A stretch of DNA of 57,890 bases from positions 1 to 57,890 of the forward strand of contig CANRMT010000003.1 in NCBI GenBank assembly GCA_947631815.1, read 5' to 3'. The position numbers and the translations under genes were made by a program. Positions within the stretch are counted from its first letter, which is position 1; every line of letters begins with the position of its first letter. The notes under the pieces were generated by a model that was given only the letters and a program-made list of their open reading frames with translations, was not told the DNA's origin and made no database searches. The stretch is from an uncultured Eisenbergiella sp. (GTDB lineage Bacteria > Bacillota > Clostridia > Lachnospirales > Lachnospiraceae). Positions 1 to 57,890 of the stretch are shown in pieces.

Positions 1-191
1 ATAAAAAAAGCAAGTAAAACCTTGCAAAATACGGAAAAAATTTTAGTTAGGATTAACTGACAAGTGGCAAACTCGGGGGATCCTCCGCCGCGCTCCGGCC
101 TGTACGTATAAGATACTCAAAGTGTATCATAAGGAAAAGGGAAGCACAAGGAATCTTTTGACAGGATTCCGGAGGATTTTTCCGCGGATCA

Positions 192-220
192 TTGAGTTAT
201 ACCCCTTCTTTTGATATAAT
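192..220 (+). promoter_or_regulatory. Putative sigma-A promoter for the PfkB kinase gene
   Basis: TTGAGT (192-197), 17-nt spacer, TATAAT (215-220), about 130 nt upstream of the kinase ATG. Confidence 0.5.
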
Positions 221-351
221 AAAAGAAATGATAACGCCGTCGGCCGCACTTTTCGATCCGCACTGCGGTCCGGGAGGAGACCGCGGTCCGACACGAAGCT
301 ATCAACTGCCGCTTTTCAATCCGCATTGCACCAAAGACAGGGGGTCACACT

Positions 352-1440
352 ATGGAAAACCGCAATCCTTTGCTCCAACACGACAGCGATTCCGCCAGAT
401 TTCTGGCGATCGGAGAGATCATGCTCCGCCTGACGCCGCCGAACTACGAAAAGCTCCGGATGGCTAGCACCTTCGAAGCCAGTTACGGCGGCAGCGAGGC
501 CAATATCGCGCTGGCGCTCGCCAACCTGGGCGTGGACAGCACCTTCTTTTCCGTAGTGCCCAATAACAGCATCGGTAAAAGCGCGATCCGCATGCTGCGC
601 AGCAACGACGTGCACTGCACGCCCATGATCCTGAGCACGCCGGAAGAGACACCCTCCCACCGGCTCGGCACCTATTATCTGGAGACCGGTTACGGCATCC
701 GCGCCAGCAAAGTCATTTATGACCGCAAACACAGCGCCATCACAGAATACGATTTCAGCAAGGTGGATCTGAAGGCGCTGCTGGCCGAATACAACTGGGT
801 ACATTTAAGCGGCATCACGCCCGCCCTCAGCCTGAGCTGCGGCCAGTTCATTCTGGACTGCCTAAAAACGGCAAAGGAGCTGGGACTGACGGTGAGCTTC
901 GACGGCAACTTCCGCAGCGCTCTCTGGACCTGGGAAGAGGCCCGGGATTTCTGCACCCACTGCCTGCCCTACGTGGACGTGCTTCTGGGCATCGAGCCCT
1001 ACCATCTCTGGAAGGATGAAAGCGATCACAGCAAAGGGGACTGGAAGGACGGCGTTCCGCTGCAGCCTTCTTACGAACAGCAGGACGAGATCTTCCGCGC
1101 CTTTGTAGAGCGCTATCCGAATCTCAAATGTATCGCCCGTCATGTCCGCTATGCACACAGCGGCAGTGAAAACAGCCTGAAGGCCTTCATGTGGTTCGAG
1201 GGTCATACCTTTGAGAGCCGCCTCTTTACCTTCAATATTCTGGACCGCGTGGGCGGCGGCGACGCATTCGCGGCGGGACTGATCTACGCGATGATCCACC
1301 AATACCGCCCGATGGACATGATCAACTTTGCCGTGGCGAGCAGCGTCATCAAACACACCATCCACGGCGACGCCAATATCACCGATGATGCGGCCACCAT
1401 CCGCAACCTGATGAACATGAACTACGACATCAAGCGGTGA
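352..1440 (+). CDS. PfkB-family carbohydrate kinase, 2-dehydro-3-deoxygluconokinase-like
   Basis: 362-aa ORF; N-terminal GEIMLRLTPP..., GGSEANIALALANLG and C-terminal DRVGGGDAFAAGL PfkB motifs. Confidence 0.88.
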   Translation: MENRNPLLQHDSDSARFLAIGEIMLRLTPPNYEKLRMASTFEASYGGSEANIALALANLGVDSTFFSVVPNNSIGKSAIRMLRSNDVHCTPMILSTPEETPSHRLGTYYLETGYGIRASKVIYDRKHSAITEYDFSKVDLKALLAEYNWVHLSGITPALSLSCGQFILDCLKTAKELGLTVSFDGNFRSALWTWEEARDFCTHCLPYVDVLLGIEPYHLWKDESDHSKGDWKDGVPLQPSYEQQDEIFRAFVERYPNLKCIARHVRYAHSGSENSLKAFMWFEGHTFESRLFTFNILDRVGGGDAFAAGLIYAMIHQYRPMDMINFAVASSVIKHTIHGDANITDDAATIRNLMNMNYDIKR

Positions 1441-1692
1441 GCGCCGTTCGGGGCAGTTCATAAAAGAAGATCTTTTTTATCAAGGGAGGATATCGCGGGT
1501 CCCGCGGTATCTTCCTCTGTTTGTGCGTCCGGCGGCGCACAAAACCACGCCGCCAGACAAGAAGCTGGCAGCGTTATCATATCGGTAAGCGTAGGATTTG
1601 ATGTTTACTTTGTATGAGTTTCTGAATGCGGAAAGGGAGTGTCTCCCCTCCCCCCTCCCGCCGCCGGAGACGGAGCCGGAACGGGCCGCACG

Positions 1693-1725
1693 AAAAAAGG
1701 GCTCCCCGGTCTCCCGGGAAGCCCC
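1693..1725 (-). terminator. Rho-independent terminator downstream of tuf
   Basis: Minus strand GGGCTTCCCGGGAGACCGGGGAGCCC followed by TTTTTT. Confidence 0.8.
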
Positions 1726-1748
1726 ATGCGTTCTGGAACGGTCTGCTA

Positions 1749-2936
<1,188 letters not shown>

Positions 2937-3141
2937 TGTTGGTAATCCTCCTTAAACAAGAAAAATTGTTTTTTAAATCAGCTATTTATGATTATATTCG
3001 ATAACAGCTGTATTTTCAAGTCCTATTTTGCCGGGAATATGCATTTCCCGGCAAAAATCGGATAAATCACGGCCGTTCGGCCCTGGGGCCGTCTTCCCGC
3101 GGTCCGCTCCGCCGGTGCGGAGGGATGCGCGTGCGCCGATA

Positions 3142-5259
3142 TCACTTGCTCTTGGTGTCGAGCACCTTCTCCTGTACGCTCTTCGGCACCTGTTCGTAGC
3201 GCTCGAAGAACATGGAGTAGTTGCCGCGGCCCTGCGTCTTGGAGCGCAGGTCGGTGGAATAGCCGAACATCTCAGCCAGCGGCACATAGGCCTTGACCAT
3301 CTTGCCTCCGCCGATATCTTCCATGCCCTCGATCCGTCCGCGGCGGGAATTGATGTCGCCGATGACGTCGCCCATGTATTCCTCGGGCATCGTCACCTCC
3401 ACCTTCATGATGGGCTCCAGCAGCACGGGATCGGCCTTCTTCATCGCATCCTTGAACGCCATGGAACCGGCGATATGGAACGCCATTTCGGAAGAGTCCA
3501 CTTCGTGATAGGAGCCATCGTACACGTTGGCGTGCACGCCCAGCACCGGGAACCCGCCCAAGATACCGGCCTTGGTCGCCTCTTCGATACCTTCCCCGAC
3601 CGCGGGGATGTATTCCTTCGGGATCGCACCGCCGACAACGGTGGATTCGAACTTGAAGGTCTCCTCACCGTTGGGATCCATGGGCTCGAACTTCACCTTG
3701 CAGTGCCCGTACTGGCCGCGGCCGCCGGACTGTCTCGCATACTTGCTGTCCACATCCACGGCCTTGGTGAAGGTCTCCTTGTAGGCCACCTGAGGGGCGC
3801 CCACATTGGCTTCTACTTTGAACTCGCGCAGCAGGCGGTCCACGATGATCTCCAGGTGCAGCTCGCCCATGCCCGCGATGATGGTCTGTCCGGTCTCCTG
3901 ATCCGTATGGGCCCTGAAGGTGGGATCCTCCTCCGCCAGCTTCGCAAGCGCGATGCCCATCTTATCCTGACCGGCCTTGGTCTTGGGCTCGATCGCCAGC
4001 TCGATGACAGGCTCCGGGAACTCCATGGATTCCAGGATCACCGGATGCTGCTCGTCGCAGATCGTGTCGCCCGTGGTGGTGAACTTGAAGCCGACCGCGG
4101 CCGCGATGTCGCCGGAGTAGACCTTTTCCAGCTCCATCCGCTTGTTGGCGTGCATCTGCAGGATGCGCCCCACGCGCTCTTTCTTGTCCTTCGTCGCGTT
4201 CAGCACGTAGGAACCGGAGTTCAGCGTGCCGGAATACACGCGGAAATACGCCAGCTTGCCGACGAAGGGATCCGCCATGATCTTGAAGGCCAGCGCGGAA
4301 AAAGGCTCCTCATCGGAAGAATGCCTCTCCACCTCGTTGCCGTCCAGATCGACGCCCTTGATCGAAGGGATGTCGGTAGGCGCCGGCATATAGTCGAGGA
4401 TCGCGTCCAGCAGCTTCTGTACGCCCTTGTTCCTGTAGGCGGAGCCGCAGCATACCGGGATCGCCGCACATTCGCAGGTCGCTTTCCGAAGGATCGCTTT
4501 CATCTCCTCCACGGAAGGCTCTTCCCCTTCCAGATAGCGCATCATCAGGTCGTCATCCAGCTCGCAGATCTTCTCGATCAGCTCGGTGCGGTACAGCTCC
4601 GCGTCGTCCTGCATATCCTCCGGCACGTCTGTTACGGAGATGTCTTCGCCCTTTTCATCGTTGTAAATGTAGGCCTTCATCTCGAACAGGTCCACGATCC
4701 CTTTGAAGGTCTCTTCCTTGCCGATGGGAAGCTGCAGGATGATCGCATTCTTTCCCAGCCTCGTCCGGATCTGATCCACGGCGCCGAAGAAATTGGCGCC
4801 CATGATGTCCATCTTGTTGATAAATGCCATACGGGGAACGTTATAGGTGTCAGCCTGACGCCATACGTTCTCAGACTGAGGTTCAACGCCGCCCTTCGCG
4901 CAGAAAACGCCCACCGCACCGTCCAGTACGCGCAGAGAGCGCTCCACCTCTACGGTGAAATCAACGTGTCCGGGCGTATCGATGATGTTGATACGGTGTT
5001 CCAGTGCGCCTGGCTGTTTTTTGGTAAATTCTTCGTGAGTCCAGTGACAGGTGGTAGCGGCGGAGGTGATGGTGATGCCTCTCTCCTGCTCCTGCTCCAT
5101 CCAGTCCATTGTCGCGGTACCCTCATGGGTGTCGCCGATCTTGTAGTTCACGCCGGTGTAGTAAAGAATACGCTCTGTCAGAGTGGTCTTGCCTGCGTCG
5201 ATGTGCGCCATGATGCCAATGTTCCTGGTCCTCTCCAACGGATAATCTCTTCCAGCCAA
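3142..5259 (-). CDS. fusA: Translation elongation factor G
   Basis: 705 aa; [53 protein letters not shown]. Confidence 0.98.
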
Positions 5260-5328
5260 AGTATTTCCTCCTCAAATCGGGGTCCCGGACGGACCGGGCC
5301 CCGTCATGTCCGGCTGGCCTGCCGAACC

Positions 5329-5799
5329 TTAAAATCTGTAATGCGAGAACGCCTTGTTCGCCTCAGCCATCTTATGAACGTCTTCTTTTCTCTTCACGGA
5401 CGCGCCCGTGTTGTTGGCGGCATCCAGGATCTCATTCGCCAGCCGCTCTTCCATGGTCTTCTCGCCTCTCTTGCGGGAAAACATGGTCAGCCAGCGCAGG
5501 CCCAGCGCCTGGCGTCTGTCGGCCCTGACTTCGATCGGCACCTGATAGGTTGCGCCGCCGATCCTTCTCGCCTTGACCTCCAGAACAGGCATGATGTTGT
5601 TCATCGCTTCTTCGAATACTTCCAGCGCAGGCTTGCCGGCCTTCGCTTCCACTCTGGCGAACGCCCCGTACACGATCTTCTGCGCGACGCTCTTCTTGCC
5701 GTCCAGCATGATGGTGTTGATGAGCTTCGTCACCACCTTGTCGTTGTACAAAGGATCCGCCAATATCTCTCTTTTCTGAATATGTCCTCTACGTGGCAC
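5329..5799 (-). CDS. rpsG: 30S ribosomal protein S7
   Basis: (M)[30 protein letters not shown] start at 5799 after AAGGAGGG gives 156 aa; the ORF-track start at 5826 is upstream. Confidence 0.96.
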
Positions 5800-5971
5800 G
5801 GTTCTTCCCTCCTTAATCATCCACAATTAATTCAAAGGTACTCACATGTGCAGCTAATGTGTTCGTGCGGTCTATCTGTCCGCCTGCGGCGAACTGCGGG
5901 CCTTCGCCCGCCACAGAATCCCAACACTGAAATTAGTTTACGTTTGTGGTACTGCTTGCGGTATCAGCCGG

Positions 5972-6394
5972 TCATTTCTTGCCGGCCTTCGGCCTCTTGG
6001 CGCCGTACTTGGATCTGGCCTGGCGTCTGTTCGCCACGCCCGCGGTATCGAGTGTGCCTCTGATGATGTGGTATCTCGTACCGGGGAGATCCTTAACACG
6101 GCCGCCTCTGATCAGCACTACGGAGTGCTCCTGCAGATTGTGGCCTTCGCCGGGAATGTAGCTCGTCACTTCGATCCCGTTGGAAAGGCGTACTCTGGCG
6201 ATCTTTCTGAGGGCGGAGTTAGGCTTCTTGGGAGTCGTCGTCTTCACAGCCGTGCACACGCCTCTCTTCTGCGGAGAGGAAGCATCCGTCGCCTTCTTGT
6301 GAAGGGAGTTGTAGCCTCTCTGAAGAGCGGGCGCCGTGGACTTCTTCTCAGAGGTCTGACGTCCTTTTCTGACTAACTGGTTAAATGTTGGCAT
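5972..6394 (-). CDS. rpsL: 30S ribosomal protein S12
   Basis: 140 aa; [34 protein letters not shown]. Confidence 0.98.
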
Positions 6395-6740
6395 TCTGTT
6401 TCACCTCCTGCGTTTTTTCCTTATTTTAGTGTGGACGGAAACGTCCCGCTTATGCATCCGGCTTCCCCGGATCCCGTCACGGACGGCCGACGCCGCGGCG
6501 CAAATACGGCTTCGGCCGCATCCGGCGGACTCCTTCGAATCTGTGCGGTACGCGCCGCCTTGCCGCGGCAAGCACGCACAAAAGAAAGGCATCCGGATGC
6601 ATGCTATACCAGTATACGTGCAACCGGGTGCCTTGTCAAGCCTTTTTTCAGTTTTTTATCGGATGCGGTGTAGCGCAGCGCGGGCCGGGGCGCTCACCCG
6701 GCGGGTCCATCCGCCGCCGTGTGCGGGCTCTCCGTCCGGC

Positions 6741-10646
<3,906 letters not shown>

Positions 10647-10708
10647 TTTGGCACTCCTTTTCATTGATCGGCCGGCAGCGCAGCAGCGCCGTCCCGGCCG
10701 TTGATGGC

Positions 10709-13700
10709 TCACATATCGTCAAAAGAACTCTCGAACTCCAGATCGGACTCGTCAAAATCAGGCTCTTCCTCTTCGTCCTCCGCGGATACCAGCTCCTCGC
10801 TGTCCGCGTCGAACTCCTGCTTCTGATAGCCCATCCGGCCCAGATTCTCTTCGTCGTTATAGTTGTAGCCTTTGGAATCCCCTTCCAGATCGTAGCGGTA
10901 ATCGACATCCCCGTAGTCCACGGACTCCATGATCTCCACTTCCGTGTTGTCGTCCCGCAGCACTCTGACGTCCAGTCCAAGGGACTGCAGCTCCTTCAGG
11001 AGCACCTTGAAGGACTCCGGAATGCCGGGCTCCGGAATGTTGTCGCCCTTGATGATCGCCTCGTAGGTCTTCACACGGCCCACCACATCGTCGGACTTCA
11101 CGGTCAGGATCTCCTGCAGCGTGTAGGACGCACCGTAGGCTTCCAGCGCCCACACCTCCATCTCGCCGAACCGCTGTCCGCCGAACTGCGCCTTGCCGCC
11201 CAGGGGCTGCTGCGTCACCAGGGAGTAAGGGCCGGTGGAGCGGGCATGGATCTTGTCGTCCACCAGATGGTGCAGCTTCAGGTAGTGCATATGACCGATG
11301 GTCACGGCGCCGTCGAAATATTCGCCGGTCCTGCCGTCGCGCAGCCGCACCTTGCCGTCGCGGGAGATCGGGACGCCCTTCCAGACTTCCCTGTGGTCCC
11401 TGTTCTCATACAGGTAATCCATCACCTCCGGAAGCAGCTCCTCTTCGTGCTTCGCCTTGAATTCGTCCCATTCGAGGTTCACATAGTCGTTGGCCAGCTC
11501 CAGGGTATCCTGGATGTCCTTCTCGTTGGCACCGTTGAAGATCGGCGTCGCCACGTTGAAGCCCAGAGCCTTCGCCGCCAGGGAAAGGTGGATCTCCAGC
11601 ACCTGCCCGATGTTCATACGGGAAGGCACGCCCAGCGGATTCAGCACGATGTCCAGGGGGCGTCCGTTGGGCAGATACGGCATATCCTCCACGGGGAGCA
11701 CGCGGGAAACCACGCCCTTGTTGCCGTGGCGTCCGGCCATCTTGTCGCCCACGGAGATCTTTCTCTTCTGTGCGATATAGATGCGCACCGCCTGATTGAC
11801 GCCGGGAGAAAGCTCGTCGCCGTTCTCCCTGGTGAACACCTTGGCGTCCACCACAATGCCGTACTCGCCGTGCGGCACCTTCAGGGAGGTGTCGCGGACT
11901 TCACGGGCCTTCTCACCGAAGATCGCGCGCAGCAGGCGCTCCTCGGCGGTCAGCTCCGTCTCGCCCTTGGGCGTCACCTTGCCGACCAGGATATCTCCGG
12001 CACGGACCTCGGCGCCCACGCGGATGATGCCGCGGTCGTCCAGATCCTTCAGCGCGTCGTCGCCCACGCCGGGCACGTCCCGGGTGATCTCCTCGGGCCC
12101 GAGCTTGGTATCGCGCGCCTCCGCCTCATATTCTTCGATGTGGACGGACGTGTAGACATCGTCCATCACGAGCCGCTCGCTCAGAAGAACGGCGTCCTCG
12201 TAGTTGTAGCCTTCCCAGGTCATGAAGCCGATCAGCGGGTTCTTGCCCAGGGCGAGCTCGCCGTCCGCGGTGGAGGGGCCGTCCGCGATGACCTGTCCCG
12301 CCTCCACGCGGTTCCCTTTAAATACGATGGGGCGCTGGTTGTAGCAGTTGGACTGGTTGCTCCTGGCGAACTTGGAGAGGTGGTATTCCATCTTCTCCCC
12401 ATCGTCGCAGGTGATGCGGATGATCCTGGAGGAAACGTAGTCCACCACGCCGGACTTCTTCGCCACGACGCAGACGCCGGAGTCCACGGCGGCCTTCACC
12501 TCCATGCCGGTGCCCACCACGGGGGCCTCCGTCGTCAGGAGCGGCACCGCCTGACGCTGCATGTTGGAGCCCATCAGCGCGCGGTTCGCATCGTCGTTCT
12601 GGAGGAACGGGATCAGCGCGGTCGCCACGGAGAATACCATCTGCGGGGAAACGTCCATATAGTCGAACATCGCCCGGGGATACTCGGAGGTCTCGTCCCG
12701 GTAGCGGCCCGCCACGTTGGGACGCACGAAATGCCCTTCGGCATCCAGCTCCTCGTTGGCCTGCGCCACATGATAATTGTCCTCTTCGTCCGCCGTCATG
12801 TAGACCACCTCGTTGGTCACGCGGGGGTTCATGGGGTCGGATTTGTCTATCTTGCGGTACGGCGCCTCCACGAAGCCGTACTCGTTGATCTTGGCATAGC
12901 TGGCCAGCGAATTGATCAGGCCGATGTTGGGACCTTCAGGCGTCTCGATGGGGCACATCCTCCCGTAGTGGGAGTAATGCACGTCACGCACCTCGAAACC
13001 GGCGCGGTCACGGGACAGGCCGCCGGGCCCCAGGGCGGAAAGACGGCGCTTGTGGGTCAACTCGCCCAGCGGATTGTTCTGATCCATGAACTGAGACAGC
13101 TGGGAGGAGCCGAAGAACTCCTTCACAGCGGACTGCACCGGCTTGATGTTGATCAGCACCTGGGGAGTGATCTCCTCCGCGTCATGGGTCGTCATGCGCT
13201 CGCGCACCACGCGCTCCAGACGGGAAAGGCCGATCCGGTACTGGTTCTGCAAAAGCTCGCCCACCGCGCGGATGCGGCGGTTGCCCAGATGGTCGATATC
13301 GTCGTCGCTGCCGATCCCGTATTCCAGGTGAATGTTGTAGTTGATGGAAGCGATGATGTCTTCCTTCGTGATGTGCTTCGGGATCAGCTCATGCACGTTC
13401 CGGTGAATGGCCTCCGCCAGCGCCTCCGGATCGGACGAATACTGCTCCAGGATCTCGGCCAGCACCGGGTAATACACCAGCTCCGTGATGCCCAGTTCTC
13501 TGGGATTGCAGTCCACGAAGTGCGTCAGGTCCACCATCATGCTGGAGAGGACCTTGACCTTCTTCTCCTCCGTCTGGATATAGACGTAGGGGATGGCGCT
13601 GTTCTGGATCTCGTCGGCCATCTCGCGGGTCAGCTTCGTCCCGGCGGCCGCCAGGATCTCTCCCGTCGTCAGGTCCACGACGTCCTCCGCCAGCACATGT

Positions 13701-14578
13701 CCGGCGATCCGGTTGCGGAACATCAGCTTCTTGTTGAACTTATATCTGCCGACCTTGGCCAGGTCATACCGCCTGGGGTCGAAAAACATGGCGTTGATCA
13801 GGCTCTCGGCGCTCTCCACGCTCAGCGGCTCGCCGGGGCGGATCTTCTTGTACAGCTCCAGCAGGCCCTCCTGATAGTTCTCAGCGGTATCCTTGGTGAA
13901 GCTGGCCTCGATCTTGGGCTCGTCGCCGAACAGCTCGCGGATCTCGTCGTTGGTCCCCACGCCCAGCGCGCGCAGCAGGACCGTGATCGGCACCTTCCTC
14001 GTGCGGTCCACGCGGACGTAGAAAATGTCGTTGGAATCCGTCTCGTACTCCAGCCATGCGCCCCTGTTGGGGATGACGGTGCAGGAGAACAGGCGCTTGC
14101 CGATCTTATCGTGGCCGATTCCGTAATAGATGCCGGGGGAACGCACTAGCTGGCTGACGATGACACGCTCTGCGCCGTTGATCACGAAGGTGCCCGTCTC
14201 CGTCATCAGAGGCAGGTCGCCCATGAAGATCTCGTGCTCGTTGATCTCTTCTTTTTCCTTATTATAAAGGCGTACCTTTACCTTTAGGGGGGCGGCGTAT
14301 GTGGCGTCTCTCTCCTTGCACTTCTCAATAGAATACTTCACGTCGTCTTCGCACAGCTCAAAGTCCACAAACTCCAGGCTCAGATGGCCGCTGTAATCGG
14401 AGATCGGAGAAATATCGTCAAATACCTCTCTGAGGCCCTCGGTGAGGAACCACCTGTAGGAGTTCTTCTGAACTTCGATCAGGTTGGGCATTTCCAATAC
14501 TTCTTTCCGCCGCGCGTAACTCATACGTATGTTCTTGCCAACGGCAATGGGACGTATTCTGTTTTTTTCCATCGACAT
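10709..14578 (-). CDS. rpoB: DNA-directed RNA polymerase subunit beta
   Basis: 1289 aa; [61 protein letters not shown]. Confidence 0.98.
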
Positions 14579-14719
14579 TTCACCCCGTTCTTATTATTCT
14601 CAGCCAACAAATGTTCGGAATTACACACAAAAAATAGCGCACTCCAACACAGTAATGCAATCTACAATATAACACACCCGCAACAGCAAGTCAACAAAAA
14701 AATTGTTAATTTTTATGGC

Positions 14720-14750
14720 AAAAAAAGAGCGCCCGCATATGCGGACGCTC
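14720..14750 (-). terminator. Terminator/attenuator between rplL and rpoB
   Basis: Minus strand GAGCGTCCGCATATGCGGGCGCTC followed by a T-run. Confidence 0.75.
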
Positions 14751-14813
14751 CCGGTCTCTCTTCCCATATCCCGCGCGGCGCAGGCCGCGGCGGCAAAAGC
14801 GCGAGAATCTTCC

Positions 14814-15185
14814 TTATTTAAGGGTGACCTTGGCGCCTTCGGCTTCGAGCTTCTTCTTGATCTCTTCCGCCTCGTCCTTGGAAACGGCTTCCTTCACGTT
14901 CTTAGGAGCGTTGTCAACGACATCCTTCGCTTCCTTCAGACCAAGGCCGGTCACCTCACGGACAACCTTGATGACCTTAACCTTGTTGGGGCCGATCTCG
15001 GTCAGCTCAACGTTGAACTCGGTCTTCTCTTCCACTTCCTCAGCGGGGCCTGCAGCGGCGACAACAACGCCTGCAGCGGCGGACACGCCGAACGCTTCCT
15101 CACAAGCCTTGACCAGATCGTTCAGCTCCAGTACGCTCATCTCTTTGATCGCATCGATAAATTCCTGAGTTGTAAGCTTAGCCAT
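14814..15185 (-). CDS. rplL: 50S ribosomal protein L7/L12
   Basis: [39 protein letters not shown]...; start at 15185 after GGAGG. Confidence 0.97.
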
Positions 15186-15300
15186 TTTTATTTTACCTCC
15201 GTTTGATTGTAAAATGGTGTTCTGCCGCATCCGTGCGGCACTTGGATCCTCACGGAGAACTCCCGCGGGGCGCGGGTCCCGTGATGCTTCGGCGGTCTGC

Positions 15301-15819
15301 TTATTCCGCCGGTGCGGCTTCCGCGGGAGCCGCTTCGGAATCCTTCTCCGCGATCTGCTTCAGAACGCGGGCCAGATTCGCGATCGGGGACTGCATGCTG
15401 CCCAGCAGTCTGGAGATCAGTGCTTCCCTTCCCGGGATCTTCGCGATCTCCATGATGCCCGCCGCGTCGTAGACAGTGCCTTCTACCACGCCGCCCTTGA
15501 CCTCCAGCTTGTCAGCGGTCTTGGCGAAATCCGCTATCTCCCTGGCCGGTGCGGTGGCATCGGTCTTGGAAATGGCGACTGCGGAAGGGCCGTTCAGGTA
15601 GGGGACCAGCCTTTCAAAGTCCGTACCCTTGAACGCGAGATGCATCATCGTGTTCTTGTACACTTTGTAGGTGACCCCGGCTTCACGCAGCTTCTTGCGA
15701 AGCGCGGTATCCTGCTCAACGGTCAGACCGCGATAGTCCACCAGGACAACGGACTGGGCATCCTTGACCGCCTCCGAGATCTCGGCGACGACAGGCTGTT
15801 TGAGCTCAACTTTTGCCAT
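15301..15819 (-). CDS. rplJ: 50S ribosomal protein L10
   Basis: 172 aa; [49 protein letters not shown]. Confidence 0.97.
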
Positions 15820-15961
15820 TTTTGTACCTCCTTACAGATTGCTTTGCCGCACGGCGGGAACCCCGCCGCGGGGAATAAAAGAGGGTTCTTCAACGGACTT
15901 GCCGGACGTCCCGGGCGGAACGCCCTTCTGTGGCCGCGCGCCCGCGGGGCCGCCGCCATGC

Positions 15962-16090
15962 GTCAAAAAACCTCTCCGCACAAAGACAGAGAGGTTCTAA
16001 GTCGTTTCCTAAACTCTTCATTCCTCGGCAGGCGCTTCTTCTTACACCGGTTAGCCGGTACCTGCTGTCTTCGGCACGGTCTCTTCGACC
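15962..16090 (-). ncRNA. Ribosomal protein L10 leader with terminal attenuator hairpin
   Basis: Minus strand ...GCCGAAGACAGCAGGTACCGGCTAACCGG...CGCCTGCCGAGGAATGAAG..., then CCTCTCTGTCTTTGTGCGGAGAGG-TTTTTT; immediately 5' of rplJ. Confidence 0.85.
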
Positions 16091-16096
16091 TTCCTA

Positions 16097-16125
16097 ACCA
16101 TACCACAACCGCCGGGCGGCGTCAA
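16097..16125 (-). promoter_or_regulatory. Putative sigma-A promoter for rplJL
   Basis: Minus strand TTGACG-N17-TATGGT overlapping the end of the capA-like gene, just upstream of the L10 leader. Confidence 0.65.
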
Positions 16126-17648
16126 GCCCCGTTTTGCATTTTCTGCGGCGCTTTCGTGACAAAGCCATCCGCGTCGATAGACGCGTCCGGCGAGATGCTT
16201 CTTATATAGGAAAGGATCCGTTCCTTTTCCGCTCCGTCCGCCAGGGACACGGAACAGCCGCTCTGAATGCCCGGGATGAACTGCAGGCTCTTCAGGCCGC
16301 CGCGGTCCAGCTTCACGCGGATCAGGCAGTTGTCCAGCGTTTTGGAGTTGAACCAGAAATTCCCCAGGCTGTAGACCACCGGGACGTCGCCGCAGTAGCC
16401 GAGGGGCTGCAGGATGTGGGGATGATCCCCGATGATCAGGTCCGCACCGGCCTGCGCGATCTGGGGGCCCTGTTCCGCCTGCGCCCAGTCCACCTCCACC
16501 ATGTTCTCCGTCCCCCAGTGAACGTAGACGATCACGAAGTCGCTGTTCTGCTTCGCCTCCCGGATCTCCTCCAGAAGCCGGGTCAGATCCAGACAGCGGA
16601 ACACGCCCGGCTCCGTCTCGGTGGCGCCCTTCGTGCTGGGATTGTCCATCCGTTCGATCTGGGTCGCGGAAAGGATCGCGATCTTGATGTCGTTGGCGAT
16701 GAAATAGACCGGCCGGGACGCCTCCGCCAGGTTCCGCCCGGCTCCCACCCAGGGCATACCCAGGTTCGCCAGCGTGCTCAGCGTGTCCGTCAAAGAGATC
16801 TGGCCGTAATCGTGGGCGTGGTTGTTGGCCAGGGATACCACGTCTGCGCCCATGTCGAAGAGGTAGGACGCATATTCCGGCTTCGCCCGAAAGGTGAACT
16901 TCTTCTCCGGCATGGGTTCTCCCCGGTCCGTGTAGGGGAACTCGTTGTTGACCATGAAAATGTCCGCACCCCGGGTGACGTCCAGCACGTCTTCGGAAAA
17001 ACAGCTTTCCAGCTGTCCGCCGCGCTGCTGCAGGCTGGCCATGACCGCGTAGCGGTCGTCAAAGAGGATGTCGCCCGCGAAGACGAGGGAGACCTCCTCC
17101 GGGTCCGCGGCCTTCATCGGATAAATGTTCTGCTCCCTGCAGAGCTCCGGGTCGGCCAGCAGCGCGCCGTAACGGCTGCCGTCGGCTGAGGCCGGGTCGG
17201 CTGCACCGCTGCTCCCTGCGGCTGTACCGGTTGCGCCGGTTCCGGTGCCTGCTCCGGTTCCGTCTGCACTGCCTCCGGCCGCGCCGGTTCCGGTGCCGCC
17301 TGTGCCGCTTCCGCTGCCCGTGTCGCCCGCTCCGCTTCCGTTCGCTCCTCCGGCCGCGCCGCCTCCGGTGCCTGCGCCTCCCGCGCCGGTTCCGTCTGCT
17401 CCGCCGCCGGACAGGCCGCCCGTTCCGGCCCCGCCGCCCGCGTTCCGCGCAAACGCCGTCCCGCCCGCTCCGGTCCCGCGCGCCGTCAGGCCCGCGCCTC
17501 CGAAGATCCGGACGCCCAGCAGAAAGACGCCTCCGGCCGCCACTGTCAAAAGCAGCGTCAGCAGGAAAATCTGCGCGTTATTCCGTTTTTTCTTTCTCTT
17601 TTTCTTCCTGGCGCTCATGTGCGGATCCTCTCCCGGAACAGGTGTCAA
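16122..17648 (-). CDS. CapA-family (poly-gamma-glutamate capsule synthesis-like) protein with N-terminal TM segment and Gly/Ala/Thr-rich linker
   Basis: 508 aa; VSLVFAGDILFDDRYAVMASL, MVNNEFPYTDRG, VSLANNHAHDYG, VIVYVHWGTE, LIIGDHPHILQPLGYCGDVPVVYSLGNFWFN. Confidence 0.88.
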   Translation of the reverse strand: MTPVPGEDPHMSARKKKRKKKRNNAQIFLLTLLLTVAAGGVFLLGVRIFGGAGLTARGTGAGGTAFARNAGGGAGTGGLSGGGADGTGAGGAGTGGGAAGGANGSGAGDTGSGSGTGGTGTGAAGGSADGTGAGTGTGATGTAAGSSGAADPASADGSRYGALLADPELCREQNIYPMKAADPEEVSLVFAGDILFDDRYAVMASLQQRGGQLESCFSEDVLDVTRGADIFMVNNEFPYTDRGEPMPEKKFTFRAKPEYASYLFDMGADVVSLANNHAHDYGQISLTDTLSTLANLGMPWVGAGRNLAEASRPVYFIANDIKIAILSATQIERMDNPSTKGATETEPGVFRCLDLTRLLEEIREAKQNSDFVIVYVHWGTENMVEVDWAQAEQGPQIAQAGADLIIGDHPHILQPLGYCGDVPVVYSLGNFWFNSKTLDNCLIRVKLDRGGLKSLQFIPGIQSGCSVSLADGAEKERILSYIRSISPDASIDADGFVTKAPQKMQNGA

Positions 17649-17675
17649 AACCCCGGTCTCACAGGAGGCCGGGGT
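17647..17675 (-). terminator. Possible terminator downstream of rplA
   Basis: Minus strand ACCCCGGCCTCCTGTGAGACCGGGGTTTTG; short T-run. Confidence 0.5.
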
Positions 17676-17690
17676 CCGTTTTGCAATGCT

Positions 17691-18383
17691 TTAGTTATAT
17701 TTTGCGGTGGAGACCTTCACGCCGGGGCCCATGGTCGAGGCCAGGGTGACGCTCCGCATATACTGGCCCTTCAGCACGCTGGGTCTCGCCTTGGCGATCG
17801 CATCGATCAGCGCCGTGTAGTTCTCCTCCAGCGCTTCCTGCGTAAAGGAAGCCTTGCCGATGGGCGCATGGATGATGTTGGACTTGTCAAGTCTGTACTC
17901 GATCTTACCGGCTTTGATATCCTTGATGGCCTTGGTCACATCCATGGTGACCGTACCGGCCTTGGGGTTGGGCATCAGGCCCTTGGGGCCCAGGATGCGG
18001 CCGAGACGGCCTACCACACCCATCATGTCGGGGGTGGCGACCACCACATCGAAGTCCAGCCATCCGTCATGCTGGATCTTCGGGATCAGCTCCTCGCCGC
18101 CCACGTAGTCGGCGCCCGCCGCCTGCGCTTCGTCCAGCTTCGTGCCCTTGGCGAACACCAGGACCCTGACGGTCTTGCCGGTGCCGTTGGGCAGGACCAC
18201 GGCGCCGCGGACCTGCTGTTCCGCATGACGGCCGTCGCAGCCGGTCCGGATATGGACCTCAACGGTCTCGTCGAACTTCGCAGTCGCGGTTTTCTTCACC
18301 AGAGCGATCGCATCTGCAGGATCATAAAAGGCTGCGCGGTCCACCAGCTTGGCGGTCTCGCGATATTTCTTACCATGCTTCAT
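17691..18383 (-). CDS. rplA: 50S ribosomal protein L1
   Basis: [46 protein letters not shown]; start chosen by GGAGG spacing. Confidence 0.97.
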
Positions 18384-18488
18384 TTTCATTACCTCCATTG
18401 GTTGATAACGTAACGCCCCGCGGGGCCGTTACTCCCAGATTTATACTGTTTTGCGGCCATTTCGAGCCGGCCGCAGGCCGCTGAACGA

Positions 18489-18914
18489 TCAGTCTTCCAC
18501 AACAATGCCCATGCTTCTCGCCGTACCGGCGACCATGCTCATGGCAGCCTCCACGCTGGCCGCGTTCAGATCGGGCATCTTCAGCTCCGCGATCTCACGG
18601 ACCTTATCCCTTGAGATCGTGGCAACCTTGGTCTTATTGGGCACTGCGGATCCGCTCTTGATATTGCAGGCCTTCTTCAGCAGCACCGCAGCAGGCGGAG
18701 TCTTGGTAATGAAGCTGAAGCTTCTGTCCGCGTACACTGTGATCACCACAGGGATGATAACATCGCCTTTGTCAGCGGTTCTGGCATTGAACTGCTTCGT
18801 GAACTCCATGATGTTGACACCGTGCTGACCGAGCGCGGGACCAACCGGGGGAGCCGGTGTCGCCTTGCCAGCAGGGATCTGCAGCTTGATATAACCAGTA
18901 ACTTTCTTTGCCAT
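18489..18914 (-). CDS. rplK: 50S ribosomal protein L11
   Basis: [43 protein letters not shown]. Confidence 0.98.
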
Positions 18915-19039
18915 TTTAGGCACCTCCTAAATATATTGTGGTATGGCGCAGCGTTCTCCCCGAACGGGGCGCTGCTTCCACGGCTCAACGGACGGCACAG
19001 GGCCGATCCAATGAACGTCTTCTGCCGGACTGCAGTGTC

Positions 19040-19558
19040 CTACTGCATCTTCCTCACTTCCGCGAAGCTCAGCTCCACAGGGGTATCCCTGCCGAACAGC
19101 TCCACGTTGATCGTGACGGTCTGCTTGCCGCGGTCGATCTTCTGCACGACGCCCACCGTCTCCTTCCACGGTCCGGCGACGACGACGATCGCGTCGCCCT
19201 CGGTGAAGTCGATGGTGACGGTCTCGGCCCGGATGCCCAGGGGCTTCATCTCCGCCTCCGTCAGCGGGACGGGCTTGCTCCCCGGCCCCACGAAGCCGGT
19301 GACGCCTCTGGTGTTGCGGACGACATACCAGGTATCGTCGTTCATGACCATATTGACCAGAACATAACCCGGGAACAGCTTCTTCTGCACGGTCCTGCGC
19401 GCGCCGTTCTTCATCTCCACAACTTCCTGCATGGGAACGCGGACCTCCAGGATCTCCTCCTCCAGGTGCCGGTTCTCAATGGTCTTCTCAAGGTCGGCCT
19501 TCACCTTGTTCTCATATCCGGAATAGGTATGCGCTACATACCATTTTGCCTCTGCCAT
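19040..19558 (-). CDS. nusG: Transcription termination/antitermination protein NusG
   Basis: 172 aa; KWYVAHTYSGYENKVKADLEKTIENR, KLFPGYVLVNMVMNDDTWYVVRNTRGVTGFVG. Confidence 0.97.
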   Translation of the reverse strand: MAEAKWYVAHTYSGYENKVKADLEKTIENRHLEEEILEVRVPMQEVVEMKNGARRTVQKKLFPGYVLVNMVMNDDTWYVVRNTRGVTGFVGPGSKPVPLTEAEMKPLGIRAETVTIDFTEGDAIVVVAGPWKETVGVVQKIDRGKQTVTINVELFGRDTPVELSFAEVRKMQ

Positions 19559-19574
19559 AAAACACCCCTCACCG

Positions 19575-19772
19575 TCACATCGTCAGGAAATTGACACCAT
19601 ACTGCACTATCATATCGGCAAGCGCGATGATCACGCCCAGAACGATCGTGATGGCGACGACGGCGACGGACTGCTTGAGCAGGGTATCCTTATCCGGCCA
19701 GATGATCTTCTTAAATTCGGCTTTGACACCGTCAAAGAACTTCGTCCCGGGTGTCTTCCCTTCCTTCGGCAT
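19575..19772 (-). CDS. secE: Preprotein translocase subunit SecE
   Basis: KFFDGVKAEFKKIIWPDKDTLLKQSVAVVAITIVLGVIIALAD; start after AAAGGAG. Confidence 0.93.
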   Translation of the reverse strand: MPKEGKTPGTKFFDGVKAEFKKIIWPDKDTLLKQSVAVVAITIVLGVIIALADMIVQYGVNFLTM

Positions 19773-19804
19773 ACGAAACTCCTTTCCAGACACAGAGCGG
19801 CGGT

Positions 19805-19954
19805 TTATTTCGTCTCCTTATGTGTCGTGTGACGCCTGCAGAATCTGCAATACTTCATGATCTCCATCCGATCGGGATGCGTCTTCTTGTCCTTCGTCGT
19901 ATTGTAATTCCGCTGTTTGCATTCTGTACATGCCAGTGTGATCCTTGTACGCAT
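19805..19954 (-). CDS. rpmG: 50S ribosomal protein L33
   Basis: [49 protein letters not shown], 49 aa. Confidence 0.96.
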
Positions 19955-20239
19955 TTTTCTACCTCCGCGCGAAGCTTTCTTTTTCTCTGTCCGAGTCATC
20001 TCTCCCCGGCCGAAACGATGAAGGGGAAGCTTCGGACTGTCCTGTATGTGTAGAGGTCCTTTTTCGGTGTGGGATGCCCTGCGCTGGCCGACGCCATACG
20101 GACACAGCGGGAAATACGCCTGACGGACTTCCTGCTGTCAAAAATCAGAGCATAAAAAAAAGACCCTAAATCCATCTTGCTATTCGACTATAGCACAGGA
20201 TCGGATACACGTCAAGTAAAAAATCCACAATATTCGCGC

Positions 20240-20540
20240 AATATCAGCGATAACACCGCCCACAGAAGGCCCGGCCCCCGCCCGGAGCGAAAGCGATGCC
20301 CGGCCGTCCCTGTGCGCGCATTCCATTTTCCCGGACCGTTAGAAAAACGCCGGTGCAAGAGCTGCTTCGCACCTCTGGTGAGGCCAGCCCGAAAGGGCGC
20401 CGCCGAACTTAGCACCGCTGCGTTTTTCTCCGAGCGCGAGCGTGTCCGGAAAAGGAATGCGCGCACAGGGGCGGCCGGGCATCGCTTTTGCTCCGGGCGG
20501 GGGTCTGCGCGTTTCGTGGGCGGTGTTATCGCTGGGCCGC
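20240..20540. repeat. Large imperfect palindromic intergenic element, copy A
   Basis: Left cagcgataacaccgcccac...gcgatgcccggccg...gcgcgcattcc; right is the near reverse complement; core 20320-20458 shared with copy B. Confidence 0.85.
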
Positions 20541-21647
20541 AGCCAGGTCCAGGGCGCTGCGGATCACCTTGTCCATGTCGTAATAGCGGTACTGTCCCAG
20601 GCGGCCGCCGAAGAGAACGTTCTCCTCCCGTGCGGCCAGCTGCGCGTACCGCTCGTATAGCCGCCCGTTTTTCTCATCGTTGATGGGATAATAGGGCTCG
20701 TCCCCCGGCTTCCACTCCGCGGGGTACTCCTTCGTGATGACCGTGCCCGCGCCCGTCCCGAACTCAAAATGCTTGTGCTCGATGATGCGCGTCCAGGGCA
20801 CCTCCCGCGCCGTGTAGTTGACCACCGCGTTCCCCTGATAATTGTCCTCGTCCGGCAGCTCCTGTGTCTCAAACCGGAGAGAACGGTATTCCAGCGGGCC
20901 ATAGCAATAGCCGTAATACTCGTCGATCATACCCGTATAGACCAGCTTATCCCATTCGTCCCGCTGTCCTTCCGGCTTCTCCGCGTTCTGCCGCATGAAC
21001 TCCTGACAGGAGATCCCGGTGCGCACCGTGCAGCCCTCCAGCAGCTTCTCCACGATCTGCGTATAGCCGCCCTTTGGGATCCCCTGATACGGGTCGTTGA
21101 AATAATTGTTGTCAAAGGTGAAGCGCAGGGGCAGTCTTTTGATGATGAAGGCAGGCAGGTCCCGACAGTCCCTTCCCCACTGTTTTTCAGTATAGCCCTT
21201 CACCAGCTTCTCATAGACGTCCCGTCCCGCCAGGGAAAGGGCCTGTTCCTCCAGATTGCGCGGCTCCGTGATAGAAAGCTCCGCGATCTGCTCCGCGATC
21301 TTCGCCTTCGCCTGCGCGGGCGTGCGCACGTTCCACAGCCTGCTGAACGTGTTCATATTAAAAGGAAGGTTGTAGAGCTCTTCCCCGTATACCGCCACCG
21401 GGGAATTGATATAATGGTTGAATTCGGCGAAGCGGTTCACATAGTCCCACACCTCCCTGTCGGAAGTGTGAAAAATATGGGCACCATACTTATGTACGCT
21501 GATGCCCATTTTTTTCTCGGTATATATGTTCCCCGCAATATGATCCCGCTTTTCCACCAGAAGGACATTCTTTCCCCGCGCGCGCATCTCATGCGCGAAA
21601 ACCGCTCCGAAAAGTCCCGTTCCGGCGATCAGATAATCATAGTGCAT
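20526..21647 (-). CDS. glf: UDP-galactopyranose mutase
   Basis: 373 aa; MHYDYLIAGTGLFGAVFAHEMRARGKNVLLVEKRDHIAGNIYTE, KYGAHIFHTSDREVWDYVNRF. Confidence 0.95.
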   Translation of the reverse strand: MHYDYLIAGTGLFGAVFAHEMRARGKNVLLVEKRDHIAGNIYTEKKMGISVHKYGAHIFHTSDREVWDYVNRFAEFNHYINSPVAVYGEELYNLPFNMNTFSRLWNVRTPAQAKAKIAEQIAELSITEPRNLEEQALSLAGRDVYEKLVKGYTEKQWGRDCRDLPAFIIKRLPLRFTFDNNYFNDPYQGIPKGGYTQIVEKLLEGCTVRTGISCQEFMRQNAEKPEGQRDEWDKLVYTGMIDEYYGYCYGPLEYRSLRFETQELPDEDNYQGNAVVNYTAREVPWTRIIEHKHFEFGTGAGTVITKEYPAEWKPGDEPYYPINDEKNGRLYERYAQLAAREENVLFGGRLGQYRYYDMDKVIRSALDLAAAQR

Positions 21648-21686
21648 CGATTTCCCTGTCCTTTCGCCGCCTGTGCGGCCATCCGA

Positions 21687-22022
21687 TCATTTTGCCCTGT
21701 ATTTCTTGATCTGAATGAAGTCCTCCATCAGCTCCAGGATCTTGTCCCGGCCCTCCTGATTGAGCTTCACATAATTCTGCATCACGTGATTTTCCAAAAG
21801 CTGCTCACTGATCGTGGTATCGCGTTCCAGGGAGCTGAAATCCACGGGGTTCAGGTTCAGCTTATTGCACATCTTGATGACTGTCCCGTACGCCATGCCG
21901 TCGATCCCCCTTTCCAGCGCCGTCACCAGCGTGCTGTAAGGGATCTGCATCTCCAGCGCGAACTGCCTCACACTCCGGTACTGACTCAAAATCTCCTTCT
22001 TCAAAATCTGTGCTTTCGTCAT
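21687..22022 (-). CDS. Helix-turn-helix (XRE-like) transcriptional regulator
   Basis: 111 aa; SVRQFALEMQIPYSTLVTALERGIDGMAYGTVIKMCNKLNLNP. Confidence 0.75.
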   Translation of the reverse strand: MTKAQILKKEILSQYRSVRQFALEMQIPYSTLVTALERGIDGMAYGTVIKMCNKLNLNPVDFSSLERDTTISEQLLENHVMQNYVKLNQEGRDKILELMEDFIQIKKYRAK

Positions 22023-22247
22023 GGTATCTCCTCCATCATATTTTTCAATACCGCCAGTGGGCGGCAGTCAGATTCTTTTTACAGCGCACACGCGCATCTC
22101 CCCGGGGGCGCACCCGCTTTTTCTATTTTACACCATTCCAGGTCCTCTGGCAACAGTATATTTTCGAATATGTAATTCTTTGCATAACTTTACAGGAAAA
22201 CGGTGAGAAAAAATACTTTTTTTAGTCACTTTTTAGAATTTTTCGAC

Positions 22248-22279
22248 AAAAAAGCTGTGACCCCGAAAGATCACAGCTG
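22248..22279 (-). terminator. Rho-independent terminator downstream of the MBL-fold hydrolase gene
   Basis: Minus strand AGCTGTGATCTTTCGGGGTCACAGCTTTTTT. Confidence 0.75.
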
Positions 22280-22320
22280 TCTCTGCTCTGCGGACATTCC
22301 GCATCCGCGGCGGGAAAGGA

Positions 22321-22965
22321 TCAGATCCCGTTCCCGGGCTTTAGGACGATCACGCGGGGGCCCGCGCCGGAGACGGCGCTTTCCTCCCCGTCCAGCTCAC
22401 AGACCGGTCCGTCCGCCAGGACCACATCCTCCATTTCCTGAAGGAACGCATCCACCGTCCCGATCACATCGTATCCGCCCTTCGCGCTCCTGTAATGCAT
22501 CGGGATGACGCGCTTCGGCGCAAGACGGCGCACGAGCTTCGCCGCCTGTGCGGCGTCGATGGTGAAAAATCCGCCCACCGGGATCATCAGAAGATCCAGG
22601 CCCGTGAGCGCCTCCATCTGTTCCGGCTCCGGCTCACAGCCCAGGTCCCCCAGATGGGCGATCCTGTGCACGCCGTCCGAGATCAGGCGGATCGTGTTCG
22701 GGCCGCGCTTCGCGCCCTTTACATCGTCATGGTAACTTGGCAGGTCCGTCACCTGCAGCGGCACCGCGCCCTCCGCCGGAGGCACGACCGTCACGCAGCT
22801 TCTCGCATTGTGATCCCCGTGCTCGTGGCTGCACAGCACCTGGTTCGCGCGCTCCCGCACCGGCCGGTATCCCGGCACGGATCCGTCCGCGTAAGGGTCC
22901 AGAACGAGCGACCAGTCTTTCGTTTCCACCCGGAAACAGGAGTGTCCGATCCATGTGATCTTCAT
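22321..22965 (-). CDS. MBL-fold metallohydrolase
   Basis: 214 aa; MKITWIGHSCFRVETKDWSLVLDPYADGS, CSHEHGDHNA, HLGDLGCEP, PMHYRSAKGG. Confidence 0.88.
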   Translation of the reverse strand: MKITWIGHSCFRVETKDWSLVLDPYADGSVPGYRPVRERANQVLCSHEHGDHNARSCVTVVPPAEGAVPLQVTDLPSYHDDVKGAKRGPNTIRLISDGVHRIAHLGDLGCEPEPEQMEALTGLDLLMIPVGGFFTIDAAQAAKLVRRLAPKRVIPMHYRSAKGGYDVIGTVDAFLQEMEDVVLADGPVCELDGEESAVSGAGPRVIVLKPGNGI

Positions 22966-23059
22966 GTTCTCTTACCTTCCTTCTGCGTCACAGTCTTTTG
23001 TAAACCGATACCCTTATTGTAAAACGAAAAGCGGAAAAGCGCAACCAAAAGTGAGCGCG

Positions 23060-25258
23060 TCAGCCACCTTCATGAGGGATCCTTCCGGCTCCCATGACCG
23101 TGAAGCTCCCCTCTGTCAGCTCACAGGAAAACAGCACATCATCCGCAGCGGCCCCTGTCCGAACGTCCAGCAGCACGATCCGGATGTCCTCGTCCGGATT
23201 TTCCCACAGACCGCTGAAGCAGACACCTCCGTTCCGGTATACCTCATAACCGCCTGCATCGTTTACGGCCAGCCGCAGACTGCCGACCGGCGACGCCGCG
23301 CCCTGCGCCGCCTGTTCCTCATCCAGGGCCGCCGTCTCCCGTTCCCCGTCCGATCCGTCCGCATCCCTGAAACCGCCCGCCGCGATCAGCACGGTCCCCG
23401 GTTCCATCGCCCTTTCCGGTACGCCCAGCTTCCGAAACAGTCTGCGCAGGGAAACATCCTGCCAGACATCCGGATTGCCGATCCGGATGACGGCGGGCTT
23501 TCCCGCGGCCGCCAGCATTTCCAGATAAAGCGGCAGGCTGATACAGGAATCGGCCTGTACCTGAAGCTCATATGTGTTTCTGCCGTCCTCCCGGGAAAGC
23601 TCCAGCTCCTCATAATAAGCATCCATCGCCCCAAGACGCTCCGCCACATAGACACGGAAGGTATCCAGACCCTCCCCGGGATCTCTGTAGGAGCCCTCCG
23701 GCCAGCGCGCCATTTCCCGCAGATAAGCGCCGGAACCGTAGATATCCGCTTCATATTCCTTCAGCAGGGCATCGATACGTTCCTCCGACCAGCCCGTCCT
23801 TCGCAGGGTACGGTATTTTTCAAACAGCGCTTTCCAGACGGGATCCGATCCGTTGACCAGGAGCTGATTGAGATATCCGCTGTGCATGAGCACATGATTT
23901 GATGGCGTCAGCTCATAGGGGGCGGAAAGGTTCACGCTCAGATCATTGACAAAGGAGCTGCCCCATGTGAGATCCATATCCCAGGGACAGTAAAGGGCGG
24001 TGGGGCCATACTCTCCCTCCCTGAGCGCCAGATACAGATTTTTGATGTTCTTTCCTCCCATGGCATGATCCACGCCCTGGATCAGATTCACAAAGAGATA
24101 AATATCGATGGCATTGTCCAGATCGATCCCCGCCAGAAGCTTCTCATCCTCCTCCCGATACCGGTCCAGATCGCAGTAATACTCCAGCAGCGGTTCCCAG
24201 TTCTGCGCCTGTTCGTTTTCCAGTCCCTTGATCCGAAATCCGCTCACGCCGGTGCCCGTGAAAGAAATCGTCCCATCCGCGAACCAGCTGACGCCCTTGT
24301 AAAGGACCTCTTCCCCGGAAGCGGGGTTCATCTGAAGCAGCTTTTCATCAATGGGATAGCCCAGGGCATACAGTCCCCAGTATTCCCCGTCAAAAAACAG
24401 CTCCAGATACTTATATTCCATTCCCGTGTCGAGCTTCTCCGCGTTGTCCGTCCCGCAGGAGTACTTCCACAGATTGGCGGAAAAGACGTTCCGGATCTTT
24501 TCCTGATCGTTATAAGCCGGATACAGCAGCCAGTCGTCGTCCTGACGCATCCCCAGCAGGGAAACGGCATTGGAACGCGTATGATCGCCCACGGACTCCT
24601 GCGTCAGGGAAAAACGGTAGCCTTTTTTGGGAAGCAGCTTCGTGGTATTTCCCCGCACATGGATCGAACCGTCGGATACCGTGACCCTCTGCGCCGCTCC
24701 CGCCCGATTGTCATACAGCGTGACGCGCATGGAAACAGCCTCTTCCCCGATCTGTTCTCCGCTCTGTACTTCCGCGTCGGTTTCGATGTTCATCAGGGGC
24801 AGCGTCGTACACCGCAGCACATATTCCGCATACCTGTCCTCCGTATAAGCGAGGACGGAGATGGACCGGTTATTCCGGATCTCCTCCTCCGTGATGCCAA
24901 CTGCCGCGCCGTCCTTTTCCCCGGCCTGCCCCTCCGGACGGTCTTCCTCCAGGAAAACGATCTTTACCGGTCCTCCGCCTCCCCGGGCACGCACGCCGGG
25001 ATTCCTCCCCTCCCGGCTTTCCTCGTTCAGGGAATAATAAAACGTCCGATCCGAAGGATCGAAAAAAAGCGCTTCCTCCTCAAAGACCAGCTCCTCCAGC
25101 AGATCGCAGGCTTCTGTGCGCTCCTCTCTGATCCGTTCAAACTGTTCTTTTGAAACCACACATTCCGAGTACCGGACCGTTCCCGCCGCCATGCAGAGCA
25201 GAGATGCCCCCACAAGCACGGACAGCACCAGAACGGTCAGACCCGCCATTTTTTTCAT
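23060..25258 (-). CDS. CotH-like kinase family secreted protein
   Basis: 732 aa with N-terminal signal/TM segment; IHVRGNTTKLLPKKGYRFSL, WLLYPAYNDQEKIRNVFSANLWKY, YKYLELFFDGEYWGLYALGYPIDEKLLQ. Confidence 0.85.
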   Translation of the reverse strand: MKKMAGLTVLVLSVLVGASLLCMAAGTVRYSECVVSKEQFERIREERTEACDLLEELVFEEEALFFDPSDRTFYYSLNEESREGRNPGVRARGGGGPVKIVFLEEDRPEGQAGEKDGAAVGITEEEIRNNRSISVLAYTEDRYAEYVLRCTTLPLMNIETDAEVQSGEQIGEEAVSMRVTLYDNRAGAAQRVTVSDGSIHVRGNTTKLLPKKGYRFSLTQESVGDHTRSNAVSLLGMRQDDDWLLYPAYNDQEKIRNVFSANLWKYSCGTDNAEKLDTGMEYKYLELFFDGEYWGLYALGYPIDEKLLQMNPASGEEVLYKGVSWFADGTISFTGTGVSGFRIKGLENEQAQNWEPLLEYYCDLDRYREEDEKLLAGIDLDNAIDIYLFVNLIQGVDHAMGGKNIKNLYLALREGEYGPTALYCPWDMDLTWGSSFVNDLSVNLSAPYELTPSNHVLMHSGYLNQLLVNGSDPVWKALFEKYRTLRRTGWSEERIDALLKEYEADIYGSGAYLREMARWPEGSYRDPGEGLDTFRVYVAERLGAMDAYYEELELSREDGRNTYELQVQADSCISLPLYLEMLAAAGKPAVIRIGNPDVWQDVSLRRLFRKLGVPERAMEPGTVLIAAGGFRDADGSDGERETAALDEEQAAQGAASPVGSLRLAVNDAGGYEVYRNGGVCFSGLWENPDEDIRIVLLDVRTGAAADDVLFSCELTEGSFTVMGAGRIPHEGG

Positions 25259-25312
25259 ACCAGGCTTCTCCTCACAAACGCACAGCGGTTCCTGCCCGGA
25301 ACGCTTTGTCCC

Positions 25313-25981
25313 TTACAAAATATCCTCACTGTCATATTCGATGACGGAGAACTTCTCCGCTCCCGCCTCCCGTACGCTCTCCGCCAGCTCCTCCGGCCGT
25401 TTCACGGACAGTTCGATCACCAGGTCCATTCCGCGCTCCGTATAATTCCGGCTCTTGATCCGGTACTTTCTGGTATGGCTGCGTATGCCTTCCAGAATGG
25501 CAGCCTCCTTCTCCGGCGCACAGTGCAGTACCAGCACGAAGGGCCGCCTGCCGATGACGATATGCTCCATGCACAGCAGCACGACCGTCACCATAACGGA
25601 GGTCAGCACCGCGATCTCATACAGCTGACACCCGCAGGTAATGCCGATATGCACGGACCAGAGCAGATAGAGCATGTCTACGGGATCCTTCACTGCCGTC
25701 CGAAAGCGCAGGATCGCCAGAGCGCCGATGGTTCCCAGCGTGATCACGATATTGGACTGCAGGCACAAAATGATGGTGGAAATAAAAAAGGGCAGCACCG
25801 AGACACAGATATGGAAGGAGCGGTTATAAAAGGCCCTGTGAGAGACCAGCCTGTAGACGACGAACTCATAAGCGCTCAGGAACAGGACCATGAGCAGCAC
25901 GGACAGCACAACGCCCGTTCCCAGAACAGGATTTTGAAACGCGTCGGTCAGATTTCCCAACGCACGAACGACAGCATTCAT
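25313..25981 (-). CDS. DUF4956-type polytopic membrane protein
   Basis: SNIVITLGTIGALAILRFRTAVKDPVDMLYLLWSVHIGITCGC; start overlaps the upstream VTC stop (ATGA). Confidence 0.82.
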   Translation of the reverse strand: MNAVVRALGNLTDAFQNPVLGTGVVLSVLLMVLFLSAYEFVVYRLVSHRAFYNRSFHICVSVLPFFISTIILCLQSNIVITLGTIGALAILRFRTAVKDPVDMLYLLWSVHIGITCGCQLYEIAVLTSVMVTVVLLCMEHIVIGRRPFVLVLHCAPEKEAAILEGIRSHTRKYRIKSRNYTERGMDLVIELSVKRPEELAESVREAGAEKFSVIEYDSEDIL

Positions 25982-26751
25982 TTGATCAGAACTCCTTTCC
26001 TTTCCCGCGGGCACTCCCGCACACCGACACCCGGATACAGCGGTATCCGGCCCATACTCTGCAGTTTTTTCCTCCCCAGCGCATATTTGGAGAAGGAAGA
26101 AAACAGCAGATTTCGCTCCGTGACGATCTGTTTGACGTATCCCGGCAGAAGCTCGTCAAATTTCACCTCCAGCACATGCTGGTTTTTGTCCAGCAACGGA
26201 TAACGGATGTAATCCCCATCCGTAAAATGAGAAAAATCGTCCGAAACGGAAATATTCTCATCCAGCGTGATGCGCACATGCAGGATCTCGTCCACATAAG
26301 CGGTCCTCTCGTAGTCGATCACGGCCTTCGGAACAAAGCCGTCCGCCATGCACCGGACGCAAAAGCGTTTCAGCAGGGGCTCCTCTGCCTGCCAGAACGC
26401 TTTCTCCGGGTCCTGCTCCAGGATGTCCCGATACGCCTCCAAAGAAAGCATACAGCTTTCCTTATGGCAGCGGCCGCCCGCTTTTTCCTTGCGTTCCAGC
26501 CAAAGAGGACCCTCTTTGTTTCCGTAACGGCGGATCCGGTATTTCACCCGTTCCGATATCCCGGCGTCATTTTCCCGCACACAGCTGTCTCTCCAGTCAT
26601 CAAAATAAAGGCTGTGAACCGTGTATTTTCCCGTCGGGTCCCCGTGGATATCCTTTTGGAGCGCTGCATCCAGCCGGACGCCGATCAGACGAAGCTCTCC
26701 CGAGGTACCGTAATATTTCCATTCATTTCTGTATTTTTTGATCCCGCTCAC
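25978..26751 (-). CDS. VTC-domain (polyphosphate polymerase-like) protein; N-terminus uncertain
   Basis: RNEWKYYGTSGELRLIGVRLDAAL, YTVHSLYFDDWRDSCVRENDAG, KYRIRRYGNKEGPLWLERKEK, PKAVIDYERTAYVDEILHVRITLDENI. ORF opens at 26955; a predicted -10 at 26817-26822 and hairpin leader argue for a downstream start. Confidence 0.82.
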   Translation of the reverse strand: MSGIKKYRNEWKYYGTSGELRLIGVRLDAALQKDIHGDPTGKYTVHSLYFDDWRDSCVRENDAGISERVKYRIRRYGNKEGPLWLERKEKAGGRCHKESCMLSLEAYRDILEQDPEKAFWQAEEPLLKRFCVRCMADGFVPKAVIDYERTAYVDEILHVRITLDENISVSDDFSHFTDGDYIRYPLLDKNQHVLEVKFDELLPGYVKQIVTERNLLFSSFSKYALGRKKLQSMGRIPLYPGVGVRECPRERKGVLIK

Positions 26752-26816
26752 CTCCGGACGGGCCGGTTCCCGTTTTCCTGTCCGCATTGCTTCGGACAGG
26801 TCCGGCCTAAAACAGG

Positions 26817-26863
26817 AGTATACCTCATTTTTCTTCATCTTTGGTATGCAGCCAGCATACAAT
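26817..26863 (-). promoter_or_regulatory. Predicted promoter P3: ATTGTATGCTG box 30 nt upstream of a TATACT -10, with GTATGC-N5-GCATAC inverted repeat
   Basis: Minus strand ATTGTATGCTGGCTGCATACCAAAGATGAAGAAAAATGAGGTATACT; same box and spacing as at 31941-31987 and 32026-32072. Confidence 0.6.
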
Positions 26864-26864
26864 T

Positions 26865-26896
26865 GGGCCGACGTGGATCTGACTCCACGTCGGCCC
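26865..26896. terminator. Perfect 13-bp stem hairpin between kinase and VTC genes (possible insulator/terminator without T-run)
   Basis: GGGCCGACGTGGA-TCTGAC-TCCACGTCGGCCC. Confidence 0.55.
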
Positions 26897-26924
26897 GTAT
26901 GCTTCGGCCCATATTCATAAGCGG

Positions 26925-28388
26925 TCATTCCCCGCCATATGTCTCGTAATAACACCAGGGGCTCAGATACTCCTCCGGCACAGGCTCCGGCGGTTCAAAA
27001 GAGCTGTACTCGTTCGGCCTGGAGGTATAGACCCGGACCGCAAAGCGCCAGGCATTCCCTCTTTCCGACAGATATTCGCTCCGGATCCGGATCCCGCCCC
27101 TGCCCAGTCTGACGATCTCTTCCTTGGACAGATAGCTGTTGATCACATAGGCGCCGGACTTATCGTATACCCACACATCGAAAATGTCCTGATCCGCATA
27201 TGCCTCAAGATTATCCCAGGAAGCGACGATCTCCCGCCCCAGCTCGCCGTCCAGAAATTTCCACGACAGCCCCGTGGGCGCAGGCAGCGGCGGCGCATCT
27301 TCTCCCATAAACACGAACGCATCCGAAACCACATAGGGACTGTCCGCAAAACGGACGCCGTCCCCCAGGGCGGACACCGTAAAGTAATAGGTCCCGTCGC
27401 CCTGCAGCTCTGTCACCAGGCTGCAGAGAAAATCCATCTCATCCGGCAGATTGCCGGTGGCTGTACCCGTCCGGATCCAGCCTTCTCCGTCCTGCTCCGG
27501 AGGGACGTCCGTTTTGTAAAGCCTCCAACGATAGGCCACCCCGCTGCCTTCCCCGGAATCCGGGACATTTCCCCAGACGGCCGTTCCCGTCTCTCCGTCC
27601 CAGTGCGGATCTGCCGGAGCAGGAAGGACCGTCTGCGCTCCCTGTCCGCCGCTCCCGACGCCCCACAGCACGGCCGCACAGCAGACAGCGGCCAGAAGCG
27701 CCGCGGCGCCCGCCCACAGGGGAAGCCGCCCCGCCAGGGAAAGGACCCGCCTCACCTGGCGGACGGACTGATACCGCTTGTCCGGGTCCAGCTCCGTGCA
27801 TTTCAGGAGGATCTTCCTGTAACGGGGACGCCGGGCCCGCTCTCCCAGAAGCTGGCGCAGCGTCACGCCCAGGGCATAAATGTCCGCCCGCTCGTCCGTC
27901 TGGGAAAACCCGAACTGCTCCGGCGGCGCATATCCCCGCGTGCCCAGCAGCCTCGTATCCTGCTCCAGATCCTCCTTCGGCATCCGCGCCGCGTCAAAAT
28001 CGATGAGCCGGATATGGCCGTCCGCCGCCAGAATGATATTGGATGGCTTGATATCCCGGTGAATGATGCCCTTCTCATGCAGATACTCCAGTACGAGACA
28101 CAGCTCCCGCGCCGCCTTTTTTATCTGTGCCTCCAACAGCTCCGCGCTGCCGAGGGATTGCCCCTCTATATACTCCTCGACCACCGTGACGGCGTCCTCG
28201 TCCTGGGTCACCTCATACAGGCGGGGCAGGCCGGGATGCGCGCACTCCTTCAGCGCCGCATAAACGGGAAATCTGCCGTTCAGCCGCTTCCGGATGCAGA
28301 GCCTGCCGCCGTCCTTTTCCCGGACCAACTCCACAACGCCCTTTTCACTCTGTTTGATCAGCCGAAGCCGTTCATACTCCATCTCCAT
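26925..28388 (-). CDS. Transmembrane Ser/Thr protein kinase with FN3-like extracytoplasmic region
   Basis: 487 aa; IIHRDIKPSNIILAADGHIRLIDFDAAR, GTRGYAPPEQFGFSQTDERADIYALGVTLRQLL; TM LWAGAAALLAAVCCAAVLWGVG. Confidence 0.9.
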   Translation of the reverse strand: MEMEYERLRLIKQSEKGVVELVREKDGGRLCIRKRLNGRFPVYAALKECAHPGLPRLYEVTQDEDAVTVVEEYIEGQSLGSAELLEAQIKKAARELCLVLEYLHEKGIIHRDIKPSNIILAADGHIRLIDFDAARMPKEDLEQDTRLLGTRGYAPPEQFGFSQTDERADIYALGVTLRQLLGERARRPRYRKILLKCTELDPDKRYQSVRQVRRVLSLAGRLPLWAGAAALLAAVCCAAVLWGVGSGGQGAQTVLPAPADPHWDGETGTAVWGNVPDSGEGSGVAYRWRLYKTDVPPEQDGEGWIRTGTATGNLPDEMDFLCSLVTELQGDGTYYFTVSALGDGVRFADSPYVVSDAFVFMGEDAPPLPAPTGLSWKFLDGELGREIVASWDNLEAYADQDIFDVWVYDKSGAYVINSYLSKEEIVRLGRGGIRIRSEYLSERGNAWRFAVRVYTSRPNEYSSFEPPEPVPEEYLSPWCYYETYGGE

Positions 28389-28427
28389 GACCCCTGCAAA
28401 ATTCTCCGCCCGCGGCTCTCATCCTTC

Positions 28428-28472
28428 TTGTCACCTTTTCGGACATTTGCTATAATTATAGCAATTATAGCA
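28428..28472. promoter_or_regulatory. Divergent promoter/operator between kinase and HTH genes
   Basis: Plus strand TTGTCA-N17-TATAAT with extended TGC; -10 lies in the perfect palindrome TGCTATAATTATAGCA (28448-28463) followed by another ATTATAGCA. Confidence 0.6.
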
Positions 28473-28494
28473 GAAAAATAAAAGAGGTGGCAAT

Positions 28495-28971
28495 ATGAAT
28501 CCAAAAAGCGGGGCCGCAGAACCCATCAATATACAGAAGAGCACGGAAGCCCTGAACAGCGAGCTGACGTCCGCCACGGACATCGAGGACTATCTTGCGG
28601 TCAACCGCTCCTATCTCCTCCCGCACGCACAGCCGCTGGCCCGGCATTTGACCTCCCTGCTGCGCCAGAAGAAGCTGAAGCGGGGCGAAGTCGCGCGGGC
28701 CTCCTTGTTGGACCGGGTCTATGTCTACCAGATCTTTTCCGGGAGGCGGACGCCCTCCCGCAACAAGCTGATTGCCCTTGCCTTCGGGATGCGCCTGTCC
28801 GCGGACGAGACGCAGCGGATGCTCAAGCTGTCCGGCAACCTGGAGCTGTACGCCAGATGCCGCCGGGACGCCCTGATCCTCTTCGCCCTGCAAAAGGGAA
28901 TGAACATCCAGCAGGCGAACGAGCTGCTGTTCGCCCATGAGGAAAAGCTGCTGGGCGCGCCGGGGGAGTGA
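28495..28971 (+). CDS. Helix-turn-helix (XRE-like) regulator divergent from the Ser/Thr kinase
   Basis: 158 aa; HLTSLLRQKKLKRGEVARASLLDRVYVYQIFSGRRTPSRNKLIALAFGM; RBS aagaggtgg. Confidence 0.8.
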   Translation: MNPKSGAAEPINIQKSTEALNSELTSATDIEDYLAVNRSYLLPHAQPLARHLTSLLRQKKLKRGEVARASLLDRVYVYQIFSGRRTPSRNKLIALAFGMRLSADETQRMLKLSGNLELYARCRRDALILFALQKGMNIQQANELLFAHEEKLLGAPGE

Positions 28972-28999
28972 AAGAGCATTGACCTCAGGAAACGGATAC

Positions 29000-29035
29000 G
29001 GGCCGGGGATCTTGCAGCATCCCTGGCCCGCCATA
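29000..29035. terminator. Hairpin between convergent genes
   Basis: GGGCCGGGGATcttgcagcATCCCTGGCCC; no strong T-run. Confidence 0.45.
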
Positions 29036-29072
29036 TATTCTCCCCAACATACTTTCCAACCGACAGATCTAT

Positions 29073-30509
29073 CTACATATGATAGATAACCGGCCGGTCT
29101 TTTAACACATCCTGCCAAAGCACTTCAATATCATCGCGCAGATCATCCCATTCTTTCGATATGATTTCGTCAACATAACGGTCTCTCAGTTTCGGTTTTT
29201 CGATCAACGCCCACTTCACCTGTTTGATAGAGTATTGAACAAAAACAAGCCATTGAGGATAATTAATGTTCAGAGGATCCTGTGTCAGCGCCACTTTTCC
29301 GGCATTGATTGCCGCAGATGCAGAATGCGCAATAAACAGCATCGCGCCAAGCTTTGGCGTCTTTTCATGGTCCGTATTGAACGGGATCGATTCCCTGAAA
29401 GAATACCCCTCATACAGACGCTTGATAAAATAGGAAACGCGCACTATCACTTCTATGATCATCACCGGAATCGACATGGAGCAGAAATGGCGAAAATCAT
29501 ATCCCTGGCCGTACATTGACTGTACCATTTCAGCGATATTCAGTTTTTCCTCCCCGATGCTACCAAACTGAAGTTTATTGAACAGTGCCATGAAAGGGAC
29601 CGGAAGACCGGCCGGCGTATTCACATCGGAAAGCATATGCAGAAAAACCTTTGATATCGCCTCAAACGGATTCTTCGCCTTTCTGTCCCTGTAAACATCC
29701 ATCACCTGAATCACGAACCTGCCCTTGCGGTCCAGCGTCGTCATAGTCCCCCGCAGTTCATCCAAAACCCCACAAATGAAACCGAGGATCGGATCATGCC
29801 CAAGTGACACCAGACGGTGAAAATAAGAGGATAACCCATCCACATATACGGCAGTATCCCTATTATTCACCGCATCATAAGTAACTTTCGCTTCCTTTTC
29901 AAGCTCTTTGATCGTCTCGGGGGGAAGCGCTTTATCAAAAAGCTTTCCAACATATTCAGAAAACGGTCCCGGCACACCCTTCCGATTCTCCGGCCTGATA
30001 AAACCGCCAAACGCACAATCAAGAGCTCCGCTCAAGATTCCCGCCAGCGCAGAAATAATAATATCCACTTCATCCAGACGGTGAATGGAGTCAAACTCCT
30101 TCCGATAGATTCTCAACTCCTCTCGGTTGCGCGCTATCTCTTCAGGGGTAAAAATATCATCAAATCCCACTTCTCCCGGGATTTTTTCATTTGCTTCCCG
30201 CAGCAGTTCAGCGAAAGGCTTCACAATGATCGGTTCTTTGAACGAATCTATTCTCTGTACCTCAACCGGGGGCTTCTCCTCCGGGTCCATCACCGGAAGT
30301 TCACGGCCATTGGATTTGATCACCCTCTCCGTATCCTCAATGCACTCTTCCACCTTCCGGCTGCTGTCACCCAAAATCTGTTCCTGCTTCTTGCCCTCTT
30401 CCTGCGCTGCCTTGATCACTTTAAGAATATCAGCCTGCCATTGTTCCGATTTCAACATCTCCTGCGCCCTCTCATTCTCCGCTTTTACACAACACGGCCT
30501 GCTGTTCAT
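29073..30509 (-). CDS. Uncharacterised protein, helical N-terminal region plus hydrophobic segments
   Basis: 478 aa; 8 nt downstream of the 448-aa gene on the same strand; segments VDIIISALAGILSGALDCAFGGFI and MSIPVMIIEVIVRVSYFI; no family recognised. Confidence 0.7.
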   Translation of the reverse strand: MNSRPCCVKAENERAQEMLKSEQWQADILKVIKAAQEEGKKQEQILGDSSRKVEECIEDTERVIKSNGRELPVMDPEEKPPVEVQRIDSFKEPIIVKPFAELLREANEKIPGEVGFDDIFTPEEIARNREELRIYRKEFDSIHRLDEVDIIISALAGILSGALDCAFGGFIRPENRKGVPGPFSEYVGKLFDKALPPETIKELEKEAKVTYDAVNNRDTAVYVDGLSSYFHRLVSLGHDPILGFICGVLDELRGTMTTLDRKGRFVIQVMDVYRDRKAKNPFEAISKVFLHMLSDVNTPAGLPVPFMALFNKLQFGSIGEEKLNIAEMVQSMYGQGYDFRHFCSMSIPVMIIEVIVRVSYFIKRLYEGYSFRESIPFNTDHEKTPKLGAMLFIAHSASAAINAGKVALTQDPLNINYPQWLVFVQYSIKQVKWALIEKPKLRDRYVDEIISKEWDDLRDDIEVLWQDVLKDRPVIYHM

Positions 30510-30517
30510 GCCCTTTC

Positions 30518-31858
30518 TTATTTCCCCAGATCCGCTTTAAGATCCTTTATGATGAGCTTCAGGACCGTATTCAAACTAGCCAGATAATCAGCTCTTTCCT
30601 GAACCGCATTCACCTCCGCCTTGATCCTGAACATGATCGCATTCTGCTTTTCGATCGCCTGCTGTAAAAGTCTTTCTTTCTCCGTTTCCAATTTTTTCTT
30701 ATTTATTTTTCCGACCGCTATCGCACCTGCACCGGCCAGGGCCGCGATCGGAACTGCAAGAACGAAAATGCCCGCCACCATACCGCCGCCGACCAGTGCG
30801 CCCAATGCAGCCAACGCGGAGGTAATTCCGGCCGCGCTCAATCCGATCACACTTCCCATAAAATAAAGCGCCAGGAAGGAACCGACCGCACCAATTCCCC
30901 CGCCGATAAAGCAGCCTGCCACCTCCGGAAAGCTCCCCACGAGAATAGCCGCATTCTTGCCGCTGTCCCTGATCATCCGGCTTTCATCTTTGATACCTTT
31001 ATCCGCTTCCTTCAGAATGCCATCGATCGGCTCAAGGGACTCCAGCGTTTTATATCGTATTTTCCCTTTTTCGGGCGCTTTCTGCTGTTCTGCAGTTTTG
31101 AAAAAGGGTTCCTTAAATAACGCAAAAAACGCCATTTCCCCAAGTTTTTCATAACTGCGGTCACCCCATGCGATCACTTTGCTTTCCCTGTCCAAAATAC
31201 GGAAGTATCCGCCTCCTTTCTGTAATCTGTATCCGTCCCGGGTTTCTTCCGTATTCCACAATCCCTGTTCCGCCGCTGCCGCATTATACTCTTCCCGGTT
31301 CGGGAGCTGCTGTACGATCTTTACAAACGCTGGATTCCGAGGATCTGCCTCCGCCATGAACGAATCAAACCCTCCCCAGTCCAAAAATTCATGGATCAGG
31401 GCTGAATACTGACAGCGATAAGTCGCCCGTTCGCCTTTAGCCACCGCATCCCCAGCGGCTTTCACAAGATTTTTATGCGGCAGCGGAACATCCCTGTATA
31501 TCCTCTGCATATTTTCGCAGTAGTTCCGGAATTCCTCAAAATAATCCTTCCATTTCAGATCATCCAGTGAAGCGTATATTGTACACACATTCCCTGCCCA
31601 TCCATAACGCATTCCGAACTTACTGAATTTCCACCGTGTTTTTTTATCTTTTTCCCAGTCCTTTTCCTTTCTGGCCTCTCCGAAATAAATGATCTTATCC
31701 AATGGCGAAATCGCCAATGTCCTTTCATCGAAATTCTTAGCGTAACGCACGATGACATCATAATTTGCAGATTTTATCCGGATTTTATCTCCCAAGCGTC
31801 TTCCGTATTCCTCCTCAGGGGAATTTTCCACTACGATAATAATTTTTTTCCTTTCCAT
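30518..31858 (-). CDS. Uncharacterised protein: Rossmann-like N-terminus and Gly-rich transmembrane C-terminal segment
   Basis: Starts MERKKIIIVVENSPEEEYGRRLG after AAAGGAG; C-terminal GGGIGAVGSFLALYFMGSVIGLSAAGITSALAALGALVGGGMVAGIFVLAVPIAALAGAGAIAVG. Confidence 0.7.
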   Translation of the reverse strand: MERKKIIIVVENSPEEEYGRRLGDKIRIKSANYDVIVRYAKNFDERTLAISPLDKIIYFGEARKEKDWEKDKKTRWKFSKFGMRYGWAGNVCTIYASLDDLKWKDYFEEFRNYCENMQRIYRDVPLPHKNLVKAAGDAVAKGERATYRCQYSALIHEFLDWGGFDSFMAEADPRNPAFVKIVQQLPNREEYNAAAAEQGLWNTEETRDGYRLQKGGGYFRILDRESKVIAWGDRSYEKLGEMAFFALFKEPFFKTAEQQKAPEKGKIRYKTLESLEPIDGILKEADKGIKDESRMIRDSGKNAAILVGSFPEVAGCFIGGGIGAVGSFLALYFMGSVIGLSAAGITSALAALGALVGGGMVAGIFVLAVPIAALAGAGAIAVGKINKKKLETEKERLLQQAIEKQNAIMFRIKAEVNAVQERADYLASLNTVLKLIIKDLKADLGK

Positions 31859-31940
31859 AACCATCGCTCCTTTCTGAATTTTTCTTTTTCACAGCATGGG
31901 CATCTGTCATTTCTCCTTTTGACCGCCGCTGTTACAGTTC

Positions 31941-31987
31941 ATTATAAAGGAAAGTCTTTATTCCATGGTCTGCTGACAGCATACAAT
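31941..31987 (-). promoter_or_regulatory. Predicted promoter P2 of the two-gene operon
   Basis: Minus strand ATTGTATGCTGTCAGCAGACCATGGAATAAAGACTTTCCTTTATAAT. Confidence 0.6.
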
Positions 31988-32025
31988 TTATCTTTTTCGC
32001 TTTCTCCGAACCTGCTCATTTTTTT

Positions 32026-32072
32026 ATTATAAAGGGAACAGCGCCGTAAAGGGTAAGCACGCAGCATACAAT
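32026..32072 (-). promoter_or_regulatory. Predicted promoter P1 of the two-gene operon
   Basis: Minus strand ATTGTATGCTGCGTGCTTACCCTTTACGGCGCTGTTCCCTTTATAAT; 85 bp upstream of P2 with the same geometry. Confidence 0.6.
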
Positions 32073-32111
32073 CCGTCAAAAACATCTTGCCTGACCATAA
32101 TAACCATCTCT

Positions 32112-32159
32112 AAAAAAAGCAAAGACCGGCAGTGCCTCATACTGACACCGTCGGTCTTC
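32112..32159 (-). terminator. Rho-independent terminator downstream of cls
   Basis: Minus strand GAAGACCGACGGTGTC-AGTATGAG-GCACTGCCGGTCTTTGCTTTTTTT. Confidence 0.75.
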
Positions 32160-32219
32160 GCCCTTCTAAGCCCACAATATGCAGTTTCATTCCGAAAAAA
32201 CACCGCACGGACTGTCCCA

Positions 32220-33905
32220 TTAAAGCAGCGGCGCGACCGCCTTCAGGACGAAGCCCTTCAGCTTCACAGTCCATTTCTCGTTCTTCACCGTCTCCGGCGT
32301 CACCCGGCGGCATTTGGCCAGCGTTTCCTCAAAATCCGCCTCGATCTGCGGAATGCACGCGGTCCGGTACAGATAGGACGCACATTCGAAATGGTGATAG
32401 AGGCTGCGGTAATCCAGGTTGATGGTGCCCACCACCGCGCGGCAGTCGTCGCTGACGAATACCTTAGCGTGGACGAAGCCAGGCGTATATTCATAGATCT
32501 CCACGCCGGAATCCAGCAGAGAGCGGTAATGGCCCTTTGCCAGCGCGTAGGGCATGGGCTTATCCGGAATGCCCGGCAGGATCAGCTTCACCTCCACGCC
32601 CTTCTCCGCCGCGAACTTCAGCGCGGTCTCCATCTCCCCGTCCAGGATCAGATAGGGAGACATGATGTGGACATACTTCACGGCCCGGTTCAGGATATCC
32701 ATATAGATCCGTTCGCCCACCTTATCGCCGTCCAGCGGGCAGTCCCCGAACGGGAGCACGAAGCCGCCGTCCTCTTTCGCGGCCTTTTCCGACACTTCTG
32801 AATGCGGGACAGACTGGGTCCCCTTCTCCGGCGCATCCAGATACGGATCGACGGTTTTCTTTTCCGCCCCGTCCAAATGCCGGTCAGACAAGGTTCCCTT
32901 TTCCGGCGCATCCAGATACGGATCGAATACGGCCTCCTTTTCCGTGATGTTCCACATCTGCAGGAACAGCAGCGTAAAGCTCCTGACCGCCTCCCCCTTC
33001 AGCATGATGGCGGTATCCTTCCAGTGTCCGAACCGCTCCCGCTGATTGATGTATTCGTCCGCCAGGTTCACGCCGCCGGTGAAGGCCGTATGGCCGTCGA
33101 TCACCAGGATCTTGCGGTGATCCCGGTAATTATAGTGGGTGGAAAGGAACGGCGTGACGGGCGCGAACATCTTGCACTGAATGCCCAGCTCTTTCATCTT
33201 TTTCGGATAATTGAAGGGAAGCGTGGAAAATTCGCAGGTGCCGTCGTACATGACGCGCACCTCCACACCCTCCCGGACCTTTTCCGCCAGGATCTCCAGG
33301 ATCTTGCCCCACATGAGCCCTTCTTCGATGATGAAATATTCCATGAAAATGAAGTGCTTCGCCGCCTTCAGCTGCGGGAGCATGGCCTCAAACTTCGCTT
33401 CCCCGGAAGGAAAATACGTCACATCTGTGTGGGAGTACACGGGGAAACAGCCGCTCCTGCGCACATAACGCGCTAACACTGCCTCCTCCGGGTCCGCCTG
33501 CTCCAGCGCTTCCCATGCGGCTTCGTCCTGCCCGATCTTTTCTTTCGTCTGCCCGATCAGCTGCTCCAGCCGCCCCTGCACGGCCCGATGCCCGATCTCG
33601 CTCTGGGTGTACCAGAAAAGCAGCGCGCCGAACACCGGAAGCAGCATGATCACGATCAGCCACGTGATCTTCGCCGTGGGGTCGATCCTGCTGTTGATCA
33701 GATAGAGCACCATGAAAACCGTGAACACCACCGTCCCGCCGAACAGATGCGGCAGGAACTGCGCGAACCGGTACAGCATCAGGAACAAAAACGCGGCCTG
33801 CAAAAGCAGCAACACGATCATGATGCCCACCCGGCTGAATATCGCGTAAAAAAGCCCCTTCTGTCCTTTTTTCAGCAGGCTCAGCCCGCGGTCTGAAAGC
33901 TCCAT
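32220..33905 (-). CDS. cls: Cardiolipin synthase (phospholipase D family) with internal repeat insertion
   Basis: 561 aa; two HxK motifs: HYNYRDHRKILVIDGHTAFTGGVNLADEYIN and FVHAKVFVSDDCRAVVGTINLDYRSL. Confidence 0.93.
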   Translation of the reverse strand: MELSDRGLSLLKKGQKGLFYAIFSRVGIMIVLLLLQAAFLFLMLYRFAQFLPHLFGGTVVFTVFMVLYLINSRIDPTAKITWLIVIMLLPVFGALLFWYTQSEIGHRAVQGRLEQLIGQTKEKIGQDEAAWEALEQADPEEAVLARYVRRSGCFPVYSHTDVTYFPSGEAKFEAMLPQLKAAKHFIFMEYFIIEEGLMWGKILEILAEKVREGVEVRVMYDGTCEFSTLPFNYPKKMKELGIQCKMFAPVTPFLSTHYNYRDHRKILVIDGHTAFTGGVNLADEYINQRERFGHWKDTAIMLKGEAVRSFTLLFLQMWNITEKEAVFDPYLDAPEKGTLSDRHLDGAEKKTVDPYLDAPEKGTQSVPHSEVSEKAAKEDGGFVLPFGDCPLDGDKVGERIYMDILNRAVKYVHIMSPYLILDGEMETALKFAAEKGVEVKLILPGIPDKPMPYALAKGHYRSLLDSGVEIYEYTPGFVHAKVFVSDDCRAVVGTINLDYRSLYHHFECASYLYRTACIPQIEADFEETLAKCRRVTPETVKNEKWTVKLKGFVLKAVAPLL

Positions 33906-34003
33906 ATCGTTTTCCTCCTTCGCAGTCCGTCCGCCTTTGGACGGCCCTCTTTTGCTTCCTCTATCTTACTCCCATTTTGCCGCAAAGTAAACTTTTAACT
34001 GAT

Positions 34004-34891
34004 TCAAGCCTGATGCGCCTTTTTCTCTGTCTCTTCAACCCGGTCCCATTGCGGCGCGGCATATCTTTCACAGGCCGCCCAAAACTGCTCTATGAACCGT
34101 TCTGCGGCCCGTTTCGCGTCCTCCGCCTCCGGATGCATCATGTCGTACGCGTGGTAAAATCCCCGATAAACATCCACCTGCGCCTCCACGCCGGCCGCCC
34201 GCAGACGTCTTCCGTATTCGAGGGTCTCACAGTAAAACGGCTCGATGTCCCCAACGAAGGTATAGCAGGGCGGCAGTCCGCCGTAATCCTTTCGCCTGGC
34301 GGGCGAAGCGTAGGCCGGGATCCTCCCTCTTCCCTTCAGGCTCCTCAGATACAGCCGCCAGGCGAAACGATTACGCCTCGTGTTCCAGATCCGTTCCCGG
34401 TTGTTCGCCGAGGACAGCGTATCCCAGCAGTCCAGCATGGGATACAGGGGCATCTGAAACGCAATGTTCACCGTACGGTGATCCTTCGCATACATGCAAA
34501 GGGCCGCGGCCAGGCCGCCGCCCGCGCTTTCCCCGCCGACCATGATCTGGTCCTGCCGGATCCCCAGCGCATCCGCGTTTTCCTTCATCCAGACCAGCGC
34601 CGCATGGCATTCCCGCAGAGCCTGTGGATAGGGCGCGAAAAAAGACAGCGAATAGGCGGGCGAAACGACCACCGCTCCGCCCTTCGTCACGAGATCGGCC
34701 GCCCGGGACATATAGACCATTTCCGGCATCCCCAGCAGATAGCCGCCGCCATGGATCCAGAGAACACCCGGACGTTTCCCGCCTTTGTCCCGCGCCGCCG
34801 GTCTTACGATCAGGAGCTTCAGGTTCTTTTTTCCGACCCGGATCTGTTTATATTCTGCTTTGGCTCCCCGCGGTCTTTTCAGCGAAAACAT
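34004..34891 (-). CDS. Alpha/beta hydrolase (HSL-type esterase/lipase)
   Basis: LWIHGGGYLLGMPEM, VGGESAGGGLAAALCMYAKDH; start at MFSLKR after GGAG. Confidence 0.87.
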   Translation of the reverse strand: MFSLKRPRGAKAEYKQIRVGKKNLKLLIVRPAARDKGGKRPGVLWIHGGGYLLGMPEMVYMSRAADLVTKGGAVVVSPAYSLSFFAPYPQALRECHAALVWMKENADALGIRQDQIMVGGESAGGGLAAALCMYAKDHRTVNIAFQMPLYPMLDCWDTLSSANNRERIWNTRRNRFAWRLYLRSLKGRGRIPAYASPARRKDYGGLPPCYTFVGDIEPFYCETLEYGRRLRAAGVEAQVDVYRGFYHAYDMMHPEAEDAKRAAERFIEQFWAACERYAAPQWDRVEETEKKAHQA

Positions 34892-34945
34892 GTTTTTTCT
34901 CCGATCGCAAAGGGGCCGCACGACGGCAGCCCCTTTCGTCAATCC

Positions 34946-36055
34946 TTATTTTTCAGCTTTCAGGATCTTTTCCCACTCGTTCACGATGCGCCGGTCCGCG
35001 AAATAATCGATCTGCATGGCCTTCTGTACCCGCTCCAGCGTCCCGTTCGTCACTTCTCGCGCCTTCATCGTGCCCTTCAGAAGGATATCATAAACCGCGT
35101 CGATATCCGCCTCCCATCTGGCGCGCTCCGCCCGGATCGGGCGCAGGGTCTCCTCCAGGATCTGGATCAGGAACTTTTTGCAGGTGCCGTCGCCCAGACC
35201 GCCCCTGCGGTAGTGCTCCTTCATCTCCTCCAGGCAGGAATACTGCGGCAGATATTCCGCGAAATGTCCGTCCGTGCAGAACGCATCCAGATAGGCGAAC
35301 ACCACGTTGCCCTCCGTATGGCCCGGATCTTCGATCCGAAGGTGCGTGGGATCTGTAAACATCTTGCCGTTGATCTGCTTTTTCACAGTCTGAGGCGTAT
35401 CCGACAGATAAATGCAGTTCCCCAGGGACTTGCTCATCTTCGCCTTGCCGTCCACGCCCGGCAGTCGGCGCTGGCACTCGTTCTCCGGGATCACGGCCTT
35501 CGGCAGGACCAGCGTCTCCCCATAGATCCGGTTGAACTTCTCCACGATCTCCCGGGTCTGCTCGATCATGGGCAGCTGATCCTCCCCCACCGGCACGATG
35601 TTGGCGTCAAACGCCGTGATATCCGCCGCCTGGGAAACCGGGTAGGAAAAGAACCCCACCGGCAGTCCTTCGTCTTCAAAGCCGCGCATCTGGATCTCCG
35701 CTTTCACGGTAGGGTTGCGGGCCAGTCTGGCCGTGGTGACCATGTTCATATAATAAAAGGTGAGGCCGTGCAGCGCGGGCAGGGCCGACTGGACACAGAA
35801 GGTGATCTTCTCCGGATCGAGGCCCACGGACAGGTAGTCCAGCACGACCTGAACGATGTTGTCCCGGATCTTGCGGGGATTGTCCGCATTGTCCGTCAGA
35901 GCCTGGTCGTCCGCGATCAGAATGTAGATCTCATCGAACTGTCCCGAATTCTGCAATTCCACGCGGCGCTTCAGCGACCCGGCGTAATGTCCCAGATGCA
36001 GCCGCCCGGTGGGCCTGTCCCCTGTCAGTATGATCTGCTTGTTTCCGTTATCCAT
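34946..36055 (-). CDS. trpS: Tryptophanyl-tRNA synthetase
   Basis: 369 aa; ILTGDRPTGRLHLGHYAGSL, KAKMSKSLGNCIYLSD (KMSKS). Confidence 0.94.
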   Translation of the reverse strand: MDNGNKQIILTGDRPTGRLHLGHYAGSLKRRVELQNSGQFDEIYILIADDQALTDNADNPRKIRDNIVQVVLDYLSVGLDPEKITFCVQSALPALHGLTFYYMNMVTTARLARNPTVKAEIQMRGFEDEGLPVGFFSYPVSQAADITAFDANIVPVGEDQLPMIEQTREIVEKFNRIYGETLVLPKAVIPENECQRRLPGVDGKAKMSKSLGNCIYLSDTPQTVKKQINGKMFTDPTHLRIEDPGHTEGNVVFAYLDAFCTDGHFAEYLPQYSCLEEMKEHYRRGGLGDGTCKKFLIQILEETLRPIRAERARWEADIDAVYDILLKGTMKAREVTNGTLERVQKAMQIDYFADRRIVNEWEKILKAEK

Positions 36056-36232
36056 GGTTTCCCGTTTCCTTCCTGTCTTTCTTTTCCGCCGCCGCTTTGC
36101 CCTCTGCAGCGCGGCGGCCCATTGACCTTATTACACACCATGTCCCCCGTTTTGTCAAGAACCCGATGCGGCCATTCTGCTCCGCAGAGCATGTCCTCGG
36201 ATGCGAGCTGTACTGTTCTGTGGGGCCGCACG

Positions 36233-37591
36233 CTATTTCAACTGCGACAGCAGAGTTTCCCGGTCCATGCACGGATCCATATAGACGTAGCCGCCCACGT
36301 CGTAGGGATCGTCCGCCGCCTCTTCCGCCGATACCTGGACGCCGTTGACGTATGTGACCCCGTACTTTCCGGCGGAATCCTCCTCTTCCTCATCAAGCAT
36401 CCCGTTGCCGTTGGCATCGTCAAAATTCACGGTCTCGATCTCCGCCACGGTATCGACAGAGCAGGACGGACCCAGCGTCATATATGTCGTATACATGATC
36501 GCTCCCGCGAAGTCGGCGTTGTAATTGCGCAGGCTGTTCTGATAGGGGGAATACTCATACCCCGCATTCCCCATGGCGCCGTAATACCATTCCTCAATGG
36601 GCTGATACAGCATCCCGTCCCGGTACATATAGAGGCTCACATAATAGCCCTGCTCTCCCGCCAAAAGCTCCGGCACCTCATCGCCGTCCACATAGATCAG
36701 ATCGAAACCCACACGGTCCTTCCCTTCCAGTTCATAGAGCCTGCTGGCCGCACGGTAGGCTTCCTGATAACCGGAAAACGATCCGTTCCGCTTTCCCTCG
36801 GAAAGCAGCGCGCGGATGCCCGTCACGCTCACCTCCGCCGCCTGCCTGGTCAGGTTTTCGGAGAGCGCCTCCTGATACCAGAAATAAGCGCTGCTGTATT
36901 CGTTCGCCGCCTCGCCGTAATACACCGAAGCCACGGCGTTTCCGCCCTTCGTCCCGATCAGCAGGATATCCGTCTCTCCGTCATAATTAACGTCGTAAAA
37001 AGAAACCGCGTCCAGGCTTTCCAGCCCTTTTCCGAAATAAGTCCCCAGCGTTTCCTCATGCATGTCCTGCAGGACTTCTCCGTTCTGCACGATCTGCATA
37101 TGGAACCCCGCACCCGTCTCATCCGGCGCAAAAGGAACAAACCAGACGCTTCCCTCGTATTCGCTCAGCTCCACCTCAAAGGTCTGCTCCGGGATACAGT
37201 CCTCCCCGAATTCCGCCCGCAGGGCCGCCGCCCTTTCGGCATCCGCTCCGGCCGCATCTCCCGTCCCGGACAGAGCTCCGGCATCCGCGGCTCCATCCGT
37301 GCCGCTTTCCGACACATCGCCTTCCGCTTCCGCGCCCGAAGCCGCGCCCGCTTCCGGCTCCGCGCCCGCACCTGACTCCGTGCCTGCAGTCGATCCCATA
37401 TCCGACTCCTCTGCGCCAGAAACCGCTCCGTCAGCGCCGACAGCTCCCGCCGTCCCGCTCATCCCCGCATTCTCACCGACGCCGGACACCCCGGACTCAT
37501 TCGCCGCCCCTTTATCCGAAGCGCACGCCGACACAAACAACAGCGCCAGACAAACCACACATACCGAAACCGTTCTTCTCACTCTGCCCAT
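36233..37591 (-). CDS. Lipoprotein with Ala/Gly/Ser/Glu-rich linker, function unknown
   Basis: 452 aa; lipobox-like LALLFVSACASD; low-complexity SGAEESDMGSTAGTESGAGAEPEAGAASG; DDANGNGMLDEEEED acidic loop. Confidence 0.75.
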   Translation of the reverse strand: MGRVRRTVSVCVVCLALLFVSACASDKGAANESGVSGVGENAGMSGTAGAVGADGAVSGAEESDMGSTAGTESGAGAEPEAGAASGAEAEGDVSESGTDGAADAGALSGTGDAAGADAERAAALRAEFGEDCIPEQTFEVELSEYEGSVWFVPFAPDETGAGFHMQIVQNGEVLQDMHEETLGTYFGKGLESLDAVSFYDVNYDGETDILLIGTKGGNAVASVYYGEAANEYSSAYFWYQEALSENLTRQAAEVSVTGIRALLSEGKRNGSFSGYQEAYRAASRLYELEGKDRVGFDLIYVDGDEVPELLAGEQGYYVSLYMYRDGMLYQPIEEWYYGAMGNAGYEYSPYQNSLRNYNADFAGAIMYTTYMTLGPSCSVDTVAEIETVNFDDANGNGMLDEEEEDSAGKYGVTYVNGVQVSAEEAADDPYDVGGYVYMDPCMDRETLLSQLK

Positions 37592-37707
37592 TTCTGCAAC
37601 CCCTTCTTATCATGTAGATTCTGCAGGCATATTGAAACCCATACCCCCATTATCCCCTCAACGCGCCCTTTGTCAACAACTTTTGGCACAAAACTGTAAT
37701 TTTGCAT

Positions 37708-38057
37708 CTGCCCGTGGCGAAACGCGCCCCCTGCCCTCAGACCCCACAGCAGAACACACCGCCCCCTGCCCGTGTACATTCCATTTCCCGGACCGTTAGA
37801 AAAACGCCGGTTCTTAGCAAGGCAAGCCCGACAGGGCGAAGCCGCGCTTAGAACCGCTGCGTTTTTCTCGAGCGAGAGCGTGTCCGGAAAAGGAATGTAC
37901 ACGGACAGGGGGCGGTGTGTTCCGCTGCGGGGTCTGAGGACAGGGGGGCGCGTGTTCCGCTGTGGGGTCTGAGGGCAGGGGGCGGTGTGTTCCGCCGCAA
38001 AGCCTGAAGACAGGGGGCGGCGCATTCCGCTATGAAATTTGAGGGCATGCGGCCGTC
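37708..38057. repeat. Large palindromic intergenic element copy B, flanked by 35-bp-period tandem repeats
   Basis: Core 37778-37896 matches copy A; acagggggcgg-type motif recurs at 37905, 37940, 37975, 38010 with a degenerate copy at 38045; the left arm has the inverted repeat with the same 35-bp spacing. Confidence 0.88.
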
Positions 38058-39824
38058 TCACTTCGCCAGTTCGTAGTACAGGCCTTTTTTCGCCATGAGC
38101 TGCTCGTGCGTCCCTTCCTCCGCGATCCCCTTGTTGCTGATATACAGGATCCGGTCGGAATTGCGGATCGTGGACAGCCGGTGCGCGACGATGAACGCCG
38201 TTTTGTCCTTGATCAGCACATCCAGCGCCTGCTTGATCAAAAGCTCCGTCTCCGTGTCGATGGCGCTGGTGGCCTCATCCAGGATGATGACGGAGGGATT
38301 TTTCAGCACGATCCTGGCAAAGCTGATCAGCTGGCGTTCGCCCGCGGACAGACCTGCGCCCCGCTCCTCCAGCACATGTCCGTAACCGTCCTTCAGCCTC
38401 TGGATGAATTTATCGGCGAAGATCGTTTTCGCCGCCTCTATGCACTCCTCGTCCGTGGCGTCCCGCCTGCCGTACCGGATGTTTTCCAGCACGGTCCCCT
38501 TGAAAATGAAGGGATCCTGCATCAGCACGCCCACCTCCCGGCGCAGCGAATCGATGGTCGCGTCCCGCACGTCGATGCCGTCCACGGTCACGCTCCCCTG
38601 CTGCACATCATAAAACCGGGTGAGCATATTGATGATCGTGGTCTTTCCGGCGCCGGTGGGCCCCACCAGCGCGATGGTCTCTCCGGGCTTCACATGGAGA
38701 TCGAAATGCTCCAGGATGTTCACGTTTTCCTCATAGGCAAAGGTGACGTCGTTGAAATCCACTTTGCCCTTCACATTTTTCAGCGTGACCGCGTTTTCCT
38801 TATCCTGTATGCCCAGCGGATAGTCGATGGTCTCGAACACCTGCTCCAGATTGGAGCACACCTGGGCCAGCTCCTGGATGATGGTGGAGATCTGGGACAG
38901 CGGATCCTGGAAGGAGCTCATGTATGTGGTGAAGGTGATCACCACGCCCGCGGTGATCAGGTCGTTGCCCCCCAGGATCAGGGCCAGCGCCACGCCGTAG
39001 ATCAGCAGCGTGCCCACGTGCCAGAAGCCCATGACCACGGGCTGGTTCAGCCGGGAGCGCTTCGTGATGCTCCACCACATTTTCACGCTCTCCTGATGGA
39101 TGTCCCTGTAGGTCTCCTTGTTGATCTCGATGCGGTTATAGTTTTTGACGATCTGCTCCCCCATGATGGACTCCACCAGAAAGGCGGTACGGTTGGAGTT
39201 TTTCAGGCGGTGCAGCGTGTACATCCTGCGCAGCACCGTGCGGAGAATGAACACGATGACCATCATCGGCACGATGGTGGCGAACACGATCAGCGTCAGC
39301 ATGGGACTCAAAGAAAGCATGAACACGGTCACCACGACGATCTTCACGATATAGATGGCGAACATCATCACATAGTTGGAAAAAAAGTCCGCCAGCGCGT
39401 TGATATACTCCGTCACGCGGACGACGATCTTGCCGTCCGGACGGTTGTCGAAATAATCAAACGGGAGACGCTGCAGCCGTTCAAAGATATCCGTCCGGAT
39501 ATTGGAAATGATCAGAAGCCCCATCTTTCCCATGCTCCGGGCCTGGATAAAGGTGGAAAGGATCTCCACTGCGGCCAGAAGCACCAGCCCCGCTCCCATC
39601 AGCGCCAGCTGCCGGTAATCCTTGTTGACCACCACCTCATCCACGATCCGCTTCAGAAGCCGGGGCGGATAAAGGGACACCACGGCGGCCACCAGCATCA
39701 TGCAGGTGACGAGGACCAGGATCTTCCGGTAGGGAAGGATGTATTTCACCGTTCTGCCCAGCTGCTTGATATCTATCTTTTTCTCGATCTGCTCGTCTTC
39801 AAAGAAAGTATTCCGCTTAGCCAT
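38058..39824 (-). CDS. ABC transporter ATP-binding/permease protein (exporter half 2)
   Basis: GPTGAGKTTIINMLTRFYD (Walker A), LSAGERQLISFARIVLKNPSVIILDEATS; start MAKRNTFFED overlaps the upstream gene by 8 nt. Confidence 0.93.
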   Translation of the reverse strand: MAKRNTFFEDEQIEKKIDIKQLGRTVKYILPYRKILVLVTCMMLVAAVVSLYPPRLLKRIVDEVVVNKDYRQLALMGAGLVLLAAVEILSTFIQARSMGKMGLLIISNIRTDIFERLQRLPFDYFDNRPDGKIVVRVTEYINALADFFSNYVMMFAIYIVKIVVVTVFMLSLSPMLTLIVFATIVPMMVIVFILRTVLRRMYTLHRLKNSNRTAFLVESIMGEQIVKNYNRIEINKETYRDIHQESVKMWWSITKRSRLNQPVVMGFWHVGTLLIYGVALALILGGNDLITAGVVITFTTYMSSFQDPLSQISTIIQELAQVCSNLEQVFETIDYPLGIQDKENAVTLKNVKGKVDFNDVTFAYEENVNILEHFDLHVKPGETIALVGPTGAGKTTIINMLTRFYDVQQGSVTVDGIDVRDATIDSLRREVGVLMQDPFIFKGTVLENIRYGRRDATDEECIEAAKTIFADKFIQRLKDGYGHVLEERGAGLSAGERQLISFARIVLKNPSVIILDEATSAIDTETELLIKQALDVLIKDKTAFIVAHRLSTIRNSDRILYISNKGIAEEGTHEQLMAKKGLYYELAK

Positions 39825-41787
39825 TGCCCGCATTTCCTTTCTTCCCGGCGCCGCCCGTCTTCGTCCGTGCCCCGGCGCTGTCAGACTTCCCTGCCGTCCC
39901 GGCGCTGCCGGAACGCCTTTCGGCTCCGGACGCTCCCGGCTGAGCGCCCGCGCCGCCGGACGGCTCCTGCTTCTTCGCCAGGCTGTCGTAGTCCACGACG
40001 GAATCCTGCTGCTCCTGCTGAACGCTGTACACATGGGCGAAGCTGCCGCCCAGCGCCATCAGCTCCTGAAATGTCCCGCGCTCCGTGATCTCCCCGTCCT
40101 TCATATAGAGGATCTCGTCACAGTTGACCACCGAGGAGAACCGGTGCGCCGTGATGATCACGGTCTTTTCCCTGAAGTTTTCCTCGATGTCCCTAAGCAG
40201 GGTCCGTTCCGTATTGACGTCCAGCGCGCTGGTGGAATCGTCCAGGATGAAGACCGGGGCGTTTTTGTGGAACGCTCTGGCGATGGAAAGCCGCTGCTTC
40301 TGCCCGCCGGAAATGCCCAGCCCCCGCTCGCCCACGATGGTCTTATAGCGGTCCGCCAGCGCGTCGATGAACTTGCTCGCCTGGGCGTGGACGGCGGCCT
40401 GCGTCACCATGCGCTCGTCGATATCCGGCCTGCTGTAAGCGATATTGGACTCTATCGTATTGGAAAAGAGGAACACATCCTGGAACACATAGGAATACAT
40501 GCGCCGCAGGTTATCCAGGCTGAACTCCCGGATGTCGTGCCCGTCCAGCGTGATGCTGCCGCCGGTGATGTCCCGGGTGCGCACCAGCGCTTTCAGCAGA
40601 ACGCTTTTTCCCGAACCGGTCTCGCCCACGATGCCGATCTTTTTCCCGTAGGGGATGCTGACATTGATATTTTTCAGGATGTCCTGGCCGTCGATCCGCA
40701 TGGATACGTCCTTCAGCTCGATATCCGGCGCGTCGCACCGCAGCGCCGCCTGCTCATGGTCCGGCACCCTGCTCTGTTTTTCCATGAAGCTCTTCAGCTC
40801 CAGCCCCGCGATGGTCTGCTGCTGCATGTTGAAGATATGGTTGTTCAGGCTGGTGATATTGTTCATGATGCGGAGGACATAGGTGGAGGAGGACAAAATA
40901 TAGCCCACCGTCAGATATCCGTTGATCACCAGGATCGCGCCGATCACGATGGTCCCGATATAGGCGATCTGCTTGATGGAATTGAACGTCAGATCGAAAC
41001 GGGAGGACAGCCAGATCTGCTTCAGCCTGGCGTTCAGCAGATTCTGATTGGAAACGCCGAACTTCTCTTTTTCCAGCTCCTCGTTGGTAAAGGAACGCAC
41101 GATCCGGACCGCCGCGATGTTTTCCTGCACGGTCAGGTTCATGGCCGCGCTCTTGCTGCGGATATCCCGGAAATTCACGCGGGCCTGTCTTTTGAAGTTC
41201 ACCACCGTCCTCACCAGGAACGGCATCAGGATCAGCGGGATGATGATAAAGGAAATATTGATGCCCGCGATCAGGACGAGGGTCATCGCCAGAATGAAGA
41301 TCGAGTCGCCGAGGTAGGGAACCCTGTGCGCGAACAGCTCCTTGAACATGATGGTATCGCTGTTGAGGATCTGCAGCAGCTCGCCGGAGTTATAATCCGC
41401 GATCGTCGCGGAGTCCAGCTCCATCAGCTTGCCGTAGGTCGCATAGCGCAGCTCCGTCTCCAGCCGCAGGCCGATCCACTCCTGCAGCAGGTCTCTCACA
41501 TAAATGACCGAGATCCGAAGCCCGATCAGGATGAGATAAACCGCCGCGATGGAGCCGAACAGCCGCATGCTGTGCACCTCTCCGTATACCCCGGTCAGCA
41601 GGAAATGGAAGATCCCGCCGCTGTCCTCCGCGACCTCCCCGCTCTGTATGACGAAATCGATCAGGAGTCCCGTCAGAAGGGGCAGCAGCAGCTCCGCGAA
41701 AATGCCGATAAGGCTCAGGATCTCCGCCAGGACCGCCGCCGGCATGCTTTTCCGAAAATAACGGTATCCGAATTTCAGTGTCTCCAT
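39817..41787 (-). CDS. ABC transporter ATP-binding/permease protein (exporter half 1)
   Basis: 656 aa; GETGSGKSVLLKALVRTRD, ISGGQKQRLSIARAFHKNAPVFILDDSTS. Confidence 0.93.
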   Translation of the reverse strand: METLKFGYRYFRKSMPAAVLAEILSLIGIFAELLLPLLTGLLIDFVIQSGEVAEDSGGIFHFLLTGVYGEVHSMRLFGSIAAVYLILIGLRISVIYVRDLLQEWIGLRLETELRYATYGKLMELDSATIADYNSGELLQILNSDTIMFKELFAHRVPYLGDSIFILAMTLVLIAGINISFIIIPLILMPFLVRTVVNFKRQARVNFRDIRSKSAAMNLTVQENIAAVRIVRSFTNEELEKEKFGVSNQNLLNARLKQIWLSSRFDLTFNSIKQIAYIGTIVIGAILVINGYLTVGYILSSSTYVLRIMNNITSLNNHIFNMQQQTIAGLELKSFMEKQSRVPDHEQAALRCDAPDIELKDVSMRIDGQDILKNINVSIPYGKKIGIVGETGSGKSVLLKALVRTRDITGGSITLDGHDIREFSLDNLRRMYSYVFQDVFLFSNTIESNIAYSRPDIDERMVTQAAVHAQASKFIDALADRYKTIVGERGLGISGGQKQRLSIARAFHKNAPVFILDDSTSALDVNTERTLLRDIEENFREKTVIITAHRFSSVVNCDEILYMKDGEITERGTFQELMALGGSFAHVYSVQQEQQDSVVDYDSLAKKQEPSGGAGAQPGASGAERRSGSAGTAGKSDSAGARTKTGGAGKKGNAGNG

Positions 41788-41960
41788 GGTTGTCTGACTT
41801 CCTTTTCAAAAATAAATCGGTCTATTACACCCATTTTTTTACCGGCCCCTATTATAGCACCTTCTCAAACCGATTTATTTGCACACTTCATGTCGAAAAT
41901 TGACGTTTTCCCAATGGAGCGTCTGCCCCGTGCCTGACGGGACCGCCGCGGCGGGCGCAC

Positions 41961-41997
41961 AAAAAAGCACTTCCCGAAGCATCCTTCGGAGAAGTGC
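41961..41997 (-). terminator. Rho-independent terminator downstream of the 145-aa gene
   Basis: Minus strand GCACTTCTCCGAAGGATGCTTCGGGAAGTGCTTTTTT. Confidence 0.75.
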
Positions 41998-42045
41998 GCC
42001 GATCCTGTTCTTTTCTCTCCATGCCGCCGGGCGGGGACGTTCCCT

Positions 42046-42483
42046 CTACTGTCCCGCCGTCTGCACGAGGTCGTACGCCCGGAACAGAAACTGTATCCGG
42101 AAGCCTTCCTTCCCGCCCGAAACATAGATATCATCGGAATCGTTCACGATGGAAGAAAACCCGTCCAGGTTCATGAACGCATCGCGGTCCAGGGTCAGGC
42201 AGCCGCCCTCATAGGTCAGCTGTCCCACCAGGGACTCCTCATCCAGCTTCAGCCTGACGCGTCCGCCCTGTATGCTGGCGGTCTTATAGAGGATCGGGTA
42301 AAAAACCTCTTCCACCTTTTTCCATTTTTTTTCGTCCTTCACCTTTTGGCACAGGACCTTCGACCCGGCCAGTCTGCGGACCAGCTCCAGGCGCTGCTGC
42401 TGTTCGGGGAGACCGGGCGTCCCCTCCAGAAATTCTTCCATATCCCGTCTGTACTGACCGGTAAAATCTGCACTTTTTTCCAT
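42046..42483 (-). CDS. Hypothetical protein
   Basis: 145-aa ORF followed by a terminator; no family recognised. Confidence 0.6.
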   Translation of the reverse strand: MEKSADFTGQYRRDMEEFLEGTPGLPEQQQRLELVRRLAGSKVLCQKVKDEKKWKKVEEVFYPILYKTASIQGGRVRLKLDEESLVGQLTYEGGCLTLDRDAFMNLDGFSSIVNDSDDIYVSGGKEGFRIQFLFRAYDLVQTAGQ

Positions 42484-42686
42484 GCTTTCCCCTGTCCCGG
42501 AAGCCCTGCCGCACGGGTCAGCCTCAAAAGGCGGGCCGTCCGCCCTTCATGATCCTGCCATGAGCTTTTTCCGGTTTTTGATAATTATACCATCAATCCC
42601 ATTCCCTTTAAAGGGAAAATTCACTTTTCCATTACCAACAGCGGTCCCTGATTCATACTACAATATCAGTGAAAGGACGAATCAGG

Positions 42687-43007
42687 ATGTCTAACGTACA
42701 ATATGAGAAGTTTATCCGCTCGCGCATCACCGAACTCCGCATCCGGAAGAACGTGTCCGAGCACAGGATGAGTCTTGAACTGGATAAGAGCGGATCGTAT
42801 ATCCGCGGCATCACCAGCGAAGCGGCACTGCCCTCCCTCCGGGAGCTGTTCAACATCATTTCCTACTTCGAAATGGATCCCGCCGAATTCTTCGCCCCGC
42901 TCGCGGAACAGGACACGCAGTACAACAGGCTGTGCGAACGCCTTCACGGCCTGGAAGCCTCCGATCTGGATAAGGTCGGACTGTTCCTGGACTGGATCAC
43001 AAAATAG
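42687..43007 (+). CDS. Helix-turn-helix (XRE-like) regulator
   Basis: MSNVQYEKFIRSRITELRIRKNVSEHRMSLELDKSGSYIRGITSEAALPSLRELFNIISYFEM. Confidence 0.82.
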   Translation: MSNVQYEKFIRSRITELRIRKNVSEHRMSLELDKSGSYIRGITSEAALPSLRELFNIISYFEMDPAEFFAPLAEQDTQYNRLCERLHGLEASDLDKVGLFLDWITK

Positions 43008-43167
43008 ATTCCGACATGCGGCTCTTTTCGCCCCTCCGGGCCGCAGGGTTGGGTTTTTTTATTTGCATACTGCTTAATTATACAGTATAAGAATATAAAT
43101 TGTACATACAGGAAATTACCAAAAATATCCTTTCCAGATATAATATTTTTGATAAGGAGGGGCGTCC

Positions 43168-43449
43168 ATGAAATATTTACATATCAGGATCACTGACCTG
43201 CTGGAAGAAAAAGGAATCAGCAAAACGAGAATATGCAAAGATCTGGAGCTGCAGCGGGGCAATTTCAACCGGTACTGCCGGGACGATTTCCAACGTGTAG
43301 ACGCTGCCCTCATTCTGAAGCTGTGCGATTATTTTCACTGCGAGATCGCCGACCTGCTGGAGATCCGGGATGACAGGGACAGATTCCCGGCGAAGGATGC
43401 GGGAACGGAGGAACACGCGGATCTGATGTGCGCCGGAGATGCCAGGTGA
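43168..43449 (+). CDS. Small helix-turn-helix (XRE-like) regulator
   Basis: 93 aa; ITDLLEEKGISKTRICKDLELQRGNFNRYCRDDFQRVDAALILKLCDYFHCEIADLLE; RBS AAGGAGGGG. Confidence 0.78.
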   Translation: MKYLHIRITDLLEEKGISKTRICKDLELQRGNFNRYCRDDFQRVDAALILKLCDYFHCEIADLLEIRDDRDRFPAKDAGTEEHADLMCAGDAR

Positions 43450-43728
43450 GCGGACTCCGGCGTGACATTTGTCGGAGGCCGACCGGCCCTGCACAATGAA
43501 GGTCTGACCGGCATCATCCCGGATATGCCCAAGCAGGCGAACGGGGCGGAAGCACGCAAAAATGAGCATACAGAAAACACCCCTCGGCTTACCTGCGCCC
43601 GCCCGGGACAGCATCCGGACAGAGCTGTCCAAAACGGCGCGCACATACATATGCCGGGGGTGTTTTTGATTCTTGACAGCGGAAAGCCCGCTCCGGGATC
43701 GCTCCCGCGGAAAATTCCCGCCGTGCCT

Positions 43729-44982
43729 TTACGCCTGCTCGATCTCGTTCTTTTTCACCGCGGCGGCGATGGAACAGCCGATCTGCGCATTGTACGGGAT
43801 CAGCGTCGCCTGAAATGCGTGGTACAGGTCAGATTTTCCGGGCCATACGGTGCCCATGAGCTCATTTTTTTCATTCAGCTGATGGAACCAGGAGCCGTTC
43901 ACATGATCCAGCACCACCGTGTCCAGATATTCCATGAAGGACGCATAATCCTGCGCATATTCCCCGTCTCCGCACAGCCGGTAAAGGACGGAAGAAGTGT
44001 TGATCGCCTCCGCCAGCGTCCAGTGCATCCGGTCATGCACCACCGGCTTCCCGTTCCAGTCCGTCGTATACACGATGCCCGGCGCGCCGTCGCAGTTCCA
44101 GGCGTCGGAAACGGCCCTGCGGTACAGCTTCTTCGCGGCCTCCAGGTACTTCCCGATCTCCTCCGAGCCCGGCGCATAGGTGGATACCGCCCACTGCACG
44201 ATCAGCCTGGCCCACTCGATCCCGTGTCCGGGCGTCGCCCCATAGGGCTTAAACGGATCGTCCGGCTTCTCCCGATTGCATTCCAGGTTCGCCTTCCATT
44301 CTTTGGTGAAGTGCTCCGGCAGACGCCAGCCGTTCTGTCCGGCCCACTCCAGCACATGATCGATGATCCTGCCCGCGCGGACGCGGTATTTTTCGTCCGA
44401 CACGGCATCGGCCACCGCCAGGAATGCCTCCACCGTGTGCATATTGGCATTGAGACCGCGATAATCGTCCAAAACGGTGAAGTCCGTATCCCAGGTATCG
44501 CTGGAAAGCCCCTCCTGCTCGTTCCAGAATTTCTCATCATAGACCCGGCAGGCATCCTGAAGGAGCTCATCGGCGCCCGGTATCCCTGCCAGCAGCGCGG
44601 AAGTCGCCGCGAGGATCACGAAAGCGTGCGCATAACACTGTTTGGTGGGCAGGATGCCTCCGTCCGCCGTAAGCCCGGCATACCATCCCCCGTGCGCTTC
44701 GTCGTGCAGCTCGCCCCGCAGGCCCTTCAGGCCCGCCTGGGCCAGCGCCCTGCATTCTTCGTGGCCCAGCATATATCCGATGCTGTAAACATGGACCATG
44801 CGCGAGGTGATCCAGGTCTCCCTGGGCCTGTCCTTCCAGGGCGTCCCGTCATCCCCCAGATAGTAGGAGGAGCCCCCCGGCGCGGGAAACTGCTTCCCGA
44901 AGCGCAGGATCCCTTCCCCCATTTCCTTCAGAAATCTGCGGTTTTCTTCTGTGTTCAGCTGATACTTGCGGTTATTGTTCAT
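43729..44982 (-). CDS. AGE family (N-acylglucosamine 2-epimerase/mannose isomerase-like) sugar isomerase
   Basis: 417 aa; ETWITSRMVHVYSIGYMLG, GGWYAGL, LNANMHTVEAFLAVADAV, GHGIEWARLIVQW. Confidence 0.85.
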   Translation of the reverse strand: MNNNRKYQLNTEENRRFLKEMGEGILRFGKQFPAPGGSSYYLGDDGTPWKDRPRETWITSRMVHVYSIGYMLGHEECRALAQAGLKGLRGELHDEAHGGWYAGLTADGGILPTKQCYAHAFVILAATSALLAGIPGADELLQDACRVYDEKFWNEQEGLSSDTWDTDFTVLDDYRGLNANMHTVEAFLAVADAVSDEKYRVRAGRIIDHVLEWAGQNGWRLPEHFTKEWKANLECNREKPDDPFKPYGATPGHGIEWARLIVQWAVSTYAPGSEEIGKYLEAAKKLYRRAVSDAWNCDGAPGIVYTTDWNGKPVVHDRMHWTLAEAINTSSVLYRLCGDGEYAQDYASFMEYLDTVVLDHVNGSWFHQLNEKNELMGTVWPGKSDLYHAFQATLIPYNAQIGCSIAAAVKKNEIEQA

Positions 44983-45048
44983 CTGCTGTTACCTCCTCCT
45001 GTTGTTTCCATTCTATTCTCAGACACGGGATTTTGCAATATGATTTTC

Positions 45049-45180
45049 CCGGATATCCGGCCGCGGGGATTGAACTCTGCTCCGAAATTTATATTTTTAA
45101 GCCGCTGATATCCGGCCGCGGAGATTGAACCTCGCATCTGAATTCAGGATCTCAATCCGCTGTTGTCCGGCCGCGGTCCG
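45049..45180. repeat. 55-bp-period tandem repeats at the 3' end of the 851-aa gene
   Basis: CCGGCCGCGG at 45057, 45112 and 45167 (exact 55-bp spacing) with similar flanks. Confidence 0.85.
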
Positions 45181-47570
45181 TCCAATGTTAAAAATGTCCC
45201 TTCCAGCGTCACGGCCTTCCCGCGGCTGTGCCAGGACAGGAGCAGGGTGCGCGTCCTCTCATCCCATTCGGCCCCTATCGGCACTTCCTGCCCTTCCTCA
45301 TCCACCGCCTTCACACCGGCAGGATGCGAAAGCCGCACGCGGATATGCACCGGGATACGGTCCGCCGCCTTTAAGACCATTCGGATCCCATCCGCCGATA
45401 TTTCCGCAGCTTCCACCCGCGCAGAGGCCGCGATGATCCGGAAGGGCTCCCCTTCGATCGCGGAAAGATCGAACAGCAGGGCGGTTTCATCCGGGCCGAT
45501 CTCCTTGTGTACCGTGATCCGGTAATCATTCTCCAGCAGATCGGCAAACAGACCGTCAAATACCTTTTTCCCGTCATCCACACTCTCATCCATGACGGCG
45601 GAGATCAGATAGGGGCCTCTGTGCAGGGTCAGATCGTTTCTGTACTGCCAGCAGACGTCCCTCTCCGCCAGCGCCCTTTTCACCAGCTCCCTGTAACGGT
45701 CCGCCTCGCCGCGGTCCAGACAGATTCCGGCGGGCACCGTCTGCCGCAGGAAGACCCGTCCTGCGCCCACATCATAGGCACCTTCCGCGGGCGTCCGTCC
45801 CAGTCCCGCCAGCTCAAACAGATGCTCCGCGGGATCCCGATACCCCGCCTGCCGCCACCAGGAAGAGATCTCATGGAAGGGGTCGCTGCCGTCCCCGACA
45901 TAGATCAGCGTGCCGCCGCCCCTGATCCAGGCGGCCAGCGCCATATTCACGTCCGGCCCCTCCGGCTTGATAAACTCATAGCTCAGGATCAGGAACCGGC
46001 AGTCGTCCAGATACCCCGCGAATCTCCTGACGTTGTCCAGCTGGACCGGACGGACAGGCAGGCCGTATTTCAGCAGCGGCATGGCAAGACCAAAAAATTG
46101 CGGGAACGCCGGGCTCTGAATGAAATCCTGCATTTTGGAAGGGTCTTCCCGGATCTCGAGCATCAGGGCCGCGGCCTTCGCCTCGTCCACCGGCTCTCCC
46201 GTATTCTTATGCAGCGCCGCCTGCAGCCTGTCCCCAATGGGCTTTGTGCGCACAATGCCGTCAGGGAACGTTCTCTGAAACAGCCCACTGTCCGACAGGA
46301 AAACGCCCACGGTCTCCCGGACGCCCTCGAAGAAAAACTCCGGCTGGTCCATATCCCCGAACAGCTGGAACATGCCGGACAGGAAACCGGCATAGTCCGC
46401 CGGGATCGGCTCTCCCCGGACGGCGCCGACCGATCCTGCGGTCTCTCTCTGCCCATCGGCACCATCCTGACCTGCAGTGATGTCCGGCCCGGCGGCGCTG
46501 CTCTCCGACCCTGCCATGCCCTGCCCGACGGCGCTGTCCGGCCCGGCCGCCGCCTCCTGCTCCGCCGCGCCGACCGGTTCTCTCGGATAGCGTCCCTCAA
46601 AGATCCGATGCGGCCAGGGACATATCTCATAATGCCGGATCAGGGGATGCAGCAGGGACGCGACGGCGGTCCGGGTATAGTTATAACGATAGTTCTCCCA
46701 GGTATAGAAGGGACAGTCCTCGATCGGATCGTTCAAAAACCACATTCTCCGCCCGGTCCTCTTCACCAGCTCCTGCATGGCGCCGTATTCCAGAAAAGCC
46801 GTTTCGAAGGTGCGCTCCCGGTAAACACCGTTATAGACATTCGCCACCCGGCTGGTCCCGGTCCATATCTGCGCGATATACCCGTCCACAGTCGGGATAT
46901 CCAGAAGGGCCGCCTCCGGGCTCAGGATCTTCCATTGGGTATAGTTCAGCAGGCTGTGGGTCGGCACATAAAAACGGAGCGCCCGCCCGTACCGCACTTT
47001 GGCATACTCCTTCAGGGACGCGCTCACCCTGCCGATCGCGCGGCAGTATAAATACGCTTTCAGCCGGGCAGTTTTGTACCGGACATCCAGATCCTCCTGC
47101 TGCGGTCGCCAGGGCTCCTGATAAAAGATCTCATACTCCCTCCGAAACGCCGGAGAATAGCCGCCGTCGTCCCAGAATTCCGGCTCTTCCACATGGATCG
47201 CTTCCACGCCCGTGTCTACGGCCGCTTTCAGCTTCTCCGTCAGATAGTCCGAAAACGTCACCGCAGGGACCATATAGGGCACTCCGGGCCCATGAAGGAT
47301 CGCCGTGCCGTCCCGCTCCGTCTGACTCTCGTCCCAATGCTCCCGTCCGTCCCATTTTCCGTCCAGATAATCCCGATAGTCCCCCCATGCAATGCCCGTC
47401 ATCAGATGCACCACATAGCCCGCTTCCCGATACTGTTTCACGCGCGTCGGCATCGTATCGTCCGTTCCGTAGACCATGATGAAATCACAGCCGAGATCCA
47501 CGGAGGGCCGAAACTCCTCCGAAGCCTGATAGCCGGTGCGCTCTTCCGTTCTGTTTCTGATATATGCCAC
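45144..47570 (-). CDS. Glycoside-hydrolase-like protein of unknown family
   Basis: ORF 851 aa from 47699; likely start GTG 47570 (VAYIRNRTEERTGY) after AAAGGGGG; GVEAIHVEEPEFWDDGGYSPAFRREYEIFY resembles a barrel acid motif; C-terminal beta-rich region. Confidence 0.6.
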   Translation of the reverse strand: MAYIRNRTEERTGYQASEEFRPSVDLGCDFIMVYGTDDTMPTRVKQYREAGYVVHLMTGIAWGDYRDYLDGKWDGREHWDESQTERDGTAILHGPGVPYMVPAVTFSDYLTEKLKAAVDTGVEAIHVEEPEFWDDGGYSPAFRREYEIFYQEPWRPQQEDLDVRYKTARLKAYLYCRAIGRVSASLKEYAKVRYGRALRFYVPTHSLLNYTQWKILSPEAALLDIPTVDGYIAQIWTGTSRVANVYNGVYRERTFETAFLEYGAMQELVKRTGRRMWFLNDPIEDCPFYTWENYRYNYTRTAVASLLHPLIRHYEICPWPHRIFEGRYPREPVGAAEQEAAAGPDSAVGQGMAGSESSAAGPDITAGQDGADGQRETAGSVGAVRGEPIPADYAGFLSGMFQLFGDMDQPEFFFEGVRETVGVFLSDSGLFQRTFPDGIVRTKPIGDRLQAALHKNTGEPVDEAKAAALMLEIREDPSKMQDFIQSPAFPQFFGLAMPLLKYGLPVRPVQLDNVRRFAGYLDDCRFLILSYEFIKPEGPDVNMALAAWIRGGGTLIYVGDGSDPFHEISSWWRQAGYRDPAEHLFELAGLGRTPAEGAYDVGAGRVFLRQTVPAGICLDRGEADRYRELVKRALAERDVCWQYRNDLTLHRGPYLISAVMDESVDDGKKVFDGLFADLLENDYRITVHKEIGPDETALLFDLSAIEGEPFRIIAASARVEAAEISADGIRMVLKAADRIPVHIRVRLSHPAGVKAVDEEGQEVPIGAEWDERTRTLLLSWHSRGKAVTLEGTFLTLDGPRPDNSGLRS

Positions 47571-47732
47571 AGGAGCCCCCTTTCCGCCGACCGATTTTTC
47601 ACCGGCCGGTTTTCCCGCCTTCCGTTCCCTTCCCCGTCCGGTTTTTCTGCCGTCCGTTTCTTTCTGCCGGCCGGTTTTTCCCGCCAGCCGTTTCCCCATC
47701 GGCCGGTTCTCTTTCCGTTCTCCGGCCTTTCT

Positions 47733-48836
47733 TTAAGAACCGCTCCTCCATATCCCGGCACAGAGATCGTTCAGCCTGTTCAAAACGGGATCCAGCCGCT
47801 TCAGAACGGGCTTTTCAAACAGATAGATCCGCATCTTGTCGAACAGGATGCCCGCCGCAAACAGGGTGCACATCTCCAGTATCATCTGCGGCAGCAGCAT
47901 ATGCGTGTCGTAGGACGCCGAATTGTCAAACAGGTGCTGAAAGAAAAATTCCTTCAGCGCCCCATTGTGAAACAGATATACCCCGAAAACCGAGGGGGCC
48001 AAAAATGAGATCAGCCCGGTGCGGCGGATGCGGATCTGCTTGAACAGCAAAAACAGCGCGATGCCGGTCATGACCGGAAGTATTTTATTTTGGTCCCAGA
48101 CAAAATAGGCGAAATCATTGACGCCCGTGAGGGCATAGACAACGCGCATCCCAAACAGGGAAAGGATCTCGAGAATAAGACAGCAGGCGGATATGGCCGC
48201 CAGCTTCCCCGCGGAGATATTGACATCATATCTGCTGAAATACGCGCCCACGAAGTATAAAACGATAAAAAGGGCGATGCTGTTGGTGCCCACGATCCAT
48301 CTCGCGCCCGTAAACGTGGCGAACAGCGGAACGAGAATGAGCCCCAGAACGGCCGCCGCCTGATGCTGTCTTTGGGAAAGCCCTCCGATGCATCTGTTCA
48401 GGAGCGGAAAGATCAGATAGATCACGATATAAGTCGAAAAAAACCAGTATTGGCTGTAGGTGAACGGCAGGAGCATCTGAGCCAGTCCGCTCACGGTAAA
48501 CGGTTCCGCCCCAAAAACATGACAGATGACGCCGAGCACCACGGAATAAAACCAGACCTCTAGCCACAGCCTGAAAACAGTTTTAACATGGAAGGTTTTC
48601 CGATATAAAAAATATCCGCATATCAGCATAAAAGCACAGTTGCAGATCGCGCCGAATATTCTCGCCACGGCCAGCACCGCCCAGTTAAAGGTCAGCGCCT
48701 GCGCGCAGTTCACGTTCACATTCCCGTGAAAGGAAAAATGAAAGGCCAGCACAAAAAACATGCAGAGGATTTTGTACAGGTCCAGCCCGTAAATGCGGCC
48801 CGTATCCTTCTGTTTTGCAGTTCCTTCCGTTTGCAT
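47733..48836 (-). CDS. Acyltransferase family 3-like integral membrane protein
   Basis: 367 aa; LDLYKILCMFFVLAFHFSFHGNVNVN; multiple hydrophobic segments, YWFFSTYIVIYLIFPLLN. Confidence 0.8.
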   Translation of the reverse strand: MQTEGTAKQKDTGRIYGLDLYKILCMFFVLAFHFSFHGNVNVNCAQALTFNWAVLAVARIFGAICNCAFMLICGYFLYRKTFHVKTVFRLWLEVWFYSVVLGVICHVFGAEPFTVSGLAQMLLPFTYSQYWFFSTYIVIYLIFPLLNRCIGGLSQRQHQAAAVLGLILVPLFATFTGARWIVGTNSIALFIVLYFVGAYFSRYDVNISAGKLAAISACCLILEILSLFGMRVVYALTGVNDFAYFVWDQNKILPVMTGIALFLLFKQIRIRRTGLISFLAPSVFGVYLFHNGALKEFFFQHLFDNSASYDTHMLLPQMILEMCTLFAAGILFDKMRIYLFEKPVLKRLDPVLNRLNDLCAGIWRSGS

Positions 48837-49032
48837 CGTGCTTCCACTCCTTCCCCTTCGGGCGCGGCATCATGACCCTGCGGTTATTGGTAATTATACC
48901 ATGTCCTGCCGGACATGGGGCCTTCGGCGGATCTTATGCGCCTGTCGGCGCGGTATCATGACCTTACGGTCATTATACCTTATGCCCCGTCAATTCTCAA
49001 TCCTGTTTTGCGGCGGAGCGGAGAGAAGTGCG

Positions 49033-49078
49033 AAAAAAAGAGGCCCGTTCCGTTTTTTCACAGAACAGACCTCTTTTC
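49033..49078. terminator. Hairpin with T-runs on both strands
   Basis: AAAAGAGGCCCGTTCCG...GAACAGACCTCTTTT. Confidence 0.5.
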
Positions 49079-49262
49079 TTCATCGGGGCAGACCGCTGTC
49101 CGCTCCCGCGCTTTTACTGTTTCGGCAGATCAGCCCAGCGTATCCGGATCCACCGTAAAGTAGAGATGATAATATCCGTTTCCTTGCGCATACGCGCAAA
49201 AAAGTATAAATCTGTTTTACTGCCGCTCGGTAAATGGGGTTTCGCCGCGCGCGCATACGCGC

Positions 49263-49298
49263 AAAAAAAGAGCAATACGGGAATATACCCCATATTGC
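49263..49298 (-). terminator. Rho-independent terminator downstream of the LRR lipoprotein gene
   Basis: Minus strand GGGCAATATGGGGTATATTCCCGTATTGCTCTTTTTTT. Confidence 0.7.
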
Positions 49299-49334
49299 CC
49301 CCGCTTTTTTATCCGCTGACCGGCGGATGCGCCG

Positions 49335-50459
49335 TCATAAAGCGTTGCTGTTGATCTGCGCTATCTTTTCCCGCGTCTCTTCGTCAAGGCTGCGGCATCC
49401 CGCAAACGCCTTGTCCCCTATCGTCCTCACATTTGACAGATCCACGCTCGTCAGATTGGAACAGCCGGAAAATGCGTAACCGCCTATCGCCGTCACGTTC
49501 GGCAGATCCGCGCTCGTCAGGTTCGAACAGCCGGAAAATGCGCTGCCGCCGATCGTCAACGCGTTCGGCAGCTCTACGCTGGTCAGGCCGGAACAGCCGG
49601 AAAATGCGCTGCCGCCGATCGACGCCGCGTTCGGCAGTTCTACGCTGGTCAGGTGAACACAGTCGTTGAATGCGCAGGTCTCTATCTCCGCCGCATTCGG
49701 CAGCTCCACATGGGTCAGGTTTTCACAGCGATTAAATGCATAATCTCCTATCACCGCCGCATTCAGCAGCTCCACGCTCGTCAGACCTCCGCAGCTGTTG
49801 AAGGCGCTCCTGCCGATCTCTGTCACATTCGGCAGCGCTATGCCCGTCAGGTTGTCATAGCCCGCAAAGGACGCCTTTTCGCCGATCTTTGTCACATTCG
49901 GCACCACCATGACATGTCCGGGGAATGTATCATTTTCTTCCCATTCAGCCACTATGACGGTCGGACTGCTGCCGAACGGACTTCTCTCCAGCACGGCAAC
50001 CCCCGGCAGTTCTACGCTCGTCAGGCTGTCGCATCCTTCAAATACATCGCCACTCACCGCCGCCACATCCGGCAGCACCGCGTCCGTCAAGCCCGCACAG
50101 CCGGAAAACGCCCCTCTGCCTAATACGGTCACATTCGGCAGTTCCACGCTCGTCAGGTCGGTACAGTCCCGAAACATCTCATACCCTATTTTATCAATGC
50201 GTCCGTCTGTATACACGCTTCTGACCGCTTCACGCGGGATCTTGTTCAACTGTTCCCCTTTCGGGGTCTTATCCGGGTCCGCGCAGACCTTCAACGCGCC
50301 GTCCCTAAAAAGCCAGATATCTCCGCCGAAATAGCCCCAGGACGCCGCGTTCCTGAAGCTGACACCGGAGCTCGCGATGCCGCCGCAGCCGATCAGCATG
50401 CCGCAGACCGCCGCAACGGCTGCCGCCAGGAGCCATATTTTCCCTGCGTTCTTCTTCAT
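49335..50459 (-). CDS. BspA-like leucine-rich-repeat (LRR_5) lipoprotein
   Basis: Start MKKNAGKIWLLAAAVAAVCGMLIGCGG after AAGGAGG; repeated IGGSAFSGCSGLTSVELPNA units. Confidence 0.92.
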   Translation of the reverse strand: MKKNAGKIWLLAAAVAAVCGMLIGCGGIASSGVSFRNAASWGYFGGDIWLFRDGALKVCADPDKTPKGEQLNKIPREAVRSVYTDGRIDKIGYEMFRDCTDLTSVELPNVTVLGRGAFSGCAGLTDAVLPDVAAVSGDVFEGCDSLTSVELPGVAVLERSPFGSSPTVIVAEWEENDTFPGHVMVVPNVTKIGEKASFAGYDNLTGIALPNVTEIGRSAFNSCGGLTSVELLNAAVIGDYAFNRCENLTHVELPNAAEIETCAFNDCVHLTSVELPNAASIGGSAFSGCSGLTSVELPNALTIGGSAFSGCSNLTSADLPNVTAIGGYAFSGCSNLTSVDLSNVRTIGDKAFAGCRSLDEETREKIAQINSNAL

Positions 50460-50596
50460 TTGCCGAACCTCCTTGTAAAGCCCTGTATTTCCGGGGGCGA
50501 AGATGTCCGCAGGGCCTGTTCTCTTAAAAATCATACATCCATTATCCGGCTGGGTCAATGTCATTCTTACTATTATAACTGCCATTTGCCTATAAG

Positions 50597-53500
50597 CTAA
50601 TATTTCATCACCTTTTCCATCAGTGATCTGTAACTATCCACCACATCATACACAACATTGTTGCCGCTGATTGCCTTAAAATGCTCCCGTGCACAATGAA
50701 TCTTTGATTCCTCTATCAACCTAAACTGCATGGAATTCATAGACCCTTTCGTCTCTGCCACAAAATAAATATGCTTCACGCTGCCTTCATAAAAAGCAAT
50801 CGCCCAGTCCGGATTATAATGCCCTACCGGCGTAGAGATATAAAATCCATCCGGGAGTTTCACATATACTGCCACATCCGTATTGATATCCAGATCCTGC
50901 GCAAAGTCACGCTCATTGGACGAATCGTACACGATATGATCGTACAAATGCTTCTTCGCTTTCATTGCATTGACACCCAATTTGCCTTTGATTATTGGAT
51001 CTGTAAAGATATCCGTTCCATACTGCTCACCCAGAGCATCATATGTAATATGCTCAATAATAGCCGTTGCCTTCTGATCATTGATCAGCTGTGCCGCTTT
51101 GGATATAAACTCTTCTGGGTTATCCCTGAATTGATTGAACACAAGTGGCTGTATCCCTCGGAGGATTGCAGCGATAGCCTTACGTGTAAGACCCGTCTCA
51201 TCCACCAGCTTTCCGATCAAGTCATATTCTACATTAGAATTGGCCGCTGCAGAAGCGCCATAGCTGTTGGATGCTTCTTTCACGAAAGAAACGCCTGCCG
51301 CAAGATCCTCCTTTGATTTTATGGAATCCATTGTACCAGTCTCCACCCGAAAAAGTATCTTTGAGACTCTAAGTTTTGAATCCAGAGAAGCAATAGACTT
51401 CCTGACCAGTTCATCCGTATCAAAATCCACTACATAAACAGACTTCGCATTAATCTTTGACCACAACGCTTTAAATTCTTTACTGTTCAATTTCTCGTCA
51501 TTCACATGAAGTTCTACATTATTGCTACGCGCGTTCTCCGGCTGCATAACTTTACTGACATAGACAGAATCTATGATTTCTATTACACCGGAGGTAAAAT
51601 CTTTTGCTTCTTCTGCAATTTGCAACTCACCATTCGCCTTATCCTCGTAATACTTATCTGTAAGCTCTCCTTGCCTATTGATATACCTGTTTACGATCAG
51701 GTCATAGAAAATTGCCGAGGCCAAATCACTTGTTATAATAACTTCATTCCCCTCATTGTCCTTAACTAACTTATCAACAAACAGCTCTCTGGTGACAGCT
51801 TTCGGCCTGTCCGCAACAGCCTCTGCCAACTCTGTCTGAAGGCCTTTTGCAAAAGAATCATAACTTTCACTTGCAATAACGGTCAGCACATTAATATTAT
51901 GCACATCATTACCCAACGCATTGACATCCATTCGCTCCCCATTCTGATTCACACAGAGGCGGAGTCCGCGTCCTACTTCCTGGCGTTTTCGAACTTCACT
52001 GCTGCTTTGTTTCAATGTACAAATCTGAAATACGTTTGGATTATCCCAACCTTCTCTAAGCGCAGAATGTGAAAAAATAAATCGTACCGGTGACTTTTGG
52101 GGATCTCGATCCAAAAGCAGTTCTTTATTCTTCATGATCAACTCATAGGCACTGACATCATCAGATGTTGTCTCCTTTCCTTTAACTTTTGAATTGACCA
52201 TTTTCCCTTTACCATCTACGGAAAAATATCCTGCATGCGTTTTATTTACCGGTATTGCCTGTAGATATCTCATATAATCATCTTCTCCCCAGGCGAGCTG
52301 CCAATTATTCAGGATATCTTCATATTCCTCCTCAAACATCACAGCGTACTTGCCGTTTACTGGATGATTTGCAGCATCATACGCGCGATAGTTTGCGACC
52401 TCATCAATGAAGAACAGGGAGAGGACTTTAATTCCCTTATAAAATAACTGGCGTTCCTTCTGCAGATGCGAAAGAATCGTCTCCCGAATCTGAATCCTGC
52501 GAAGCTGATCCTCATCTACTGCTCCCACCACATCACCAGCATAAATCTTGATGCCATTGATAAACTCTAAGGAATCATCGCGCCCGTCAATATGGCTGAC
52601 TACAAAACCATTCTTATACTCTTCAAGGCCATTGGAATAATCATAAAGATTGTCCCCTTCTTTTACGATTTTACTCTTTTTCTTCGGAGCGCCGCTCGCC
52701 ATCTTCATCTCAAAGTGAAGCGTAGCCGTCGGATTGTTTTTAGACAAATTGATACTTTCCAGATACAGATAGCTGTCAGCAGCTGTACTTCCTGTTTCCG
52801 TAATACCTTTAACTGCAATCTTCTTAACCAACCGTTTATTATAGGCATCCATCGCATCCAATCGATAAACCATATTATAAATACTGTCACTCTTGTGCGT
52901 GGCAGAATACCGAAGCGTAATCATAGGATTAAACTGCTTCAGGTTTTCTTTTGTCTGCTTACCTTCTACAGACTGCGGCTCATCAATAATCAGGATTGGA
53001 TTTGTCTTTGCTATGATATCAATCGGTCTGCGTGAACGGAACTCGTCCAACTTCATATAAATTCTCCTGGCATCCCTGCCCTTTGCATTGAACGCCTGTG
53101 AATTGATGATCATAACATTGATGGAGCTGTCCGATGCAAAACGATCAATCTCTGTCAACTGGACAGAATTATATATAAAGAACCGAATTTTCTTTCCATA
53201 CTCCTCCGCAAAATGTTCCTGCGTCATTTCAAAAGATTTATATACACCTTCCCGAATAGCGATACTCGGGACAACAATGATGAACTTACTCCATCCATAG
53301 GCTCGGTTCAGTTCATACATCGTTTTGATATAAGTATATGTTTTTCCGACGCCGGTTTCCATCTCAATGGTAAGATTATATCCGTTCGCACGGCCTTCCA
53401 GCCTCGCAGACGGCACAATCTGATTCGCACGCTGGATTTTCTGCAGATGCTCCAAAATCAGCTGGTCATTCAACTCCGGAATAATCCGCTGATTACTCCA

Positions 53501-53659
53501 ACCGGTAAAGTCGATTTCATCTGTCAGACTCTGCTGAATATAACCGGAACCCCTGTCCATCATATAGGTCGGCGTCAGATACGGCTGACCTGCAAAGACA
53601 TCTACCACAGCCTTCGCAGCATCTGCCTGAAACTTTTGATACTTATACTGTATTTTCAT
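50597..53659 (-). CDS. res: Type III restriction endonuclease subunit R
   Basis: 1020 aa; NLTIEMETGVGKTYTYIKTMYELN (motif I), PILIIDEPQSVEG, SHSALREGWDNPNVFQICTLKQSSSEVRKRQEVGRGLRLCVNQ. Confidence 0.95.
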   Translation of the reverse strand: MKIQYKYQKFQADAAKAVVDVFAGQPYLTPTYMMDRGSGYIQQSLTDEIDFTGWSNQRIIPELNDQLILEHLQKIQRANQIVPSARLEGRANGYNLTIEMETGVGKTYTYIKTMYELNRAYGWSKFIIVVPSIAIREGVYKSFEMTQEHFAEEYGKKIRFFIYNSVQLTEIDRFASDSSINVMIINSQAFNAKGRDARRIYMKLDEFRSRRPIDIIAKTNPILIIDEPQSVEGKQTKENLKQFNPMITLRYSATHKSDSIYNMVYRLDAMDAYNKRLVKKIAVKGITETGSTAADSYLYLESINLSKNNPTATLHFEMKMASGAPKKKSKIVKEGDNLYDYSNGLEEYKNGFVVSHIDGRDDSLEFINGIKIYAGDVVGAVDEDQLRRIQIRETILSHLQKERQLFYKGIKVLSLFFIDEVANYRAYDAANHPVNGKYAVMFEEEYEDILNNWQLAWGEDDYMRYLQAIPVNKTHAGYFSVDGKGKMVNSKVKGKETTSDDVSAYELIMKNKELLLDRDPQKSPVRFIFSHSALREGWDNPNVFQICTLKQSSSEVRKRQEVGRGLRLCVNQNGERMDVNALGNDVHNINVLTVIASESYDSFAKGLQTELAEAVADRPKAVTRELFVDKLVKDNEGNEVIITSDLASAIFYDLIVNRYINRQGELTDKYYEDKANGELQIAEEAKDFTSGVIEIIDSVYVSKVMQPENARSNNVELHVNDEKLNSKEFKALWSKINAKSVYVVDFDTDELVRKSIASLDSKLRVSKILFRVETGTMDSIKSKEDLAAGVSFVKEASNSYGASAAANSNVEYDLIGKLVDETGLTRKAIAAILRGIQPLVFNQFRDNPEEFISKAAQLINDQKATAIIEHITYDALGEQYGTDIFTDPIIKGKLGVNAMKAKKHLYDHIVYDSSNERDFAQDLDINTDVAVYVKLPDGFYISTPVGHYNPDWAIAFYEGSVKHIYFVAETKGSMNSMQFRLIEESKIHCAREHFKAISGNNVVYDVVDSYRSLMEKVMKY

Positions 53660-53905
53660 AAAATCTCTCCCCCGTCCGCATCATCTGCAAAACACACCTG
53701 CCGACCAACAAAAGCAAACCTGTACCAAGTCCCAGAAGGAATTACTGTAAATGATTGATAATACGGTTCTCCCAATCCCCAAAAACGCATAGACCATAGA
53801 AAGATTAACGGCAGTTTTGACATTTCTACGGGCTTTTTCCTAAATATCAGATATACTCTGGAAGAATTCCTGATTCATTGAAAATGTCAATTCGTTTTTG
53901 TCCAT
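53656..53905 (-). pseudogene. Gene-remnant scar between mod and res; N-terminal piece resembles DUF1016/YhcG
   Basis: Manual minus-strand translation MDKNELTFSMNQEFFQSISDI*EKARRNVKTAVNLSMVYAFLGIGR; a second frame continues ...LGEPYYQSFTVIPSGTWYRFAFVGRQVCFADDADGGEIL* and stops in an ATGA overlap with res. Confidence 0.55.
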
Positions 53906-53914
53906 CGTTGCTTT

Positions 53915-55795
53915 CTAGATTACCTTGAGTCTTGTATCCGGCGCCAACATTTTGAATATTTCGCCGACATTGATTTTTGCAGGACTGCCATTAAAACTAC
54001 TGTCTCGAAAAACCGCCCGTAAAGGCTGTCGCTTGGCAATCTCTCTAATCACGGAATCCGGAATGTTTTCATCAAAACACGCGATTAAATCGCCGTCATT
54101 ATAGTTATGAACCATGCATCCCTCTATTTGCTCTGAGGTGTAAAGCAAGGACAAAGGAAGTCCCCACTCTAGCAGACAGCCAAAAAGCAAATCTAATGAA
54201 GTACGGTCCGGCTTGATATTGTTTTCCATCATGGCCAGCATATCCTGAGTATAGTCCCCTGCGGCATAATATACGTCATTCATATTGCTCTCATCTAATT
54301 TAAAAACACGGAACCCGCCATCGAAATCAGCATCAGGGTACTCCGCAGCAATTTTCTTTGCTGCACGTCGGATACGTTCCTTCCCAATATCACAAATAGT
54401 TCTATATCCTGCTTTAAATGCCTCACTCCTTTCATCACACTTCTCAGGAATCTGAATCATTATAAATTTACGATGTCCGCTATCCTCTGCATTTGCTTGC
54501 ATAACAGCTTGAGCCGTAGTTCCTGATCCGGAAAAGAAATCAAGCACTATAGCTTCATCCGAAGTAAAATTAAGCATTCTTCTAATAGTTGTTGATAACT
54601 TTGCTGTATCAAAAACCTTTGTATCAAACAGCGCATTGATTTCTGATGACGAACCCACTAAGAGATCCATCCATGAACTATTTAATAATGTTGTGTTAGT
54701 TGGCGGAATATAATGCTCAGGTTTCCCATTCGCAGATAAACGAAGCAGGTCTGTTCCTTTAGGCTGCTTTTCGTACCATCGATCTATTTGCTCCTGGCTG
54801 GGGTTAACATTACCTACCTCTATAATCATTTTCTGATAGTTGCTGACCGCGATATCACTTCTTTCCTTACTCCAACGCCATTGGCCGGATTCAGGTGTTA
54901 TCCCCAGCAAAGGATACCTCATTGTTGGTCTATCGGTACCTCTCCAATGATTATTCCACGTCCCGCCTCTAACCTCATCTAATGTTTTTTCTTGCCGTGG
55001 GAATCTATATGTTGAAATCTTACTATACAGTAGAATGTATTCAAAATCCTTCCCCAACTTGTCCCATGTATCAAACTGCGCCTGAACAGATTTTGCGCCG
55101 CGCCTAATAACAATTTGGTTTCTGAAATTATCAGCGCCAAAAACCTCATCACACATTTTTTTCAGATTGTCGACTTCCTCATCACCTATTGATATAAATA
55201 TAAGACCATCATCCGATAAAAGGTTCCTGGATAAAATTAAACGAGAATAAATCATTGAGCACCAGTCTGAATGAAATCTTCCATTAGAATCTGTGTTTCT
55301 GTACATCCTATTGCCTTCAGAATCCACATATCTATTCTCAGCATTCCAGTTTTCAACAGACATCTTAAAGTCATCTATGTAAACAAAATCATTTCCTGTA
55401 TTATATGGAGGATCAATATAAATAAGCTTTACTGTGCCTAAATAACTTTCCTGAAGAAGCTTCAACACTTCAAGATTATCGCCCTCTATATATAGGTTCT
55501 CCGTTGTTTTCCAGTTTACACTTTCATTTGGAAATGGTCTCAAAGTTTTCTTAATTGGCTTATTAGCCTCTATAATTGAAGCTTTTTTCCCTACCCATGA
55601 AAATTCATAAGCTTCCTCATTATCAATAACTTCTTCTGAAAGCATTTGTTTCAACATTTCAAAATTGATTCCCTCTTTTAGGGACCCTTTTGAATCAATA
55701 GACTCAGTAATACAATTCGGGAAAATTCTTTTTATTTTTTCAATGTTTTTTTTTGTCAGGTTTTCTGATTCCATCTTCATCTTTTCCACGGTCAT
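53915..55795 (-). CDS. mod: Type III DNA methyltransferase (site-specific adenine-N6) subunit M
   Basis: 626 aa; LIYIDPPYNTGNDFVY (DPPY), AIVLDFFSGSGTTAQAVMQAN. Confidence 0.95.
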   Translation of the reverse strand: MTVEKMKMESENLTKKNIEKIKRIFPNCITESIDSKGSLKEGINFEMLKQMLSEEVIDNEEAYEFSWVGKKASIIEANKPIKKTLRPFPNESVNWKTTENLYIEGDNLEVLKLLQESYLGTVKLIYIDPPYNTGNDFVYIDDFKMSVENWNAENRYVDSEGNRMYRNTDSNGRFHSDWCSMIYSRLILSRNLLSDDGLIFISIGDEEVDNLKKMCDEVFGADNFRNQIVIRRGAKSVQAQFDTWDKLGKDFEYILLYSKISTYRFPRQEKTLDEVRGGTWNNHWRGTDRPTMRYPLLGITPESGQWRWSKERSDIAVSNYQKMIIEVGNVNPSQEQIDRWYEKQPKGTDLLRLSANGKPEHYIPPTNTTLLNSSWMDLLVGSSSEINALFDTKVFDTAKLSTTIRRMLNFTSDEAIVLDFFSGSGTTAQAVMQANAEDSGHRKFIMIQIPEKCDERSEAFKAGYRTICDIGKERIRRAAKKIAAEYPDADFDGGFRVFKLDESNMNDVYYAAGDYTQDMLAMMENNIKPDRTSLDLLFGCLLEWGLPLSLLYTSEQIEGCMVHNYNDGDLIACFDENIPDSVIREIAKRQPLRAVFRDSSFNGSPAKINVGEIFKMLAPDTRLKVI

Positions 55796-55810
55796 TCTCC
55801 TTTTTGCATA

Positions 55811-56389
55811 TTATTTCTCATCTCCTAATAATTCCTTAATTTTGTTCAAATAACACAATGTCGCTTTTGAATATTCATACTTTGTTTTACTATGCCACTC
55901 TAAATATTCCAAATCTATCTTATATATATATTCTATGCATTCATTGGCATGTCTCCCTTTTTTTAATTTTATTTTTCCTAATTCGTCAACTGATTTCTTT
56001 TCATATATTTCTTTAATAAGTTCTTCTTTTGGCCTTAAACATCGATTATTCAATTCAACAAACCATTTAGAAAATGTCTCCATTGTGTGTTTGGTTTTAA
56101 TTTCTTTTGTAATCCCCTTTTCATCCATGTCTTCAACTTCTATCACCAGTACTTGATCAGCATACTTTGTATTATTTTCAGCATAATTCACCAAATATAA
56201 TGTGGCATTAAAATCTTGTTTTGCTCGCCATAACGATAAAAATTTACTTGCATTCTTATCCCAATAATTATTTGGATGACTTGAATATGGCGTTACGGTT
56301 TGATTCTCCTCACATTTAAGTAATTCAATAGGCGTTTGCGAAACGCCGCAAGCCGCATAAATACGGCATTTTTTGTTACTCAAAAACAA
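55811..56389 (-). CDS. Uncharacterised type III R-M-associated protein, possibly 5'-altered by the adjacent IS
   Basis: 192-aa ORF directly upstream of mod on the same strand; N-terminus lies next to the transposase upstream region. Confidence 0.6.
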   Translation of the reverse strand: MFLSNKKCRIYAACGVSQTPIELLKCEENQTVTPYSSHPNNYWDKNASKFLSLWRAKQDFNATLYLVNYAENNTKYADQVLVIEVEDMDEKGITKEIKTKHTMETFSKWFVELNNRCLRPKEELIKEIYEKKSVDELGKIKLKKGRHANECIEYIYKIDLEYLEWHSKTKYEYSKATLCYLNKIKELLGDEK

Positions 56390-57890
56390 ATAACTCCTCT
56401 CTGGATATGGTATAATAGAGTTGTCCAGAAACTATAAACCATACACCTAGGAAAGGAGTTATTCTGATACCTATGATACCATATAAACAGCTTTCTTTGG
56501 CAGATATTTTTCAGGATTGCCAGGATAAATTTGATAATGACAAACCTGCGTTTCTGTCTCTATTAGAAGAACATATCGATCTTGACGAAATGATTCCGCT
56601 CTCTTTTCGTAATCATTTCTATGCATCTACGGGCAGATCCCGTAAATACCCTTTACATGCTTTCTTGTGGGCGCTGATCATCCAGCGTATTTTCTCTATC
56701 CCTACCGATCAGCTCCTCCTGACTTTTCTCGCTTACTCGAAACCACTTCGTGAGTTCTGTGGTTTTTCCAAAGTCCCGGATGCTTCCAAGATCACCCGTT
56801 TCAAACAGGACTTTTTAGATGATCTGCAGCTCGTATTCGAGAACCTTGTTGATGTTACCGAACCCATCTGCAAGGCTATTGACTCTGCTAAGGCCGACAT
56901 GTCCATCTTTGATTCTTCCGGCATTGAAGCCTTCGTTACTGAAAATAATCCAAAGTACGCTAACAGAATCATTAAGCAGCTTAAGGCATATGCGAAAGCT
57001 CAGGGCTTTGATAATTCTTTTGATCCTTATAAGGCTGCCTATGGTTCCATGCCTGCTCATGCTTCTGCTAATCCTGAGATAAAACAGTTATATATCAATG
57101 GTCATTTCTGCTATGTCTTCAAGTTTGGCATTGTTACCAATGGTCTTGGCATCATCCGTCATATTTCTTTCTATAATAAAGACTTTATAACCTCTCATCC
57201 CGACATCGTTGTCAGTAAGAAATCCGATTCCCCTGACGAGGATAAGTCTGTTCATGATTCAAAGCTGCTTATCCCCACCCTCAGAGATTTCTTTGCCAAA
57301 CATCCATTGATCAATCCGAAAGTCTTTCTCGGTGATGCCGCCTTTGATACGCTTCCGCTTTACAAAGACCTGCTGACCGGTGATACCTTTGGCATGGGAA
57401 AACATTTCCACTCTGCTTACATACCTCTCAATAAGCGCTCCTCACTGGCGGATCATGAATCTTTTATCAATGAAGACGGTATCCCCTGCTGTCCCAATGA
57501 CCCGTCTCTTTTACTAAAGAAAGAGGGAAATCATACGGCTTTCCTTAAAAATGGTATCGCCCGGCAAAAGTTCATCTGCCCTTTAACCACATGGGATAAA
57601 TGCGGCGATGGAAAATACCGCCGTATTTGTCATTGCGAACATCCCTGCACTTCTTCCGTTTCAGGCAGAATGGTTTATGTTTATCCCGAAAAAAATCTTC
57701 GTGCTTATCCCGGAACTCTCCGCGGTACGGATGAATGGGATAATACCTACAAAACACGTGCCGTTGTGGAAAGGAATATCAACCATATCAAGGAGAATCT
57801 CTGCCTTGCAGGCCGCCGCACTCAGAATGAGAAAACCCTGCATGCGGATTTGATTCTGGCAGGCATCACTCAACTGATAACCGTCGTTCT
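56390..57890 (+). mobile_element. Insertion sequence, IS1182-like, partial (cut by window end; left boundary approximate)
   Basis: Transposase ORF runs to the window end; promoter TGGTATAAT near 56408-56416 and RBS AAAGGAG upstream. Confidence 0.6.
56473..57890 (+). CDS. DDE transposase (IS1182-like), 3' truncated by the window edge
   Basis: Manual translation MIPYKQLSLADIFQDCQDKFDNDKPAFLSLLEEHIDLDEMIPLSFRNHFYASTGRSRKYPLHAFLWALIIQRIFSIPTDQLLLTFLAYSKPLREFCGFSKVPDASKITRFKQDF... open to 57890; absent from the ORF track, which lists only short ORFs in this interval. Confidence 0.85.
   Translation, partial: MIPYKQLSLADIFQDCQDKFDNDKPAFLSLLEEHIDLDEMIPLSFRNHFYASTGRSRKYPLHAFLWALIIQRIFSIPTDQLLLTFLAYSKPLREFCGFSKVPDASKITRFKQDFLDDLQLVFENLVDVTEPICKAIDSAKADMSIFDSSGIEAFVTENNPKYANRIIKQLKAYAKAQGFDNSFDPYKAAYGSMPAHASANPEIKQLYINGHFCYVFKFGIVTNGLGIIRHISFYNKDFITSHPDIVVSKKSDSPDEDKSVHDSKLLIPTLRDFFAKHPLINPKVFLGDAAFDTLPLYKDLLTGDTFGMGKHFHSAYIPLNKRSSLADHESFINEDGIPCCPNDPSLLLKKEGNHTAFLKNGIARQKFICPLTTWDKCGDGKYRRICHCEHPCTSSVSGRMVYVYPEKNLRAYPGTLRGTDEWDNTYKTRAVVERNINHIKENLCLAGRRTQNEKTLHADLILAGITQLITVV

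Follow-up and report, generated by a model that had tools for sequence, protein, structure and literature searches.

Gene content and insertion site of the A-B cassette

The window, by which we mean the whole stretch of 57,890 nucleotides from an uncultured Eisenbergiella sp. that was analysed, contains on its minus strand two open reading frames of 448 and 478 amino acids, here called genes A and B, which are transcribed in the order A then B and are separated by 8 nt, exactly where a first, sequence-only reading had placed them. Features of the locus are the following.

28974-32202, no strand assigned: inserted cassette, delimited by BLAST of its flanks against compared loci L105 (genome G002) and L106 (genome G006)
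29073-30509, minus strand: gene B, 478-aa ORF, BnzB homologue; starts of relatives lie near codon 18
30518-31864, minus strand: gene A, 448-aa ORF, BnzA-like membrane subunit with an extra N-terminal part
30521-31072, minus strand: A residues 265-448, glycine-zipper membrane module and coiled coil, 35-51% identical to 14 stand-alone relatives
31073-31354, minus strand: A residues 171-264, linker with pLDDT mostly <50 and no homologue or family match
31355-31864, minus strand: A residues 1-170, unnamed alpha/beta 'RYGW' domain with F-G-M-R-Y-G-W-A-G at 83-91 and a conserved helix at about 150-170
31938-31987, minus strand: promoter-like module 2, same layout as module 1 and 85 nt nearer to A, from repeats D1/D3 and pattern search
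32023-32072, minus strand: promoter-like module 1, consisting of ATTGTATGCTG, 30 nt and TATAAT, from repeats D1/D3 and pattern search
32110-32170, minus strand: terminator-like inverted repeat I1 behind the cls gene, with 25-nt arms (72% complementary) and a T-rich minus-strand tail

For gene A, an ATG at 31858 (codon 3) is better spaced behind the sequence AAAGGAG. The cassette is flanked by an HTH gene and a cardiolipin-synthase-type (cls) gene, which converge on it with their 3' ends. When the flanks were compared by BLAST with two genomes of the same genus (L105 and L106), the HTH and cls genes were found to adjoin each other, the 3.2 kb being replaced by about 90 and about 27 bp, respectively. 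As 28974-32202 is missing from both genomes, the cassette comprises only A, B and their control regions. Neither a target-site duplication nor a recombinase was seen at the cassette. The lower G+C content suspected from the sequence was borne out, as it amounted to 47.3% for the region vs 58.4% in neighbouring sequence, and third-position G+C was 0.52 and 0.54 in the two genes vs 0.74-0.85 in flanking genes. Judged by such comparisons, the A-B cassette is horizontally acquired, through a precise insertion.

Neighbouring genes for a Ser/Thr kinase, a VTC domain protein, DUF4956 and the HTH protein were considered as parts of the system and rejected, since in both relatives the kinase and HTH genes are found on either side of the empty site, and the VTC and DUF4956 genes belong to the same block in G006. 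In the window, the genes for the DUF4956 membrane protein, the VTC domain protein and the Ser/Thr kinase, which has one membrane segment only, adjoin at 25313-28388, and they are common to the relatives. The other side of cls is also variable, with two unrelated small genes in G002 (L105 7138-8310) and luxS-like and nucleosidase-like genes in G006 (L106 3884-5115), so that the surroundings of cls look like an insertion-prone spot. At the low-G+C end of the contig (50597-57888), the genes of a type III restriction-modification pair, Mod at 53915-55795 and Res at 50597-53659, lie beside a transposase gene (56473-57888). Identities of the type III restriction-modification, MBOAT, cls and McrC-like neighbours mentioned in this work were read from the sequence, without a search.

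Upstream of A, the sequence-only reading had described two near-duplicated promoters 85 bp apart. The duplication itself was confirmed, with ATTGTATGCTG repeated at 11 of 11 positions and the -10 region at 14 of 16, the spacing being exactly 85 nt for both, and the best self-match of the upstream region was equalled in 1 of 500 dinucleotide shuffles. As promoters, however, the modules are only promoter-like, because a recognisable -35 hexamer is absent from both and a sigma-70 scan lists neither. The pattern ATTGTATGCTG-N(28-32)-TATAAT occurs twice genome-wide, both times upstream of A, and the modules are thus not those of a genome-wide regulon; the whole-genome pattern search found no regulon for the duplicated module. 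The terminator-like hairpin sets the A-B operon apart from the upstream cls gene.

Relationship of A and B to the Bunzi pair

Although no family had been recognised in either protein from the sequence alone, B proved to be a BnzB homologue, matching the PADLOC model with E=4.2e-66 over residues 18-459 (profile positions 40-502 of 504), nearly full length. Two hydrophobic windows (150-168 and 344-362) account for the hydrophobic segments that had been noticed before. Pfam and NCBIfam contained no match for B, and Pfam gave no family above chance level for 21 B members. The predicted model of B (pLDDT 84) is mostly helical with a long N-terminal helix. Conserved motifs are H231-R232, H238-D239-P240 and H291-x-x-S-D295; in B alignments that include canonical Bunzi, residues H231, H238, P240, G243, H291, D295, P303 and P305 never vary and R232 and D239 hardly do, and an H-x-x-x-D motif is present in 66 of 67 proteins of the B superfamily.

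In the case of A, the absence of a recognised family no longer applies to the C-terminal part, for which PADLOC BnzA was matched with E=5e-13, limited to residues 325-424 on profile positions 313-415 of 544. The Gly/Ala-rich hydrophobic stretch seen in the first reading is real and appears as overlapping hydrophobic windows at 324-384. Pfam and NCBIfam gave no match for A, and neither A nor B has sequence relatives in the PDB. Matches of A to LANC_like, Death_MADD, DUF2205 and a phrog family were at chance level. A relationship of A to the LeoBC paddle was also discarded, as PADLOC LeoBC matched with E=0.075 for the window A and E=5e-5 for canonical BnzA, HHalign was unsupportive, and the similarity was taken as one of composition. 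Two combined alignments intended for folding full-length A were set aside because MAFFT had placed N-terminal homologues on the membrane module.

Bunzi is the pair BnzA-BnzB (PDLC03833/PDLC03834 in PADLOC; Millman et al., 2022, cited through PMC10952713). It is listed with TerB in PMC10952713, and according to a 2026 review (PMC12926258) its mechanism is unknown. For the canonical BnzA of locus L184, Pfam gave no TerB match; BnzA and BnzB of this locus match the PADLOC models with 1e-206 and 1e-207. With canonical Bunzi the window shares the adjacency and order of A and B, a B protein that is homologous over its length and the membrane segment of A. In contrast, the N-terminal 264 or so residues of the window A show no relationship to profile positions 1-312 of BnzA, and no match begins before residue 325. 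The window thus has a BnzB homologue, the BnzA membrane segment and the A-B order, and it lacks a full-length BnzA and a place in the canonical clade. Because these last two features (BnzA N-terminal region and clade) failed, the window system, which is homologous to Bunzi and presumably works like it, is filed as a new variant within the Bunzi superfamily and not as a member of Bunzi.

Among its closest counterparts are pairs with a stand-alone A, or 'mini-Bunzi' pairs (such as L034 from Anoxynatronum buryatiense, L054-L060 and L124-L138), from clostridia, prophages and plasmids. They have the same operon order, B identities from 57% (L034, L060) down to about 42%, and 35-51% identity in the C-terminal module of A, but they are without the N-terminal domain and several have an extra membrane gene of about 110-130 aa between A and B. 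Their stand-alone A protein of about 180 aa corresponds to residues 265-448 or so of the window A; it has hydrophobic helices rich in Gly and, at its C-terminus, a coiled coil. Such pairs match the BnzA model weakly (E about 1e-5), and annotation tools may therefore miss them.

Among 392 genomes of the order, 35 had a BnzB match, and further relatives were found in 495 plasmid records, the majority of them conjugative, as well as in three phage records and 23 viral contigs; genome surveys throughout are samples, and ORF calls in the compared loci are mechanical. An A-module gene lies upstream of B in 35 of 36 close B relatives, either directly or separated from it by one or two short ORFs, and the carriers are mostly prophages, plasmids and clostridial genomes. 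The sole exception is a phage record with only an A fragment (Streptococcus phage phi-SsuFJNP8_rum, L156 4684-6257), where BnzB is located beside Tet(M) and A appears interrupted or lost. Both genes thus co-occur elsewhere, and neither protein proved homologous to a housekeeping family; a lack of co-occurrence or a housekeeping homology would have spoken against the sequence-only reading.

In a tree of 62 B proteins, obtained with a quick search and midpoint root, the window B falls into a five-member clade (support 99) otherwise made up of stand-alone-A systems, the B of viral contig L125 falls into another stand-alone-A clade, and canonical Bunzi (L184/L185) lies across a 100%-supported branch from the window B. 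As the window B is nested among stand-alone-A systems, its N-terminal fusion is derived, and the positions of the window and L125 in separate clades indicate that their fusions were separate gains. N-terminal extensions of more than 200 aa were found only in the window (264 aa), in L125 (285 aa) and in canonical Bunzi, where 215-274 aa precede the module (L184/L185). In L125 (A homologue at 4640-6019), the N-terminal slot is filled by an ADP-ribosylglycohydrolase (ADP_ribosyl_GH, Pfam E=1.5e-34), and in L186 an HTH domain is joined to the A module with no adjacent B. The exact fusion of the window was found once only. From these sequences A is a modular chassis, in which a conserved membrane module of about 180 aa can carry different N-terminal domains.

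Several other arrangements were observed. Macro-domain genes adjoin a BnzB pair (L136) and a RYGW pair (L121), and macro and ADP-ribosylglycohydrolase genes lie upstream of a long BnzB in L066; together with L125, these neighbourhoods hint at a link with ADP-ribosylation. The long protein of L066 (7231-9630, 799 aa) combines a BnzB core (57-433) with a PDC-M09A region (549-750) and so ties both PADLOC families. A second BnzB-type operon exists in the organism's own genome (L070, G000:C1, 7144-11456), in which an M48 peptidase domain and a BnzB-like core are fused into one 836-aa protein, accompanied by genes for a TerB-domain protein and for a PDC-M09A-like glycine-zipper protein. A further operon type (L042, L044, L067) has short BnzB-like proteins (360-503 aa) behind HTH regulators (WYL type in L042) and ahead of a third gene (DUF5050-like in L042).

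Occurrence of the RYGW domain

The N-terminal domain of A covers about the first 165 residues, carries the motif G-x-R-Y-G-W-x-G and has no model in Pfam, NCBIfam, PADLOC or PHROG. Its consensus comprises L-I-x-V, L-F-x-G-x-x-K, G-x-x-Y-G-W-x-G and a closing helix. The sequence-only reading had called this N-terminus Rossmann-like, for which the alpha/beta AlphaFold model (residues 8-165, pLDDT about 55-85) and weak, partial Foldseek matches to flavodoxin/Rossmann-like folds, covering only about 60 residues, give mild support, but a match to a solved fold was not obtained. The Foldseek comparison of AlphaFold models that had been proposed for both proteins gave no match with E<=0.001 for A or B in the PDB or for the N-terminal domain of A in BFVD, which leaves B also without a match among solved folds. 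Top Foldseek matches of GPCR type were long, poor superpositions and were rejected.

At the level of order, class and phylum, profile searches detected the domain in few genomes; they also detected it in two plasmids, one phage and viral contigs, and it was present in 26 of 98 genomes around G629. Five contexts were distinguished. First, in about 15 species of one clostridial genus, the LeoBC and LeoA genes are followed by a third gene, which encodes a RYGW protein with a short hydrophobic tail. This third operon gene is what the window has in common with the dynamin system LeoA/LeoBC (PDLC03839/PDLC03841; LeoABC in PMC4159319), whereas neither A nor B has a GTPase match and HHalign comparisons with LeoA and LeoBC were not significant. 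Second, on plasmids, phages and chromosomes, a RYGW protein of about 200-240 aa immediately precedes a PDC-M09B-like protein of about 500 aa, with adjoining restriction-modification genes in phage NatCom_9287 and adjoining DUF262 genes on a Peptoclostridium plasmid. Here too the likeness to the PADLOC candidate defence system PDC-M09 is confined to the RYGW protein, because A and B have no PADLOC match to PDC-M09A or PDC-M09B, and B compared with PDC-M09B-like proteins by HHalign was not significant. Third, the domain is fused to DUF697 beside a 522-aa protein. Fourth is the fusion to the A module in the window. Fifth, it forms the C-terminal half of proteins of about 350 aa in one clostridial genus (L216-L222), mostly beside MBOAT/AlgJ-like genes, and around these MBOAT-associated proteins no sign of defence was found.

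By profile comparison the window domain is linked to the DUF697 type (E=4e-17) and to the PDC-M09 type (E=1e-12). The Leo type is linked mainly via the PDC-M09 type (E=5e-19), its direct profile link to the window domain being weak (E=0.04), and one Leo-type member (L074) matches the window domain directly with E=8e-8. We tentatively propose, and rate the chances as somewhat short of even, that RYGW is a common sensor of infection or membrane damage plugged into unrelated membrane machines (dynamins, BnzA-BnzB, PDC-M09, DUF697). These would then form one immunity class with a shared trigger and interchangeable effectors, and the BnzA N-terminus would be a swap slot that holds a TerB-type region, RYGW, an ADP-ribosylglycohydrolase, HTH or nothing.

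Possible mode of action of the variant

Our preferred reading, to which we assign a probability of about 0.62, is that the cassette encodes a Bunzi-family membrane defence variant in which a swapped sensor domain drives a membrane effector formed by the glycine-zipper module and B. Homology, operon structure, modularity and horizontal gain are seen in the sequences themselves, and defence, sensing and membrane attack are what we infer; the phage-defence role of A-B is presumed from the family name. The N-terminal domain would sense or relay a cue of infection or membrane stress in the cytosol, and this cue would change the oligomeric state or the insertion of the glycine-zipper membrane module of A. 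A and B would then act on the inner membrane, either by permeabilisation or by hydrolysis through the near-invariant His/Asp set of B, which may be a membrane-associated metal-dependent enzyme. This would halt the infection and would probably be costly for the cell. The sensor-plus-membrane-effector defence module suggested by the sequence-only reading fits in outline, given the BnzB identity of B, the conserved A membrane module, the co-occurrence of both genes and their carriage by prophages, phages and plasmids. It is, however, not a two-gene unknown, as it belongs to the Bunzi superfamily and only the N-terminal 264 or so residues of A are unusual. The type III restriction-modification pair, read from the sequence 19 kb from the cassette on the same contig, was counted for defence. 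Counted against the preferred reading were the occurrence of the domain beside MBOAT/O-acetylation genes (L216-L222), so that RYGW is not confined to defence, the weak direct Leo link, the lack of a solved-fold match and the single occurrence of the exact fusion.

A rather unlikely alternative, although the best placed of those considered, makes B the catalytic effector, a YdjM-like, membrane-associated, metal-dependent hydrolase that would cut lipids or a membrane-linked substrate while A anchors and switches it. The HR...HDP and HxxSD motifs are conserved also in canonical Bunzi and in long B proteins, and the pattern H-x3-D-x2-T-P-x-G-x-P of B is the same as in E. coli YdjM. However, profile comparison of B with eight YdjM-family proteins covered about 21 columns with E=0.02-0.04 and was not significant, the 21 B members lacked a Pfam match above chance level and the motif could be convergent. 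As only the HxxxD-containing motif aligns and a significant sequence or profile match is lacking, B was not placed among the YdjM-type membrane hydrolases (PF04307), and that it may be a membrane-associated metal-dependent enzyme is a lead rather than a finding. Such a hydrolase would be compatible with the preferred reading as its effector step.

Less probable still is that the pair serves more generally in envelope stress or membrane maintenance (Ter-like), or as a competition factor of mobile elements, rather than in dedicated phage defence. Such a role would agree with BnzB homologues that have TerD/VWA genes in their vicinity (L155, an Enterobacter plasmid), with the carriage of BnzB homologues by phages and plasmids themselves and with the domain near MBOAT genes. 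On the other hand, the horizontal gain is patchy and precise, neighbours of homologues include restriction-modification/defence genes (L120) and a DUF262 pair (L119), and the canonical pair is a defence system in PADLOC. The preferred, hydrolase and envelope readings overlap, and their probabilities need not sum to one. An improbable reversal, in which the membrane module with B would sense membrane perturbation and the N-terminal domain would act as effector, as an enzyme of Rossmann- or flavodoxin-like kind that binds or hydrolyses nucleotides, could draw on the alpha/beta model with its weak flavodoxin/Rossmann-like segment matches and on the true enzyme family in the slot of L125, but the conserved residues (G, Y, W, F) are not catalytic-looking and most relatives are without any N-terminal domain, so that the core pair must work without it.

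BnzA thus consists of a small membrane module and a swappable front domain, which makes the proposed sensor separable from the effector and both testable by domain deletion or swap. Pairs of stand-alone A and B are common on prophages and plasmids. That one unnamed domain recurs in operons of the dynamin, PDC-M09 and Bunzi-like kinds suggests a common trigger and points to one interchangeable sensing part used by several membrane-directed immune systems.
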